Positions 1-64,000 of a DNA stretch of 64,000 nucleotides are shown in pieces; position 1 is the first letter of the stretch, and the number at the start of each line of letters is the position of its first letter. The stretch covers positions 192,857 to 256,856 of the forward strand of contig JAFLVJ010000001.1 of assembly GCA_022508375.1 (NCBI GenBank), given 5' to 3'. The notes below the pieces were generated by a model that had not been told where the DNA came from, did not search any database, and worked only from the letters and a program-made list of their open reading frames with translations. The position numbers and the translations under genes are program-made. This DNA is from Clostridiales bacterium (GTDB lineage Bacteria; Bacillota; Clostridia; Christensenellales; CAG-314).

Positions 1-912
1 ATACGCGTTGTAACTACCGTACGTAAATGTGTACATCGGATTTGCAAGAATATTTGTAACAAATTCTTCTTCACCGGTTACGTTTTCGGATTTTTCAAGA
101 ATTTCTCCGTTGGATACAACTACAATCTTTATGTCATCTGCGCCGTAAACGTAAGCGAATATAGTACCATTACTGCCTGTTCCCGCAAACAGATACGTCA
201 ACGAGTTGTCATCGTCGGACAAAGCGTCAACAGCCTTTATTTTGCCGTCAATTGTTGCGTTACCAAGATTTACCTTGTTGAGCGTGTAACCGCTGTAGTC
301 ATCACCTAACAATTCAAGTATTGCAGCCTTTGCATTGCCTTCGGGATCTTCACCCAAACCAAGCGCGGTACGACAGTAGTAAGCCGCCATATTGATTGCG
401 TTATTTATAGCGGTTGAAGTCAACACTACAGTTGCGCCTGTCATTTCCAGCGCAAGCTCGTTGGACACGTCTTTACCAACGTACCATGTCGAACCCGCAT
501 TTGAAGGAACGCGGTCAATGTAGGATTGCTTGTCGTTTTCCTTTACAGCCCAACCTTTAATAATTGCGTCAGCTCCAACGACAACGTACAAAGTTACAGA
601 TCCGCCCTGATAACCGCCAGTACCAAGCGCTTCGATGACATAGGTACCGTCGGTGGAAAGCAAAACGCGATTTATCTTACCGTAAGAGGCGGTAACTGAT
701 GTATCAACCTTTATTTCTTCTTTAAGTTTAAAGTCGGGATAAACCTTTTGCATTGAGCGAGAAAGACGCGTGTCATCATCAATGTAAAGAAGATCGTTAC
801 ATAGAGCCAGTAGCAATCCGCACACAAGGCAGATAACTACAAGCACGGCAACGGGAATAATCCATTGTTTAACAACAGGATTCATTGGCTTTTTAGCTTT
901 TTCTTCTGCCAT
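1..912 (-). CDS. rnfG: RnfG, FMN-binding subunit of the Rnf complex (3' part cut off)
   Basis: Periplasm-facing flavoprotein subunit of the ferredoxin:NAD+ oxidoreductase (Rnf), which passes electrons through a covalently bound FMN. The reading frame is open from the ATG at 912 to the window edge, giving about 304 residues with the C-terminus missing. A short cytoplasmic start (MAEEKAKKP) is followed by one membrane segment (about residues 13-37) and then a soluble FMN-binding domain. The flavin attachment region reads TGATVVLTS, where the usual pattern is T/S-G-A-T-x-T/S-S, so two extra residues sit inside the motif. The start is supported by an AAGGAGG site. It lies directly behind rnfD and is surely co-transcribed with rnfC and rnfD. 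rnfE, rnfA and rnfB are expected just outside the window. Family assignment rests on gene order plus domain layout and is fairly secure. Confidence 0.85.
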   Translation of the reverse strand, partial: MAEEKAKKPMNPVVKQWIIPVAVLVVICLVCGLLLALCNDLLYIDDDTRLSRSMQKVYPDFKLKEEIKVDTSVTASYGKINRVLLSTDGTYVIEALGTGGYQGGSVTLYVVVGADAIIKGWAVKENDKQSYIDRVPSNAGSTWYVGKDVSNELALEMTGATVVLTSTAINNAINMAAYYCRTALGLGEDPEGNAKAAILELLGDDYSGYTLNKVNLGNATIDGKIKAVDALSDDDNSLTYLFAGTGSNGTIFAYVYGADDIKIVVVSNGEILEKSENVTGEEEFVTNILANPMYTFTYGSYNAY

Positions 913-914
913 GA

Positions 915-2048
915 TTATACGCCCTCCTTTTGCTCGGATTTTTTAACTTTCTTTTCTTTTACCGGTTTTACGTATCCAAACGGCTTACGGCGAATGTACA
1001 TATCGAACAGAGGTACGAGCAGGTTCATAAGCAGTATTGCAAACGACACCGCTTCGCCCTTGACTGCCTTACGCAGTACAGCCGTAAGAATACCCAGCAA
1101 AGCAAAGTAAATGTAGTTACCCAGTTTAGTGTTGGGAGTTGTTACGTAGTCCGTTGCCATGAATATAGCACCGAGAATCAAACCGCCGCTAAGTATTGAG
1201 GGAAGGAAAGCTTTAAGCGCGGGAACGAATTTAGTACCCATCAACGCGGGAACGAATTGACCGCTGGTGTTGAAGCAACTTTCAATCCAAACAATAAGCA
1301 CTGCAACTATGCCCGTTGCTGCTATGTACACAAGCGGCCAACGGAAGTTGAGCACACCGCGCACCACCAGGTAAATTCCGCCTGCAATAAGTGCCAATTT
1401 GCACACTTCACCGATACATCCTGCTACGCCCGTACCGAGGAACAAATCAAGGTTGGTGAGCGTGCTTGTGTAATCAGCGTTGAACAGCGTTTGCAACGGC
1501 GTTGCTCCTGCAGTAACCTTTCCGCCCGAAACGGGAGAAACAATTTGAACAGCGTTTCCGTTTGCGGGATTTACAAATGCCATGGATCCGCCGAAAGCGG
1601 CGCCAAAGGCGATGAACGCGAAGATTCTGCCTGCGATTGCGGGGTTAACGATGTTTTTACCCGTACCGCCGAACAGCATCTTTACAACCACTATTGCAAA
1701 TACGCTTGCAAGTATTCCTACATACCACTTAGTCGTCGGATACAGGTTCATACCTATGAGCAAGCCCGTAACAAGGGATGTAAAGTCGAATTCCTTAAGA
1801 ATTGTCATAAACGACTTTTTGCAACAGAGCAGATACACGAACTCCGCGGCAACGGAACTTACACAGCAAATCAGCAGTTGCATGAAGGACAGCCAACCGA
1901 GCTTGGAGTAAGCAGGATTAGCAACTCCCATCAATACACAACCTGCAATGCAAGCGGGAAGCAACGCGATACATACGTCAATCATGATGCGACGCGTTGT
2001 AGCCGGGGATTTCACATGCGGAGAACTGGAATATACGTATTTAGCCAT
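915..2048 (-). CDS. rnfD: RnfD, membrane FMN subunit of the Rnf complex
   Basis: Integral membrane subunit of the Rnf complex, thought to take part in coupling electron flow to ion export across the cytoplasmic membrane. The 377-residue protein has the many hydrophobic segments of the NqrB/RnfD family. It carries the covalent-flavin motif GATPLQ (near residue 182), whose threonine normally holds FMN. The tail is lysine-rich and cytoplasmic (KPVKEKKVKKSEQ). The ATG at 2048 has an AAGGAG site in the end of rnfC; the rnfC stop is 1 bp away and rnfG follows 2 bp after the rnfD stop, so the three are translated from one message. Length and motif are normal for the family. Confidence 0.95.
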   Translation of the reverse strand: MAKYVYSSSPHVKSPATTRRIMIDVCIALLPACIAGCVLMGVANPAYSKLGWLSFMQLLICCVSSVAAEFVYLLCCKKSFMTILKEFDFTSLVTGLLIGMNLYPTTKWYVGILASVFAIVVVKMLFGGTGKNIVNPAIAGRIFAFIAFGAAFGGSMAFVNPANGNAVQIVSPVSGGKVTAGATPLQTLFNADYTSTLTNLDLFLGTGVAGCIGEVCKLALIAGGIYLVVRGVLNFRWPLVYIAATGIVAVLIVWIESCFNTSGQFVPALMGTKFVPALKAFLPSILSGGLILGAIFMATDYVTTPNTKLGNYIYFALLGILTAVLRKAVKGEAVSFAILLMNLLVPLFDMYIRRKPFGYVKPVKEKKVKKSEQKEGV

Positions 2049-2049
2049 A

Positions 2050-3375
2050 TTACTTTTTCTCCTTCATTCTCATTTTAGTAAGTCGTACGCTTTGTACGAT
2101 AGGACGCTTAGCGGGACATACGTAAGCGCACGTTCCGCACTCGAAACAGTTAGCCGCGCCGTACTTGACAGCGTTGTCCGTGTCGCCAACCGTCGTGTAG
2201 AAGTCGATATACATGGGCATCAGCTTCATGGGGCAAACAGCAGCGCACCTTCCGCAATTGATACAGGGAGTAGGTAACACCGTGCTTGCTTCCTTGTCTG
2301 TTAACGCAAGCAAGCCGCTATCCGTCTTGGTTGTGCATACGTCAAGATCTGCAAGACTGAATCCCATCATGGGACCGCCGGAAATAAGTTTCGCAGTGTC
2401 GTCGGTTAGACCGTTGCAAAACTCCACTATCGCGTTAAGCGGGGTACCGATGGAAACTTCAAGGTTTTTGGGAGTAGTAATACCTCTGCCCGTTACCGTC
2501 ATCAAACGCTTATACAACGTTTTGCCGTTGACTACTGCGTCATACACTGCGTATGCCGTTCCGACGTTATCAACTATACAGCCAACTGCCGAGGGCAGAC
2601 CGCCAACGGGAACCTCGCGATTGACGCACGCCTTGATAAGCGTTTTTTCGGCGCCTTGCGGATACTTCTTTTTGAGAAGCACTACCACGATGTCGTTTTC
2701 CTTTTTGTTAGCAAGGGCTTCCTTGGTGTCGGCGATAACTCCGTCCAGCGCAATTAGCTTGTTGTACGCTTCCATCTTGTTGGCTTCGATACCAATGTAG
2801 ATGTTGCTAACGTTAATTGCCTTAGCAATCAAGCGAACGCCTTCGATAAACTCCTCGGTGCGCTCAATCATCAGACGGTTGTCGCAGTTGAGGTAGGGTT
2901 CACACTCCGCCGCGTTGATAATGAGGCTATCTACGGGGTCCTTGGGTTGAAGTTTAACTGCCGTGGGGAAGCCTGCACCGCCCATACCTACAATACCGGC
3001 ATCAGCTACGCGCTGAACAATCTGTTCGGGCGTGGGGTCGGATAAAGGCGGCAATGTAAACTTGTCCTGCTTGCCGTTTGCCTTGATGTGAATGTAATCG
3101 ACAGTTGCGCCTTGGGCATTTTTACGCTTGACTATCTCAATCACTTCTCCGCAAACAGGCGAGTGAATGTTTGCCGAAACGAAGGATGACGCCTTAGCAA
3201 TAAGTTGCCCCTCGACAACTTCGTCCCCTGCGTTTACGACAGGCTCTGCGGGTTTGCCGATGTGTTGCGACAGCGAAACGTAGTAATCGGCAACGTTGGG
3301 CATCAATTCGATGCTAACGCTATCGGTCAACGCTTTGTTGTCCGGCACATGGAAACCACCTTTGAAAGTTCTCAT
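2050..3375 (-). CDS. rnfC: RnfC, NADH-binding iron-sulfur subunit of the Rnf complex
   Basis: Peripheral cytoplasmic subunit that exchanges electrons with NAD(H). Visible features: the N-terminal MRTFKGGFHVPDNK block typical of RnfC, a glycine-rich nucleotide/FMN site (GMGGAGFPTA), an SLBB-like middle part, and two [4Fe-4S] motifs near the C-terminus (CxxCxxCxxxCP in CINCGRCAAVCP and CFECGTCAYVCP). The start was placed at the ATG at 3375 because AAAGGAG lies 10 bp upstream and the family N-terminus begins here; a GTG at 3423 in the same frame has no ribosome binding site. About 441 residues. This is the first gene of the rnf operon, with the order C-D-G typical of Clostridia. Confidence 0.95.
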   Translation of the reverse strand: MRTFKGGFHVPDNKALTDSVSIELMPNVADYYVSLSQHIGKPAEPVVNAGDEVVEGQLIAKASSFVSANIHSPVCGEVIEIVKRKNAQGATVDYIHIKANGKQDKFTLPPLSDPTPEQIVQRVADAGIVGMGGAGFPTAVKLQPKDPVDSLIINAAECEPYLNCDNRLMIERTEEFIEGVRLIAKAINVSNIYIGIEANKMEAYNKLIALDGVIADTKEALANKKENDIVVVLLKKKYPQGAEKTLIKACVNREVPVGGLPSAVGCIVDNVGTAYAVYDAVVNGKTLYKRLMTVTGRGITTPKNLEVSIGTPLNAIVEFCNGLTDDTAKLISGGPMMGFSLADLDVCTTKTDSGLLALTDKEASTVLPTPCINCGRCAAVCPMKLMPMYIDFYTTVGDTDNAVKYGAANCFECGTCAYVCPAKRPIVQSVRLTKMRMKEKK

Positions 3376-3436
3376 AAATGCTTTTGCTCCTTTATTAAGG
3401 TTTTTGCTGTGGCGCAATATCACGCCATACTAAATG

Positions 3437-3465
3437 AGTATATCATAATACTATATAAAAGTAAA
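3437..3465 (-). promoter_or_regulatory. Predicted rnf operon promoter
   Basis: On the minus strand a -35 box TTTACT and a -10 box TATACT are separated by 17 bp, about 60 bp upstream of the rnfC start codon. This is the best sigma-A-like pair in the rnfC upstream region. Three direct repeats lie just upstream (3496-3556) and could bind an activator. Confidence 0.6.
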
Positions 3466-3495
3466 TAAAAATACTTAAATTCGTGCGATGCTCGA

Positions 3496-3556
3496 GTGAA
3501 GTTTGCCTACCGATATGTGAAGTTCACCTGCGGTAAGTGTAGTTTATCGCGTTACC
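3496..3556. repeat. Three tandem ~20-bp direct repeats upstream of rnf
   Basis: Three imperfect repeats start at 3496, 3517 and 3537: GTGAAGTTTGCC, GTGAAGTTCACC and GTGTAGTTTATC (first 12 bases of each). Their spacing of 20-21 bp is two helical turns, so a protein would meet all three on the same DNA face. They lie about 30-90 bp upstream of the predicted rnf -35 box. No gene covers them. The binding-site role is inference from spacing and position. Confidence 0.5.
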
Positions 3557-3604
3557 GCTTGAAATTAAAGACACTTTAGTTAAACTTGTTATCAACAAAA
3601 TAAA

Positions 3605-3635
3605 AAGGACACATTGCATTCCACAATGTGTCCTT
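3605..3635 (-). terminator. Rho-independent terminator after the antiporter operon
   Basis: A perfect 12-bp stem (AAGGACACATTG paired with CAATGTGTCCTT, loop of 7) is followed on the minus strand by TTTTTATTTT. It lies downstream of the small acidic protein gene and upstream of the rnf promoter, so it separates the two units. Confidence 0.85.
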
Positions 3636-3680
3636 GTAAATTATTGTTACTTTAATGAAGTTCGCGTACCGCAACAAAGA

Positions 3681-3795
3681 AGGCGAGTGTGTTCCGTTCC
3701 AAAACAATCTGCAACGAGCGGTTATCCGCAATGCACAGAATACTACAAAATCAAAGCGAAGCGAAGCCGTTTTGGACGGAATATGCGAGCCGCCT
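3681..3795 (-). repeat. Dispersed palindromic element, copy A
   Basis: About 115 bp with imperfect terminal inverted repeats of about 25-27 bp: the left arm contains TTCCGTTCCAAAAC, the right arm GTTTTGGACGGAA, and both ends begin AGGCG when read inward. The core CTCGTTGCAGATT (minus strand) and its flanks recur in copy B (12313) and copy C (19348). One edge falls in the TAG stop codon of the small gene at 3794-3967. There is no coding potential. It may be a non-autonomous mobile element (MITE-like) or a dispersed structured RNA or terminator element. Confidence 0.65.
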
Positions 3796-3967
3796 ACCAA
3801 TCCTCTTTTATGCTTATCTTGATATCCGTGTAAAACTGCTTGTACTGCTCCTTGAAACGCTGAGCGTCACTCCGCTCGTCACAGTGCTCGGCATCGTCAA
3901 GGTCCATTCCGTCGTCATCCATTAGTTCGGATTGACGCATAAGTTCGTAATTAATTGATTTCTTCAT
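3794..3967 (-). CDS. Small acidic protein of unknown function, 57 residues
   Basis: I do not recognise this protein. It starts MKKSINYELMRQSELMDDDG and ends in KEDW; it is strongly acidic in the middle, has no membrane segment and no signal peptide, so it should be cytosolic. It begins 12 bp after the antiporter stop codon in the same direction, has a continuous frame, and is followed by a strong terminator, so it is very probably the second gene of that operon. The ribosome binding site is weak, which suggests coupling to antiporter translation. Possible roles (inference only) are an antiporter accessory or regulatory peptide. Its TAG stop overlaps the edge of repeat element A, so element insertion may have fixed the present C-terminus. 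Confidence 0.55.
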   Translation of the reverse strand: MKKSINYELMRQSELMDDDGMDLDDAEHCDERSDAQRFKEQYKQFYTDIKISIKEDW

Positions 3968-3979
3968 AACCGTTTATTG

Positions 3980-5350
3980 TTAATCTTTATTTTCACTTGA
4001 CGTGTCAGCGGATTGCACTGTTTCAACCGTGTCTGTTGACGGTTCGGGCAAAGTTTCAACAGCACCGTCTGCAAGTGCCCTTTTCTTGCGTCTGCCACCG
4101 AGATTTTCCGGAGCAATTTCGCCTGCCCTTGCAAGTGACCACTTGGTAAGCACGGGACCTACAAGTTCGTAAATCAATACCGCGCACATTGTAATCGTAA
4201 CGATACTCTGTCCTATTTCCGCTAAGTCACCTGTAAATTTTTTACTGCACATTGTTGCCATACCGATAGCAACACCTGCTTGGGGGAACAATGTAATACC
4301 CAGATACTTGCGCACGTTAGGATCACTCTTGGTAACGGTTGCGCCAAGCATAGTACCGAAATACTTACCAACGCAACGGAAGATGATGTATGCAACTATG
4401 CAAATAATGATGATGGGTTTTTCGAAGAACATCATTACGTCCAACTCTGCACCGGAAATTATAAAGAACAGCATAAGTACAACGGGTGTCCAACGGTCTG
4501 TTCCTTCCATCATTTGAGGCGCTTCTTTACGCAAGTTGACGAACATTGCGCCCGCCATCATGCAAACGAGCAAGTCGGACAGTGCAAATGGTATCCAACC
4601 CTTTTCTTGCATATGTTCAAACAAAATACAAACACCAAGTGACAGGAACACGCAAATGATTGTTGCAATCGTACGGTTGTCACGCGACTTGAAGAAACGC
4701 GGAACAACACTCAGCAACGCACCGATACCTGCTCCAATTGCCAGCGAGCAGATAATTTCGAGCAATGGCCACACAAGTATAGACAAAACGGTAATTGCTT
4801 CGCCACTTGCCATAGAGAAAGCAATCGAACTGGAAATTGCAAATACGATAAGACCAACTGCGTCGTCCAGTGCTACTACTGGTAGCAAAGTTCCCGTAAC
4901 AACGCCCTTAGCCTTGTACTGGCGCACTACCATCAACGTTGCGGCAGGAGCCGTTGCCGTTGCAATTGCACCCATTATGATAGCTTCGGGTGTGGTCATG
5001 ACGTCCGGCGCTATCCAGTGAATTACCAACAGCGCCAAGTCAACGCACAGTGTAGCTGCAAGCGCCTGACAAAAAGTAATGACGATGGCATTCTTGCCGA
5101 TTTCCTTGATGTGAGAAAGTTTAAACTCAACGCCTATTGAGAAACCGATAAAGCCAAGCGCTACCGTGCTGATAATCTTTAATCCGTCGAAAAGATTTAC
5201 GCCCACTAATTTGCCCAGTCCGTAAGGTCCGATAACAAGACCTACAATCAGGTAACCTGTAACGTTGGGCAGTCCGATAAGTTTCATCAGACGGGTTACC
5301 AACAAACCAAGTATTAGCGCTATTGCTATTCCAAGTAAACTGTTAATCAT
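3980..5350 (-). CDS. CPA2-family cation:proton antiporter (Kef/NapA type)
   Basis: Integral membrane exchanger that swaps Na+ or K+ for protons. The 456-residue protein has about 12 hydrophobic segments from residue 1 to about 410 and a hydrophilic, lysine- then glutamate-rich tail of about 50 residues. Family hallmarks are GLPNVTGYLIVGLVIGP near the N-terminus, SIGVEF, and a middle segment ALDDAVGLIVF holding an acidic pair (DD) at the expected ion-binding position. There is no TrkA-N/RCK domain, so it is not a full KefB/KefC. The start at 5350 is chosen because GAGGAAG precedes it; an upstream in-frame ATG at 5392 lies inside a palindrome and lacks a ribosome site. It has its own promoter with two palindromes. 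The transported ion cannot be read from sequence. Confidence 0.88.
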   Translation of the reverse strand: MINSLLGIAIALILGLLVTRLMKLIGLPNVTGYLIVGLVIGPYGLGKLVGVNLFDGLKIISTVALGFIGFSIGVEFKLSHIKEIGKNAIVITFCQALAATLCVDLALLVIHWIAPDVMTTPEAIIMGAIATATAPAATLMVVRQYKAKGVVTGTLLPVVALDDAVGLIVFAISSSIAFSMASGEAITVLSILVWPLLEIICSLAIGAGIGALLSVVPRFFKSRDNRTIATIICVFLSLGVCILFEHMQEKGWIPFALSDLLVCMMAGAMFVNLRKEAPQMMEGTDRWTPVVLMLFFIISGAELDVMMFFEKPIIIICIVAYIIFRCVGKYFGTMLGATVTKSDPNVRKYLGITLFPQAGVAIGMATMCSKKFTGDLAEIGQSIVTITMCAVLIYELVGPVLTKWSLARAGEIAPENLGGRRKKRALADGAVETLPEPSTDTVETVQSADTSSENKD

Positions 5351-5384
5351 TTTTCTTCCTCTTGTTGTGAGTAAAATTCTAATA

Positions 5385-5399
5385 CTACCCATAGGGTAG
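5385..5399. promoter_or_regulatory. Perfect palindrome in the antiporter leader
   Basis: CTACCC-ATA-GGGTAG is a perfect 6-3-6 inverted repeat. It lies about 13-27 bp downstream of the predicted transcription start and 35 bp before the antiporter start codon. It may be a repressor site. Confidence 0.45.
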
Positions 5400-5418
5400 A
5401 TTTACAAAAGCCTTGTAT

Positions 5419-5448
5419 ATTTTAGTCCCATTGACACATCTGTGTCAA
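5419..5448 (-). promoter_or_regulatory. Antiporter promoter with palindromic operator over the -35 box
   Basis: The -35 TTGACA and -10 TAAAAT are 18 bp apart on the minus strand. The -35 box is half of a perfect 7-4-7 inverted repeat, TTGACAC-N4-GTGTCAA, at 5431-5448. A protein on this palindrome would block RNA polymerase. Confidence 0.55.
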
Positions 5449-5487
5449 ATGATTTCACCTAAAATTATATGTTGGCAACATTAAAAA

Positions 5488-5510
5488 GGCTCCCCTGTGT
5501 AAGGGGAGCC
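5488..5510 (-). terminator. Terminator after coaE
   Basis: An 8-bp G+C-rich stem (GGCTCCCC with GGGGAGCC, loop of 7) is followed on the minus strand by TTTTTAA. It closes the uvrB-GNAT-uvrA-polA-coaE unit 23 bp past the coaE stop. Confidence 0.85.
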
Positions 5511-5532
5511 GTCATGAAGTGATGGACTGTAA

Positions 5533-6102
5533 TTAAAGCAACTGCCTTTGAGTCAAGGCATGCACGACTGCTTGCGCCAACTCATTTAGGTCGCCGTTGT
5601 TATAGATGACGTAATCACAGTCGTACGGCTTTTGACTGTTGAGGATAGCATATACGTTATCCTCCGATACGTTATCCCGTATAGCGACGCGCCTGACGTT
5701 GGTTTGTTGGTCACTTTCCACGCGCCATATTTCATCCCATGTGAACGTAAATGCGTCCAACACGGGAATTTCCACAAATACGACCTTTTCGTCAGGCAAC
5801 CTTGCAAGGGTATCTGTAAGCAACATCCTTACGCCGTCGAAAAATATCCGTTCGTACTCTTTGAGCATGTTTTCGTCCTCGAACACAATATCGCGGATAA
5901 CTTTACGGTTTAACTTTCCGCGTGATACGCACTTGCTACCAAGGAGTTGCTCAACCTGCTTCACCACGTCGGGTTGGTTGGCAACTTGCTTTGCCAACTC
6001 ATCACAGTCAACGGTTTTGAACCCCAACCCATTCAAAATATGCGCAATAGAGCTCTTACCACTACCGATTTTCCCCGTGATTGCAATAACTTTACGCTTC
6101 AT
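5533..6102 (-). CDS. coaE: Dephospho-CoA kinase
   Basis: Catalyses the last step of coenzyme A synthesis: ATP plus dephospho-CoA gives CoA. The 189-residue cytosolic protein opens with MKRKVIAITGKIGSGKSS, a P-loop (GKIGSGKS) at residues 9-16, followed by VDCDELAKQV, which matches the CoaE substrate-binding region. Length is normal for the family. The ATG at 6102 overlaps the end of polA (polA stop at 6092-6094), with GGAG 9 bp upstream inside polA; a longer frame begins at 6129 but has no support. The position behind polA is common in Firmicutes (polA-mutM-coaE), here without mutM. Confidence 0.95.
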   Translation of the reverse strand: MKRKVIAITGKIGSGKSSIAHILNGLGFKTVDCDELAKQVANQPDVVKQVEQLLGSKCVSRGKLNRKVIRDIVFEDENMLKEYERIFFDGVRMLLTDTLARLPDEKVVFVEIPVLDAFTFTWDEIWRVESDQQTNVRRVAIRDNVSEDNVYAILNSQKPYDCDYVIYNNGDLNELAQAVVHALTQRQLL

Positions 6103-8626
6103 AGAGAGTTGCTCCTTCTTCCGTTTCAACGGTCAAGGGACACGCAAGAGTTACGGCGTTTTCCATTTGCTCTGTAATTATCTGCTTGACTTGCTCAGCT
6201 TCTTCGGGATAGCAATCCACAATCAGTTCGTCGTGGATCTGCAATACGATTTTGCTCTTGAGTTTAGCTTCGAGCATAGCTTCGTCCACCTTGAGCATGG
6301 CAATCTTCATGATGTCGGCGGCACTACCCTGCAAGGGCATGTTCATTGCGGCGCGTTCGCCGAAAGCCCGAAGATTGAAGTTGTTGGACTTGATCTCGGG
6401 AATTTGCCTGCGTCTGCCTGTAAGAGTTGTTACGTACCCGTCGCGTCTTGCTTGCTCTACACTCCCGTCAAGGTATGCCTTGATGGTCGGGAAACGTTCG
6501 AAGTAAAGTTTGATATATTCGCGCGCTTTTTTAACACTCAGGTTGACGTTTTGCGACAATCCGAAGTCGGATATGCCGTAAATTATACCGAAGTTAACAG
6601 CTTTCGCCATGCGGCGCATGTCACTGTTAACCATTTCGGCAGGTATGCCCATAAGCTCGCTTGCAACGCGAGTGTGAATATCCTGTCCGCTCCTGAAACT
6701 GTCAAGTAGATTTGCGTCCTGTGAGAATGCTGCCAGTAGCCTAAGCTCTATTTGCGAATAGTCAGCGCCCACAAACACCCCGTACTTCGAGCAGAATAAT
6801 TTACGTATTTCCTTGCCCAGTTCGTTACGAATGGGAATGTTTTGCAAGTTGGGATCGCTACTGGACAGTCTGCCCGTTGACGTCAACGTTTGATTGAAGG
6901 TGGTATGCACCAATCCGCGACGGACAAGCGGCTTCAACCCGTCCACGTATGTACCGAGCAACTTCGAAAGTTTTCGGTGTGACAGGATCTTTTCGATTAT
7001 CGGGTGCTTGTCAAGCAATCCTTCCAAAATGTCGTTGTTGGTAGAATATCCCTTTTGCGTTTTTTTGCCGTGAGGCAGTCCCAATTTCTCAAACAAAATC
7101 TTGGATAGCTGCATGGGACTGTTGACGTTAAAAGTCTCGCCTGCCAGTTCGTATATTTCTGCGGTGATAGCATCAAGTTGCGAGTGGAAATCCACAGACA
7201 TTTTGTCAAGCAGATCTTCGTCCACCTTTACTCCTTCTTTTTCCATGCGGTAAAGCAAGTCGGATAGAGGCAACTCCACGTCATAGTACAGTTTTTCCAC
7301 CCCATGCGCCGCAAGTTGCTCATTCAACTTGTCCACCAGCGCGTAAATCCCCGCGGCAGGCTCTTTGTAGCCGTAGGCGGAGCATAGACTTGCTAAATCC
7401 TTGTACGCACGATACTCCACAAGATATTGCATAAGACACACGTCATATTGGACGTTGGACAGTTCAACTCCGAAGTTATCCAATGTGTGTTTAAGTGCCT
7501 TTACGTCATAAACGGCTTTGCAGGTGTTTGAACCGAGCAGAGGTTTAAGTTTGTCCCAAACGGCGGTTGCGGTAAGTTCGTCCAAGAAACTGTCCGACGG
7601 AGCAACACGGTACTGTAGGCTTTCGCTGTTGGCAAGATAAATTGTGCCGTTGTCAACGTGAATAGCCATATACGGCGATTGAGACATAATACCAATCACG
7701 TCCGTTAACTGCGCCATCGACGTCACTTCCACCGTTTCTACCGCTACTTGCGCAATTTGCTCGTGGTTGTCTTCGAAGTCCAAGCGCGCAATGATTGTGC
7801 GGAATTGCAACTTTTCCATAAGCTGCTTAACACTAGCGTCGTAAACGGGCATGTGAGCGTTATCAAGGTCGTACTCGATATCGGCGTCGGTAACGATTGT
7901 AGCCAACTTTCGGCTGATGTAAGCCATGTCCTTGCCTTCAACAAGTTTGTCGTGCAAGGCGCCCTTTTCGTCCTCGACGTGTTGATACAGTTCGTCGATG
8001 TTGCCGTATTTTTCCAGTAGCGCCAACGCAGTTTTTTCACCCACACCCCTAACTCCCGGGATATTGTCCGAAGTGTCACCGCGCAAAGCCTTGTACTCAA
8101 TTACCTGATATGGGGTAAGATTATATTCGCTTTTGAGTGTTTCGGGATTGACGACTTCAACGTCCGTTACGCCCTTTTTTGTAAGCAACACGGTGACGCG
8201 GTCGCTGACAAGCTGTAGCATATCGCGGTCGCCCGAAACAATGTAACTGTCACCGTCGAAACTGTTGGAAATAGTTCCGATAATATCATCCGCTTCCACG
8301 CCTGCCTTTTCCACTACCGTCACTTTCATTGCTGCAAGCAGTTCGTGTAACACGGGCATTTGCTCTGCCAAGTCGTCCGGCATGCCGTGGCGGTTCGCCT
8401 TGTACTCGGGATAAATATCCTTGCGGAAATTGTGCCCGCGCATGTCAAACGCCACAATCAGTTTATCGGGAGCGTAGTCGGCAAGCGCCTTGAGCAAGAT
8501 ATTTACAAAACCGTAAATTGCGTTGGTATTGCGCCCCTCGTTATCCGTTAGGGGTTGCCGTATTGCAAAGTACGCGCGATTTACTATGCTGTTTCCGTCA
8601 ATAAGCATCAATTTTTGTTTAGCCAT
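6092..8626 (-). CDS. polA: DNA polymerase I, proofreading domain inactivated
   Basis: Fills gaps in excision repair and removes Okazaki primers. 844 residues in three parts: an N-terminal 5'-3' flap exonuclease (about 1-280, with DGNSIVNRAYFA and the DTSDNIPGVRGVGEKTA helix-hairpin region), a middle 3'-5' exonuclease-like fold (about 290-460), and a polymerase domain with motif A DYSQIELRLLAAFSQD, motif B RRMAKAVNFGIIYG and motif C QIHDELIVD. In the middle domain the DxE of exonuclease motif I is replaced by AIHVDNG, and the motif II and III acidic residues are not found, so proofreading should be absent, as in Bacillus Pol I. It starts 9 bp after uvrA and overlaps coaE. Confidence 0.97.
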   Translation of the reverse strand: MAKQKLMLIDGNSIVNRAYFAIRQPLTDNEGRNTNAIYGFVNILLKALADYAPDKLIVAFDMRGHNFRKDIYPEYKANRHGMPDDLAEQMPVLHELLAAMKVTVVEKAGVEADDIIGTISNSFDGDSYIVSGDRDMLQLVSDRVTVLLTKKGVTDVEVVNPETLKSEYNLTPYQVIEYKALRGDTSDNIPGVRGVGEKTALALLEKYGNIDELYQHVEDEKGALHDKLVEGKDMAYISRKLATIVTDADIEYDLDNAHMPVYDASVKQLMEKLQFRTIIARLDFEDNHEQIAQVAVETVEVTSMAQLTDVIGIMSQSPYMAIHVDNGTIYLANSESLQYRVAPSDSFLDELTATAVWDKLKPLLGSNTCKAVYDVKALKHTLDNFGVELSNVQYDVCLMQYLVEYRAYKDLASLCSAYGYKEPAAGIYALVDKLNEQLAAHGVEKLYYDVELPLSDLLYRMEKEGVKVDEDLLDKMSVDFHSQLDAITAEIYELAGETFNVNSPMQLSKILFEKLGLPHGKKTQKGYSTNNDILEGLLDKHPIIEKILSHRKLSKLLGTYVDGLKPLVRRGLVHTTFNQTLTSTGRLSSSDPNLQNIPIRNELGKEIRKLFCSKYGVFVGADYSQIELRLLAAFSQDANLLDSFRSGQDIHTRVASELMGIPAEMVNSDMRRMAKAVNFGIIYGISDFGLSQNVNLSVKKAREYIKLYFERFPTIKAYLDGSVEQARRDGYVTTLTGRRRQIPEIKSNNFNLRAFGERAAMNMPLQGSAADIMKIAMLKVDEAMLEAKLKSKIVLQIHDELIVDCYPEEAEQVKQIITEQMENAVTLACPLTVETEEGATLYEA

Positions 8627-8635
8627 GTTTCACCT

Positions 8636-11455
8636 TCAGTCTTGCTTTGCTTTTTCAAGAATGGGTTTCAAAAATTGCCCTGTATAGCTATTATCTACCT
8701 GCGCAATTTGCTCGGGAGTACCGGTAGCAATTACTGTACCGCCTTCGTCTCCGCCTTCCGGTCCAAGGTCCACTATGTGATCCGCCACCTTGATAACGTC
8801 AAGGTTGTGCTCGATAACTATAACCGTGTTTCCGCCTGCGACAAGCCGTTGCAGTATTGTGATAAGCTTTGCTACGTCGTGGCTGTGCAGACCCGTCGTA
8901 GGTTCATCAAGTATATAAAGCGTCTTGCCGGTGCTGCGCTTGGACAATTCCGTTGCAAGCTTGACACGCTGCGCCTCACCGCCACTAAGCGTAGTTGCGC
9001 TTTGTCCCAACTTCATATATCCAAGCCCCACGTCGTACAGTGTTTGAATCTTGTTCTTGATAGAGGTAATATTCTCGAAAAATCCCACCGCTTCCTCAAT
9101 GGTCATGTCGAGTACATCGGCAATGGATTTACCCTTGTACTTGACGGCGAGTGTTTCGCGGTTGTAACGTGCGCCGTGACACACTTCGCAAGGAACGTAC
9201 ACGTCTGGCAGGAAGTTCATGGCAATACGCAGTATTCCGTCACCGTCGCAGTGATCGCAACGACCGCCCTTGACGTTAAAGCTGAACCGTCCCGATTGGT
9301 AGCCGCGTTCCTTTGCGTCGGGAGTTGCGGCAAACAAATCGCGAATCATTGTAAATACGCCTGTGTACGTTGCGGGGTTGGACCGCGGAGTACGTCCGAT
9401 TGCGCTTTGATCGATGGAAATAACCTTGTCCAAGTACTCGATACCGTCAATACGTTCGCACGCTACGTCGGCGCGTCTTGCTCGGTTGAGATGTTGTTCA
9501 AGGTATGGCAACAGCACTTCGTTTACAAGACTGCTCTTGCCGCTACCCGATACGCCGGTAACAACCGTAAGGGATCCTAATGGGAAACTTACGTCGATAT
9601 GCTTAAGATTATTTTTGTAAGCGCCCTTAACTGTTAGCACGTTGCCGTTACCTTTTCGGCGCTCGCTCGGTACGGGGATAGACATTTCTCCTGACAAATA
9701 TTTGCCTGTTATGGATTTTTTGCACCCCATAAGCTCGTTTACAGTGCCTGAAAACACTATTTCACCGCCGTGAACACCTGCACCGGGACCGACGTCCACA
9801 ACGTAATCCGCCGCGCGAATTGTGTCCTCGTCGTGTTCAACGACAATCAAGGTGTTGCCTATATCGCGAAGTCGGGTGAGCGTTGCAATAAGCTTGCTGT
9901 TATCCCGTTGGTGCAGACCTATGCTCGGTTCGTCCAAGATGTACAAAACGCCCGTAAGTCCACTGCCTATTTGCGTTGCAAGACGAATTCGTTGCGCTTC
10001 ACCACCGCTTAACGTTCCTGCGCTGCGGTTGAGTGTTAGGTATCCCAAACCTACATCCACAAGAAATTTCAAGCGGGCGTTGACTTCTTTTAGTACCATG
10101 TATGCAATTTTTGCGCGCGTTTCGTCCAGCTCCAGATTTGAAAAGAACGCTAACGCCTTGACTATACTCAGCTCACCCACTTCCCAAATGTTGAGACCGC
10201 CCACCTTGACGGAAAGAATTTCCTCCTTGAGACGTTTTCCGTGACAGTGTGAACATGGCTTATCTACCATGTATTTTTCGTATTCCTGACGCGTCCAGTC
10301 GCTCTTGCACTCGTTGTGACGGCGCGTCATCATGGGAATAATTCCCTCCCATGTCGCGTTAAAGCTGCGTCCATCCTTAAGATAACACACTACAGGTTCG
10401 TTACCGTTGCCGTACATAATCAGGTTGTACACCGACTTGGGTAAATCCCTGACAGGGACGTCGCAACTAAAACCGTACTTGTCCGCAATGGCGTCGAACA
10501 GCATTCGCATCCAGCTTGCGGCGCCAAGGTTGAAACCGAGCAGCTTTACCGCACCGTCGTGTAGCGACTTACTGTCGTCGGGGATTATCAGATTTTCGTC
10601 AAACTCCTGCTTGAATCCCAACCCAAGACATTCGGGACAGGCTCCAAAGGGACTGTTGAAGGAAAATGAGCGCGGCTCCAGTTCCTCTATTGTAAAGCCG
10701 CATTCGGGGCAAGCAAACTTGTTGGAGTAAGTGGTTTCCTTTCCGTTTGCGGACACCACCACCAAGCCCTCGGCAAGCTTCAACGCCGTCTCGACGCTGT
10801 CAGATAGACGCGTGTTCATCTCCGGCTTTACGGTCAAGCGGTCGATGACAACGCTTATGTTGTGCTTGATATTTTTTTCCAGTTTTATTTCTTCGTCCAG
10901 CGTGTAGGTATTTCCGTCCACGGATACGCGAACGTAACCTTGTTTTTTAAGTTGCTCGAACAGCTTTGTGTATTCGCCCTTACGACCGCGAACAACGGGC
11001 GCAAGTATAAGCAACTTGGTGCCTTCGCCCAACGCCATGACTCTGTCGCAAATCTGGTCCACAGTGGTCTTGCTTATAGGTAGCCCACAATGCGGACAGT
11101 ACGGCACGCCTATACGCGCAAAAAGCAAACGCAGATAGTCGTATATTTCCGTAACGGTACCGACGGTTGAACGGGGATTGGCGGAGGTTGTCTTTTGGTC
11201 TATGGAAATTGCAGGAGACAGTCCGTCAATGCTTTCCACGTCCGGCTTGTCCATCTGTCCGAGAAACTGACGGGCATAGCTTGATAAGCTTTCAACGTAA
11301 CGGCGTTGACCTTCGGCAAATATGGTGTCGAAAGCAAGCGAGGACTTACCGCTTCCCGATAAGCCTGTAAATACTACAAGCTGATCGCGCGGAATGGTTA
11401 AGCTCACGCTTTTGAGATTATTTTCTTTTGCATTTTTTATAACTATGTCTCGCAT
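8636..11455 (-). CDS. uvrA: UvrA, excinuclease ABC subunit A
   Basis: Damage-sensing ATPase of nucleotide excision repair; as a dimer it loads UvrB on damaged DNA. 939 residues with two ABC ATPase modules: Walker [10 protein letters not shown] near residue 31 and GVSGSGKSS in the second half, each with an LSGGEAQR signature. Zinc-binding CxxC pairs are visible at CPHC, CPEC...CPEC and CDHC...CEVC. Length is typical. The GAGG site and ATG at 11455 lie 1 bp after the preceding acetyltransferase stop, so the two are coupled. Downstream polA follows after 9 bp, giving a damage-repair operon led by the LexA-controlled uvrB promoter. Confidence 0.98.
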
Positions 11456-11456
11456 T

Positions 11457-12281
11457 TTAATCCTCTATACATACAGGAACGTAAATTATTTCGTAGCGGG
11501 ATTTGCCGTACACGTAGCCAATGCTCGAATAAAGATGATTGGATACGGGATTATGTTGATCGACGTGCAAATAGGGAATTTTACCACCCAGTATTGCCTG
11601 TTCCGTCAAGTATGTTACAACCTTGCGACTGTAACCCTTGTTGCGGTGTTCGGGCAATGTATAGACGTTTGCCAGCCTACACAGTCCGTTGTCTTCGTCG
11701 TAGCCTGACGCTACGGAAACTATTGCTCCGTCCAGGCGAAGTAATGCGTAGGAGTTGATTCGTTCCGAAACGTCTTCGTAAACTTGGCTGAACTCGGGCT
11801 TTTCGCCCAGCGCTTCGTATGTAAAATCCACAACGATATGAGCAATATCTGCTACGTCCTTTGCAACTGCCCTCTGTACGCTTGACGTGTCGCAAGGGTT
11901 GACCTTGTCGCAATACATTACGTCCATAAACAAATGGACCTCGTGACTGCCGCCCACGCGTTGTTCGTACGCTGTCAAAAATGCATTTGACAATTCGTAC
12001 GGTCCTATCGTTTTATTAAAAATCAGTTGATTATTAGCAATAACGTCGGCGAGTTCGTCCGCGCAATGTTCACTGCCGTACAAAACAATCGGATAATCGC
12101 CAACATGAATTGCCAACAATAATTGACCATTAGTTTCGATACGAATTGCGTAGTCGTTTGTATTGCAATGCGCAATTGCTTGGGCGTTTTTTTCGAAAAA
12201 AGTCGTCCCAAGTGGGTCGTTTCGTATTATATTTATATTTTCGTCAAGAAACTCTTGACCTGTGGTATATATTTTGAACAT
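11457..12281 (-). CDS. GNAT-family N-acetyltransferase
   Basis: Predicted acetyl-CoA-dependent acetyltransferase of unknown substrate. The C-terminal half (about residues 130-270) has the GNAT fold: [24 protein letters not shown] matches the acetyl-CoA pyrophosphate loop pattern (R-x-x-G-x-S/A), and [18 protein letters not shown] matches the final motif. The N-terminal 120 residues resemble no family I can name. The ATG at 12281 has an AAGGAA site. It sits between uvrB and uvrA, 1 bp before uvrA, so it is probably SOS-induced with them; a link to DNA repair is only suggested by position. Two-domain GNATs of this size are common in Clostridia. Confidence 0.8.
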
Positions 12282-12312
12282 ATTTCCTTACACAATTTCA
12301 CAACTCATTATT

Positions 12313-12352
12313 GCAGAGGCGAGGATGTTCCGACCCAAAACAATCTGCAACG
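12313..12352 (-). repeat. Dispersed palindromic element, copy B (half element)
   Basis: About 40 bp matching the outer arm and core of copy A: the shared stretch CCAAAACAATCTGCAACGAG is preceded by AGGCGAGGATGTTCCGA. The opposite arm is absent, so this copy is truncated or has decayed. It lies in the uvrB-GNAT spacer, between genes of one operon. Confidence 0.6.
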
Positions 12353-12393
12353 AGCAACTTGACATTTAATGAATATCACTACTTGTCCTGACT

Positions 12394-14361
12394 CTAACCG
12401 CGTTTCTTGCGTTTTTCCTTTTCCAGTCGTTTTGTTAGTTGCACCACCTGCTCGCGAAGTTGAATTGCTTTTTCGAAGTCAAGCTGATTGGCGGCAGTTT
12501 TCATACGGGCGGTGACGTTGTCGATTTCTCGCTCGAGGTCCTTAACAGACATTGTGTCGTCGCCCTTTTGAGTAATTTCAAGAGTGTTTTCCACTTCGTG
12601 CTCAATGGTCTTGGGAATAATATTATTTTCGACGTTGTACTCGTGCTGCACCTTACGGCGACGGTTGGTTTCACCTATTGCGCGCTTCATGCTGTCCGTC
12701 ATGACGTCGGCGTACATAATAACCTTGCCTTCGGAATTACGCGCTGCGCGTCCGATAATCTGTATAAGCGAAGTATCGCTACGCAAGAAACCTTCCTTGT
12801 CGGCGTCCAATATTGCAACCAGTTTTACCTGTGGCATATCCAAGCCTTCGCGCAATAGATTGATACCTACAAGCACGTCGAACTCGCCTTTTTTCAACCC
12901 AGTCACGATTTCCACACGTTCAAGGGTGTCGATTTCCGAGTGCATGTATCTTACGCGTATATCATGCTTACCGAGGAAATCGGTGAGGCTCTCCGCCATG
13001 CGCTTGGTCAGCGTTGTAATAAGCACGCGTCCACCGGAGGTTACCACCTTGTGAATTTCGCCGAGCAGGTCGTCTATTTGCCCCTCTACGGGACGAACTT
13101 CCACTTCGGGGTCTAGTAGTCCCGTCGGTCGAATTAGCTGTTCTACCACGTTATCTGCGCGTTTAAGCTCGTACTCGGCAGGCGTTGCCGATACACACAC
13201 AAGTTGTCCTAAACGTGCGTCAAATTCGTCAAACGTCAATGGTCTGTTATCGTAGGCGCTTTTCAGACGGAAGCCGTACCCCACAAGATTGACCTTGCGC
13301 GCCCTGTCGCCGTTGTACATACCGCGAATTTGCGGTATCGTCATGTGACTTTCGTCAATGAAGGTGATGAAGTCGTCAGGGAAATAATCCAGTAACGTAA
13401 AGGGCGGTTCGCCTGCGTTTCGCCCGTCAAAGTAGCGCGAATAGTTTTCGATTCCGCTACAGTATCCCATTTCCTGCATCATCTCCATGTCGTAGCTGAC
13501 GCGTTGTTTTAAGCGTTGCGCTTCCACTATTTTGTTGATGTTGTTAAAGTCCTCTACCTCGACGTCCATATCCTGCTTGATGTCGTGTAGCGCCTTTTCC
13601 ATGGTTATGCCTTCAACAACGTACTGACTTGCAGGGTAAATGGCAACGTGCAGTAAATTCGCAACCACGTTACCTGTAAGCGCGTCTATTTCCTGCAATT
13701 TTTCCACCTCATCTCCCCAAAACTGCACTCGAATTGCATGGTCTGAGTAGGAAGCAGGATATATTTCAAGTATATCTCCGCGCACACGGAAGGTTCCACG
13801 ATGGAAATCCATGTCGTTGCGCGTATATTGTATGGAAATAAGTTTTTTTATTACATTCTCGCGGCTTACCTCATCCCCAGGACGCAATGACAGGCTAAGC
13901 TTGTAGTATTCGCTCGGCGCGCCCAAGCCGTAAATGCAACTTACGCTTGCAACCACTATTGTGTCGCGACGCTCGAACAAGCTGCAAGTTGCCGAGTGTC
14001 TTAAACGGTCGATTTCGTCGTTGATGTCAATTTCCTTTTCGATGTACAAGTCGCGGGAAGGAATGTAACTTTCCGGCATGTAGTAATCGTAATAGGAAAC
14101 AAAAAACTCCACCCTATTCTCCGGAAAAAATTCGCGGAACTCATTGCAAAGCTGCGCGGCAAGCGTCTTGTTGTGGCAAATAACAAGCGCAGGACGGTTG
14201 ACGTTGGCAATAATATTTGCCATTGTAAAAGTCTTACCGCTGCCCGTAACACCACGAAGAACCTGCGTAGCAAGTCCGTCGCGTATGCCCTGCGTAAGCT
14301 CGGCTATTGCCTGCGGCTGATCGCCGCAAGGTTTAAATTTAGAGTGAAGTTTAAATTCCAT
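12394..14361 (-). CDS. uvrB: UvrB, excinuclease ABC subunit B
   Basis: DNA-damage verifying helicase of nucleotide excision repair; it takes damaged DNA from UvrA and recruits UvrC. 655 residues: Walker [11 protein letters not shown] near residue 39, the beta-hairpin region [15 protein letters not shown] (about residues 90-104) that inserts into DNA, helicase motif DESH, motif [14 protein letters not shown], and a C-terminal UVR motif (about 610-645) that binds UvrC. Length is standard. The ribosome site is poor (AAAAAGT). A consensus promoter and LexA box lie about 50-95 bp upstream, so expression is SOS controlled. The GNAT gene follows after 112 bp containing repeat copy B. Confidence 0.98.
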
Positions 14362-14407
14362 ACTTTTTATTTTTGTTTTTGGTTTTTTATATTCAAGTTA
14401 TATTTTG

Positions 14408-14421
14408 CGAACATATGTTCG
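14408..14421. promoter_or_regulatory. SOS (LexA/DinR) box upstream of uvrB
   Basis: CGAAC-ATAT-GTTCG is a perfect match to the Gram-positive LexA consensus CGAACN4GTTCG. It begins about 7 bp downstream of the -10 box, covering the transcription start, where bound LexA would block initiation. Confidence 0.92.
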
Positions 14422-14428
14422 CGTAAAT

Positions 14429-14457
14429 ATTATAGTGAATTTGCAGTTAATTGTCAA
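14429..14457 (-). promoter_or_regulatory. Consensus sigma-A promoter of the uvrB operon
   Basis: A perfect TTGACA and a perfect TATAAT are 17 bp apart on the minus strand, followed directly by the LexA box. This is intrinsically a very strong promoter, which fits a tightly repressed SOS operon. Confidence 0.92.
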
Positions 14458-14540
14458 CAACAAAAAATATTATTTTAACCCCATTAACTGATGATTTTAC
14501 GGAATGAGTTAGACGCGAGCAAAGCTAAATATTGCGTAGC

Positions 14541-15314
14541 TTATAAGACGTTCAAACAGTATATTTCATACAGTCCTTTCAAGGATAGTTCGCGGTCGAT
14601 GTGGTCGAACAGCGGTTCAACGTCGGATAACAGCATTGACAGACCGCCCGTCGCAATTACCTTAGCGTTGTGCAGTCCCGTTTCCGCCTTGATGCGTTCA
14701 ATAAGGTACTTTACTTGCCCCACTGCTCCGAAAATCACACCGCTTTGTATGGCGTTGCGTGTTGTTTTCGCCGTGGCTTTCAATGGCGTTTCCAACTCCA
14801 CATTGGGAAGCTTCGCCGTGCAACGCGCAAGCGATTCCATTGTGGATTTTAACCCCAGTGTGATTGCTCCACCGATAAATTCCTTCCTGTCGTTAACCAC
14901 GTTGAAGGTAGTTGCCGTACCGAAGTCCACAAGTATAAAGGGCGCGCCGTAGTTAAGCTCGGCGGCAACGCAGGTGATAATCCTGTCACTGCCAAGTTCC
15001 TTGGGATTTTCATATCGAATGGCAAGCCCCGTCTTGACGCCCACACCCACGACAAGCGGTTTTACTCCGAAAACGTACTGTATGACGTTAGTAAACGTAT
15101 AATCGAGTTGCGGAATTACCGACGACACAATAGCGCCTGTAACCATATTTGGCGTTATCTTGTTGTGTGAAAGAAGTTGCAAAAGCAACGCCACGTACTC
15201 ATCCGAGGTGCGCTTGACGTCCGTTGACATCTTGAAGGAATTGGTCAATTTACCTTTGTCACTGAACAGACCGATTTTTATATTAGTGTTACCAATGTCA
15301 ACTGCAAATATCAT
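14541..15314 (-). CDS. coaX: Type III pantothenate kinase
   Basis: Phosphorylates pantothenate, the first step of CoA synthesis; the type III enzyme is not feedback inhibited by CoA. 257 residues of the ASKHA fold: phosphate-1 motif DIGNTNIKIGLF at residues 5-16, the GSDRI block with its catalytic-region aspartate, the phosphate-2 motif DFGTATTF, and EFIGGAITLG. Its start overlaps the stop of the upstream membrane gene (ATGA-type), so translation is coupled. With coaE nearby, two CoA steps are encoded within 10 kb. No other assignment is likely. Confidence 0.96.
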   Translation of the reverse strand: MIFAVDIGNTNIKIGLFSDKGKLTNSFKMSTDVKRTSDEYVALLLQLLSHNKITPNMVTGAIVSSVIPQLDYTFTNVIQYVFGVKPLVVGVGVKTGLAIRYENPKELGSDRIITCVAAELNYGAPFILVDFGTATTFNVVNDRKEFIGGAITLGLKSTMESLARCTAKLPNVELETPLKATAKTTRNAIQSGVIFGAVGQVKYLIERIKAETGLHNAKVIATGGLSMLLSDVEPLFDHIDRELSLKGLYEIYCLNVL

Positions 15315-16009
15315 TGTTCAACCTCTTTTGTGTTTTGTTTTGCTTTGGCCGTTTGTTCGTCCTTTTTAGCGCGTTTCCAGTTGTCGCCGTCTATGCCCAA
15401 TTTCAACCCCTTGCGAACGCCCAGCACAATAAACGGTACAAGCACAAGGGTAACGGAATACTCGGGAATAATATTGGTGTACGCAGCAAGTTTTATCAGC
15501 TCAATCAGCGCTGTAAATTCAACGTCGAATATGACCTTAAACAGGTTGAGGGTGGACAAAAACAAAACTGTATTTGTAATGTTGCCTAGCAAGACGGCTA
15601 CCACCATTGCCAAAATTTGACGCTTGCGCATGACGGGCATTTTCTTCGACAAATAAATGATCAGCTTGTAAGCGCCAAAGGCAACTACCCCGCTGGCAAT
15701 ACGCGGAATCATCGTTATCAACGGCCATACATACACCGGCATTGTCGCAACAGACGATGGCAAAATAAACTCTTTAATAAATGATGCTAAACCGAAAAAC
15801 GTCCAAGACAGAATAGCTGTAAGCCAACTGTCATCCAAAAAACAAAACGTAAACGTAACTAAAAGAACGAACGCCGCAGTAGATAACTGCTGTGAAAAAC
15901 CTGCAGTCAACGCAATGCCGATTGCTCTGTCCAACATCATTGCAACAACGATTGTCGCAAGCATTATAGCATAGCGAGCCAACTTAAAAGCTTTACTATT
16001 GTTTACCAT
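15311..16009 (-). CDS. ECF transporter S-component-like membrane protein, probable pantothenate uptake
   Basis: Integral membrane protein of 232 residues with about six hydrophobic segments and a lysine-rich cytoplasmic tail (KRAKKDEQTAKAKQ), the layout of substrate-capture (S) components of energy-coupling-factor vitamin transporters. The start at 16009 is chosen for AGGAG 5 bp upstream; the frame extends back to 16135 but through the promoter. It overlaps coaX by 4 bp. Because coaX uses pantothenate, the simplest reading is a PanT-like pantothenate S component; this is inferred from gene context, not from recognised binding residues. The shared ATPase/EcfT module is not in this window. Confidence 0.65.
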   Translation of the reverse strand: MVNNSKAFKLARYAIMLATIVVAMMLDRAIGIALTAGFSQQLSTAAFVLLVTFTFCFLDDSWLTAILSWTFFGLASFIKEFILPSSVATMPVYVWPLITMIPRIASGVVAFGAYKLIIYLSKKMPVMRKRQILAMVVAVLLGNITNTVLFLSTLNLFKVIFDVEFTALIELIKLAAYTNIIPEYSVTLVLVPFIVLGVRKGLKLGIDGDNWKRAKKDEQTAKAKQNTKEVEQ

Positions 16010-16106
16010 AAAATCTCCTATTTCGTCCATAATTGGTACGAATATCTCTTTAGGTAAAAAGATAAAAAACAAAGTATCGTTTGTTTGCACAATACGACCT
16101 GTATAT

Positions 16107-16135
16107 ATTTTACCATATCGTTGGTAAAAATACAA
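16107..16135 (-). promoter_or_regulatory. Promoter with embedded palindrome for the S component-coaX operon
   Basis: The -35 TTGTAT and -10 TAAAAT are 17 bp apart on the minus strand. A perfect 7-6-7 inverted repeat TTTACCA-N6-TGGTAAA (16109-16128) fills the spacer and overlaps the -10, as expected of a repressor operator. Confidence 0.55.
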
Positions 16136-16195
16136 ATATATATTATTTAAATTACAATTTTTGAGTGCAAACTTTTACTCAGTCTGTAAAAAGAC

Positions 16196-16224
16196 AACTC
16201 CCCTTGATACAAACAAGGGGAGTT
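16196..16224 (-). terminator. Terminator after engB
   Basis: An 11-bp stem (AACTCCCCTTG with CAAGGGGAGTT, loop of 7). On the minus strand it is followed by GTCTTTTTAC, ending the lon-engB unit. On the plus strand it has TTTTTT, but no plus-strand gene precedes it. The remaining sequence between engB and the promoter at 16135 shows a weak hairpin near 16261-16286 and nothing else I can name. Confidence 0.75.
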
Positions 16225-16346
16225 TTTTCCTCAAAACTAAAACAAATTAAGTGATTGTATGCGCTAACGAAACAATCTTCAATTAGCGTCTGTTATTAGT
16301 GATTTACACATTATTACAAAAGCGAATTGTAGCCGTTTAGTGTACA

Positions 16347-16946
16347 TTACACAAGGCTGATAACTTGCTCAATCTTGGCGAGAACCGACTCCTTACCCGT
16401 CTTGTTAAGAGAGGATATTGCCAGTACGTTATCCGCGCCCACCTTGAAGAAGTTGGCTATAGCACGGCATCTGTTTTTTACTTGACTTTTCGAAACCTTG
16501 TCCGCCTTGGTTGCAACTATAGTAAAAGGAACGTTATTAGCAAACATATAGTTGTACATCGTTGCGTCATCGCGGGTGGGTTCGTGGCGAATATCCACCA
16601 AGAAGAAAACGTGAGCAAGTTGTTGTTCCTTAGCAAGATAGTTTTCAAGCAGCTCCGCCCACTTGAGTTTTTCGGCGTCGGAAACCTTAGCAAAGCCGTA
16701 TCCCGGTAAATCTGCAAGCAAAAATTCCACCCCACTACCCTCATTTATCAAAAAATAGTTAATAAGACGGGTTCTGCCGGGTAGTTTAGATGTGCGTGCC
16801 AGTTTACCGTCGTTGACAAGAAAGTTAATAAAACTACTCTTGCCAACGTTGGATTTGCCGGCTATCGCTATTTGGGGCAACTCGGAAACGATACACTGAG
16901 AGTACGTCGCCGCTCCCTTTACATATGACGCGGTTTTTATTTGCAT
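16347..16946 (-). CDS. engB: Ribosome biogenesis GTPase YsxC/EngB
   Basis: Essential small GTPase for assembly of the large ribosomal subunit. 199 residues with G1 GKSNVGKSSF (about residues 31-40), the switch LPGRTRLINYF, G3 DLPGYGFA and G4 TKADK. Length is typical. It begins 6 bp after lon with no clear ribosome site, so it is probably translated by coupling. The lon-engB pairing is conserved across Firmicutes (lonA-ysxC in Bacillus). Confidence 0.96.
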   Translation of the reverse strand: MQIKTASYVKGAATYSQCIVSELPQIAIAGKSNVGKSSFINFLVNDGKLARTSKLPGRTRLINYFLINEGSGVEFLLADLPGYGFAKVSDAEKLKWAELLENYLAKEQQLAHVFFLVDIRHEPTRDDATMYNYMFANNVPFTIVATKADKVSKSQVKNRCRAIANFFKVGADNVLAISSLNKTGKESVLAKIEQVISLV

Positions 16947-16952
16947 AATGTT

Positions 16953-19262
16953 TTAGCGTATCAGTGCATTCTCGTACACAGTCTTAATGTCATCGGCGAA
17001 TACGAACTCGATACTGTCCTTTACTTCCTTGGGTATTTCGTCAAGATCCTTGGCGTTGTCCTTGGGGATTATTACCTTCTTGATACCGAGGCGATAAGCG
17101 GCAAGTGTTTTTTCGCGAAGTCCGCCGATAGGCAGAACCTTACCGCGAAGGGTAATTTCACCCGTCATTGCAACCTTGCCCGAGACGGGGATTCCGCTAA
17201 ATGCCGACATAACTACCGTAGCCATGGTAACGCCAGCGGAGGGGCCATCCTTGGGGATTGCGCCTTCCGGTACGTGAATGTGAATGTCCGTCTTTTCAAA
17301 GGCTGACTTGTCAATGCCGTATTGATCGGCAAGGCTCTTGACCAGTGAAATTGCCGTACGCGCCGACTCCTTCATTACGTCGCCGAGATTACCCGTCAAC
17401 TGTACTTCGCCCTTACCCTGGAACAACGTTGCGTCAACGTTCAAAGTTACGCCACCTACCCTAGTCCAAGCAAGTCCTCTTGCGCTACCGACTGTATCGC
17501 CGATAAGTCCCATTTCGTCCTTGTGTTTTTCCACCCCAAGGTACTCGCGAAGGTTATCGGGAGTAATGGTAACCTTGGCGTTAGGATTCTCTACAAGTTT
17601 CAATGCTACCTTTCTGCAAATGGCGGCGATTTCCCTTTCGAGGTTTCTCACTCCCGATTCGCTTGTGTAGCGTTCGATGATCTTGCCGTAGGTTTCGTCA
17701 GAGATTGTTATAGCGCCCTCGGGAATTCCGTGCAAAACCATATTTTTCTTCAACAGGTATCTGTTGGCAATGGCAATCTTCTCCAATTCCGTATAACCGC
17801 TAAGCTCGATTATTTCCATACGGTCAAGTAGCGGCTCGGGAATATCGTCCGTCGCGTTTGCCGTGCATACGAACAGCACCTTGCTTAGGTCGTACGGCAC
17901 TTCGAGATAGTGATCGGTAAAGCTGAAGTTTTGTTCGGGGTCAAGTACTTCCAACATTGCGCTTGCGGGATCGCCCCTATTGTCGCGTCCCATCTTGTCT
18001 ATTTCGTCAAGGAGCAACACGGGATTGATACACTCCGCTTGCTTCATCATGTAAATGATCTTGCCGGGGATTGCGCCAACGTAGGTACGACGGTGTCCGC
18101 GAATTTCCGCTTCGTCGCGTACACCACCCAGGCTTACACGCAGATACTTGCGATCCAACGCCCTTGCAATGCTACGCACGATGGAGGTTTTGCCAACTCC
18201 GGGAGGCCCAACAAAGCACAGGATAGGTCCGTTGAGTTTGCCCGTCAGTTGCATGACGGCAAGATACTCGACGATACGGTCCTTGATTTTTTCCAACCCA
18301 TAGTGATCTTCATCCAGTATTTTGCGTGCTAAAGCCAAGTCCTTGTTATCGGTAGTTTCCTTACTCCAAGGCACGTCGCACAGCCAATCCAGATAGTTGC
18401 GGATTACCGCAGCGTCGGGAGAAGTTGACGACATCTTGGAAAGACGATTGAGTTCCTTGTTGGCTTTCTTGGCAACTTCCTCGGGCATGCCGCTTGCCTT
18501 GATTCGGTCAAGATAGTCCTGCTTTTCGTTGGCGTCCTCACCAAGTTCGGCAGATATTGCCTTCATCTGCTCGCGAAGATAGTATTCCTTTTGGCCTGTT
18601 TGCACCTGTTGCTTTACACGGTTGGCAATGCGCTTTTCGGCGTTGGCGAAGTCAATTTCGTTTATGATGTAGGCGCTTATACGCTCCAGGCGCATTTCGA
18701 TACTTGGTTCTTCGAGGATTGTCTGACGCTCTTGTAAGCGCGTGACGATTTCGTTAGCGATTACGTTGGTAAAGATAAGGTAATCAACCTGTTGCGACGT
18801 GTAGAAATGCTTGAGATCAAGCTTAGCAACGTTTGTATTGATATCCGAAAGTTTGCGAAGATAATGCAATGTTTGTTCGTACAAAGCGCGCGTTTCGTTG
18901 TCGTTTTGACAAGTGTAGTCCAAGGTCTCAACGTTTGCGAAGATGATGGAGTCGTTGAAGCTCCAATGGGTAATTTTCGCCGCTTCGAAGGTGCGCGCCA
19001 TGACGGTCGTAGCGTCAGAGGTTGCGCTCTCTACCGAGGCAATTTCCGCAACTACGCCCACGGTATAGAAATCCGTAGTAACGGTAGGATTAGCTTTGGA
19101 GCCGTCTATTTGGCTAACCATGAGGAACTTTCCACCGTTTTCCAACGCGTATTTTAGTGCGTTTCTCGAAATATCACGAGCCACTTCCACTTTTGCGCGA
19201 ATATTGGGAAAAAAGAAATTTCCGCGCATAGCCAGTACGGGTAAATTGTTATATTCTGTCAC
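16953..19262 (-). CDS. lon: Lon protease (ATP-dependent, LonA type)
   Basis: Cytosolic AAA+ serine protease that degrades damaged and regulatory proteins. 769 residues: an N-terminal substrate-recognition domain (about 1-200), a helical region, an AAA+ module with Walker [10 protein letters not shown] and Walker [11 protein letters not shown], and a C-terminal protease with the catalytic serine in [11 protein letters not shown] and lysine in LREKTLAA (Ser-Lys dyad). It starts at a GTG (19262) with AGAGAGG 8 bp upstream; no ATG fits better. It has its own promoter (19312-19340), separate from tig-clpP-clpX. Confidence 0.97.
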
Positions 19263-19311
19263 AATGTGTACCTCTCTTAGTTTTTACGTTAGTTTGTGTT
19301 TTTTCGAGGAT

Positions 19312-19340
19312 ATTATATATTATTAAAAAAAATATTGCAA
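19312..19340 (-). promoter_or_regulatory. Predicted lon promoter
   Basis: TTGCAA and a perfect TATAAT are 17 bp apart on the minus strand, about 50 bp upstream of the lon GTG. No CtsR operator (GGTCAAA repeats) or CIRCE element is visible around it. Confidence 0.65.
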
Positions 19341-19347
19341 CAAAAAA

Positions 19348-19446
19348 AGAGAGACTCGTGTATTCGTCGCAAAAAGGCTTCACTTCGTCAACAATCAAGA
19401 TTGTGGACTCGTTGCAGATTATTTTGCGCCGAACACTCTCGTCTCT
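19348..19446 (+). repeat. Dispersed palindromic element, copy C (full length)
   Basis: About 99 bp with 25-26-bp imperfect terminal inverted repeats, both starting AGAGAC and ending GTCGCAAAA / GGCGCAAAA when read inward. The interior holds CTCGTTGCAGATT, the core shared with copies A and B, here on the opposite strand. Read on the minus strand the palindrome is followed by TCTTTTTTTG, so the transcript could end here after clpX. It lies between clpX and the lon promoter. Confidence 0.68.
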
Positions 19447-19514
19447 TGTGTTTCGGTCTGCTACAATTTATTACAGTTGTATTATTCGAAAATGTTGGAT
19501 TTGTGAGTTAATAT

Positions 19515-20741
19515 TTACGCTGTAATTTTACGAATGACCAGCGGTTCACCGCCCTCTACGCTTTGACGGGTGATACGCACACGCTCAACGTCACCGCGCG
19601 AAGGAGCGTCGTACATGCAGTTGAGCATGAGATTTTCCAGTACGGACCTCAGTCCGCGCGCGCCGGTTTTTAAACGAATGGATTTTTCCGCTATGGCAAC
19701 AATTGCCTCGTCGTCGAACTCCAGTTCGATACCGTCCAGCTTAAACAGCTTTTTGTATTGCTTGGTCAGGCAGTTTTTCGGTTCGGTAAGAATCTTTACC
19801 AACGCGGTCTCGTCAAGCGGAGAAAGTCCGACGGTTATGGGGAGCCTGCCCACGAATTCGGGAATAAGTCCGAACTTGATGAAATCCTGCGGTTGCAAGC
19901 TCTTTACAAGCTCGGCGTGGTCGATTTCTTCGGCGCTCTTTATTTGATTACCGAAGCCTAAACCTGCACCCTGTTGGCGTTTTTCGGCAATTTTTTCCAG
20001 TCCGACGAACGCGCCGCCACATATAAACAAAATATTGGTCGTATCTATTGCGATACTTTCCGCTTGCGGGTGCTTACGTCCACCTTGCGGAGGAACGTTT
20101 GCAATTGTACTTTCGATAATTTTAAGTAACGCCTGTTGCACGCCCTCTCCGGAAACGTCACGGGTAATAGACACGTTTTCCGTCTTCTTGGCGATCTTGT
20201 CTATTTCGTCGATGTAGATAATACCGCGCTCCGCCTTGTCGATGTCGTAGTCGGCAGCCTGAATGAGCTTGAGCAGGATATTTTCCACGTCCTCGCCCAC
20301 GTAGCCCGCCTCGGTAAGCGTTGTGGCGTCGGCAACGGCGAACGGTACGTCAAGAATCTTGGCTAACGTCTTAGCAAGCAACGTCTTGCCGCAGCCCGTG
20401 GGACCCAGCATAAGAATGTTGCTTTTTTCCAGTTCGATATCATCGTCGTCACGGCCGTTCTTGTCAGCATAAAGCACGCGCTTGTAGTGATTGTACACGG
20501 CAACGGCAAGCGTCTTTTTCGCGTCGTCCTGCCCCACCACGTACTTGTCCAGTTCCGCCTTGATTTCCTCTGGCTTGGGCAACTTGATGGAACTTGCGTC
20601 AGTAACGTTTGCGATACTTTCGTTTTCGATGATTGCTACGCACGCGTCAACACAAGCGTCGCATATGCACGCGCCATTAGGTGCGGAAAGCATCTTTTTA
20701 ACTTGATCTTCGCCTTTTCCGCAAAAAGAACAATATTGCAT
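19515..20741 (-). CDS. clpX: ClpX, ATPase subunit of ClpXP protease
   Basis: AAA+ unfoldase that feeds proteins into ClpP. 408 residues: N-terminal C4 zinc finger (CSFC...CDAC, residues about 5-33), Walker [14 protein letters not shown], pore loop GYVGED, Walker [14 protein letters not shown]-type loop GGRKHP, and a ClpP-docking loop reading LGFGNQ (IGF-loop equivalent). Length is typical. The ATG has a GGAG site and lies 27 bp after clpP. It is the last gene of tig-clpP-clpX. Confidence 0.98.
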
Positions 20742-20768
20742 TTTGTCTCCTATGGGGTTAATTTTATA

Positions 20769-21353
20769 CTATTTGCGGGTATAAAATACCTGATCTACAA
20801 TGCCGTACTCCTTGGCTTCCTCGGCCGTTAGGTAGTTGTCGCGGTCGGTGTCGCGCTCTACTACGTCCACAGTCTTACCAACGTTTTCGGCAAATAACTT
20901 GTTAAGTTTAACCTTGGTTTTGAGCAATTGTTTGGTTTGAATTTCCACGTCGGACGCCTGACCTTGCGAACCGCCAAGCACTTGGTGAATCATGATTTCG
21001 CTATTGGGCAACGCGTAACGCTTGCCTTTCGTTCCGCTGGACAGCAGGAACGCGCCCATGCTTGCCGCCATACCGATACATATTGTGGATACGTCGCAAC
21101 GAATATACTTCATTGTGTCGTATATTGCCAAACCTGCGGTAACCTCGCCGCCGGGGCTGTTGATGTAAATGGAAATATCCTTGGTTGGATCCTTGGATTC
21201 GAGATATATCAATTGCGCAACCACAAGGTTAGCAAGTTCGCCGGTGATGGGTCCGGACAGAAAAATTACTCTATCTTCAAGCAGACGGGAGTATATATCG
21301 AAGCTTCTTTCACCGCTATCGGTGCGGTCGATAACCATTGGGATAAGTGGCAT
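20769..21353 (-). CDS. clpP: ClpP, proteolytic subunit of Clp protease
   Basis: Serine peptidase forming the barrel of ClpXP. 194 residues with the full catalytic triad: Ser in [11 protein letters not shown], His in IMIHQVLGG, Asp in [10 protein letters not shown]. Normal length with a short processed N-terminus ([11 protein letters not shown]). A strong AAGGAGG site precedes the ATG. Placed between tig and clpX as in many Clostridia. Confidence 0.98.
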
Positions 21354-21442
21354 TGTTTTCCCTCCTTAATTTAGTTATTGTGTATCAAACGTCGGAGATA
21401 TATGAGCTCCCCGACGTTATCTTTAGTAAATATAGTTCGCAA

Positions 21443-22735
21443 TTACGCTATTGTGTTTTCCTTTTTGAGCAGAGCAATCAATTTGTCGGTGATTGCCTGA
21501 TTTTCGAAGTAATAGGTGTCACCGGGTTGAAGACGCTTTGAAAAGTCCTCATAGGTGGAGCCGATTTGTTCGGCGTATTCCTTGATTTTGGCATCGATTT
21601 CCTTTTTGGTTGCCTTAATCTTTTCCGCTTTGACAATTTCTTCAAAAACAAGACGGGTATGTACGGATTTTTCGGCGCGTTCGCGGTAATCCTTGCGAAG
21701 GTCTGCCATTGTCTTTTCGGTGTACTTGAGGTAGCTTTCGATATTCAAGCCTTGGTAACTCAGTTGATACTTGAAATCCTCGACGTAGTTGTCGATTTGC
21801 TCTTCGATCATTTCGTTGGGAATATCGATTGCGGTATTCGCCACCACTGCCTCAATCAGCTTGTTTTCGTCTTCGCGCTCGGCATCCTTGGTATAACGGT
21901 CGGTAATATGCTTTTTGATGTCGGCTTTGTAGTCCTTCAAGGTGTCGAATTCGCTGACGTCCTTAGCAAATTCATCGTCCAGCGCGGGCAATTCCTTAAC
22001 AGTGATACCGTTGATTTTTACAGTGAACACAGCGGGCTTACCCTTGAGTTCTTCCGAGTGGTAATCTTCGGGGAAAGTTACGTTGATATCACGCGTTTCG
22101 CCGATGTTCATGCCGATAAGTTGATCTTCGAACCCTTCGATAAAGGTGTGCGATCCGATAGTGAGCGTTTGACCTTCCGCTGTGCCGCCGTCAAATGCAA
22201 CGCCGTCTGTTTTTCCGCAGTAATCGAGATTTACTTGATCGCCGTCGGCAACTGCGCGGTCGGTAACCTCGATGTAACGCGCGTTACGTTCGCGAACTCT
22301 GTCCAGTTCTGCGTCAACGTCGGACGTCTTTACCTTTTGTACAGCGGTCTTTTTAATTGTCAATCCCTTGTACTGTCCAAGCGTGATTTCGGGACGAACG
22401 GTTACTACAACGGCAAAAGTTACACCCTTGTCGTCAATATTCAACGACTTGTCGTCAAGGCTGGGACGGGCAACAGGCTCTACTCCTTTATTTTTATCCA
22501 AAAATTCGCTGTAATATTCTTGTGCGCAAAGATAAAGCGCGTCTTCGAAGAACAAACCTTTTCCGTAACGCTGCTCCAATACGTGCTTGGGCGCGTGTCC
22601 CTTGCGGAAACCGGGAACGTTGTACTTGCCCTTGTTTTGTTCGTAGGCGCTTTTTTCAAAACCTGCCCATTCTTCCGTGGTGACCTTAAACGTGATTGTC
22701 AAGGTGTTCTTGTCTCTTTTTTGCGTGTATTTCAT
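21443..22735 (-). CDS. tig: Trigger factor chaperone
   Basis: Ribosome-bound folding chaperone with peptidyl-prolyl isomerase activity. 430 residues: N-terminal ribosome-binding domain with signature GFRKGHAPK (about residues 38-46), a middle FKBP-type domain (about 150-240), and a long alpha-helical C-terminal arm with the lysine-rich stretch KAEKIKATKKEID. The ATG at 22735 has GGAGG 7 bp upstream; the frame continues to 22816 without support. First gene of tig-clpP-clpX. Confidence 0.97.
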   Translation of the reverse strand: MKYTQKRDKNTLTITFKVTTEEWAGFEKSAYEQNKGKYNVPGFRKGHAPKHVLEQRYGKGLFFEDALYLCAQEYYSEFLDKNKGVEPVARPSLDDKSLNIDDKGVTFAVVVTVRPEITLGQYKGLTIKKTAVQKVKTSDVDAELDRVRERNARYIEVTDRAVADGDQVNLDYCGKTDGVAFDGGTAEGQTLTIGSHTFIEGFEDQLIGMNIGETRDINVTFPEDYHSEELKGKPAVFTVKINGITVKELPALDDEFAKDVSEFDTLKDYKADIKKHITDRYTKDAEREDENKLIEAVVANTAIDIPNEMIEEQIDNYVEDFKYQLSYQGLNIESYLKYTEKTMADLRKDYRERAEKSVHTRLVFEEIVKAEKIKATKKEIDAKIKEYAEQIGSTYEDFSKRLQPGDTYYFENQAITDKLIALLKKENTIA

Positions 22736-22834
22736 AGTAGTCCTCCGACATTTTTTTACGTTATATTTGGATATTTCCTGCTTAATGACGACCGTTGCGC
22801 GTTGCGTTAGCGGCACGTCGTCGCACAGTTTTTT

Positions 22835-22863
22835 ATTATAGCATATACATTAAATTTAATCAA
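22835..22863 (-). promoter_or_regulatory. Predicted tig promoter
   Basis: The -35 TTGATT and a perfect -10 TATAAT are 17 bp apart on the minus strand, about 100 bp before the tig start. rqcH reads away on the other strand, also with a TATAAT (near 22922) but a weak -35. Confidence 0.65.
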
Positions 22864-22944
22864 TCGATTTACAGAGTAAAAATTTACTTGACAATTTTTT
22901 AAAATTTGTTAAAACTAAATCTATAATACTATACGGAGAAGGTT

Positions 22945-24648
22945 ATGGCTTACGATGCGCTGACTCTATCGGTATTGCGCGACGAAATAGCAGACGCTTT
23001 GACAGGCGGTAAAATTACCAAGATTTACCAACCCGAAAGAGATGAAATTGTACTGTTCGTATTTAACAAGCAAACGTACAAGCTGCTTATTTCCGCCAAT
23101 GCCAACGTTAACCGAATACATATTACGGAAAAACCGACGGACAATCCCAAGACTGCGCCGTCCTTTTGCATGCTGCTTCGAAAGCACATAACCAACGCCA
23201 CCATTTGCCAAATAAACCAAATGCCGTACGAACGCGTGATGGAATTTGCCTTGCAGGTCAACGACGAGCTCGGCTACCAAAAGGAAATGAAGCTTATCTT
23301 CGAGCTGACGGGCAAGACGTCCAATATTATCCTTACCGACGGCTCATATACGGTACTGGACAGTATCAAGCACTTACCGCAAGATCTGGACAGCAAACGA
23401 ATTGTCATGGCTGGGGCAACGTACAGCTTTTTTCCACCCCAGGACAAGATTTTACCATTCGACTACCCCAAGGTGCGCGAATTTTTATCCCGTTGCAATA
23501 CACCGCTACGCACAACGTTACCCGAAGTATTGCTTGGAGTATCGCAAACAACCGTTAACGAAATACTTTACGGACTGGACGAAAACGATCACACGCTTGT
23601 CAACCACAGCCTTGTAGTGGATAGGCTTGCAATGTATCAAGCCAACCTCAAACATAAACGCCCCAACGTTGTTTTGCAGGACGGCAATCCTATCGAAGTA
23701 TGTCCCTTCGACTACCAATCGAAAAAGGGCGAAAAGATATTTTACGATACGCTTAACCTTGCGCACGACAACTACTACTTTCTTCTAGATAAGGCGCAAC
23801 GCTTTAACGCTAAGTCCAAGTCCGTTTCAACAGTTGTCAAAAACGCCATATCGCGTACGGAAAAGAAACTGGCAATACAGCGCCAAAGCGTACTTGAAGC
23901 GGAAAGTCGCGAAACATATAAGCAATATGGGGACTTAATTTTGTCCAATTTATGGAATATTCCCAAGGATTGCGATACGCTTGTTTGCTACAATTACTAC
24001 GACAATACCGAAGTAAAAATTGCATTAGACAAGACGCTCACACCGCAGCAGAACGCACAGCTGTACTACAAAAAATACCGTAAGCTCAAGTCATCTGCCG
24101 AACACAACGGAAGACTTGTGGAAGAAAACTCAGCATTACTGGATTATTTAATTACCATCAAGCAAAGTTTGCGCCACTCCACCGAACCGGAAGATTTGGA
24201 ACAGATTCGAAGCGAACTGATTACGCTGGGACTTATCCGCGAAAAACAAACGTCCAAAAAGAAAGTTGACGCACCGATAAAACCATTGTGTTACGACGTA
24301 CACGGCTACTCCGTTTACGTCGGCAAGAACAACGTTCAAAACAACTACGTCACCTTTAAGCTGGCAAAACCTACCGACATGTGGTTACACACAAGCAAGA
24401 TACATTCCTCGCACGTCGTTATCGTAAACGACAAGGGAGGCCCCATACCGGACAACGTTATTGTTACCGCGGCGGAAATATGCGCGTACTACTCGCAGGC
24501 AAGCGCAGGAAGCAAAATTCCCGTTGACTACACTGTTCGCGCCAACGTCAAAAAGCCCAACAAGGCGCCGCTTGGATTTGTGGTGTACAACGTATATAAC
24601 ACTATACTGGTCAACCCCGACCGTCACGTTAGTTTGAGTCGGCTTTAA
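22945..24648 (+). CDS. rqcH: RqcH, Rqc2/NEMF-like ribosome rescue factor (NFACT family)
   Basis: Binds 50S subunits obstructed by peptidyl-tRNA and recruits tRNA-Ala to add C-terminal alanine tails that mark stalled chains for degradation. 567 residues: NFACT-N (about 1-200, opening YDALTLSVLRDEIADALTGGKI), coiled-coil middle (about 280-420), and NFACT-R (about 440-560, with DMWLHTSKIHSSHVVI). The conserved DR pair needed for tailing in B. subtilis (Asp97-Arg98) aligns here to YERV, so Asp is replaced by Glu. Older annotations call this family fibronectin-binding protein FbpA. A monocistronic plus-strand gene divergent from tig, ending in a bidirectional terminator. Confidence 0.93.
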   Translation: MAYDALTLSVLRDEIADALTGGKITKIYQPERDEIVLFVFNKQTYKLLISANANVNRIHITEKPTDNPKTAPSFCMLLRKHITNATICQINQMPYERVMEFALQVNDELGYQKEMKLIFELTGKTSNIILTDGSYTVLDSIKHLPQDLDSKRIVMAGATYSFFPPQDKILPFDYPKVREFLSRCNTPLRTTLPEVLLGVSQTTVNEILYGLDENDHTLVNHSLVVDRLAMYQANLKHKRPNVVLQDGNPIEVCPFDYQSKKGEKIFYDTLNLAHDNYYFLLDKAQRFNAKSKSVSTVVKNAISRTEKKLAIQRQSVLEAESRETYKQYGDLILSNLWNIPKDCDTLVCYNYYDNTEVKIALDKTLTPQQNAQLYYKKYRKLKSSAEHNGRLVEENSALLDYLITIKQSLRHSTEPEDLEQIRSELITLGLIREKQTSKKKVDAPIKPLCYDVHGYSVYVGKNNVQNNYVTFKLAKPTDMWLHTSKIHSSHVVIVNDKGGPIPDNVIVTAAEICAYYSQASAGSKIPVDYTVRANVKKPNKAPLGFVVYNVYNTILVNPDRHVSLSRL

Positions 24649-24723
24649 GCATCGGTATGCTTTGTTCTGTTCGCTTCTAACCGCCTCAAAAAAGTTTCTT
24701 CTTAATTATTTCTTACAAAAAAA

Positions 24724-24759
24724 ATACACCATGTCGCGAATTTAACGACATGGTGTATT
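24724..24759. terminator. Bidirectional terminator between rqcH and the zinc-ribbon gene
   Basis: A 13-14-bp stem (ATACACCATGTCG with CGACATGGTGTAT, loop of 9) is flanked by A-runs on the left and T-runs on the right, so it can stop both converging transcripts. Confidence 0.88.
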
Positions 24760-24779
24760 TTTTACTTATTTTATCTTTA

Positions 24780-25208
24780 TCAGACTAGCAGAACAAGAAT
24801 CAAAAAGATGTAGAAAAGTATTACGACGTACACAGCAAGTAGTATCAGAAAAACCCACATTATGCCTACTAACGCGCCTACTACAATACCCGTTATTGCC
24901 AGTGCTTTGCCACGTTCCTTGCTTCGTCTCAGCTTGAGCAATCCGACAAGCGAACAGGTAAAACCTGCAATAGCAAGGGGAATACCGCTAAAGAGAAACG
25001 CTGCGGACGAATCCGTATCGAGGCTTAGGAAAAATACCGATATAACGGCGGACACAATGGCAAGGATAAATCCAACAAGCGCCAACTTGTTAAGTTTTTG
25101 TTTTGAAACTTCCGCTATCTTTTCGCTGTCGTTTGTCCAACATCCACACTTGGTACAAATGACGGCTTCGTCATGCAGTTCTGCACCACAATGCATACAA
25201 TATTTCAT
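24780..25208 (-). CDS. Zinc-ribbon membrane protein (DUF4190-like)
   Basis: Function unknown. 142 residues: an N-terminal zinc ribbon with two CxxC pairs (CMHC and CTKC, residues 4-21), then about four hydrophobic segments with a basic patch (LKLRRSKERGKALA) between the second and third, the layout of DUF4190-type proteins. The ATG at 25208 has a good AGGAGG site. It stands 98 bp behind the carbamoyltransferase-like gene with no clear terminator between, so readthrough is possible. Confidence 0.75.
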   Translation of the reverse strand: MKYCMHCGAELHDEAVICTKCGCWTNDSEKIAEVSKQKLNKLALVGFILAIVSAVISVFFLSLDTDSSAAFLFSGIPLAIAGFTCSLVGLLKLRRSKERGKALAITGIVVGALVGIMWVFLILLAVYVVILFYIFLILVLLV

Positions 25209-25306
25209 AACGAACCTCCTAATTGAAATATATGTCGTTCACCTGTTTTCACATATACAACAATTTGAAACTTACTTTTGTCCCACCATTTTCAAAAAAA
25301 AATTTA

Positions 25307-26143
25307 CTAATCCCTTTGAAGTAGATACAGCACCGCCATTGCAACGGAAACGTAAGCGCTTTCGCGGGTGCTGACGATGTTGTGCGCATACTCCTTGATA
25401 CCTACGTTATCCACTATGTAACGGCTACCCAACAGGGGACAGTTTACACGCGCCAAATCCATGAGTTCTTCGGAAATGCCGCCGCTTGTGCCGTAATATT
25501 TTTCCGGATCGGAAAATGCCGCCAGTCCCAAATCTATTACAGCATCTACTCCAGAAAACGCCGCAGGCGCTCTGTCGATAATGATGCCCTTACGCGTGGT
25601 AATGAAGTCGTCGGGAGGAAGATACCATATGGAATTGGAACCGAACAGTTGCAGACAGTGATTCAATTCATTTATCTTATTGACGTCGCGGTTACCGACG
25701 AACAATACGTTGAGGTTAGACAGTCCGTCCAGCTTGGAGTTGAGCGCCATGAGGTCTGCCAACACGCCTATCGGGTCGTACTGACTGGATCCGCCGTTGA
25801 TTACCCCTGCGCGAGATACGTTGGCAATACTCTTGGCGATGTTACCGTTGTCGCAACCGATGACCATGGTATTTACACCCATGCTGTCGAAAGTATGGCA
25901 CTGCTCCAATACGTCCTCCGCTCCGAATACGGGACAAGCCGTACCGGACAGATACGCTGTCGCCAACTGGAAAGCCGTGCTGGATACACATGGTTTGTTC
26001 CACACTCCCGCAACTACGTGACCGATAAGTTGCGGTCCCTTCTTGTAGCTGGTGGCAACAATTCGGCGCATTTGCGTTGCGACTTCAAGAATGTCGCTGA
26101 TTTCCTTTTTGGTAAGGTCGGTAAGGGTTAACAAATTTTTCAT
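25307..26143 (-). CDS. Carbamoyltransferase-like protein lacking the catalytic residues (degenerate PyrB/ArgF fold)
   Basis: 278 residues with the overall pattern of aspartate/ornithine carbamoyltransferase: the start KNLLTLTDLTKKEISDILEVA matches PyrB, GVNTMVIG matches the middle, and DPIGVLADLMAL matches the domain-2 entry. The key sites are gone. The carbamoyl-phosphate loop STRTR is replaced by CVSST (in KPCVSSTAFQLATAYLSG), the Arg after the VxxI strand is Gly, and HPTQ has become DPIG. It is therefore unlikely to make carbamoyl-aspartate or citrulline. In Bacilli lspA-rluD is followed by the pyr operon including pyrB, so position also points to a PyrB ancestor. AAGGAGG precedes the ATG. 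The frame is intact, which argues for a retained non-catalytic role. Confidence 0.75.
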   Translation of the reverse strand: MKNLLTLTDLTKKEISDILEVATQMRRIVATSYKKGPQLIGHVVAGVWNKPCVSSTAFQLATAYLSGTACPVFGAEDVLEQCHTFDSMGVNTMVIGCDNGNIAKSIANVSRAGVINGGSSQYDPIGVLADLMALNSKLDGLSNLNVLFVGNRDVNKINELNHCLQLFGSNSIWYLPPDDFITTRKGIIIDRAPAAFSGVDAVIDLGLAAFSDPEKYYGTSGGISEELMDLARVNCPLLGSRYIVDNVGIKEYAHNIVSTRESAYVSVAMAVLYLLQRD

Positions 26144-26186
26144 GATCTCTATGACCTCCTTGTCATCAAGCTTGTTTGAAAGTAGT

Positions 26187-27098
26187 TTAACTGTTTTTAT
26201 TTCGTAGTGTATTTAATATTTTTTCGAAATACGGCGGAATGGGAGCGGAAAAACTTAGCTCCTGCCCCGTTGTCGGATGAGTAAAAGTAAGCGTTTCGGC
26301 ATGTAGCAGTTGACCGTCCAAGTTAAATTTACACTTGGCGTATCCGTAAGTTTTATCCCCCACTACCGGATGCCCCAAGTACTTAGCGTGTACGCGTATT
26401 TGATGGGTACGTCCCGTTTTGAGTTCGAACTGCACCAAAGTATAGTTTGTAAACCGCTCTAGCACGGTGTAGAGCGTAGTAGCGTTTCGTCCACCTTGCA
26501 CTATATCCATCTTTTTTCGGTCTGTCAGAGACCGTCCTATGGGCTTATCGACGATTCCTCTATCCGTCTTGAGTACGCCTTCGAGCAGGGCTATGTATAT
26601 TCGCCTGCACTGCTTTGTCTGAATTTGCCGTTGCAACTCCACGTGCGCCTTGTCGTTCTTGGCAACGACTAGCAATCCGCTTGTGTCCTTGTCCAATCGG
26701 TGAACGATTCCCGGTCGCAATACTCCATTGATACCGGATAAATCCTTGACGTGATAAAGCAACGCGTTGACTAACGTTCCTTCGTAAACGTTATTTGCAG
26801 GGTGCACTGTCATTCCCTGCGGTTTGTTTATCACAGCAAGGTCGCTATCCTCATACACGATATCAAGCGGGATATCCTGTGCCACTATATTTAAGGGAAT
26901 TTCCGGCGGAAGCGTTACTTCCACCACACTGTCGGCTTTTACGGAAATTGACGCCTTGGGGGCAATTTTACCGTCAACAGTGACGTTGCCCATCGTTATC
27001 AGCTTTTGTACGTGATTGCGCGTAAGTCCACTGTTCTCCGACAAAAAGACGTCCAACCGTCTTACGTCTATTTCACTTGTCAGTCGTATCGTTCTCAT
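26187..27098 (-). CDS. RluD-family 23S rRNA pseudouridine synthase
   Basis: Converts uridines in large-subunit rRNA to pseudouridine. 303 residues: N-terminal S4 RNA-binding domain (about 1-75, RLDVFLSENSGLTRNHVQKLI), then the catalytic domain with the RluA/RluD motif GIVHRLDKDTSGLLVVAK holding the catalytic aspartate (HRLDKDTSG), and LKTGRTHQIRVH. Normal length. The start lies 26 bp inside the end of lspA, the usual close lspA-rluD pair. The exact rRNA position cannot be read from sequence. Confidence 0.93.
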   Translation of the reverse strand: MRTIRLTSEIDVRRLDVFLSENSGLTRNHVQKLITMGNVTVDGKIAPKASISVKADSVVEVTLPPEIPLNIVAQDIPLDIVYEDSDLAVINKPQGMTVHPANNVYEGTLVNALLYHVKDLSGINGVLRPGIVHRLDKDTSGLLVVAKNDKAHVELQRQIQTKQCRRIYIALLEGVLKTDRGIVDKPIGRSLTDRKKMDIVQGGRNATTLYTVLERFTNYTLVQFELKTGRTHQIRVHAKYLGHPVVGDKTYGYAKCKFNLDGQLLHAETLTFTHPTTGQELSFSAPIPPYFEKILNTLRNKNS

Positions 27099-27669
27099 CT
27101 TCGTCTTGTTTCTTCCCTTTGCGTTCCTTTATAATGGACCACATCAGTGAATCGTGGTCGAAAAAGATGATTGCCAAGAGTGCCAAGATTACACCCACTA
27201 CGAGAAAGCTGTCGGCTACGTTGAATATACCGAAGAATCCTTCAACGCGTATGAAGTCGCGCACTTCCCCTGTGAAGAAACCGCGCTCGGCGAAGTAAAT
27301 TCGGTCAATAGCGTTGCCGATTGTTCCGCCGATGATAAAGGCAAACGCAACCTGTCCCCATACGCTGCGAGTACGGCTACGCATAAGCAGCCAACCGAAT
27401 ACCGGAATACCCACAAGCGTCATGAAGAAAAACAGCCAATTGCTCCAGGACAGATTGGTAAAAATACCGCCCGTTGCCCCGGGATTGGTAGTCCAAAACA
27501 GGGTAAGCCAACTGCCGATAATATTGATTGTGCCGTGTTTAGCGCATGCAATACCGATAAGATACTTACTCAATTGATCCAACGCAATACATACGGCAAT
27601 TACCGAAACATACACTGCAACAAAAACTGGTATTTTAAGCGGTTTTCTTTGTTTCACTTTCTCTTTCAT
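27073..27669 (-). CDS. lspA: Lipoprotein signal peptidase II
   Basis: Membrane aspartic peptidase that removes signal peptides from diacylated prolipoproteins. 198 residues with four hydrophobic segments; the two catalytic aspartates are in GNAIDR and FNVADS. It is longer than usual because of charged N-terminal (MKEKVKQRKPLK) and C-terminal (KERKGKKQDEDEND) extensions. Likely substrates in this window are the four giant lipoproteins, the 56302 lipoprotein and perhaps ComEA. It starts 6 bp after the M28 peptidase gene and overlaps rluD. Confidence 0.95.
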   Translation of the reverse strand: MKEKVKQRKPLKIPVFVAVYVSVIAVCIALDQLSKYLIGIACAKHGTINIIGSWLTLFWTTNPGATGGIFTNLSWSNWLFFFMTLVGIPVFGWLLMRSRTRSVWGQVAFAFIIGGTIGNAIDRIYFAERGFFTGEVRDFIRVEGFFGIFNVADSFLVVGVILALLAIIFFDHDSLMWSIIKERKGKKQDEDENDTTDK

Positions 27670-27675
27670 AGTTCA

Positions 27676-28917
27676 CTAGTTCTTGAATGTAAATATATCG
27701 TCCACGTCCGACTTCTCGTTGCTATCGGCAAAGGAGAATATTTCCGACGCGTCGGGTTTTTCAAATACTTTTTGCGTTTTTATTTCCGCAGTGCCCAGTA
27801 TCGAATTCTTTTGTAGTTTGCGGTAATACAGGAAGGTAAACACGGCAAGGATAATCAATATCCCAAGCACCACCAACGACGGCCACCAACCGTTGTACCA
27901 CAATTTGATATTTACAAGCTCCTTACGGGCGTTTGTTGCAACTGTCGGGAATTGTTCGTCCAGCACCGTATCGACAATTGCATTGCTTACGGTAATAATG
28001 CGCTCGACAAATTGTGAGCCTTCAAGATTTTCGTACGTGTCGGCGGCAGTGTTTACCCTGCTACCCGGGTCAAAGTTCCATGAGCCGCGCTTGTACTCAC
28101 CCGAGAAAAAGAACGCAATCGGTATGCCCGCCAGCCTGAATGAAGTGTGGTCGCTACCCTGAACAAACTCGTAGTAACCGTAGTTGAAGCTATCCATGTG
28201 CGAACCGTAAATACCCTTGGCATAGGGTTTTTCCTGTACGCCTTGTGCATGAGTCAATATCGTATTAGCAAGGGTTGTGTGCTTATTTTCGCACATGAGG
28301 TACATATTTTGCCCCAACGCAATGCTGTCGATATTAAACATAACAAGCGTATTGGCTTTTTCTTCAGCGGACATTCCACCGCTACCGTTTCTTCCGTTGA
28401 CGAAGTAATCCGAGCCAAGCAAGCCGTCTTCTTCGCCGTCAAAGGCTACGAAAGTTACGTTAAAGGGAATTTTATTTGCATTGGCTGCAAGCGCCTTCAT
28501 CGTGCAATACAGTGCTGCAACTCCCACGGCGTTATCCCCTGCGCCCTGACCTACCGCGTCGTAGTGAGCGCCGATAATTAGCTGTTTACTTATGCCGGCT
28601 TTTGCAATTTTCGCCACTATGTTGCTGTACGACTTGCCGTCGCCGAAATATTGTTCCTGCACCGACGTCGTAACGCCCGACGCATTAGCTAAAGCCTCGT
28701 CGAATTTACCCAAAAGGTAAATAGCGGTCGCCATCTTGTCGCCCTGTCCGTTAAGCTCACATAACTCCTGTACAAACTGTTTGAGTTCGGCGCTATTGAC
28801 GTTCACCGAGGAATTGACCGCAGAAGCAAACGTTGGTATTTGAGCAAACGCAACTGCTGAGCCAAAGGATAAAACGACGAGCAACGCTATCAAAGTAAAA
28901 AGCAGAACTCTTTTCAT
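27676..28917 (-). CDS. Membrane-anchored M28-family zinc aminopeptidase
   Basis: Secreted metallopeptidase, probably acting outside the membrane. 413 residues: N-terminal signal or anchor (about 1-25), M28 catalytic domain with metal ligands and catalytic residues visible in order GAHYDAV (His), GDNAVG (Asp), DGEEDGLLGS (Glu-Glu), NIDSIA (Asp) and GSDHTSF (His), then a C-terminal membrane segment (about 340-365) and a cytoplasmic acidic tail. The substrate is probably peptides with free N-termini, as for the family. Its ATG overlaps the stop of the preceding membrane gene by 4 bp. Its place inside the holA-lspA run is unusual. Confidence 0.88.
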   Translation of the reverse strand: MKRVLLFTLIALLVVLSFGSAVAFAQIPTFASAVNSSVNVNSAELKQFVQELCELNGQGDKMATAIYLLGKFDEALANASGVTTSVQEQYFGDGKSYSNIVAKIAKAGISKQLIIGAHYDAVGQGAGDNAVGVAALYCTMKALAANANKIPFNVTFVAFDGEEDGLLGSDYFVNGRNGSGGMSAEEKANTLVMFNIDSIALGQNMYLMCENKHTTLANTILTHAQGVQEKPYAKGIYGSHMDSFNYGYYEFVQGSDHTSFRLAGIPIAFFFSGEYKRGSWNFDPGSRVNTAADTYENLEGSQFVERIITVSNAIVDTVLDEQFPTVATNARKELVNIKLWYNGWWPSLVVLGILIILAVFTFLYYRKLQKNSILGTAEIKTQKVFEKPDASEIFSFADSNEKSDVDDIFTFKN

Positions 28918-29471
28918 AGCACCACCCCAAACAGTACCGCCAACACGAAGTACACTATCGCCAGATTGCGAAAGTAATACAATGCGGTAGCGTTATTGAA
29001 ATACAGCTTTTTCGTCACGGCATAAAATCCTATTACACAACCGGTTGCCACGATGAAGGGAACCAATTTTTCGCCCCAAGTGAGCAGTAACGGGGTATAT
29101 AAATTAACAAGACTGAATACGCCGCATATGACGTAGTACACGGTAAAGAATAAATTCGCAAGCAAACCGAACTCCGCACGGGGAACGTTGTGTATGCGCG
29201 AGTAATTCAAAAACAGCCCCGCAACAAACGGAACAATGAACATTATCGCAACGCCAATGGCCAAAGAAACGAAAATAGCCATTACCAACGCGTAAGCGTA
29301 CGGAATATTAAGCGTCGAGCCGTACATCTGCATCACGAGTTGGGTGTTGCCGAGAATATCATGCCACGTGTACAAAACGTAAGCCAACACAAGGGCTATA
29401 CGAATAAGTATATTTGACAGTCGATAGTTGTTTTTGAATTTGCTAAACAATAAGGTTACACCTCTCGTCAC
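28914..29471 (-). CDS. Membrane protein of unknown function, 185 residues
   Basis: I do not recognise the family. About five hydrophobic segments with short loops and a basic N-terminus (KFKNNYRLSN) place it in the cytoplasmic membrane. It starts at a GTG that overlaps the holA stop by 4 bp (GTGA) and its own stop overlaps the M28 peptidase ATG by 4 bp, so it is translationally coupled on both sides. The best guess from context is a partner of the membrane-anchored peptidase, which is inference. Confidence 0.7.
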   Translation of the reverse strand: MTRGVTLLFSKFKNNYRLSNILIRIALVLAYVLYTWHDILGNTQLVMQMYGSTLNIPYAYALVMAIFVSLAIGVAIMFIVPFVAGLFLNYSRIHNVPRAEFGLLANLFFTVYYVICGVFSLVNLYTPLLLTWGEKLVPFIVATGCVIGFYAVTKKLYFNNATALYYFRNLAIVYFVLAVLFGVVL

Positions 29472-30424
29472 AAAGTTATTAGTTGCATGATGAGAATATT
29501 CATCGTTTCGTTTTCGTCCACAAATGCTTTCAACCGTTCGTCAGCAAGCGCCAGGTAATCCAGCGCGCGCTTAAGCTGCATGGGTTTGTAGCGATCGGCT
29601 GTGTCCTTGGCAAAGTTGATTGCGCCCATCTTTACGCCGAGATAACGCGCCATTTCTTCATCGGAAAAGCTTGAGGTTTTGACGTAGTAAACACGCCTAT
29701 AAAAGCTGTAAACAAGTCCGAAAAGAGAGCGCGCCTCTTCACCGCGAGCAATCAGTCCGCGATATATTTCCAATGCCCTACTCGGGTTTTTGTCGGCAAT
29801 TGCGCCGGATAAGTCGTATATGGCGTACTCGGCGTCACGGTGTACCAACATGTCGATGGACTCTGCCGTAATTTGCCCGTAGTCGATTAACTTGCGCGTT
29901 TCCACCTCGACGCGGGACATATCCTGCAGGCAATAGGTTGCGATTTTATCAGCGCACAGCGCGTCCACCGCCACACCGCTTTTTTTGCAGTAGCTTATTA
30001 TCCATTTGGCAATACTGCCCTTGTCAAGTCGCTCGCAATTAACCGTTTCAAGACCTTGTATATCGGCAAAAACTTTGTCCGAATCCGTCACGAATACAAG
30101 ACAAAAACTGCCGTCGCACTGCGCTATCGTTTCCGCAACGTGACGTTTGGCTTCCGCTTGCTTGTTGCCGTCGGGAAAGAGAAAGCTATCGCACACGACA
30201 AGCTTTTTTGGCGTAAACATCGATGGCGTAAAACATGCAAGCCGTATATCCTCAACGGTGGGCTGCTCCAACTTGTCGAGGCTAAATCCGTCGTCAAAAA
30301 TTCCGTACGCTTCGCAAATGTTGGCAACAGCCTTGCGCTTGAGCCAAGCGTCGTTTCCGTACAGACATAATGCACAGTAACTACCCGTCTTAAGTTTTTC
30401 CCTTAGTTCGAGAAATTTAATCAA
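29468..30424 (-). CDS. holA: DNA polymerase III delta subunit (clamp loader)
   Basis: Clamp-loader subunit that opens the sliding clamp. 318 residues with the HolA layout: N-terminal region YCALCLYGNDAWLKRKAV, MFTPKKLVVCDSF, a middle AAA+-like lid, and a C-terminal helical collar. No Walker motif, as expected for delta. The start is a TTG at 30424 with GAGGTGG close upstream. The order comEA-comEC-holA is conserved in Firmicutes, which supports the call. Confidence 0.92.
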   Translation of the reverse strand: MIKFLELREKLKTGSYCALCLYGNDAWLKRKAVANICEAYGIFDDGFSLDKLEQPTVEDIRLACFTPSMFTPKKLVVCDSFLFPDGNKQAEAKRHVAETIAQCDGSFCLVFVTDSDKVFADIQGLETVNCERLDKGSIAKWIISYCKKSGVAVDALCADKIATYCLQDMSRVEVETRKLIDYGQITAESIDMLVHRDAEYAIYDLSGAIADKNPSRALEIYRGLIARGEEARSLFGLVYSFYRRVYYVKTSSFSDEEMARYLGVKMGAINFAKDTADRYKPMQLKRALDYLALADERLKAFVDENETMNILIMQLITL

Positions 30425-30453
30425 AACCCACCTCGTGCAACAATGTGCACCGT

Positions 30454-32586
30454 TTATCTGAAAGATAAATATATTCTATCACCTTTTTGCACGATTGTAA
30501 AGTTCCCATACTTATTTGCGCCGTAATTGTAGCCGGCGGCGCTTTGATAGGGAGTAATTGTCAGCACTCCGCTTGGGCTCACAGCGTCGGTATCCGACAA
30601 GACGTACACGCCGGCAGATATTCCGCTTTCCATAAGTTTTCTCACGGAGTCAGCGCCTCCGTAGGCTATACAAATGTCTATTTCATCCACTGTTACGCTA
30701 ACACCGAAAAGAACTGCGTCGAAATAGGATTGCACCTTGATTGAATCGCCTGTTGTAGAGTTGGGGTATTGATTTATAACGCTTACGCCACGCTGTTCGA
30801 AATTTTCGCGCAGTATGCCATCTGTATCGGCGTCGAGAACGTACACCTTATTCAGTGGCAAACTCTCAAGCAAATCCAACGCAGCGGGCGTTGCCTCGGA
30901 GCTATCGGTAACATACAACGTACAACTTGTCAATCTGAAATGTTGCAAGAAATGCGTGGCGTTGTACAGGGCGGAATAATCATTGAAGTCCAATATAAGG
31001 GCGCCTTCACCGCTATCCGAAACTGCCGCAACCACGTCGCTGTCATCTGTTACGGCTACGTACGCCTGACTGCGCGCATGCGTCGGAATAACTGCGAAAA
31101 GTATGCTTACGACAAGCAAAATTGCACACATGGGATAGAAAATACGTTTACCCAGCTTACCGAAATTGACAAAACCGCCGAAGACAAACAAAACCGCGAC
31201 CAGTATCACGGTACACGCTGCAACGGCATAGACGGCAATCGTTGCGAAGTCAAGTTGCGCAACGGCCTTGGCGCACGCCACCACCACGCGAAGCACGTAA
31301 TCCGCCACCAATAACAAGTAATGAAATACCGAAGGAATAAGCCCGAATATACCCAGTGAAAAAGCAACTGATACAAGCGGAATAGCAATTATATTCAGGA
31401 GCGCCGAAAACAGCGGAACTTGTCCGAAGTTCAACGCAACTGTAAACACCGTTGCAACCACACACGACAGCGAAAGCAGTAAAGAATTGACAATATATCG
31501 TACTGCCTTATTGAGCTTACGCCTGCTAATCCACCTGTTTATCGGCGCATACACAGTGGCTATCCCATACACTGACAGGAAAGACAGTTGAAAGCCGACG
31601 TCAAACAGATAGAAAGGTCGCACGAGCAATATTAACAGCGCCGACCAGGAAATGGCGGAAAGCATATCGTACCTACCGTAGCACGCCCGTGCAATATAAC
31701 TGCACGCCACCATTACAACCGCCCTCATTACCGACGGCGTAAATGCGCATATATAAGCGTAAAAAAACGACGGAATAAGCACTAGCGCGCCTTCGATTAA
31801 CGGGTGTAAACACAGGCGTTTAAGCGCCAAACAAATAATTGCTACTATAAACCCAACGTGCAAACCGCTAACCGCCAACAGATGCAAAATTCCCGCACGG
31901 GAAAACGCGTAGTAAACGTCATCTGAAATGGCGCCTCTATCCCCCGTAAGCAACGCGTACATGACGCCACTGTTTTGTAGCATGTATTCTTGTGTTGCTT
32001 CGTATATGTAGGCGCGTATCTTTTCGTCCAACTTGGTTGGTCCTGGCTGCAAGTCAATTACTGTAGCATTGTCCAACTTGTAGGTGATATTGTCGCGTAT
32101 AAGGGACGTTTCTACATCCGACTTGACAGGGTGGGTGGAAAATGATTGTCCGCTGACAGTAACGACATCGCCGGTATTTAGTTGCGTACCGTATATTGTT
32201 ACCTCTACACGCCCGTGTATTTTGCGTCCGTCTGAAAGGGTGCACTCCTCCAAGTAGTAAACGCTATTTTGCGAGGCGTTCCTGTTAAGGTCGCAAACCC
32301 TGCCGCTTATTGTTACGCTTTCGCCAACGCTCTCGCGCTTATCCATGCGATACAGTGACAGGCGCGCAACTCCGAACCCAAGTATTGAAAATATCAACAT
32401 TGCAATGACAATTTTTTGCGCCCCATTTCGCCTTATTGCGCAAAACACAATCAACGCCACAAGAAGTACCGCAACCACCAAGCCACAATAGAAATTGCCA
32501 AAGTACCACTCGTAACAGGAATATATCCCCAAAATGAAAGTTACCGCTAAAAATAGCGGTACCCGTATATTAATCAATTTCTTCAT
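30454..32586 (-). CDS. comEC: ComEC/Rec2-family DNA uptake channel with degenerate C-terminal domain
   Basis: Polytopic membrane channel for single-stranded DNA during natural competence. 710 residues: N-terminal membrane segments and soluble OB-like domain (about 60-170), the Competence core with the hallmark HLLAVSGLHVGFI (about 235), about eight more membrane segments, and a C-terminal part (about 510-710) in the position of the metallo-beta-lactamase-like nuclease domain. That last part lacks the HxHxDH metal site: after GALILDFND it continues FLQHFRLTSCTLYVTDSSEATPAA with no histidine cluster. The start overlaps comEA by 17 bp. Confidence 0.9.
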   Translation of the reverse strand: MKKLINIRVPLFLAVTFILGIYSCYEWYFGNFYCGLVVAVLLVALIVFCAIRRNGAQKIVIAMLIFSILGFGVARLSLYRMDKRESVGESVTISGRVCDLNRNASQNSVYYLEECTLSDGRKIHGRVEVTIYGTQLNTGDVVTVSGQSFSTHPVKSDVETSLIRDNITYKLDNATVIDLQPGPTKLDEKIRAYIYEATQEYMLQNSGVMYALLTGDRGAISDDVYYAFSRAGILHLLAVSGLHVGFIVAIICLALKRLCLHPLIEGALVLIPSFFYAYICAFTPSVMRAVVMVACSYIARACYGRYDMLSAISWSALLILLVRPFYLFDVGFQLSFLSVYGIATVYAPINRWISRRKLNKAVRYIVNSLLLSLSCVVATVFTVALNFGQVPLFSALLNIIAIPLVSVAFSLGIFGLIPSVFHYLLLVADYVLRVVVACAKAVAQLDFATIAVYAVAACTVILVAVLFVFGGFVNFGKLGKRIFYPMCAILLVVSILFAVIPTHARSQAYVAVTDDSDVVAAVSDSGEGALILDFNDYSALYNATHFLQHFRLTSCTLYVTDSSEATPAALDLLESLPLNKVYVLDADTDGILRENFEQRGVSVINQYPNSTTGDSIKVQSYFDAVLFGVSVTVDEIDICIAYGGADSVRKLMESGISAGVYVLSDTDAVSPSGVLTITPYQSAAGYNYGANKYGNFTIVQKGDRIYLSFR

Positions 32587-33097
32587 AGTCTATTTCCGCG
32601 ATGAACAATTTATAAAAATTGTCGGCGTAGTCACCGCCAAGAGCCAACTCCAACTGATGTTTGTTAGTTATCTTGCCGTTTTGGTCCAAGTAATCGGCAA
32701 GCTTTGCGACAACTCCGTCGCTCAGTCCGTCAACATGCTGTCGCATAGCAATCAACACGCTGTTGGCGTTAACGCTACTGTACCGTATCGATCCGTCGTA
32801 AAAGTCAACAATCAAGTTCGTAACGCTTCCGTCAACATAAGGCGAACTCAATGTGGGAACCGCGCTTTGGGGCAATATCCCCGCAAGACGAAAAACGTCG
32901 TAGTAATCCGTTCCCGCTTTCACTTCATAGTATCCTTCGTGCTCTACCGCTCCACAAACGTATATGCGTACCGTTTTAGTTTCGGATTTAGTTGGAACTT
33001 CCACCTTGCCCAGCGGCGGTGAACAACCACCTGACCCGCATATAATGACGCATAAGGCAACCAACAAAGTAACGGTCATATTAAACCGTGTTCTCAT
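32570..33097 (-). CDS. comEA: ComEA-like competence DNA receptor with altered helix-hairpin-helix
   Basis: Membrane-exposed DNA-binding protein that hands DNA to ComEC. 175 residues: N-terminal signal segment ending GSGGC, a possible lipobox; an SLBB-like domain (about 42-105, VRIYVCGAVEHEGYYEV); and a C-terminal region in the place of the helix-hairpin-helix, VDGLSDGVVAKLADYLDQNG, where the GIG hairpin has become GLSD. Identification rests on SLBB plus position before comEC and holA. There is no good ribosome site: the start codon lies only 3-4 bp after the poly-U end of the structured RNA at 33101-33311, so how it is expressed is unclear. Confidence 0.8.
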   Translation of the reverse strand: MRTRFNMTVTLLVALCVIICGSGGCSPPLGKVEVPTKSETKTVRIYVCGAVEHEGYYEVKAGTDYYDVFRLAGILPQSAVPTLSSPYVDGSVTNLIVDFYDGSIRYSSVNANSVLIAMRQHVDGLSDGVVAKLADYLDQNGKITNKHQLELALGGDYADNFYKLFIAEIDYEEID

Positions 33098-33100
33098 TGT

Positions 33101-33311
33101 AAAAAAAGCCCCGCTATAGCCGTGTTTTACTGACGTTCAACCTAATTTAATAGGTGGGTAATCTGCCAAAAGCTATCAGTCTTTACCGGAGCCGAAACTC
33201 TTTGACTTTACGCAAAAGCCTGTAGTAACCTGACATCAGCGTTCGGACGCAATTCCCTTTTACGAACTGTAGTTGACGCATTTTGTAAAACTTGTCGGAC
33301 AAAGCAGGGTA
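33101..33311 (-). ncRNA. Structured ~210-nt RNA immediately upstream of comEA, class uncertain
   Basis: On the minus strand the 5' end (CCCTGCT...CCG...GTTTTAC, from about 33309) pairs with the 3' end (GTAAAAC...CGG...AGCGGGG) in a 7+3+7-bp closing stem, directly followed by TTTTTTT at 33107-33101, like an intrinsic terminator formed by the whole RNA. Inside are further stems: ACCTA/TAGGT (33136-33153), GTTCG/CGAAC (33240-33268) and AGTC-GAG-CTC-GACT (33178-33210). No frame is open across it. A promoter fits at 33318-33346. Size and end-to-end pairing suggest 6S RNA; another possibility is a raiA-motif-type RNA or a leader controlling comEA. I cannot match a consensus by eye. Confidence 0.55.
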
Positions 33312-33317
33312 TATTGA

Positions 33318-33346
33318 ATAGTATCATACATTTTTGTAAATTGCAA
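33318..33346 (-). promoter_or_regulatory. Predicted promoter of the structured RNA
   Basis: TTGCAA and TACTAT are 17 bp apart on the minus strand, placing the start about 7 bp before the closing stem of the RNA. The -10 box is imperfect (4 of 6). Confidence 0.5.
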
Positions 33347-33424
33347 ACGTAATAATTGATAATTTTGCGATCAACTGCAATAACCCCAAATGCCCTTTAC
33401 GTTAAAAACCGTCAAAAGTGTAGA

Positions 33425-33491
33425 TAAAAATGGAAACCGCAACAGACAATGACAAAGATTTTGTCTGTCCGATGTTTCCAACACGTCTATT
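33425..33491 (-). ncRNA. Candidate short RNA (~67 nt) ending in a terminator hairpin
   Basis: Downstream of a strong minus-strand promoter (33498-33526), a short segment leads into a large hairpin: GGAAAC (33432-33437) pairs with GTTTCC (33474-33479), and ACAGACAA (33442-33449) with TTGTCTGT (33461-33468), followed on the minus strand by TTTTTAT. Promoter, short body and terminator make a complete small transcription unit without an open frame. It could instead be an attenuated leader for the downstream RNA and com operon. Confidence 0.5.
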
Positions 33492-33535
33492 GCTGTAATT
33501 TTACTATACTTTTGTGTCATTTTCAAGCAATAGAC
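33484..33535 (-). promoter_or_regulatory. Strong promoter flanked by a 9-bp inverted repeat
   Basis: The -35 TTGAAA (33521-33526) and -10 TAAAAT (33498-33503) have a 17-bp spacer. A perfect inverted repeat, GTCTATTGC at 33484-33492 and GCAATAGAC at 33527-33535, brackets the promoter: one half just upstream of -35, the other at the start site. This would suit a regulator that bridges both sides. Confidence 0.55.
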
Positions 33536-33619
33536 ACAAGAAATTGTTGAAAATTGTCGTTTTTTGTATAAAAATAGACTTTTTTGTATATACAGTTCAC
33601 GTTATCATATACTAACGGC

Positions 33620-34165
33620 ATGTGTGGAAGATACCGAATTGATACAAATTACAAAGATATGCATGATATTTATCAAATACTTACGGACGATGACAATCCA
33701 TATTTTGTCGGTGATATTTATCCGTCAAACCAAGCGCCGATATTTACGGCAAACTCACTGCTCCCTGTTTTTTGCAAATGGGGTTTCGAAAACTACGACA
33801 GGAAGCTTCTCATAAACGTACGCGCGGAAACAGTAACGGAAAAGCCAATGTTCAGTACCCATTTCCTACAGGAACGTTGTGTGATACCCTGCAACGGATT
33901 TTATGAGTGGGACAGCGCCAAAAACAAATACTGCTTCACCCGCGCCGACGGCAAACTTTTGTATCTATGTGGCTTTTGTAAAGCAACAAACGGATTGAAC
34001 AGCTTTGCAATTCTCACTAAATCCGCTACCCCGCCCGTTGCCCAATTTCACCACCGTATCCCTGTAATCGTTGACGAAGCAAACAAAAATGAATACCTAC
34101 AAAACACACCATTTGCGAAATCATTTGTGAATCAAGATAACAATGTTGATTTAATATACGGTTAA
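33620..34165 (+). CDS. SRAP-family abasic-site protein (YedK/HMCES)
   Basis: Protects abasic sites in single-stranded DNA by forming a thiazolidine crosslink through its N-terminal cysteine. 181 residues. The start is set at the ATG at 33620 because the protein must begin MCGRY, with Cys2 as the reactive residue after Met removal; an in-frame codon at 33584 would bury it. Other family marks: NVRAETVTEKPMF (Asn and the active-site Glu region), CVIPCNGFYEW, and HHRIPVIVD with the conserved His. No ribosome site is seen and a -10-like element sits close upstream, so it may be leaderless. Monocistronic, divergent from the com region. Confidence 0.93.
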   Translation: MCGRYRIDTNYKDMHDIYQILTDDDNPYFVGDIYPSNQAPIFTANSLLPVFCKWGFENYDRKLLINVRAETVTEKPMFSTHFLQERCVIPCNGFYEWDSAKNKYCFTRADGKLLYLCGFCKATNGLNSFAILTKSATPPVAQFHHRIPVIVDEANKNEYLQNTPFAKSFVNQDNNVDLIYG

Positions 34166-34214
34166 CATTAAAAAAGCCAACAAACAATTAACATATTTTG
34201 TTACATTCAAATAG

Positions 34215-34243
34215 TTGCGCAAAATGTAAAATTGTGTTACGAT
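34215..34243 (+). promoter_or_regulatory. Predicted tRNA-Glu promoter
   Basis: TTGCGC and TACGAT are 17 bp apart, 18 bp upstream of the tRNA 5' end. Confidence 0.55.
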
Positions 34244-34260
34244 ATATGAGCATTAGATTT

Positions 34261-34336
34261 GGCCCTATAGTCTAGTGGCCTAGGACGTTGGCCTCTCACG
34301 CCGATAACATGGGTTCGAGTCCCATTAGGGTCACCA
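34261..34336 (+). tRNA. tRNA-Glu (anticodon CTC)
   Basis: A full cloverleaf can be drawn: acceptor GGCCCTA with TAGGGTC, anticodon stem TTGGC/GCCGA around the loop CTCTCAC giving anticodon CTC, and T-arm GGGTTCGAGTCCC. The discriminator base is A and CCA is encoded. It reads GAG codons. A terminator-like hairpin follows at 34370-34396. Confidence 0.95.
34316..34333. repeat. 18-bp direct repeat, copy 1 (tRNA-Glu 3' end)
   Basis: CGAGTCCCATTAGGGTCA, the T-arm and acceptor 3' half of the tRNA, recurs exactly at 34499-34516, 183 bp away. A duplicated tRNA 3' end is the usual footprint of integration at a tRNA or of a lost tandem tRNA. Confidence 0.8.
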
Positions 34337-34369
34337 TTGACAGCGACTTCGCTTGTTGGTCGCAACAGA

Positions 34370-34396
34370 AAGGGAATACCGCAAGGGTATCCCCTT
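34370..34396 (+). terminator. Terminator after tRNA-Glu
   Basis: Stem AAGGGAATACC with GGGTATCCCCTT (one mismatch or bulge), tetraloop-like GCAA, followed by TTTCTATT. Confidence 0.65.
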
Positions 34397-34498
34397 TTCT
34401 ATTGCTCCTTTTTGCTCGTCGCCTTGTCGTTTTACCAATGGGAGCACGAAATAACGTAGCGCTCCGTTACACTACGCTTACTCCCACTGCGTGGGAGA

Positions 34499-34516
34499 CG
34501 AGTCCCATTAGGGTCA
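34499..34516. repeat. 18-bp direct repeat, copy 2
   Basis: Exact second copy of the tRNA-Glu 3' end. The bases before it (CTCCCACTGCGTGGGAG hairpin) do not form the rest of a tRNA, so this is a fragment. The 165 bp between the copies contain hairpins but no open frame or mobility gene. Confidence 0.8.
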
Positions 34517-34519
34517 TTT

Positions 34520-34551
34520 AAAAGGTGCAAGGCATTTGCCTTGCACCTTTT
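34520..34551. terminator. Terminator at the end of the lipoprotein cluster
   Basis: A perfect 15-bp stem (AAAAGGTGCAAGGCA with TGCCTTGCACCTTTT, loop TT). It follows the minus-strand 2195-residue gene and has TTTTTTTT on the plus strand. Confidence 0.85.
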
Positions 34552-34563
34552 TTTTATCGTTAT

Positions 34564-37500
34564 TTAGTCTTCTTTTGTCCAAACGTTAATGGCGTTGTTT
34601 TCACCATAGTACCAATACTGTTCGCCATCCTCTGCGGAACCGTTTTCGTAGGGATTTTCCGCGCTGAAATAGTAGCGGGTCGCATTGATAAACGTTGTAT
34701 TGTTAGTAGCAACAATCTTACCACTGACACCGAGTGTAGCATCCCATTGTGCTTTCGTTCCGTGATAGTAAACCGTCGTGAGCGCGTTGCAGTTTTGGAA
34801 AGCGCTTGCCGCAACGGACGTAACGTTACTGCCCACCACTACGTATTCCAACTTAGTACAACCGGAGAACATACTGCCGGTGATTGTTGTAACACCGTCG
34901 CCGATAATAACGCTTGTAAGCGAAGTACAACCCATGAAAACATTTGTTCCCAGCGTCGTCACGCTATCGGGAATAACAACGCTTGTGAGCGCGCTACAAC
35001 CGTTGAAAGCGGAGTTGCTGATGGTATTGATCTTGTTGTGAAGCGTGACGCTTTGCAAGCTCTTGCAGTTTTGGAAAGTGTTGCCCTTAATCTGGGTGAC
35101 GCTCTCAGGAATCGTAATACTTGTAAGTCCCGATCCATAGAATACACCGACGTTAGCGGTTGCAAGGGACGAAGACGCGCCCAAGTATGTAACCGTAGCG
35201 GGAATAGTAAAGTTTGCAAGGGCAGTACAATTTTTGAATGCCGAGTTTCCTATTGTCGTAATCGCGCCCGAAATATTTACACTGCTGAGTGCCGAACAGT
35301 CTTCAAATGTGCTTGCCGGAATATCCACTGTCGTTGCCCAATTTACCGTCGTGATTGCCGTGTTCTTTTGAAGAAGGTTAGTACCCACACTTGTTACCGT
35401 CGAAGGTATGGTAAGACTGGTCATCTTCGTTCCATAGAAGGCATAATTGCCAATTGTTGTAACTGATGCGGGAATTTCAAACTTGACACTCAACGGACAG
35501 TTGTAGAACGCGTAGGTATCAATGGTCGCAAGCAGACTGTCATCTTCGAAGGTAACACTGGTGATTGACGCATTGATAAACGCCGCAGGACCAATCTTGG
35601 TTACGCTTGCAGGTATAGTAATGCTTGTAAGCGAGGTACAACCCTTGAAAATACCGTTCGTACTGGCGCTCACGCTACCTGTAGTCGACTGAATGGTCGT
35701 TACGTTGCTACCGAAAGTCACATTGGTGAGGCTGGTGCAATTTTCGAAGAAGTTAGCCGCATCAATCAAGTTGCAGTTGATTGTAGCCTCTCTAAGCGCG
35801 GCGCAACCGCTAAACATAGCGGTAAGGCTCTTGGTTGTGTCAACACCGCTACCGATGGTCGCCGATACAAGCGATTTGCAGTTTTTGAATGCGGAAGTGC
35901 CAAGCGAAGTCACGGTATCGGGAACAACAATACTTTCAAGCGCGGAACCTTCGAATGCGCTTGTGCCAATTGTGGTTACGGACGACGGAATAGTAACGCT
36001 TGTTAATTTCGTGCCGTAGAACGTTTGTTGCGGAATTTCCACTACTCCCTCGGGAATAGTTATACTTTCCAGTCCCGAATTATAAAAGGCGCTTTGACTT
36101 CCGAAAGATACGATACCTTCCGGCAATTCAATACTCTTGAGACCTTTACAGTTGTAGAAGAACTGCGTGGGAATTTCCGTCATATCGCTTGGAAGTGTAA
36201 CGCTTGTTAGCAATTCACAATCCCAAAACATAGCAACGCCCAGTTGCGTACCAGCATGGAATGTTACCGATTGAAGTTTCTTAGATGCGCGGAATGCGCT
36301 ACGCATGACAGTTTCTACCGTTGCGGGAACTTCAACTGTGATAAGTCCCGTATTATCGAATGCATAGCAACCGATAACTTTTACACTGGAAGGAATTGTG
36401 AAACTGGTAAGCGACGTGCAGTTTTGGAACACACCCTTGTCACTCGAATCTGTATTCGGACCGATATTTTGTAGGAAATACTCGCCGTTGTCGTTAGACT
36501 TGACAGTAACGCTTGCAAGCGCCGAGCAGTCAAAGAAACCGTAATCGGGAAGCGTAACAAGTCCGTAACCGATGACAAGCGTTTCAAGACTTGCGCACTT
36601 GCGGAAAGCGCCGTCGCCAAGCGTAGTTAAACTGTTGGGAAGCGTGACGGACATAAGTCCCGACTCGCGGAACGCCTCGGTACCAATGGAGGCAATGCCC
36701 TCGTGAAGCGTGATGCTCTTTAGCGCCGAACACTTGTAAAACGCTTGGTTGTTGATTGCCGTAATGGCGCTGTCAAGCGTAACGCTGCTGAGTGCCGTAC
36801 ATCCGTTAAAGATACTGTCACTCAACCTGTTACCGTACACCGTTGCGCTAACGAGCGCCGTACAGGAATTAAATGCCGACGCTCCCAACTCGGTAACGGT
36901 TTCGGGAATGATGATGGATTGAAGTTTCGAACTTTGGAATGCAGACGCGCCAATTGTCGTAACACTTGCAGGTATGGTAATACCGGTAATTCCTGCGCCT
37001 TGGAAAGCAGACGTACCGATACTTGTGACCGTTGCAGGTATATCTATTGCAGTAAGCGCGCTACAACTGTTAAACGCTTGCGCGCCAATGGAAGTGAGCG
37101 CGACGTCGCCTGTGAACGTGACTGTAGCAAGCAACGAGCAGGTCTGGAATGCCATGTTTTCAATCGTCTTTACACCGGCAATCTCGGCGAAAACAAGTTT
37201 GGAGCAACTTTGGAATGCGCCTGTGCCAATGGTATCTACACCACCAATGGTCACGCTTTCCAACTTGGTACAACTACGGAACGCGTAAGCGCCGATAAGT
37301 TGCATGCCTGCAGGCAAGGAAACGGACGTGAGACTTGAACAGTTGTAGAACACACCGTTGGTGTTCGTATCGGTCGCAGTACCAAGCGTCTTGAGGGCGC
37401 TACCCTCAGCAAACGTGAGGCTGGAAAGGCTGGGATTGAACCTGAACGCGGCTGTTCCTATAGACGTGACGCTTGCAGGAATTGTAACACTTGTGAGCGC

Positions 37501-40500
37501 TGCTGCGTTTGTACCCGATGCTGCCGAACCGGAAAATGCGTTTGTACCGATGGTAAGAAGTCCGCTGGGAAGGCTAAGTTCGACAAGTCCCTTCAACATA
37601 TAAAACGCCTCGTCGCCAATTTCCTTGACGCCGCCGTCCGCCATGGTGACAGACTTGATGCTATCGGCATTGTAGAATGCGCGGTAGCCAATTTTTTGTA
37701 CGGTTACTGGAATGTAAACGTTTTGCGTGACGGTTGCGGCATTAGCGTTCATGTCCTTGAATGCATTTTCCGCAATTTCTTTGACGGGTTTTCCGTCAAT
37801 TATAGCCGCGATGTTAATAGTTGTTACTGTTTTGAGAGAATCCTCGTAACCCGTAACGATGTAATACGTTTCGTCGTTGCTAAGGGTATATTTGATACCT
37901 TCCGTGGGCTCGGGACCGGGAACGAACTCGGGCCAGATCTCAATTTCGCCGTCTTGGTCGTAATGCCAGTAGTTGCCTTCTACATAGGGAAGGTCCTCAC
38001 TGTAATAATAGATTGTAGCACGCGAAAGTACCGATTGATTGCTTGCGTCAACGTTAATATCGTTGAAATCGGCAATACCACCCATGTAGTATATACTGGT
38101 GAGAGCTGAGCAGCCGTCGAACACATCCCTACCAATAGTCGTCAATGACGTAGGAAGAATGATAGATTCGAGCGACGAACAACCCTTGAATGCGTACATT
38201 TCGATTTTTTCAATGGACGCGTCGTCTTCGAAGATTACTTTGGAAAGACTCGAGCAGCCTTCAAATGCGTTGGCGCTGATGGTAACAACGCCACCGGGAA
38301 TGGTAATGGATTCCAACTTGTCGCAGTTAAGGAATACTCTTCCCTTGATAGTGTTAATACCGCTACCGAGTTCGATAGATACAAGTCCCGCTCCTTCAAA
38401 GGCGGACGCCTCGATGCTTGTAACGGAATCGGGTACCGTATAGGATACAAGGGACGTACAACCCTTAAACGCCGAATTTTCGATAGAGGTTATCTGTCCT
38501 GCAAACGACACTGATGTGAGCGACGTGCAGCCTTCGAAAAGAGCCGTATTTATACGCGTAACCGATTCGCTGAGAACGGTAACGCTTACAAGATCTTTAC
38601 AGCCTGCAAACGCACTACTTCCGACGTTGGTAACATGTGCGGGAACGGTAAACTCCGTAAAGCCTGTGCGTTGGAAAGCAAACGCTTCAAAGGACGTAAT
38701 TGTTGAAGGGATATCAATGTGCTTGAGCGACGTGCAACCGCTGAACATGCCGTTGGCAATTGCGGTAAGACCGCTACCCAACGTGACGGAGGTTAAGGAC
38801 GTGCAGTTTTCAAATACCTTATTTCCGAGTGCCGTAACGGAATTGGGAATGACGATACTCTCAAGCGCCGTGCAATCCTTGAAGGCGCCCATGCCAATCT
38901 GGGTGATACCTTCGCGAAGTGTAATTGTTCTGAGTGAACTCATACCCGAGAAGAGCAACGAGTCAACTGAATTGATACCACTACCCAAAACTACTTCTTC
39001 AAGCGAGCTACAGCCTGCAAATACGCTGGTACCGAGGTATGTAACGGAATCGGGAATTACAATACTACCCAAAGTTGCACATCCACTGAAAGCAGCTGAG
39101 TTAATTCTACTGAGGTTTTGCGGAAGCTCGATACCGTCAAGCACAGAGCAATTTTGGAATGCGTACGCGCCGATAATATCAAGCTTGCTTCCGCTTTCAA
39201 ACGAGACGGATGTAAGTGATGCGCAGCCGTAGAAAGCATATGTGAGGATACGCGTAACGTCAGCGGGAATAACAACACTTCCAAGACTTGCGCAGTTGTT
39301 GAAAGCGTAGTCGTTAATAACGGTAACAGTACTTGGAATCTCAATGCTTTCAAGTTTCGTGCACCCATCGAATAAAGCTACGCTAATCTCCGTGAGGTTA
39401 CAATTAAGTTCAATTGTTTTTAGCGATTCGCAGTACCTAAACGCGCTTGCGCCAATTGTAGTGACGGAACTGGGAACGATCAAGCTCGTAAGTGAAGTAC
39501 AACTGTAAAACGCGGCGGTTCCAATTGCCGTAAGTCCACTGGGAAGGACGATTCCGTCAAGTGACGTGCAACCGTAGAAAGCGTTATCGTCTATGCGCGT
39601 AACTGCCGCAGGAATCGTAAATGATGTAATCTTGGTGCAGTGAAGGAAGGTACCCTCGTAGATTGCTGTGAGGTTAAGTGTTCCCTCCACTGTGAGTACC
39701 ATATCCGAGCAATATGCAAAGGAGTACGGACCGATGACCGTAACTGACGCAGGGATTGTGAAGGACTTTAGCGAATAACAATGATAAAATACGCCAGTGA
39801 GGTTGTTAGCCGCGTCGGCGTCGGCGCCGATTGATTTCAAATTGGGATTAACGCCCTTCACCTCTTCAAGGAGTACGCACTCGGAGAACATACCCGCGGG
39901 AAGCACGTCGATACCGGAACTGAGCGTAACGGAAATAAGTTTTCCGCAGCCAACGAAAATTCCCTGTCCCAGTTGCGTGACGGAATTGGGAAGCGTAATA
40001 CTCGGAAGGTTGCGGTTGTAAGCAAACGCGCGCTCTCCAATAAATTCAAGTCCATCTGCAATGATGTATTCGATAATACCGTCGCAAACGTTGAACGCGT
40101 AGGATTCGATTTCACGCACACTACCGGGAATGTAAACGCGAACAATTCTATCTGCATTTTCAAACGCATTCTTACCGATAACGGTAACGCTATTGGGAAT
40201 GTACAGCGTTTGGAATGCTTGCGGATCGCTATCTGTAGGCATACCGTTCATGTTGTAGAAAGCTCTGTTTTCGATAATCGTTACAGGAACGCCTTGGTAT
40301 GTATCTGCAATGACGATATTTTCTTGAGTCAAGATATCATCGGTATAACCGACAACGGAAGCGCTTTTGCCGTCTGAGGAAAGCTTATATACAATACCGT
40401 TGCTTGCAGGTTTAGTGCTATAATCGATACCGCCGCAGATTGTGCAAACGCTGTTTTCGTAGTCATGAGAACCAACGGGATCGAGTGCGTCGCGTTCAAC

Positions 40501-41151
40501 GTGTGTGGGATCGTTTTTGCATGCACGGCGTTTTTCACCGGCAGTTCCGCAGTTGGGTTCTTTGGTAACGCTCCACTCACCCCAATCGTGTCCGGTTGCG
40601 GGAATGGATACGCCGTTTTTCTCATCGGTATATTGCGTACCGTGGAAGGTTACAGTTGCAGTTATATTTTTGCTACCGGCAAGAAGACAGCTTGCGTTAC
40701 GAATCGTCTCGCTACTAATACTTGCCTTAACTTCCTCGGTATGATCACAGTTTTCGCAGCTGAAGATCGCCGTTGCGGCAGAGTTGTCACTCTCCCATTT
40801 CCAAACGACTTCGTTGCTCCAAACGTGCTCCGTAGTGAGATCTCGTGTTTCGACGTGCATAGCGTCGTTCTTGCATACGCGACGTTCCTCGCCGGGCTTG
40901 TCACAATTTGCCGGCGTTGAAACGCTCCATTCGCCCCAGTCGTGTCCAAGCGCTGCAATCGGCTCGGTTTGGGTGTCGTCGCCATCGACGCAAGTTCGAG
41001 AGCGCACGCCAGCTTCCGTACAAGTCGGGGCTTTCGTGATGGTCCATTCATTGTAGGTGTGCTCGTGATTTGTATCATCACATGCGCTAAATCCAAACGC
41101 AAGCGCGATAATTGAGCATGCTACAAGGAGTCCAACAAATAGTTTCTTCAT
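34564..41151 (-). CDS. Giant BspA-like leucine-rich-repeat lipoprotein, 2195 residues
   Basis: Surface lipoprotein, probably an adhesin or ligand-binding protein. A signal peptide ends in the lipobox FSAC (Cys at about 24). Residues about 28-260 hold cysteine-containing modules repeating W-x-x-x-K/S-x-P-x-C and GHDWGEWSV. Two long arrays of LRR_5 (BspA/TpLRR) repeats of about 23 residues follow (about 265-1030 and 1070-2150), built on patterns such as LTSVTIPASVTSIGTSAFxGC. The arrays are separated by a linker near residues 1035-1075, and the tail is YGENNAINVWTKED. There is no cell-wall sorting signal, so the lipid is the anchor. GAAGGAGG precedes the ATG. It follows the 1643-residue gene by 62 bp and is probably co-transcribed. 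The ligand is unknown. Confidence 0.9.
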   Translation of the reverse strand: MKKLFVGLLVACSIIALAFGFSACDDTNHEHTYNEWTITKAPTCTEAGVRSRTCVDGDDTQTEPIAALGHDWGEWSVSTPANCDKPGEERRVCKNDAMHVETRDLTTEHVWSNEVVWKWESDNSAATAIFSCENCDHTEEVKASISSETIRNASCLLAGSKNITATVTFHGTQYTDEKNGVSIPATGHDWGEWSVTKEPNCGTAGEKRRACKNDPTHVERDALDPVGSHDYENSVCTICGGIDYSTKPASNGIVYKLSSDGKSASVVGYTDDILTQENIVIADTYQGVPVTIIENRAFYNMNGMPTDSDPQAFQTLYIPNSVTVIGKNAFENADRIVRVYIPGSVREIESYAFNVCDGIIEYIIADGLEFIGERAFAYNRNLPSITLPNSVTQLGQGIFVGCGKLISVTLSSGIDVLPAGMFSECVLLEEVKGVNPNLKSIGADADAANNLTGVFYHCYSLKSFTIPASVTVIGPYSFAYCSDMVLTVEGTLNLTAIYEGTFLHCTKITSFTIPAAVTRIDDNAFYGCTSLDGIVLPSGLTAIGTAAFYSCTSLTSLIVPSSVTTIGASAFRYCESLKTIELNCNLTEISVALFDGCTKLESIEIPSTVTVINDYAFNNCASLGSVVIPADVTRILTYAFYGCASLTSVSFESGSKLDIIGAYAFQNCSVLDGIELPQNLSRINSAAFSGCATLGSIVIPDSVTYLGTSVFAGCSSLEEVVLGSGINSVDSLLFSGMSSLRTITLREGITQIGMGAFKDCTALESIVIPNSVTALGNKVFENCTSLTSVTLGSGLTAIANGMFSGCTSLKHIDIPSTITSFEAFAFQRTGFTEFTVPAHVTNVGSSAFAGCKDLVSVTVLSESVTRINTALFEGCTSLTSVSFAGQITSIENSAFKGCTSLVSYTVPDSVTSIEASAFEGAGLVSIELGSGINTIKGRVFLNCDKLESITIPGGVVTISANAFEGCSSLSKVIFEDDASIEKIEMYAFKGCSSLESIILPTSLTTIGRDVFDGCSALTSIYYMGGIADFNDINVDASNQSVLSRATIYYYSEDLPYVEGNYWHYDQDGEIEIWPEFVPGPEPTEGIKYTLSNDETYYIVTGYEDSLKTVTTINIAAIIDGKPVKEIAENAFKDMNANAATVTQNVYIPVTVQKIGYRAFYNADSIKSVTMADGGVKEIGDEAFYMLKGLVELSLPSGLLTIGTNAFSGSAASGTNAAALTSVTIPASVTSIGTAAFRFNPSLSSLTFAEGSALKTLGTATDTNTNGVFYNCSSLTSVSLPAGMQLIGAYAFRSCTKLESVTIGGVDTIGTGAFQSCSKLVFAEIAGVKTIENMAFQTCSLLATVTFTGDVALTSIGAQAFNSCSALTAIDIPATVTSIGTSAFQGAGITGITIPASVTTIGASAFQSSKLQSIIIPETVTELGASAFNSCTALVSATVYGNRLSDSIFNGCTALSSVTLDSAITAINNQAFYKCSALKSITLHEGIASIGTEAFRESGLMSVTLPNSLTTLGDGAFRKCASLETLVIGYGLVTLPDYGFFDCSALASVTVKSNDNGEYFLQNIGPNTDSSDKGVFQNCTSLTSFTIPSSVKVIGCYAFDNTGLITVEVPATVETVMRSAFRASKKLQSVTFHAGTQLGVAMFWDCELLTSVTLPSDMTEIPTQFFYNCKGLKSIELPEGIVSFGSQSAFYNSGLESITIPEGVVEIPQQTFYGTKLTSVTIPSSVTTIGTSAFEGSALESIVVPDTVTSLGTSAFKNCKSLVSATIGSGVDTTKSLTAMFSGCAALREATINCNLIDAANFFENCTSLTNVTFGSNVTTIQSTTGSVSASTNGIFKGCTSLTSITIPASVTKIGPAAFINASITSVTFEDDSLLATIDTYAFYNCPLSVKFEIPASVTTIGNYAFYGTKMTSLTIPSTVTSVGTNLLQKNTAITTVNWATTVDIPASTFEDCSALSSVNISGAITTIGNSAFKNCTALANFTIPATVTYLGASSSLATANVGVFYGSGLTSITIPESVTQIKGNTFQNCKSLQSVTLHNKINTISNSAFNGCSALTSVVIPDSVTTLGTNVFMGCTSLTSVIIGDGVTTITGSMFSGCTKLEYVVVGSNVTSVAASAFQNCNALTTVYYHGTKAQWDATLGVSGKIVATNNTTFINATRYYFSAENPYENGSAEDGEQYWYYGENNAINVWTKED

Positions 41152-41213
41152 AGTTCTATCCTCCTTCTATATTTCTTTTGAATAATAATGTAACAGTTTC
41201 TTTTGCCAAGTGA

Positions 41214-44200
41214 TTATTCAAGCACCGTTACCGTTGCCGTATAGCCCCCTTCACTCCTGACGAAGGTGATGCTTATTGTTACGCTTTGGTAATTACTGCC
41301 ATAGATAGTTGCATTCCACACGCCATCCTCTTTAGAGAGCGCGGTGACTGTCTGAATATAGTATCGACCCGATGAAATCTGCTTGCCGATTTGCGCTATC
41401 ATCACAATGTCTCCGTTTTCATCGAGAAGCAGTCCGAATAGATACCCGTCATCATCCGAACGAATACGCATATAGTCATAAACTGAAATGGAAGCGCCTG
41501 TGATAAAGCCGTAATCGTTATAGATATAGGTAACCAGTACGCCCTGCGTTGCCGTAGAGCTATTGACAATCCAGCAGAAGTAAGACGAATCGGGTGCAAG
41601 ACGGATATCCGTCGCTTTATCCTCTGTTTCAAGATACACGCCATCTTTAAACAGACCGAAGTCCATGAGTGTGCCGACGTCATAGTCCGCGAAATCGCTG
41701 TTAAGATATTGCACCGTCGTCACCGAATAATCCCCGTCCGAGGACGTATTCGAAACGCATGCAAGATACATGATATAGCAGTAGTAAACACGCGAACCGA
41801 TGGTTACATACGTTGACATATCGATGTAGAAGTCGATTTCATACGCATACGCACCTCTCTCGAAATATACGAAGTACATGTAGCCGTATGTCGGATCGGA
41901 TTCCGCCGCTTCCCATACTTCCTCGTTTTCGAATTCGAGCGCCACTTCGCCTGATGCGTCTGTAATGTAGTTGAAGCCGCCGTCCGCAAGGACATATCCG
42001 AGGTAGCGCGATCCGACGTAGTACATATTGATATCGATATAACCGAATGCACCGGCTGGAATTACACCGTAATACATGTAGTACATGATTGCAGAATAGG
42101 ACAGCAGGTTGGTTGTGATGGGAACAATGGTAACCTCACAGGTGCTGTCGCCATCGGGAACGTAGTTGAGCACTACGGGAAATACCGTCTCGCCCGTTGT
42201 GATATACTCGAAGATTATGGATACCACCACTTTACCGTCCTCATACTTAACGGTAAGATAGCAGGATTCACCGTAGAATACGGCAGTCGTCTGGAACTCC
42301 GCCGTACCTGTCGGCGTGAAGGTCAGCTCCATATCAATGGGTTGTGTGCCGACCTCGTGATGATACATAAAGGTAAGCAGCGAACCTTCCGTATAACGGT
42401 AGAAGGTTTTGCCGTCCATTTCCGTACTGTCGCCCTTGGGAAGGTCCATCGTCTGCGCCCTGTAATAATACGGCGCAGTGCTTGTATCGAAGTAATATAA
42501 AGTTGCCGTAATTCCGTCATCTGCTACGGTATAGTAGGCTTTGACTCCGTTAATCATTGCATAATCGCCAAACCATATAGCCGCCAAATCCGAAGCGTAA
42601 TACACTCCGTAATACTGCGAGTTATCGACGTATGCAAATGTTTTGTTCGTGGCGTCAATCATGAATAGACGGTCGAAATCAGCGCACTCAAACGCGATGA
42701 GCGTATCCGTCACAGCATGATACATTCCTTCAATTGGGATACCGTCGGCGCCGATATAGGTACCGAGACCGTAACCGTCCAGCATCAGCATCGACCAGTC
42801 GTCTGCAATATAGACGTTACTGTTTACCTCATTTTGAACAACACAAAGGTAGTAACCGCTCATTGAGATAAAGGCAAATCTAAACGTTTGAGGCACGCCG
42901 TCGAGCACGACGTTGACAAGCACCTCTCCAAGCTCCGAATCGAGAATCTCGTAGTTACCAATTGCAACTGGGTAGCCGGAATCACTCGAAACATCGTAGA
43001 ACGATACAGCGTCATATCCGTTGAACAGCAAAACATACCCCAGAGGCATAAACGCGTCGTCAACTGCAATAAATGATACTCCGTAAAGCGCGTCACGGAC
43101 GGTAAAGCTATCGCCGGTCAGGTCGATGAAGTAAATCGTGCTTGACGTAATGAAATAGATAAGTTTTTCATCGTTTTCAGCAAATCGATACTGTCCCTGA
43201 CGAACTACACCATTTTTATCCGTGTAACTTGCCTCGAAGCTGAACCCGTCTAGTCTTAGCGTACCGTACGCGTTGGAAGTCAATATCGTATCGAGATTTT
43301 CGTCATAACGAAGGAAGACTTCTACGTTTCCCGTCGATAGTATCATAAATCGGAAGGGCGCAACCGTTGACGAAGAATCACTGGGCGTAAATACGTAGTA
43401 TTCTGCGCCGAAGACCGTCAAACCGCCGTAAGCGTACGTGCCCAGCGTCTCGGAAATCAAACGGCTTCCACGGTCGTTGTATTTGAGATATGCGGCGTTG
43501 CCTTTTCCGTCGATTGCAAGATGTACGGTGATGTCACGACCAAGTTCCCAATCGTAGCTGACCGATTCGTTCCACGTGTTGTCGTAGTAATACAGCTCCG
43601 TGGGGAACGCATCTAACACTATAAATGTGTTGTTCGTTGAATCCACTTCAAACGTTATGTACTTGTAACCGCTTCCGTTTACGTAGGTCTTAAACAAGAG
43701 CAGATTTTGACGGAAATAGCCCTGCGAGCTTCCATATGACAGGCTTCCTTCGTAAACCGTGCCGTCCGAGTCAAAGTACAGTGTACCCATTCCCGAAACG
43801 CCTAGCTCGACGTAGTGAATAATACCGTCGCCGTTCGCCTCGTAAAGTACGTGATATAATGCGGTCGAGTTCGCCTCGTGTAGATAGTAAACGTTGAGAA
43901 CAACACTACCTGTATCCAGAGAGTTCACAAAGAACACTGCCGAGGTGAATGAAATATAGTAGATAAAGTCGGTATCGATAATGGTTGTTAGTTCGAACTC
44001 ATAACGAATTATTTCGCTACCGATATTTACGGCGTCGTAAACACCCTTACCGATGAGCGTCCACGCGTAGGATTGACCGTCCTTGCTGATATATAGATAT
44101 AAATCAGCTGACTTTTGCTCATCGTCGTGAAGTACAATCAGCGGCATGGACGTAATCTGCGTGCCGTTAGTCGAATCGTACGTGAGCCAATAGTATTCCT

Positions 44201-46145
44201 TTACGTCATGGAATAGCGTAAAGCTACCGTCCTCCAAGGAAAGGCGGAAGGTGAAGCTCTTGCCCGTCGCCGTGATAAAGTCAAGGAGTAAGCCGAATAT
44301 TTCCGTGGAACGGGTACAGTACATTCCCTCGTACGTTGTCGAGCCGTCATTGTAGCTACCGTACATGTAGCCGTCAAGAGTCAACTCGGCTGCATTTTCT
44401 TCGTCCGAATATTGCCCGCGCACGTCCTCGTTACAACGCATGTATGCTACTGTGGTTGAATTTATCTGAACTATTGCAAATGCGAACGATTCACCGTCGG
44501 TAAATGAGAAATAGTAACCGTTTCCCGTCAGTAAGTCGATGCAGTAAGCGCCATAGTCACGGTAGGCATACGTCTGTGCATTGATGATTGCAGCCGCACC
44601 ATAGCCGTCCAGGTAAAGTGCGTCGTAGGTGTAATATCCCGAACCGTTAATGTCGTATAGTACAAACTCGTTATAGATACCCAGCTCGTATCCCTCCATT
44701 GCGAAGACGGAAGTTCCGTTATACTCCGTAAGGAAGAAATAGAAATATCCGAGCGTGGAATCGTTGGCTTTGAAATAGTAGTAATCAGTGCCTGCATTTG
44801 TAAAATCAAGGCTGTATATTCCTTCCACAGGCGAATCGGTAAGTCCTACAACCGTTGCTCCGCCGTAGTTATCAAGTGTAAGCGTTACACTCTCGTCAAT
44901 TTCAGGCTCCTCGTTCTCACCGTAATAGTAGGTATCGACCAGTACGTAACTACCCGCCGCCGCTTCGCGGTAATAAGCAAAGGTGTGTCCTGCATTGACC
45001 TTTCCCGAAAGCGTTTCACTGTTAGGAAGTGAAAAGCTGAACACGTCGCCATCGCGAACGCCGTTGAATTCATGTCCTCCGCGAACGAGCAATGCGCAGT
45101 CCGGTTGGATTTGCGGGAAAAAGATGTAGTCCGCACCGCCGAATATATCGGTATATGCAACGTCCCATTGCGCATAAAGAACACAGTCCGTCTTGACGTC
45201 GGTAATCTTATCGCCGGGATGATAAACGATGTCGCCGGAGGGCGTCGTTGACCAGCCCGCAAGACGGTACAGCTTAGACAAACCGAAACTCGTCGCGTCC
45301 CCAACCGTCGCTTCTGACGCATACAATACGCTTTGCAAATGCCTGTCAACAGAAGGCTTAGCACCTTCGGGATCATTGGCTAAATATATGATGAAAAATT
45401 CATCGCGCGCAAGATAGATGGAAAAATGCTCATTTTTACCGAGGCGCTGTGTAGAAACATATGCTCCCTCGACGGAATTATCCATGTGGAAATGTGCTTC
45501 CTCAACCTCACAGCTAAAGGGTTCGCCGAAATATGCCTTACCAGTTTTCGTGATTTTCTCAGTGGACCAGCTTCCGTCAGCTTCCTGTTTATAGACGTCA
45601 ATACTGTATTGCGCTAAGTATTTTGCCTTCAGTTTGAGCGGCGTTACGGGCATATAGCTCGTTTCGTCAATTGCGGTCGCACCGTTATACCAGCCGTCAA
45701 ATTCCAGTCCTTCATCCGTTGTGGGCGTCTTATCCGCAAGAAACGAATCAAGACGGGTACCTGCAGGAACTTCATACGTCGTCTTGGATAGCGTTCCGCC
45801 TTCCCCCACGTCCAAAGTGAGCAATACGGACTCGCGCAACGACCACTTTGCATAGTAAACGGTATCCTGCTTGGGCATGACCGACGGAATCGCCGTCGCA
45901 TCCCCGGTAAAATCTTTTGTTAGATACCAACCTTCGAAGGAATACCCATCACGCGTGGGATCCTTGGGAGGCGTAATCTGTGCACCTGCCTTGTCTTCAA
46001 TCGCCGCTATTTCCGTTCCGCCATTCGTTACGAACGTTAGGCGAACAAGTTTGTTTCCATCACATGCGCCCACTAACAGCACAGCGACGAAAAACAACAA
46101 CGTCGTCATAACGGCTAATGCAATGCGTTTAACAGATTTCGTCAT
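41214..46145 (-). CDS. Giant surface lipoprotein with InlB B-repeats and tyrosine-rich repeats, 1643 residues
   Basis: Signal peptide with lipobox VGAC (Cys at about 28). Residues about 33-195 carry two InlB B-repeat (Flg_new) modules: VTNGGT...DGYSFEGWY...YYAKW. The rest, about 400-1640, is a long region rich in Tyr, Gly and Asp with loosely repeated units of the form LDGYGxxxxY...GxYxxxxE, which I cannot assign to a family. No wall anchor or C-terminal membrane segment is seen. The start at 46145 is chosen for AGAAGG 8 bp upstream. It is first in a two-gene unit with the 2195-residue protein and has a near-consensus promoter. Function unknown; surface location is inferred from the lipobox. 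Confidence 0.85.
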   Translation of the reverse strand: MTKSVKRIALAVMTTLLFFVAVLLVGACDGNKLVRLTFVTNGGTEIAAIEDKAGAQITPPKDPTRDGYSFEGWYLTKDFTGDATAIPSVMPKQDTVYYAKWSLRESVLLTLDVGEGGTLSKTTYEVPAGTRLDSFLADKTPTTDEGLEFDGWYNGATAIDETSYMPVTPLKLKAKYLAQYSIDVYKQEADGSWSTEKITKTGKAYFGEPFSCEVEEAHFHMDNSVEGAYVSTQRLGKNEHFSIYLARDEFFIIYLANDPEGAKPSVDRHLQSVLYASEATVGDATSFGLSKLYRLAGWSTTPSGDIVYHPGDKITDVKTDCVLYAQWDVAYTDIFGGADYIFFPQIQPDCALLVRGGHEFNGVRDGDVFSFSLPNSETLSGKVNAGHTFAYYREAAAGSYVLVDTYYYGENEEPEIDESVTLTLDNYGGATVVGLTDSPVEGIYSLDFTNAGTDYYYFKANDSTLGYFYFFLTEYNGTSVFAMEGYELGIYNEFVLYDINGSGYYTYDALYLDGYGAAAIINAQTYAYRDYGAYCIDLLTGNGYYFSFTDGESFAFAIVQINSTTVAYMRCNEDVRGQYSDEENAAELTLDGYMYGSYNDGSTTYEGMYCTRSTEIFGLLLDFITATGKSFTFRLSLEDGSFTLFHDVKEYYWLTYDSTNGTQITSMPLIVLHDDEQKSADLYLYISKDGQSYAWTLIGKGVYDAVNIGSEIIRYEFELTTIIDTDFIYYISFTSAVFFVNSLDTGSVVLNVYYLHEANSTALYHVLYEANGDGIIHYVELGVSGMGTLYFDSDGTVYEGSLSYGSSQGYFRQNLLLFKTYVNGSGYKYITFEVDSTNNTFIVLDAFPTELYYYDNTWNESVSYDWELGRDITVHLAIDGKGNAAYLKYNDRGSRLISETLGTYAYGGLTVFGAEYYVFTPSDSSSTVAPFRFMILSTGNVEVFLRYDENLDTILTSNAYGTLRLDGFSFEASYTDKNGVVRQGQYRFAENDEKLIYFITSSTIYFIDLTGDSFTVRDALYGVSFIAVDDAFMPLGYVLLFNGYDAVSFYDVSSDSGYPVAIGNYEILDSELGEVLVNVVLDGVPQTFRFAFISMSGYYLCVVQNEVNSNVYIADDWSMLMLDGYGLGTYIGADGIPIEGMYHAVTDTLIAFECADFDRLFMIDATNKTFAYVDNSQYYGVYYASDLAAIWFGDYAMINGVKAYYTVADDGITATLYYFDTSTAPYYYRAQTMDLPKGDSTEMDGKTFYRYTEGSLLTFMYHHEVGTQPIDMELTFTPTGTAEFQTTAVFYGESCYLTVKYEDGKVVVSIIFEYITTGETVFPVVLNYVPDGDSTCEVTIVPITTNLLSYSAIMYYMYYGVIPAGAFGYIDINMYYVGSRYLGYVLADGGFNYITDASGEVALEFENEEVWEAAESDPTYGYMYFVYFERGAYAYEIDFYIDMSTYVTIGSRVYYCYIMYLACVSNTSSDGDYSVTTVQYLNSDFADYDVGTLMDFGLFKDGVYLETEDKATDIRLAPDSSYFCWIVNSSTATQGVLVTYIYNDYGFITGASISVYDYMRIRSDDDGYLFGLLLDENGDIVMIAQIGKQISSGRYYIQTVTALSKEDGVWNATIYGSNYQSVTISITFVRSEGGYTATVTVLE

Positions 46146-46234
46146 TTTAATCACCTTCTGTATGAATTGTATTGTATATAAATTCGATATTATTGATATA
46201 AATCTATATACTAATAAAAATTTAATATTTGTTA

Positions 46235-46275
46235 ATTATACCATTATTTAGAAATGCATGTCAAACGCTTGACAT
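46235..46275 (-). promoter_or_regulatory. Promoter of the second lipoprotein operon with palindrome at -35
   Basis: TTGACA (46259-46264) and TATAAT (46235-46240), both perfect, have an 18-bp spacer on the minus strand. A perfect 7-4-7 inverted repeat ATGTCAA-N4-TTGACAT (46258-46275) covers the -35 box, suggesting repressor control. Confidence 0.65.
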
Positions 46276-46389
46276 ACAATTGTACATATCCAACATAATA
46301 ACCTAATACCAACAGAGTACTGTCCCGCCTACCCTATCAGGCATTGGATTGCGCAACGCTTTTCGCTGATTCAATCCATGAAAGCAAAA

Positions 46390-46420
46390 AAAGAACGGCA
46401 TGATTTCATGCCGTTCTTTT
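46390..46420 (-). terminator. Terminator after the 1311-residue lipoprotein gene
   Basis: The stem AAAGAACGGCATGA with TCATGCCGTTCTTT is flanked by T/A runs on both sides (TTTTTTT on the minus strand). It ends the first lipoprotein operon. Between it and the next promoter, 46276-46389 holds a weak inverted repeat (GGATTG/CAATCC) and nothing else recognisable. Confidence 0.85.
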
Positions 46421-46436
46421 TTTTATATTTTTGTCT

Positions 46437-49400
46437 TTATGCCTTAGTAAAAGTATCCAGTAATTCGTAATCCTCATTGCAAACTTTCACCGTGGACTTG
46501 GAGTCATCCGTAAATGAAAAGTAAAATGAAAACTGGTTGGCATCTTGCATTTCGTAAACTACAACACCATTTGCATCGCCTTTAAGCCACGCACTACCCG
46601 TTACGTTTTTCAAACTATATTCCTTTGTCGAACCATCGTTCATATGAAGCGTAACCATGGTGAAGTCATCATTGAATGTAAACGACGTTACAGTTCCGCT
46701 TTTCACTGCACTAACCTTGATAGTGAATGAGCCACCTGTGTATTCATCTGTCGTGGGAGTTGGAGGATTATCCTCTTCTTCGCCACCACCTTGGGTGCTT
46801 CCTTCTTTGGTGAAGGTATCCAGTAATTCGTAATCTTCATTGCAAACTTTCACCGTGGACTTAGAATCATCTGTAAATGAGAAGTAGAATGAAAATTGGC
46901 TAGCGTCCTGCATTTCATAAACTGCAACACCAATTGCATCGCCTTTAAGCCACGCACTGCCTGTAACGTTCGTCAAACTATACTCCTTTGTCGAACCATC
47001 ACTCATGTAAAGCGTAACCATAGTGAAGTCTTCATTGAACGTAAACGCTGTTACAGTTCCGCTTTTCACTACGCTTATCTTAATTGTGAATGAACCACCG
47101 GTGTACTTATTAGGCTCAGTTACAGGGGGATTTTCAGGTTCTTCACCGCCGACTGAGGACGTTGAAGAGGTTAACTCGACATCTTCAGTGAGCGGAGTTG
47201 TAACGTCAAAGACTGCGCCGTCATTCTCCCAATGGTCAATTGTTGCGCCGTCCTTTTCGGTGGGAAGTCTGCCTGCGTTGAGTGCAGAACCGTTTGCTAC
47301 CAACTGGTTGAGCACGCCGTCAACTGTCAGTTTGACAAGGTCGTCTATTGCAGTTACCGTTAGATTGGACTTATTAACAATTGATATGGAAGTTCCGCTT
47401 GCAAGCACGTACCACGACGCCATGGTGCTGTTTTTAATAACGGCGTATTCACCTAAAATAAACCACTTTATTTCCACTGCGCTAAAGCCATTGTCGCGCA
47501 ATGCAACACCGTGCTCGTCTATTCTCCAAAGCACCTTAGAAGATCCGTCAATAGAATAACTGCCAACGAATACTGATTCGCTTGCAACGGTAAGGTCGTT
47601 TTTGGTTTGAGCCGTCCACGCGTATTCATCGTCCTCGTCATCATCATTGGGAACGTAAATTGCAACGTAAAGAGCGCCTTGACTGATAAAGAATATGTAT
47701 TGCGTTTCATCGTTGTAATCAGTACCACCGATATAGTCAACCATCGCTTGGAGTGAAATCAATGCGTTGAATTGAATTCCGTCTGCTGTAATGCTGATAT
47801 AAGCATAGCCGACCGTTTCGCCATCAGCCTCTTCAAGAATCATAATTGTAATTTTGCCGCCGTCTTTCGTCCAAACGCCTTCGTAGTCGGAAAGTTCCAC
47901 GTCGTCATCGGGCTCGGGCGTCAGGTTCGAATCGTCCCATATAGCGTACAGAATGAGGATATCGTCCTCGGATACGCCGTATTCTTCGGTGAGCATGTCA
48001 CCGCTTTCGACTTTGTAAGAACCGTCAGCTTTAGTACTCCAGTACAGGAATTCCGCACCGTTAGGTCCTGTAAACTTGTTTTGGAACTTGTTACCCATTA
48101 TCGAATAGGAACTGTTGTAACGGTACGTGCCGGTAATGTCATCCATTTCGCCGCTACCGCCGTTGCTATCGAACTTAATGGTAACGTAGTTCACGGTGAA
48201 GTTAGATACGAGCTTGATTGCATAGTTGGGCATGATAAACGATCCGCCGTCAGCAATACGACTAAATTCACTGTCCGACTCCCAATCGCCGTTTACAAGC
48301 TTATATACGTTCCAACCGTTAAATGTGTAGTGAGCAACGTTATACGCAATTTCGGGGATAGTAACTTCTTCGCCGACAACGCCTGACTGCAACTCGGGGA
48401 AGCTATCGGGAGCGCCTTCGGGAGCGTTGGACGCATGACCGAAAACAATCGACTTGCTTTCGCCTACAGGTGGATCAACGGGACCCTCTTCGCCACCGAC
48501 TGTGAGTGTACCGCACTCATTTCCTTGGCTATCATATAACGTCAGAGCATCATGATCTTCATTGACTTCAACGAAAATACGGGGTTCGCCGAAGCGAGGA
48601 CCGAAATCCGAAAGGATATAGTAAAGTTTGGTTCCATCATTTTGGTCGGGATCGGCTTTAGCGGTATAAACTGTATTATCACCCTTTACCTTGTATGTTA
48701 ATGTGGTATCAACACCGTTAACGTCGATTTTTACCCAAACAATTGGACTCAACAGATAGTAGTCGCCGTATGTATCGACATCTACTTCACCTGTAAATTC
48801 CACCCACTCGGACTGCGCGGGAGGATTAGTTGAGGTGCTTTCCCATACTGCCGTGAAGGTGATGCTAGCGCTCGTATATCCGTAAGCTACGCCAACAGCG
48901 GTAACACTGCTACCGTCGCTCCAACCCTTGAGCGTATAGCCATCCTTGGAAAATCCCGTTGAATCGGGCAACGCGCCCACGTTGTAGCGGTAAGACTTGG
49001 ACCAAATATCTGCGGGAGCGTTACCTTCGGCGTCACCGATATCGAAGCGTATCAGTATCCAAAAGCTTGCTTCCAGCGTAAGATTTGCCGTGACGGGAGT
49101 ATCGAAGTCATATTCATCGCCATTTACGGTTGCCCAGTGATGGAAAGTTTTGCTTTCATGTGTAGGAGCAGGATTGGGCGCGGAAACTTTTTCGCCCGCT
49201 TTTACCACTACCGTTGTAAATACCGTTTCGTAGTCGATCATGAAAGTAACCGTGTATTCCTCATCTACGGGAGGTTCAACGGAACCGCCCTTGGTGAGCT
49301 TGCCGACAAGATCGCCACTGTCGTCCGACGTTGTGAAGATCAACTCGTCTTCGGTAATCTTGATGAACGCTTTGGGAGCCGTGACGTTACCGAATTTTAC

Positions 49401-50372
49401 ATAATAACCGTTGTTCCTGTCACTCATCGTGCCGTCGCCGGTTATTGTATATTCTTCCTCGTCGTTTTCCAGTTTGTAAGCAAAGGTCGCTTCCTCGGCG
49501 GTAACACTTACAACTTTCATCCATACTATGGTAATGCTACCGCCGCCCATAGTCGAATTTACAGTGACTTTACCTGTGTAAACTTCCTCCGCAGGAGGGG
49601 TATCGTCTTGCCACTGTGCAACAAGCGTGACGTTCTTTGTTACGGTGTATTCAGAGCCTGCTACCATGGGTTCACCATCTGCACCTTCTTCTTGCCAACC
49701 AAGGAAGGTGTGATTATCCCAAGTTACGCCCACTTCGGGAAGTTCAACGGATGTATTCACGTCCTTAGTAATTGCTGCGGGCGCGCTTTCCGTTCCGTCA
49801 TATTCACCCAGATCAAACGTAACCTTATATTGAGCAATCCACTGCGCCGTAAAGGTCATCGCAACAGTAACGTTATTGTATGTATCGCCCTGTTTGTACA
49901 GGGTTTCACTACCTGCTGCCTTCCAACCGAGGAACCTGTAACCGGAGCGAATAGGATCGGTACCAAATGTGTAGTTAGTTCCAACCTGAACATTATCGAC
50001 AACGTCTTTTTTGTTGTCGTAGCCGTGATCAAACGTAAATGTAACGCTCGGTACGGAAGGTTCTTGACCTTCCCACTGCGCGGTGAAAACAACGTTTCTT
50101 GCCGGCATTGTGTAGGTTGAACCTGCAAGGACGTTTTTCTCGCCGTCCGACCACGCCGTAAAGGTGTAGCCTTCGCGCACGAAGGTATTGGCAGCAACGG
50201 TGAATTGTTCGCCTGCTTTATAGCTTGCGCCACTGGGAATATCACCCGTGCCGCCGCCTGCCACATACGTCACTGTGAAAGTTTCGTGATTATCACACGC
50301 GGCAAAGCCGAACGCCATAGATACCACGCATACTAACGTCAAAAGTAACAATAATAGGTTGCGTTTTTTCAT
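46437..50372 (-). CDS. InlB-repeat surface lipoprotein with a recent internal duplication, 1311 residues
   Basis: Signal peptide with lipobox FAAC (Cys at about 26). Several InlB B-repeat modules (about 30-260, 375-510 and 650-810; pattern YxVTF...GYxFxGW...FTAQW) alternate with a second kind of module starting TGxVxVxxxxGG/YTGGSFTIK. The last two modules (about residues 1085-1185 and 1212-1310) are almost identical in protein and DNA (46440-46740 and 46810-47105), joined by an acidic proline linker (GGGEEEDNPPTP), so the 3' end arose by recent tandem duplication. No wall anchor. GGAG precedes the ATG; it lies 45 bp behind the 1345-residue gene and is probably co-transcribed. Confidence 0.87.
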   Translation of the reverse strand: MKKRNLLLLLLTLVCVVSMAFGFAACDNHETFTVTYVAGGGTGDIPSGASYKAGEQFTVAANTFVREGYTFTAWSDGEKNVLAGSTYTMPARNVVFTAQWEGQEPSVPSVTFTFDHGYDNKKDVVDNVQVGTNYTFGTDPIRSGYRFLGWKAAGSETLYKQGDTYNNVTVAMTFTAQWIAQYKVTFDLGEYDGTESAPAAITKDVNTSVELPEVGVTWDNHTFLGWQEEGADGEPMVAGSEYTVTKNVTLVAQWQDDTPPAEEVYTGKVTVNSTMGGGSITIVWMKVVSVTAEEATFAYKLENDEEEYTITGDGTMSDRNNGYYVKFGNVTAPKAFIKITEDELIFTTSDDSGDLVGKLTKGGSVEPPVDEEYTVTFMIDYETVFTTVVVKAGEKVSAPNPAPTHESKTFHHWATVNGDEYDFDTPVTANLTLEASFWILIRFDIGDAEGNAPADIWSKSYRYNVGALPDSTGFSKDGYTLKGWSDGSSVTAVGVAYGYTSASITFTAVWESTSTNPPAQSEWVEFTGEVDVDTYGDYYLLSPIVWVKIDVNGVDTTLTYKVKGDNTVYTAKADPDQNDGTKLYYILSDFGPRFGEPRIFVEVNEDHDALTLYDSQGNECGTLTVGGEEGPVDPPVGESKSIVFGHASNAPEGAPDSFPELQSGVVGEEVTIPEIAYNVAHYTFNGWNVYKLVNGDWESDSEFSRIADGGSFIMPNYAIKLVSNFTVNYVTIKFDSNGGSGEMDDITGTYRYNSSYSIMGNKFQNKFTGPNGAEFLYWSTKADGSYKVESGDMLTEEYGVSEDDILILYAIWDDSNLTPEPDDDVELSDYEGVWTKDGGKITIMILEEADGETVGYAYISITADGIQFNALISLQAMVDYIGGTDYNDETQYIFFISQGALYVAIYVPNDDDEDDEYAWTAQTKNDLTVASESVFVGSYSIDGSSKVLWRIDEHGVALRDNGFSAVEIKWFILGEYAVIKNSTMASWYVLASGTSISIVNKSNLTVTAIDDLVKLTVDGVLNQLVANGSALNAGRLPTEKDGATIDHWENDGAVFDVTTPLTEDVELTSSTSSVGGEEPENPPVTEPNKYTGGSFTIKISVVKSGTVTAFTFNEDFTMVTLYMSDGSTKEYSLTNVTGSAWLKGDAIGVAVYEMQDASQFSFYFSFTDDSKSTVKVCNEDYELLDTFTKEGSTQGGGEEEDNPPTPTTDEYTGGSFTIKVSAVKSGTVTSFTFNDDFTMVTLHMNDGSTKEYSLKNVTGSAWLKGDANGVVVYEMQDANQFSFYFSFTDDSKSTVKVCNEDYELLDTFTKA
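46440..47105 (-). repeat. Two ~300-bp near-identical direct repeats inside the 1311-residue gene
   Basis: Segments 46440-46740 and 46810-47105 encode the two terminal YTGGSFTIK modules and differ at only scattered bases, far less than the other modules of the gene. This is typical of recent unequal crossing-over, and the copy number could vary between strains. Confidence 0.75.
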
Positions 50373-50417
50373 AGTTCTTTCTCCTTTTATATTATATTTT
50401 TTATAAACCGTTTTTAA

Positions 50418-53400
50418 TTAAGCCGTTTTTATGATGTTACACGTTTCGCTATCGAAATCAATCGTGACGAGATATGTGCCGTTGAGCGGACTCGGTTCGT
50501 AATAGAAAGAGCCCGTCGCCTCGTCGTATTTTTCCACCTGGAAGTTGACTGTAAACAGGTAACTACCGTCTGCTTGAAGTTCGTATGTACTTTCAACCGT
50601 CACGTTAGCGCCGCCAGTGATTTCGGGAAGCATCAGTTGCAACGTCGTTATAGCACCGTCTTTACCGTACACTATGGCAACAGAGCCTGCACCGTCTTGC
50701 GAAGAAATTACTTTGCGCGTACTTCCCACAGCCCAACTGTAGGTAAATACGTCGTCACCGGTTATTACTACGGTAACAAGATAGTTGGTTGAACGCCACG
50801 GAATGGAAATATTAAACGTCGTATCACTTTCCTGAGTGGTAACCCAGCCGACAGTACCCGTAATGGTATTACCGTCAACGGTGAGAGTACCCGTCGCATA
50901 AATAAGCGAACCGGAATAACGGAAACTTACAACCGAACCGTCGCTGGCCGTAAAGGGACCTATTAAATCGTTTGGACGGGAGGTGTAGGTAAACGTACGC
51001 TCGTTTGTCAAAGTAAATGATACAGTACACTTTCTACCGTTGATAACTGCCTCCGCCGTAATTCCGTTGAATGTTGCGCTAACCGTAACGGGCGAACCGT
51101 TGAAGGTTGCGGGAATAATAAACGGGTAAGCTGAGTAGTCCGCCTCGGCAAGATTGAGCGTAAGCGATTCGTTGTCGCACGTGTATGTTATTGAACCTTC
51201 CGCGCTCACAAGAACGTAGCTAAGCGTATCATACTTAAAGGAAATTTCGCCGTTTTTATACGTTCCCGATATCGTCGAATATCCTTTCGCCGAATTGTCG
51301 GGTACGTAGAAAGTTACGCTTGAACCTTTCAGTTCGTATAGCCATACTTCAATAAGGAACAGCTCTGCTCTACCGTTGAAGGTTGCAGGCTCCAACGTTT
51401 CGAGATTGACCCACTCACCAACAAGTTCGCTTTCCATTGCCTCGCGCACCCACAGTGACAGTATGTAACTGCGCCAACCCGCTGCATTGTAAAACGCAAG
51501 CGCGGTTTTAATTGTATCAACGCTTATTCGACGCGCTACACATCCGTAAAAGGCGTTTCCGCCGATTGTGGGAGCCGATGAGCCTTCAAATACAACGAAT
51601 ATAATCATGTCATCAGCGTCGGTTGCGCAATATGCAAATGCCATAGCGCCGATTTCGGCGATATTTTCGCCAAGCGTTGCACGTGTAAGCAGATAACAAC
51701 CTGAGAACGCCTCGTCACCCAACGTTACAACCGCAGGTAAGTAAATACTTTCAAGCGCCGTGCACAGGGCAAATGCTCCACTTCCAATGTACTGCACTTG
51801 AGGCGCCGTAACGGATACGAGAGCCGTACACTGTGCAAAGGCATCCGCGCCGATTGTCACAACGTTATTAAGATCGATACTGCGAATGTAATCCAGTGCG
51901 AAAAATACTTTTGCCGCAATTTCCGTTACCTCGTCAGGTATCTTCAAGTCAAGGTCGCGCGGATTATCGTCCTTGTTGTTGTAAGATATGAGCACACCGT
52001 CCTCTATTTCCCATACGGGACGGTCGTTAAGTTCTGCAAAACTTGTTATTTTGTAAGGACAATCCGCCCATGCCGTGCGGTAAACGTCTTCATAGCCCTC
52101 GGGAACGATAATCACGAAGTCGCCCTTCGGCCAGCGGAAGGGGTTGACTGCGCTTGACCAATCGATCTGAATGGGTATTGTAGATAGAAATACCGCTTGC
52201 GAAAGCGTGTAGTTGTTTTCAAACGCTCGCGCACCGATTGATGTAACGCTTGCGGGAATAATCACCATGCGAAGGGAAACTTCCGTACGGTTGTAGTTGA
52301 GCGCGTCGTCTGCAATGGCAGTTACGCGATCGGGAATTTCCACGTAGGGCGAAGTTCCCATATAACTTGTAAGCGTGCCGTCGGCATCCACAATGAAACC
52401 GTCCTCGTTGAGCGTGAATGTGCCGATGAAATCCTGTTGCGGAGTCCAATCTATCACAAACAACATTAAACCCGCTTTCATCCCGTCTTCGTAGGGAGTG
52501 AAGGACAAATTGACGTCATCCGAAATAAGGAAGGAGCCCACTATTGCATTACCGCCCAGTCCGTTGGGATAATATATTGCCGAGTTGTATCCGCCAAGCA
52601 CCAAGCGTGCGTCACCGCCCGAAGCCGCCGCAAGCACACCTTCAAGCGCTTGGTCGTACTTTAAATAAATAGGAATATATTCGTCGTTATAGGCAACGTA
52701 ATTGAGAATAAAACGGCTTAGGTCTGTTGTGCCCAAAGTGGCAACGTACATCCATTCGCCCATGTAATCCTCGTAGTAATCCGTTGCGCGATAGATACCT
52801 TCGGAAAGAATTTCCGTTTTGCCCGTTTGTGGGTCAATGTACACCTCGCGTGCGTTGCCGTAGCCGTCCAGCTCCAGCGCGTAACTGTAACTCAGTTCGC
52901 TGTAAAACACTTCAAACAAAAGATACGAGCCCGATTCGTAGCCCTGCACAATGAATGTGCCCGCCACGCCTGTCGCGCCTTGAGCGCTATCCGGAAGACG
53001 CCCGTCAACGCGGAAATAAAAGTAATCGCCCGTTTCTTCCTGCGTCGATACATCTACATAGTTGAAACGGTAATCGCCGTAAGTCGCCTCATATAAATAG
53101 GTTCCGAAGTTATTGCCGAAGTCGATACCGCCGGCAACGTCCACTGTGCCCCACACCGCTTCGCCGTAGCCGTCAAGATACATCACAATGTTTTCGTACC
53201 GCTCAGTCGCGTAGTCGTAACAGAGGTAAATGCCTTCCTCCTCGCCACGGTAACGGAAGGTGCCTGTTGCAGTGTCAATCCTGCCTATTTGGTCGCCGTC
53301 GTCGTAGTAGAAAGTAAACTCAAGTACCCAAGGAATATTCTCGTTTTCCTCCAGGAATCCTTCCTTCGTTTTGACGCCATTTTCAATACGGTACGCGCGT

Positions 53401-54455
53401 CCAAGTCCCGATTGCTGAACTGCCGAGACGTAAACGACGTCGTTTGCGTCCGCCTCATTGACGTATCCGCGATCCCACAGCGCGTAAATAATATAACTGT
53501 GCGTAATGTAAAAAGCCGTTGTAGGCGGTGTGATAAATTCGTCGGAATCCAGCGACCACGCCGCAAAGAGGTAACCCGTACGGCTGTATGCGCAGTCCTT
53601 TAACTGCACAATCGCACCGTGAGGATACTGCTCCGTCTCCATTTCTCCCGTATGTGTGCCGTCGGCATTTGCATCGTAGTAAACGGTGTGCGTTCTCAGT
53701 TTGTAGTATAGCTTGAGTACGTTGTCGTTTTCTCCAATGACCGTTGACGTTACGCTATCGGGATGACTGCTATAAATAACGTAGTCAGCCATGGATATAC
53801 TGGTCGAAAACTCCTCTCCGAGTTTAGCCCAACCGCTTACGGAGTGTTCCTCGGAAAGTATATACGTATCCGTTGCCGCGGTATGCTCCGCGTTAAGCTG
53901 TTGAAGGTAAATTTCTATCGTGTAATAAGCTTCCCACTGTGCAACAACAGTGACGTTATCTTCAACGACGTCGTTTGCATTTACCGCTCTACCGCCAAGA
54001 TACCAACCTGCAAAGCGCAACTCACCGCGCGTAGGCACAATATCCTTGAGGAATTCCTCCATCTTGGTGCCACGTTCCACCACGTAACTTGTTGTGGCTA
54101 ACGTACCGCCGTTAACGTCAAGCGTGAGCGTATATGTGGTAAGTTCAAACTTCGCGTAGTACGTTCTGTTTTCGGAGGGCATAACGGTGGGCAAGGTCTG
54201 CGCCTCACCGCCGAAATTTTTGTCCAAGTACCAGCCTTTAAATACGTATCCCTCACGTATGGGATTGGCAGGCGGGGTTATTGTCGCTCCCGCTTTATCC
54301 GTAATCGGCGCGATACTCGTTCCGCCGTTAGTTACAAAAGTGAGAGTGTATGTATCGGGCGTTTTGGTTGTATCATCGCACGCCGCTACACCTATACCGA
54401 TAGCAAGCACAAGCACGAAAAGCAACAAAATCAACGTGATTTTAAACCGTTTCAT
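50418..54455 (-). CDS. Surface lipoprotein with InlB and leucine-rich repeats, 1345 residues
   Basis: Signal peptide with lipobox VAAC (Cys at about 25). Two or three InlB B-repeat modules (about 35-290, TFVTNGGT...GYVFKGWYL...YYAKFE) are followed by a tyrosine/glycine-rich region (about 330-720) related in style to the 1643-residue protein. A block of LRR_5 repeats follows (about 735-1030, VTSIGARAFENN, VVTIGADAFAQC), then a beta-rich C-terminal region (about 1060-1345). It joins the domain types of the other three lipoproteins in one chain. The ATG at 54455 follows GAGGTGGAAG; the longer GTG start is less likely. First gene of the first lipoprotein operon. Confidence 0.87.
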   Translation of the reverse strand: MKRFKITLILLLFVLVLAIGIGVAACDDTTKTPDTYTLTFVTNGGTSIAPITDKAGATITPPANPIREGYVFKGWYLDKNFGGEAQTLPTVMPSENRTYYAKFELTTYTLTLDVNGGTLATTSYVVERGTKMEEFLKDIVPTRGELRFAGWYLGGRAVNANDVVEDNVTVVAQWEAYYTIEIYLQQLNAEHTAATDTYILSEEHSVSGWAKLGEEFSTSISMADYVIYSSHPDSVTSTVIGENDNVLKLYYKLRTHTVYYDANADGTHTGEMETEQYPHGAIVQLKDCAYSRTGYLFAAWSLDSDEFITPPTTAFYITHSYIIYALWDRGYVNEADANDVVYVSAVQQSGLGRAYRIENGVKTKEGFLEENENIPWVLEFTFYYDDGDQIGRIDTATGTFRYRGEEEGIYLCYDYATERYENIVMYLDGYGEAVWGTVDVAGGIDFGNNFGTYLYEATYGDYRFNYVDVSTQEETGDYFYFRVDGRLPDSAQGATGVAGTFIVQGYESGSYLLFEVFYSELSYSYALELDGYGNAREVYIDPQTGKTEILSEGIYRATDYYEDYMGEWMYVATLGTTDLSRFILNYVAYNDEYIPIYLKYDQALEGVLAAASGGDARLVLGGYNSAIYYPNGLGGNAIVGSFLISDDVNLSFTPYEDGMKAGLMLFVIDWTPQQDFIGTFTLNEDGFIVDADGTLTSYMGTSPYVEIPDRVTAIADDALNYNRTEVSLRMVIIPASVTSIGARAFENNYTLSQAVFLSTIPIQIDWSSAVNPFRWPKGDFVIIVPEGYEDVYRTAWADCPYKITSFAELNDRPVWEIEDGVLISYNNKDDNPRDLDLKIPDEVTEIAAKVFFALDYIRSIDLNNVVTIGADAFAQCTALVSVTAPQVQYIGSGAFALCTALESIYLPAVVTLGDEAFSGCYLLTRATLGENIAEIGAMAFAYCATDADDMIIFVVFEGSSAPTIGGNAFYGCVARRISVDTIKTALAFYNAAGWRSYILSLWVREAMESELVGEWVNLETLEPATFNGRAELFLIEVWLYELKGSSVTFYVPDNSAKGYSTISGTYKNGEISFKYDTLSYVLVSAEGSITYTCDNESLTLNLAEADYSAYPFIIPATFNGSPVTVSATFNGITAEAVINGRKCTVSFTLTNERTFTYTSRPNDLIGPFTASDGSVVSFRYSGSLIYATGTLTVDGNTITGTVGWVTTQESDTTFNISIPWRSTNYLVTVVITGDDVFTYSWAVGSTRKVISSQDGAGSVAIVYGKDGAITTLQLMLPEITGGANVTVESTYELQADGSYLFTVNFQVEKYDEATGSFYYEPSPLNGTYLVTIDFDSETCNIIKTA

Positions 54456-54487
54456 CTTCCACCTCACGAAAATTATAATTGATTTAT

Positions 54488-54515
54488 TTTATAATAATAA
54501 AGCACAACTTGTCAA
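54488..54515 (-). promoter_or_regulatory. Promoter of the first lipoprotein operon
   Basis: A perfect TTGACA (54510-54515) with TATAAA (54488-54493) at 16-bp spacing on the minus strand, about 33 bp from the start codon. Confidence 0.6.
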
Positions 54516-54573
54516 CGAATATACACCATAATTAAACAAAATATAGGGTTTATTGCAGTATTGTGTTATTTAA

Positions 54574-54601
54574 AAGGTCCACCGAATTGTCGATGGACCT
54601 T
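54574..54601 (-). terminator. Terminator after the exonuclease gene
   Basis: Stem AAGGTCCA with TGGACCTT (inner CGA/TCG pairs extend it), followed on the minus strand by TTTTAAAT. It separates the exonuclease gene from the lipoprotein promoter. Confidence 0.7.
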
Positions 54602-54624
54602 ACTTTTAGCTTTTTACTATTGCT

Positions 54625-56079
54625 CTACATGTAATATTTATCGAAAAAATCGTTTGGCATCCTACGTCTTACAATAAACGGCAGCTCATATACGCAGTCA
54701 AACATGGGAAACTGAACTTTACGTGTGGTAGGTATGTAGCCATATACGCCGTTGGCGTCCTTTACTATCAATTTAATACATTTATCGTCAAGGTGCAGGG
54801 AATCTATATCCAATACTTTTTGCGCGGAAGCGAATTGCCTGTGTTCGTTAAGACATGCAATTATTTCGTTGTTGCCGAATTTACCTGTCAGTACGCCTGC
54901 GTATGCTCGGGGCAAGTACAATCTATCTTCTTGCTGCAACTGCACCTCTTCAACGCAAACGGCGTCCAGCACTATTGCCGGATCTTTGTCGCCGTAGTTC
55001 CACTTTGCATTTTTGCGCATAGTTTGTTCAAAGGATTCGGCGTTGTAAAACGTTTGTATAATGTTATAAGGATTAACTTCATTTCTTGACAGCATATCGA
55101 CGTACTTGTTTTTGTTGCTGATACGCGTCAAGTAATCATTTCCAAACAGTATGGTCAACGTTCCGTCATTTATGCTACCGACGCATTCGTATGAAACGAA
55201 AAATCTTTTCACCGTCAGCGGTTCAGTCGCATAGTAAAAAGTTGACGCTTCCTTGCGTAATTTGCGCATACCTAGCGCCTTTAACCTGCCAAGTTGTGCA
55301 TAAACAGGGGTAAACTCCTGAACTTTTGCAGCCTTATGAGGGTGCCTGTCGGGATACAACTTGTCCATTGCTACGTCGTAATAATAACAAACGCCGTCAC
55401 GCGATCCGTTATCGAGCAATGCTCCGATTTTCTTTTTGAAACAAAGCAGTGGAAAGTCCAAACGAATCTTAAACAGCTCAGCCGAACTGTGCTCGATGGT
55501 ATGAGTTATGTCGGCAACCTGAAACTTTGCCATGTACATCTGCGTATGACCGGTAAACTCGGGATACTGCTCGATAAACTGCGCAACGGTCATATTATGT
55601 CGCTTGCATATTTCCTGCATGAGCTTCATCGTTGCGCGCGCGTCCTCAAGACTTAGATGATATTTAAACTCACTATCTATACCAAGTGCTTGCACACACG
55701 ATGCAAGGGTAAATTGTTTTGTATCGGGAAACAAACGCTTGTATAACCCTTGCACGTCAAAAAAGTCAAATGAAAGCGGCGGAGTCTTGTATCTTTCGCA
55801 TGCTTGGTCAATGTTTTTAACGTCGTTATACACGCTGAAACCTATTACGTAACTGTCTTGTGCCGTCAGGTAATCCCGCAGGATACAGTACACTGTATTG
55901 AAATGACGTTCGCTCTTAATGTCACTGTTTACGTGCCTGCTACCGTCACGGTTCAAGTCGATGTACACTTCTTTCTCTCGTAATATGGCAAAGTTTTCAT
56001 CCGTGACAACAAATCCGAAGGTTTTAAGTCCGCTTTTTACGTTGACGCTACCTTCCGTGTCAATAAATACGTATTGCAT
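54625..56079 (-). CDS. DEDDh-type 3'-5' exonuclease with a large unknown C-terminal region
   Basis: 484 residues. The N-terminal ~180 residues match the RNase T/DnaQ exonuclease fold: motif I FIDTEG (Asp, Glu), motif II FSVYNDVKNID (Asp) and motif III YHLSLEDARAT (His-x4-Asp, the DEDDh form). It should remove nucleotides from 3' ends of DNA or RNA with two metal ions. Residues about 190-484 show no motif I know; they contain many aromatic and basic residues, with neither a zinc site nor membrane segments. The start at 56079 (MQYVFIDTEG) fits GGAGG 10 bp upstream better than the earlier codons. A single-gene unit between two lipoprotein regions. The substrate cannot be told. Confidence 0.8.
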   Translation of the reverse strand: MQYVFIDTEGSVNVKSGLKTFGFVVTDENFAILREKEVYIDLNRDGSRHVNSDIKSERHFNTVYCILRDYLTAQDSYVIGFSVYNDVKNIDQACERYKTPPLSFDFFDVQGLYKRLFPDTKQFTLASCVQALGIDSEFKYHLSLEDARATMKLMQEICKRHNMTVAQFIEQYPEFTGHTQMYMAKFQVADITHTIEHSSAELFKIRLDFPLLCFKKKIGALLDNGSRDGVCYYYDVAMDKLYPDRHPHKAAKVQEFTPVYAQLGRLKALGMRKLRKEASTFYYATEPLTVKRFFVSYECVGSINDGTLTILFGNDYLTRISNKNKYVDMLSRNEVNPYNIIQTFYNAESFEQTMRKNAKWNYGDKDPAIVLDAVCVEEVQLQQEDRLYLPRAYAGVLTGKFGNNEIIACLNEHRQFASAQKVLDIDSLHLDDKCIKLIVKDANGVYGYIPTTRKVQFPMFDCVYELPFIVRRRMPNDFFDKYYM

Positions 56080-56194
56080 ATACACCATGCCTCCTGCGAC
56101 AAATTGTAACATTTTCCGTCATCCGTGTCAAATTACACTTAACTCACGTATGGACAACGTTTACCGCTAGCTGTAATCCACGCAAGAGTTTAAT

Positions 56195-56223
56195 TTGCTT
56201 TTTTGTTTATTTTATGGTACAAT
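56195..56223 (+). promoter_or_regulatory. Predicted promoter of the 432-residue lipoprotein
   Basis: TTGCTT and TACAAT are 17 bp apart on the plus strand, giving a leader of about 70 nt. Confidence 0.55.
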
Positions 56224-56301
56224 TGTATAGATAAAGGCGAAAAACGTAACAATTACGTGAACCGTTTGCGAAAAACCATTCATTATCACAAGGAGGATTC
56301 G

Positions 56302-57600
56302 ATGAATAAAAGGCTTTTTACCGCAAGTATTGTACTGGCTTTGATAATGGTATGTGTTGTCGTTCTTTCCGCCTGCAACGAGATAAAGCATACACACACA
56401 TTCTCGGAAACGTGGTCATACGACGAAAACTATCATTGGCGCGAGGCTACCTGCGACGACACCTCGGATATAAGAAACTACGAACCGCACTCCTTCGCCA
56501 CAAATGGCAACAAGTGCTCTATTTGTGATTATCAGCAAAAGAGCCCTCCGCCAAGCGAAAAGCACGAACACAGTTGGTCTGATAAATGGTCAAGCGACGA
56601 CCTGTATCATTGGCGCGAGCCTATTTGCAATGACACCACGAGGGTTAAAGATAAATCCTTACACCACTACGAGGATTACATTTGCACCGAGTGCGGTCGC
56701 GACAGACTCGACCCCGCTAATCTGCCTAAGACAGACTTCAAGGACGTCTCCGACAAGTACGCCACTGTTGCGAAGCCGTTCTACGACGTAGCATTAACAA
56801 TACTGCAAGACTTGATTGACAGCGGCGACATTATACTGGACGAGACGCGCAACCCGAGAATTGTCGATATCTGTTACATTGGACCGGGCTCGAATTTACA
56901 AATCACAATCCGTGAGGATGTATTTATCAAATACGGCGAAAAATCGGATTTCTTGCAACAGCAAACCGGAATATGCCTTCAAAATTTCGGTGACAGCGAC
57001 GACGAAGCCGAGCTTGCTTTCTATAACTTTTTGCAAGCGGAACACAAATCTCAAAGCCGTAGCAATTACGAGTCGCTTATCCTGCCCTACGCCGAAAAAA
57101 GCGCAAAGTTGATACTGTCGCAATACGAAATCTACAAGGATAGTGAGCAAAAGGAAATCAAATTTCTCAATTACGGCAAAAAGATTATTCTCGCCGAATC
57201 AAGTCTATCCGACACCTACGACAAAATAGTGGCTAGTTTCAATAGCGTGCTTACCGACAAGGGTTATCCGTTGATTACAAATCAGGAATTGGAAATTAGT
57301 TTCGGCGGAGGCATTGCATGGCCGGAAGCAAAATACCGTTGGATACAGATTTACGTCCGCATAGGAAATTTAAGGTACTCTTGGGACGTTTCATTTAATG
57401 AAAACGGCGAATTTTCGGAAGAGTACATCAATTACTTCACAGGGACCAATCGAGCAGGATACTCCCCAAGCGACCCCGACCAGTTGAACCCGAAAAACGA
57501 AGAATACAACGAGTTTTTCGACCGTCTGAAAATAGACGAAAAGGATTTAAGCAATGCATTAATTAGTACAACCGGTTATCATGTTAATTTGTATTTTTAA
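56302..57600 (+). CDS. Lipoprotein with duplicated Cys/His modules, 432 residues
   Basis: Not a family I recognise. A signal peptide ends in the lipobox LSAC (Cys at about 25), so it is membrane anchored and faces outward. Residues about 30-80 and 90-140 are two copies of a module with HTHxF/W...W...Y/DHWREAxCxD...Y...CxxC, related to the cysteine modules at the N-terminus of the 2195-residue protein and possibly metal binding. Residues about 150-432 form an unassigned domain, mixed helix/strand in look, with TGTN-type turns and ending GYHVNLYF. The start is fixed by AGGAGG 6 bp before the ATG at 56302. Plus-strand single gene. Confidence 0.75.
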   Translation: MNKRLFTASIVLALIMVCVVVLSACNEIKHTHTFSETWSYDENYHWREATCDDTSDIRNYEPHSFATNGNKCSICDYQQKSPPPSEKHEHSWSDKWSSDDLYHWREPICNDTTRVKDKSLHHYEDYICTECGRDRLDPANLPKTDFKDVSDKYATVAKPFYDVALTILQDLIDSGDIILDETRNPRIVDICYIGPGSNLQITIREDVFIKYGEKSDFLQQQTGICLQNFGDSDDEAELAFYNFLQAEHKSQSRSNYESLILPYAEKSAKLILSQYEIYKDSEQKEIKFLNYGKKIILAESSLSDTYDKIVASFNSVLTDKGYPLITNQELEISFGGGIAWPEAKYRWIQIYVRIGNLRYSWDVSFNENGEFSEEYINYFTGTNRAGYSPSDPDQLNPKNEEYNEFFDRLKIDEKDLSNALISTTGYHVNLYF

Positions 57601-57737
57601 CAATTTGCTAAAGCAAAAAATGTATTGTCCGATTTAACCGCACCGCAAACAGGAAATAATTCAAGCGTTTTAGGTAAAACTAAGACGCTTTTGTATTTAT
57701 AAGACTATCTATTATTATATATTTACCTTATTTACCC

Positions 57738-57766
57738 TTGACTTTGGGGCGGTAAAAATGTATAAT
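57738..57766 (+). promoter_or_regulatory. Predicted PFOR promoter
   Basis: TTGACT and a perfect TATAAT are 17 bp apart, leaving a 5' leader of about 120 nt before the PFOR start. The leader contains GGAACG...CGTTCC inverted segments (57800-57855) but no known riboswitch pattern that I can see. Confidence 0.75.
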
Positions 57767-57894
57767 TGTTTTGTATGGTGTCCTGAGCAAAACGGGCACG
57801 GAACGGCACAAAATCGACTGTTTTTGCCCAATTCCGTTGCACAGCGTTCCGACAACCACAACAAAGCGATAAATTTATTTTTGGAGGAAAAAAT

Positions 57895-60800
57895 ATGGCA
57901 AAGAGAACTATTGACGGTAATACCGCTGCCTCTCACGTTGCGTACGCGTTTAGCGACGTTGCAGCAATTTACCCCATCACTCCTTCAAGCCCAATGGCAG
58001 AGGTTGCTGACGAATGGTCCGCAGCAGGAAGACAAAATCTGTTTGGGCAGACGGTGAGAATTGCGGAAATGCAATCGGAAGCAGGTGCTGCAGGCGCAGT
58101 ACACGGAAGTCTTGTAGCAGGCGCGCTGACAAGCACATTTACAGCCAGCCAAGGCTTGCTCCTGATGATCCCCAACATGTACAAGATTGCGGGCGAATTG
58201 CTCCCCTGCGTGTTCCACGTATCGGCAAGAGCATTGGCTGCTCACGCACTTAATATTTTCGGCGATCACCAAGACGTAATGGCATGCCGTCAAACAGGCT
58301 TTGCAATGATTGCAAGTAACAGCGTACAGGAAGCTATGGATTTGGCACTGGTTGCGCACCTTTCCACGTTGGAAGCGAAGGTTCCCTTCCTGCACTTCTT
58401 CGACGGCTTCCGCACAAGCCACGAAGTATCTAAAATTGACGAAATCCCCTACGAAGCAATGGACAAGCTGCTTGACCGTCGCTTTGTTGACGAATTCCGC
58501 GCTCGCGCTTTGAACCCCGAACATCCTCAACTTCAAGGTACGGCACAAAACGCAGATATCTACTTCCAAAACAGAGAAGCTGCCAACAAGTACTATCTTG
58601 CTACCCCCGCTATTGTAGAAAAATACATGAAGAAGGTATCCAAGCTTACAGGCAGAAACTACCACCTGTTCGACTACGTTGGCGCAAAGGACGCTGACAA
58701 GGTTATCGTAATCATGGGTAGCGGCGCAGACGCTGTTGAAGAAACCGTTGATTACCTCACCGCTCGCGGCGAAAAGGTTGGCGTACTCAAGGTTCGTTTG
58801 TACAGACCTTTCTCTGCAAGCCACTTCGTAAAGGCATTGCCCAGAACAGTAAAGAAAATTGCCGTTCTCGACAGAACCAAGGAGCCGGGCGCGCTTGGCG
58901 AGCCTCTGTATCTTGACGTAGTTGCAGCGCTTGCCGAAATGAAGCGCAAGGCAACCGTTGTCGGCGGAAGATACGGTCTTGGCAGTAAGGAATTTACTCC
59001 TTCAATGATCCTGTCCATCTACCGCAACCTCGACGGCGAACTCAAAAACCACTTCACTATCGGTATCAACGACGACGTAACAGGAACAAGCCTTACCGTT
59101 AGCGAAATGATTGACGTTGCACCTATTGGCACCACTCGTTGTAAGTTCTACGGACTGGGCAGCGACGGTACCGTCGGCGCAAACAAAAACAGCATCAAGA
59201 TCATCGGCGACCACACCGATTTGTACGCGCAAGGTTACTTCGAATACGACAGCAAAAAGTCCGGCGGACTTACCATTTCGCACTTGCGTTTCGGTCCCTC
59301 GCCCATCAAGTCCAGTTATCTGATTGACCAAGCTGAGTTCATTGCTTGCCACAATCAAAGCTACGTAACACGTTACGACGTGCTTGCAGACGCTAAAGAC
59401 GGTGCAACGTTCCTATTGAACTGCATCTGGAGCGACGCTGAGTTGGAGCATGAACTTCCCGCATACATGAAGAATCAGATTGCGAAAAAGCACCTCAAGT
59501 TCTACACCATCGACGGTCTTCATATCGCAATGAAGGCAGGTTCGGCTAAATCCACCAACATGGTAATGCAGGCTGCGTTCTTCAAACTTGCCGACATTAT
59601 TCCTTACGCGCAAGCCGAAGAATACATGAAGCAAGCCGTTATCAAGTCCTACGGTAAGAAGGGACAAAAGGTCATCGATGCCAACTTCGCGGCTATCGAC
59701 GGCGCAATATCAGGACTTCACGAAGTAAAGGTTCCCGCTCACTGGGCTTCCACAACCGAAGGCGCACCGCTTCCCGCTAAGAGCGACAGTGCTTACTACG
59801 AGGAATTCGTTCGTCCTATCGCTGAGCAAAAGGGTAACACGTTGCCCGTAAGCGCTTTCAACGAAAGCGGTGTTGTTCCCACAGGCACTACCAAGTATGA
59901 AAAACGCGGTATTGCAGTAAACGTTCCCGCTTGGCAGGTTGACAAGTGCATTCAATGTAACCAATGTTCATTTGTTTGCCCCCACGCTTGTATCCGTCCC
60001 GTACTTATCGACGCTAACACCGAAACACCCGAAAGCTTTGTTACAAAGCCGGCAATAGGCGTAGCAGGCGCTAAGTACCGCATGCAGGTAAGCCCGCTTG
60101 ACTGTACAGGTTGCGGAAGCTGCGCTAACGTTTGCCCCGCTAAGGAAAAGGCTCTCGTTATGACTCCCGCTGAACAGGTTCACGAGGAAGCTAACTACGA
60201 ATTCAGCGAAAAGGTTAAGCGCGTTGACTCACCGTTTAAGGCTGACACTGTTAAAGGTAGCCAATTCAAGCAACCTTTGTTCGAGTTCTCGGGCGCATGC
60301 GCAGGCTGCGGCGAAACTCCTTACGTAAAACTCGTTACACAACTATTCGGCGACAGAATGATCATCGCAAACGCTACAGGTTGCTCCTCCATTTACGGCG
60401 GATCTGCTCCCACTTGCCCCTACACCACCAACAACGAAGGTCACGGTCCCGCTTGGGCAAATAGCTTATTCGAAGATAATGCCGAATTCGGTTACGGTAT
60501 TAACCTGGCTTACACGCAACGTCGCGCTCGCCTTGTAGAAAAGGTTACTGCTCTTATCAAAAAGTGGAAAGGCTATGCCGAAGGTATCGCAGCATGCAAG
60601 GATTGGCTTGCTAATAAGGACGACGCCGAAGGTAGCAAGAAGGCAACTGCCGCTCTTGTTAAGTGCCTCGAAGAATGCAACGGTTGCGGTTGCAAGTGCG
60701 ACAAACTCGTTGCCGAAATACTCTCCGAAAAGGATTGCCTCATCAAGAAGTCAATATGGATCTTCGGCGGTGACGGTTGGGCATACGATATCGGTTACGG

Positions 60801-61392
60801 CGGATTGGATCACGTACTTGCAAGCGGCGAAGACGTAAACGTTCTCGTACTTGATACGGAAGTTTACTCCAATACCGGTGGACAAGCAAGTAAGTCATCT
60901 CCCACAGGCGCCGTTGCTAAGTTTGCCGCAGCAGGTAAACGCGTTAAGAAAAAGGACCTCGGCATGATGGCTATGAGTTACGGCTACGTTTACGTTGCAC
61001 AAGTTGGTATGGGCGCAAGCCAAGCTCAACTTGTAAAGGCTCTTGCCGAAGCCGAAGCTTATCACGGACCGTCCCTGATTATCGCTTACGCTCCCTGTAT
61101 CAACCACGGTATGAACATGGGCAAGTCTCAAGAAGAAATCAAGCGCGCTGTTGACTGCGGATACTGGCAACTGTACCGCTACAACCCCGATTTGATTGAG
61201 CAGGGACAAAACCCCTTCACGCTTGACAGCAAAGAACCTACCGGCGACTATCAAGAGTTCATCAAGGGCGAAACGCGTTACTCATCTCTTGCTAAGACAC
61301 GTCCTGAAATTGCCGAACAGCTATTTGCTAAGTCGGAAAAGGACGCAAAAGAGCGCGTCGCGAAATACCAAAAACTTGCACATAAGGAATAA
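57895..61392 (+). CDS. nifJ: Pyruvate:ferredoxin oxidoreductase, single-chain
   Basis: Oxidises pyruvate and CoA to acetyl-CoA and CO2 while reducing ferredoxin; the central catabolic enzyme of an anaerobe. 1165 residues, the full fused form: domain I with PITPSSPMAE (start), domain II/III, a ferredoxin domain with two [4Fe-4S] motifs (CIQCNQCSFVCP and CTGCGSCANVCP, near residues 682-750), and domain VI for TPP with CAGCGE, NATGCSSIYGGSAPTCPY and GGDGWAYDIGYGG...SNTGGQAS. GGAGG precedes the ATG. Its own strong promoter and terminator make it monocistronic. Its reduced ferredoxin would feed the Rnf complex at the other end of the window. Confidence 0.97.
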   Translation: MAKRTIDGNTAASHVAYAFSDVAAIYPITPSSPMAEVADEWSAAGRQNLFGQTVRIAEMQSEAGAAGAVHGSLVAGALTSTFTASQGLLLMIPNMYKIAGELLPCVFHVSARALAAHALNIFGDHQDVMACRQTGFAMIASNSVQEAMDLALVAHLSTLEAKVPFLHFFDGFRTSHEVSKIDEIPYEAMDKLLDRRFVDEFRARALNPEHPQLQGTAQNADIYFQNREAANKYYLATPAIVEKYMKKVSKLTGRNYHLFDYVGAKDADKVIVIMGSGADAVEETVDYLTARGEKVGVLKVRLYRPFSASHFVKALPRTVKKIAVLDRTKEPGALGEPLYLDVVAALAEMKRKATVVGGRYGLGSKEFTPSMILSIYRNLDGELKNHFTIGINDDVTGTSLTVSEMIDVAPIGTTRCKFYGLGSDGTVGANKNSIKIIGDHTDLYAQGYFEYDSKKSGGLTISHLRFGPSPIKSSYLIDQAEFIACHNQSYVTRYDVLADAKDGATFLLNCIWSDAELEHELPAYMKNQIAKKHLKFYTIDGLHIAMKAGSAKSTNMVMQAAFFKLADIIPYAQAEEYMKQAVIKSYGKKGQKVIDANFAAIDGAISGLHEVKVPAHWASTTEGAPLPAKSDSAYYEEFVRPIAEQKGNTLPVSAFNESGVVPTGTTKYEKRGIAVNVPAWQVDKCIQCNQCSFVCPHACIRPVLIDANTETPESFVTKPAIGVAGAKYRMQVSPLDCTGCGSCANVCPAKEKALVMTPAEQVHEEANYEFSEKVKRVDSPFKADTVKGSQFKQPLFEFSGACAGCGETPYVKLVTQLFGDRMIIANATGCSSIYGGSAPTCPYTTNNEGHGPAWANSLFEDNAEFGYGINLAYTQRRARLVEKVTALIKKWKGYAEGIAACKDWLANKDDAEGSKKATAALVKCLEECNGCGCKCDKLVAEILSEKDCLIKKSIWIFGGDGWAYDIGYGGLDHVLASGEDVNVLVLDTEVYSNTGGQASKSSPTGAVAKFAAAGKRVKKKDLGMMAMSYGYVYVAQVGMGASQAQLVKALAEAEAYHGPSLIIAYAPCINHGMNMGKSQEEIKRAVDCGYWQLYRYNPDLIEQGQNPFTLDSKEPTGDYQEFIKGETRYSSLAKTRPEIAEQLFAKSEKDAKERVAKYQKLAHKE

Positions 61393-61412
61393 TCCCTTAT
61401 ATTTACACAAAA

Positions 61413-61440
61413 AAAGAAGATGCCGAACGGCATCTTCTTT
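61413..61440. terminator. Bidirectional terminator between PFOR and the HTH gene
   Basis: A 13-bp stem (AAAGAAGATGCCG with CGGCATCTTCTTT) with A-run on the left and T-run on the right; it stops both converging units. Confidence 0.9.
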
Positions 61441-61456
61441 TTTATTCAATTATAAT

Positions 61457-61660
61457 TTAATCTTCAATGTAACTCAGTATGTCGGCGGGTTGGCATTGCA
61501 ATTCCCTGCATAAGGCGTTTAGTGTGGAAAATCTTATTGCAGATATTTTGCCCGTCTTGATATTGGACAAATTTGCATCAGTTAAACCGATATTTGTGGC
61601 GAGGTCCTTGAGTTTAACGCCACGCTCTTTCATGACCTTGTCTAAATTTAATACTATCAT
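61457..61660 (-). CDS. Cro/C1-type HTH regulator (YozG-like), 67 residues
   Basis: A small DNA-binding protein made of a single HTH_3 fold: VKLKDLATNIGLTDANLSNIKTG covers the helix-turn-helix, and the end CQPADILSYIED is typical of the YozG group. It overlaps the DUF2975 stop by 4 bp (ATGA), the standard pairing of these two families. It probably represses its own operon through the direct repeats at 62195-62240. Confidence 0.88.
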   Translation of the reverse strand: MIVLNLDKVMKERGVKLKDLATNIGLTDANLSNIKTGKISAIRFSTLNALCRELQCQPADILSYIED

Positions 61661-62148
61661 AGCGTTTCGTCGTCTTTATCTTGAAGTTCCTTACCGTAGT
61701 TGAAAAACAGTCCAACCAAAAACAGCACTACGCCGGCAATTATTCCGCCCAATTCAATGGGAAATACCGTTTCCGTTTCGGGATTGACTATCTGCATAAC
61801 AGTCGAACCTATCAGTGCGGGAACTACCGAAAGAACGATTACGAAGACGGCAACTTTTTTCAAATAATGGCTGACTCTTTCTGTAAAGGGGGATTGTTCC
61901 TTAACAATTGCTTTAAATAAGCCTTCAATGTTCCAAAGCAAGCCTATGCAAACAAATGCGTATAGCGCGAACGTGGCAAAGGTAACGGCTGTTTCCCCAT
62001 TGGATACTGTATCTATAGTGTTTGTAAGAGGCAAAACTATTGCCAAAACGATAAACGCCAAGCATACGACGCACGACAATATATACAGCACCTTTGAGAT
62101 AATACCGCAAGCTTTTGCTGTTTTAACTATTTTTTGTTTTGTTTCCAT
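61657..62148 (-). CDS. DUF2975 membrane protein
   Basis: 163 residues with four hydrophobic segments (about 18-42, 57-80, 105-125 and 137-155) and charged ends. This is the DUF2975 family, normally encoded just before a YozG-like HTH protein as here; the biological role is not established, though a membrane sensor for the regulator is the usual guess. The ATG at 62148 has GGAGG 9 bp upstream; the frame goes back to 62190 without support. Confidence 0.82.
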   Translation of the reverse strand: METKQKIVKTAKACGIISKVLYILSCVVCLAFIVLAIVLPLTNTIDTVSNGETAVTFATFALYAFVCIGLLWNIEGLFKAIVKEQSPFTERVSHYLKKVAVFVIVLSVVPALIGSTVMQIVNPETETVFPIELGGIIAGVVLFLVGLFFNYGKELQDKDDETL

Positions 62149-62178
62149 GTTGAAATACCTCCAATCAAAGTATAAAAA

Positions 62179-62207
62179 AAAATAGCACAAAAATTATCGT
62201 TTGTCAA
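62179..62207 (-). promoter_or_regulatory. Predicted promoter of the DUF2975-HTH operon
   Basis: A perfect TTGACA (62202-62207) with TATTTT (62179-62184), 17 bp apart on the minus strand. The -35 box lies within the first of two direct repeats. Confidence 0.5.
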
Positions 62208-62240
62208 TAATTTTTTGCACTATTATATCGTTTATCAATA
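62195..62240. repeat. Two 15-bp direct repeats, possible HTH operators
   Basis: TATCGTTTGTCAATA (62195-62209) and TATCGTTTATCAATA (62226-62240) differ at one base and are 31 bp apart, three helical turns. One overlaps the -35 box of the DUF2975-HTH promoter, the other is upstream of it. Confidence 0.55.
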
Positions 62241-62245
62241 TTTTT

Positions 62246-63541
62246 TTACTTGCTGTAATAACTATTGAAACGGTCGTTGACGGTAAGGGTGCCGTAGTTA
62301 GTGTCGTCAAGGCTTATTTGTATCACTGTTACGCCCTTTTCCATTTGATTGCCATCTTCGTCCGTCCACAGGTTGGCGTTGTAAAGCACCTTGCTTGTAA
62401 ATATCTTGGGATTGTTGAAGAATGGATACGTATGATAACCGCAACACAGTCCATACCCGAGATATACGCCGTCGTAATAGCCCTTGAGGTTGTTTACGTG
62501 GTCGTGTCCGCAAAATAGCGCCTTGGTGCAATCCAAATCCTTGATATACCTAAACACGTCAGGATGATCCGTTACGCCTTCGCAATTGCCTTGGTAAAAG
62601 ATTCCTACCGTGTAGCCTTCGTCACCGTACACGTATTCACTGTCCTTTTTGTCACTTTCGCGCACTACTCCCTTGACATCCCGTATCTCTACGTCGGGAA
62701 GTTGACTTTTGACAATATCGGACACTTCGCGACCGCTATTCAGTTCGTTGAGGTAGTACATGTTGGCAAATTCCTTGATGGGAATGTGGAAAAACATGCT
62801 CGTTTGAATATCCGACTTAATATCACACAGTCCGTTGACCGCCCAAGTGTACCAGTCCATTTGACTTTGCTTAATCCAGTCGTACACCCAATCGGATAGC
62901 GACGCGTTGTCCGACTCGGGATACATACCGCTGTCCAATAGCACCAGACTGTATATGAGGTTATCAGGATTGTAACTATCCTTGAAAACGTTAACAAGGA
63001 AGTTGCTTTCGCCGTCAATATTAGTTGGTCCCGGGCTAAACAGGCAATGATCGTAATTAGCCAACAGACGCCATATAGCGTACTTGCTGCAATCGAACTG
63101 ACTGTCATGATTGCCGTATGTAAACGTCCAGTACTGTTGACGCTCCTCCATAAACTTGGCAAAGTAATTAAAGGCGTCGTAAGTAAATATGGATAACGCA
63201 AGGTCACCCGTTACCACGCAAATATCCGGCTTTTCCGTCCTGATTGCGCGATCCAACAAATCCATAGTTTTACGGTCGCGCGTAAAATTGCCGAATTTTA
63301 TTTGCGGGTCGGCAATTTGCATTATTTTGAGTTCGTCAGCGTCCTTGTCCACGATAAGCGACGGAAACAGGTCCAAGTCAAACAGTTTGTCACTGCTAAA
63401 TCCGTAATTACCGTAGCCATCAGTTGGACTTTTGCTATGAATTGCCCAACGCACTGCACACACGGCTACGAATATCATTATCATGGCAATTATCAAACCG
63501 ATAATGGTCCAAGCCGTCCTTCTTCTGCGATTAGTTGCCAT
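62246..63541 (-). CDS. Membrane-anchored calcineurin-like metallophosphoesterase
   Basis: Predicted extracytoplasmic phosphoesterase. 431 residues: basic N-terminus, one membrane anchor (about 11-33), then a metallophosphoesterase domain with its metal-binding blocks in order: IADPQ (Asp, with Gln in place of the usual His), VTGDLAL (GD), TYGNHDSQF (GNHD), FFHIP (His) and FCGHDHVN (GHxH). The Dx(Q) form of the first block resembles Icc/PhoD-like and some phosphatase relatives. The substrate is unknown. It begins 9 bp after the zinc-ribbon gene, so they form an operon. Confidence 0.87.
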   Translation of the reverse strand: MATNRRRRTAWTIIGLIIAMIMIFVAVCAVRWAIHSKSPTDGYGNYGFSSDKLFDLDLFPSLIVDKDADELKIMQIADPQIKFGNFTRDRKTMDLLDRAIRTEKPDICVVTGDLALSIFTYDAFNYFAKFMEERQQYWTFTYGNHDSQFDCSKYAIWRLLANYDHCLFSPGPTNIDGESNFLVNVFKDSYNPDNLIYSLVLLDSGMYPESDNASLSDWVYDWIKQSQMDWYTWAVNGLCDIKSDIQTSMFFHIPIKEFANMYYLNELNSGREVSDIVKSQLPDVEIRDVKGVVRESDKKDSEYVYGDEGYTVGIFYQGNCEGVTDHPDVFRYIKDLDCTKALFCGHDHVNNLKGYYDGVYLGYGLCCGYHTYPFFNNPKIFTSKVLYNANLWTDEDGNQMEKGVTVIQISLDDTNYGTLTVNDRFNSYYSK

Positions 63542-63550
63542 TTGTCACCT

Positions 63551-64000
63551 TTATTCGTCTTTGTAGATAATGCGTCCGCAATGTTCACACCGCATGTAGG
63601 ACTTGCCCGCCATTTGCGTATCTACTACCGCCTTGGGCATTTCCATTTGACAGCCTCCGCAGCGGGAACCGTCGCGCAACGGAACGAAAACAGGATGCAA
63701 TCCGCCTTCGGATACCTTTTTGTATATTTCAAATAACGACGGCTCAATTACCTTTTTCAACTCGGCTTGCTTGAGCTTGAGTTCCGTTACTCGGGGTTTA
63801 ACCTCCTCAGTTGCCTTGTTAAAGTCTTCGTTTGCCTTTTTGTAAGCAACGACAATCTTGGGAAGCTTAGCGTTAATTTCATCAAAGGACTTGGCAATTT
63901 CCTCACCTTCGCGAATAATACGCTTGATATCCTTGTCAACATTTGACAAGTCTGTCAATTGCACGTTGAGTTGCTTGTTCATGTAGTTAAGCTCGTCAAT
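63551..64000 (-). CDS. COG1579-like coiled-coil zinc-ribbon protein (N-terminus beyond the window)
   Basis: The frame is open to the right edge, so the visible 149 residues are a C-terminal part. It has a long coiled coil rich in Lys and Glu (about 100 residues), then a C4 zinc ribbon: CGGCQMEMP and CEHCGRI. This is the layout of COG1579 proteins (CdsZ-like zinc-ribbon proteins), usually about 240 residues. An internal ATG at 63982 lies inside the coiled coil and is unlikely to be the start. Exact role in this organism unknown. Confidence 0.78.
   Translation of the reverse strand: MDELNYMNKQLNVQLTDLSNVDKDIKRIIREGEEIAKSFDEINAKLPKIVVAYKKANEDFNKATEEVKPRVTELKLKQAELKKVIEPSLFEIYKKVSEGGLHPVFVPLRDGSRCGGCQMEMPKAVVDTQMAGKSYMRCEHCGRIIYKDE

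Follow-up and report, generated by a model that had tools for sequence, protein, structure and literature searches.

The closest described systems are the 6S RNA loci of Escherichia coli, where a dicistronic ssrS-ygfA transcript is processed into 6S RNA (excerpt of PMC7641849), and of Streptococcus pneumoniae, for which the same transcript level of 6S RNA and tRNA-Lys is reported (excerpt of PMC8414754). 6S RNA of E. coli and 6S-1 RNA of Bacillus subtilis accumulate in the stationary phase (excerpt of PMC7430163), and a hairpin at the 3' side of the central bubble has been described for 6S-1 RNA of Firmicutes (excerpt of PMC8876501). In titles and beginnings of abstracts of papers that mention 6S RNA together with comEA or comEC, an earlier description of the junction reported here was not found; in the excerpt of PMC6856214, 6S RNA and ComEA are named as separately upregulated. 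From the 64,000-nt stretch of Clostridiales DNA analyzed here (the window), a rod-like RNA of about 210 nt with paired ends can be deduced on the minus strand between positions 33311 and 33101, directly followed by a comEA-like gene.

Searching positions 32950 to 33650 with cmscan at E-values up to 10 yielded five Rfam matches, the best of them being the 6S RNA family RF00013 at positions 33104–33313 of the minus strand over the full length of the model (1–187 of 187; E = 5.9e-7), with a score of 41.5 bits that is below the Rfam gathering score of 46.4, a curation threshold. The sequence-only reading had proposed such a search for 6S RNA, the raiA motif and SRP RNA; the two latter are not among the five matches. 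Together with other RNA families, they were ruled out for this element, as only 6S RNA reaches a meaningful E-value nearby. When all Rfam models are applied at their curated thresholds, the sole match in the window is a tRNA. The element at 33101–33311, an RF00013-like RNA ending in seven U, also gives the only 6S match in the 1.63-Mb genome. Folded on its own, the sequence does not reach a significant energy (z = -0.82, with 37 of 200 shuffled sequences folding equally well), so that the case rests on identity and conservation. The predicted structure is nevertheless above chance in the alignment comparison and by the Rfam match.

Within a set of 101 genomes, comprising the window's own and 100 relatives, a 6S model match at E-values up to 0.001 is present in 72 and exceeds the cut-off in 43. 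Of the 25 genomes from the window's genus, which belongs to a group of gut bacteria, 21 match the model and six exceed the gathering score; a diverged 6S RNA is thus added which goes unnoticed at the Rfam threshold in this genome and in 19 of the 25 searched from the genus. By DNA similarity, orthologues are found in all 25, with the model matches falling at the same places, and this includes the four genomes without a model match under strict filters (G003, G006, G012 and G024, the element of G024 being cut by the contig end). In two genomes of another genus (G034 and G038), the 6S RNA scores above the gathering score. At the order level, one genome (G058) possesses two 6S matches over the cut-off, with 69.0 and 56.7 bits.

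DNA similarity identified 28 loci, from the 25 genus genomes and from G029, G034 and G038, and after omitting L027, where the contig starts inside the 6S RNA gene, 27 copies were aligned (24 belonging to the genus and three to two further genera within the family); order-level matches of about 30 nt (L029 and L030) were left unused. In the resulting rod of 50 pairs, 97.5% of the cells are paired, compared to 25–49% with slid partners, double-sided changes occur in 16 of the 50 pairs and none of 500 shuffles reaches the pairing or covariation value, controls that are helpful rather than strict because structure and test share one alignment and the species are kin. An alignment of relatives for testing covariation had likewise been suggested from the letters of the window, and with its compensatory changes it supports the rod. 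In the outermost helix of the closing stem (5' strand at 33303–33309, alignment columns 3–9; 3' strand at 33109–33115), 99.5% of the cells are paired, and the outermost closing-stem pair changes from C-G to U-A in 9 of 27 copies, whereas five of six pairs in helix 4 and three of seven in helix 3 are invariant and hence uninformative. A hairpin of the type CCUA...UAGG (33140–33155) on the 3' side of the central bubble is found in all 27 copies, either as CCTA/TAGG (15) or as CCTG/CAGG (12), so that the fourth pair is A-U or G-C, and is the counterpart of the hairpin described at this side of the bubble for 6S-1 RNA of Firmicutes. Of the two options offered by the sequence-only reading, the one in which 6S RNA and com genes have a common boundary is supported by the match to the Rfam model, by orthologues scoring above the threshold, by the covariation and by the bubble hairpin, and there is hardly any doubt that the element represents the 6S RNA of this organism, ordinary but diverged. 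The rod, which would consist of closing stem, central bubble with its 3' hairpin and apical stem, presumably binds the housekeeping RNA polymerase.

On the minus strand, the sequence of the element is UACCCUGC...GCGGGGCUUUUUUU; next come ACA and, at 33097, the comEA start codon ATG. The single-sequence fold closes the rod with 7 bp, a small block of 2 + 3 bp and again 7 bp, and in the alignment the helices comprise 7, 4 and 7 pairs, in agreement with the initially noticed 7 + 3 + 7-bp stem. Behind this stem, one C and seven U (33101–33107) are found, the latter also as first read, and the start codon lies 3 nt after the U-tract, where 3–4 bp had been given. A distance of 3–7 nt between this end of a presumably polymerase-binding RNA and the start of a DNA uptake operon is kept by 19 of 25 genomes from the genus (L001–L017, L020 and L028), although the mutual relatedness of these genomes weakens this and all other genus-wide counts. 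In two further genomes, the ATG is 9 nt (G024) and 14 nt (G007) behind the U-tract, and in four of 25 the genes are separated by 194 (G022), 315 (G015), 364 (G016) and 3,661 nt (G017). In three genomes of two other genera (G034, G038 and G029), comEC is located behind the 6S RNA gene, with comEA missing in between. Among 35 other 6S loci of order and family, one is without a downstream ORF, and in the remaining 34 the next same-strand ORF of at least 80 codons is -2 to 1,126 nt away, in 7 of 34 within 69 nt; these distances result from crude ORF calling, and those for L124 and L125 were corrected to 26 and 18 nt, as a TTG had been picked ahead of the likely ATG. Accordingly, the tight abutment of comEA is, judged from these gene distances, a trait of the window's genus and not general to 6S RNA genes.

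The gene at 32570–33097 (minus strand) is a 175-codon ORF encoding a ComEA-like lipoprotein, which matches the NCBIfam model ComEA_MAG0490 with E = 8.1e-8 (32.2 bits, cut-off 98), whereas a Pfam match was not obtained at E = 0.001. ComEA_MAG0490 is matched by 17 of 20 homologues (E up to 0.1), a weak SLBB match occurs in 15 of 20, and a profile search finds PDB entry 8dfk, ComE operon protein 1, at E = 7.3e-4. All 20 translated comEA ORFs have 166–176 codons; 13 columns are invariant, and a cysteine behind the signal-like start is nearly so. The end of comEA overlaps by 17 nt with comEC (30454–32586, minus strand; Pfam Competence PF03772, E = 8.5e-52), and in L127, L128 and L130 the comEC matches span about 710–720 residues. 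The next gene on the same strand (29468–30424) is holA-like, encoding a DNA polymerase III delta-like protein (Pfam PF21694, E = 7.1e-14).

An AGGAGG-like ribosome site is absent before the comEA gene of the window, as had already been noticed in the sequence-only reading. The 16S tail pairs best with UAGCGGGGC, a part of the closing stem itself (-5.5 kcal/mol), in the G-rich stretch of its 3' strand at 33109–33115. For comparison, energies of -6.6 kcal/mol or lower are reached by 20 of 32 window ORFs and 2 of 28 internal control sites (ORFs of at least 150 codons, crudely called, taking the best of several starts). At the tight junctions, Shine-Dalgarno (SD) energies range from -4.1 to -10.8, with 17 of 19 between -5.3 and -6.7 and two outliers, L015 (-10.8, strong but still in the stem strand) and L028 (-4.1). 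In all 19, the best pairing lies 7–14 nt ahead of the ATG and falls on the closing stem, in its G-rich 3' strand; hence, the best candidate SD of comEA sits inside the 6S RNA. However, the comEA genes separated from 6S show energies of -5.3, -3.2, -1.1 and -0.8, i.e., equal or weaker. A weak SD is consequently a trait of these comEA genes and no proof of a special junction, and this finding counts against a special role of the latter.

Promoter-like elements TTGCAA (-35, 33341–33346) and TACTAT (-10, 33318–33323, with a TG one base ahead) are spaced by 17 nt and located 6 nt ahead of the 6S start on the minus strand, suggesting leftward transcription of 6S RNA from an extended -10 promoter of its own (33318–33346). 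By eye, the TTG-type -35 and the TG-extended -10 are kept at the same place in L001–L014, and several more distant loci apparently have the -10 further upstream. A promoter score of at least 8 points is reached in 19 of 27 loci, being a best-of-many score and thus partly due to chance, and the proposed promoter was not reported by a stricter consensus scan. The region at 33410–33590 upstream of it has a repetitive look, yet is single-copy in the genome. Between the promoter and a divergent SRAP peptidase gene (33584–34165, plus strand), two sizeable inverted repeats were seen by eye, GGAAAC..GTTTCC and GTCTATTGC..GCAATAGAC, at 33430–33477 and 33486–33532. Farther on, a tRNA gene is encoded at 34261–34333 (plus strand), and six of 15 loci inspected, including the window's own, carry a tRNA gene close to 6S. 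A 2195-codon ORF (34564–41151, minus strand) with many leucine-rich-like repeats resembles a BspA-type surface protein.

The terminator-like combination of closing stem and U-tract also ends the 6S RNA in all seven family genomes in which no com gene was found beside it and in 20 of the 35 other loci of order and family. Being present at 6S RNAs unlinked to com, it looks like the family's general 6S terminator rather than a dedicated com switch. Consequently, the second option of the sequence-only reading, a closing stem serving as dedicated terminator gate of the DNA uptake genes, is not supported in that form. The putative terminator may still act as a gate, since comEA is without another visible promoter. 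The 10 nt behind the stem contain 6.65 T in com-linked copies (n = 23) versus 8.0 in unlinked ones (n = 12; p = 3e-4 ignoring kinship), with this 10-nt span reaching into the start-codon region in the linked copies. The T run lengths are 5.7 and 6.9, respectively (p = 0.02, kinship again ignored), and within the genus (21 linked versus 4) the p-values are 0.03 for the T count and 0.46 for the run length. These apparently weaker U-tracts before com genes fit a leaky termination.

Another terminator-like hairpin, followed by a T-rich stretch, is located in comEA codons 3–9 (33072–33089, minus strand). Within codons 1–16, such hairpins occur in 11 of 23 loci (20 comEA and 3 comEC), compared to 1.92 expected from synonymous shuffles, and all 11 belong to the 14 loci (L001–L014) whose DNA is most similar to that of the window. 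By eye, the core CGG/CCG pairs hardly vary. When comparing the folding energy of codons 1–12 with synonymous shuffles in the 23 loci, fractions from 0.024 to 0.999 resulted, which individually are mostly unremarkable. At 33062–33097 and in the early comEA codons of L002, L003, L005–L010, L012 and L014, the inverted repeat is of the ACGGTT...AACCGT type with a T-rich tail, and within these signal peptide codons makes use of CGG, which is uncommon from codon 31 on (12 of 138 arginine codons in 23 pooled genes).

Three other explanations of the junction have to be considered. A promoter of comEA could reside in the 3' arm of the 6S RNA gene (TTGAAC-16-TATAGC), giving rise to a nearly leaderless mRNA and making 6S and com mere neighbors. 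Such an mRNA would account for the weak SD, and indeed, both hexamers are present in the window copy, and versions with 9 points are found in L003 and L016 at 10–12 nt from the 6S end. However, both hexamers fall on conserved bases of 6S RNA, the TAT is missing in several linked copies (L013, L014, L023 and L028) and the best internal promoter scores are alike in com-linked (8.0, n = 22) and unlinked copies (7.7, n = 40). Moreover, an internal site was reported neither in the window copy nor in L009 by the consensus scan, a strict one which misses the proposed 6S promoter too. A comEA promoter within 6S thus found little support, as none is convincing by scan or score comparison, and we regard this explanation as improbable. 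Even less credible is a degenerate or scarcely expressed comEA-comEC operon that has lost promoter and SD, with a neutral 6S adjacency. The divergence of comEA from the Pfam and NCBIfam models would agree with such a decay, as would a normal SD missing also in comEA genes apart from 6S, but the uniform length of the 20 ORFs with their invariant columns and cysteine, the extent of the comEC matches and the persistence of the junction in 19 of 25 genus genomes argue against it.

The closing stem might also be a dedicated attenuator, i.e., a riboswitch-like leader sensing a signal and gating comEA-comEC, to which the 6S likeness would be secondary. The direct succession of stem, U-tract and ATG, the SD-like bases within the stem and the excess of second terminator-like hairpins in early codons (11 of 23 loci, with 1.92 expected) are in its favor. 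Nevertheless, an attenuator alone would not need the conserved 6S rod and bubble hairpin, the same 6S end is present in the seven family genomes without com genes beside it and an antiterminator pairing was not noticed on plain inspection, making this the least probable of the alternatives.

Overall, the junction is best explained by a 6S RNA with comEA-comEC being read by polymerases running past the 6S terminator, an interpretation in which we have considerable confidence. In this run-past model, closing stem and U-tract would normally end the 6S transcript, and polymerases passing this point would generate a 6S-comEA-comEC transcript. Considering the likely 6S promoter, the lack of a convincing comEA promoter, the 3-nt gap and the shared strand, com mRNA would most simply arise by read-through; whether it is also the main route of comEA-comEC expression appears evenly balanced to us. 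If so, a growth-phase RNA and competence genes would share one promoter. As the start region of comEA overlaps the 6S end and the SD-like bases belong to the 3' strand of the closing stem, the folded end of the RNA should hinder comEA translation. Given the accumulation of 6S and 6S-1 RNA in the stationary phase elsewhere, a coupling of DNA uptake to the growth phase is conceivable. More tentatively, and in our view rather doubtful, every comEA-comEC mRNA of this genus might carry 6S RNA as an obligatory leader at its 5' end, with the closing stem being both 6S terminator and cover over the comEA ribosome site. Com proteins would then appear only upon failure of 6S folding or termination, for example, at changed polymerase speed in the stationary phase, and the hairpin in the early codons would be a second stop.

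Compared with known systems, the element resembles the Firmicutes 6S-1 type (RF00013) in length, closing stem, central bubble with 3'-bubble hairpin and full-length model match, but differs in scoring below the gathering cut-off (41.5 versus 46.4). Within the family, members of another genus, g4 (L121, L124 and L125; G027, G035 and G040), also possess a protein gene closely behind a 6S RNA with U-tract, at distances of 16, 26 and 18 nt from the end of the 6S model match. Its product begins with MA[DE]N...LLIDAEN and is presumably NYN-like. There, SD-like pairing (-6.1, -6.6 and -8.1) is found between 6S and the gene, thus outside the RNA, whereas in the window it is inside. In lactic acid bacteria, the neighbors of 6S are rarA/uspA (excerpt of PMC8414754) instead of comEA-comEC. 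The streptococcal 6S RNA-tRNA-Lys operon likewise shows a probably co-transcribed gene behind 6S, in that case for a tRNA and here for proteins. In E. coli ssrS-ygfA (fau), a protein gene directly follows 6S in the same orientation, and so it does in the window, where 3 nt separate the U-tract from the comEA ATG. In contrast to ssrS-ygfA, the downstream genes are for DNA uptake and the start codon is located 3–7 nt from the U-tract.
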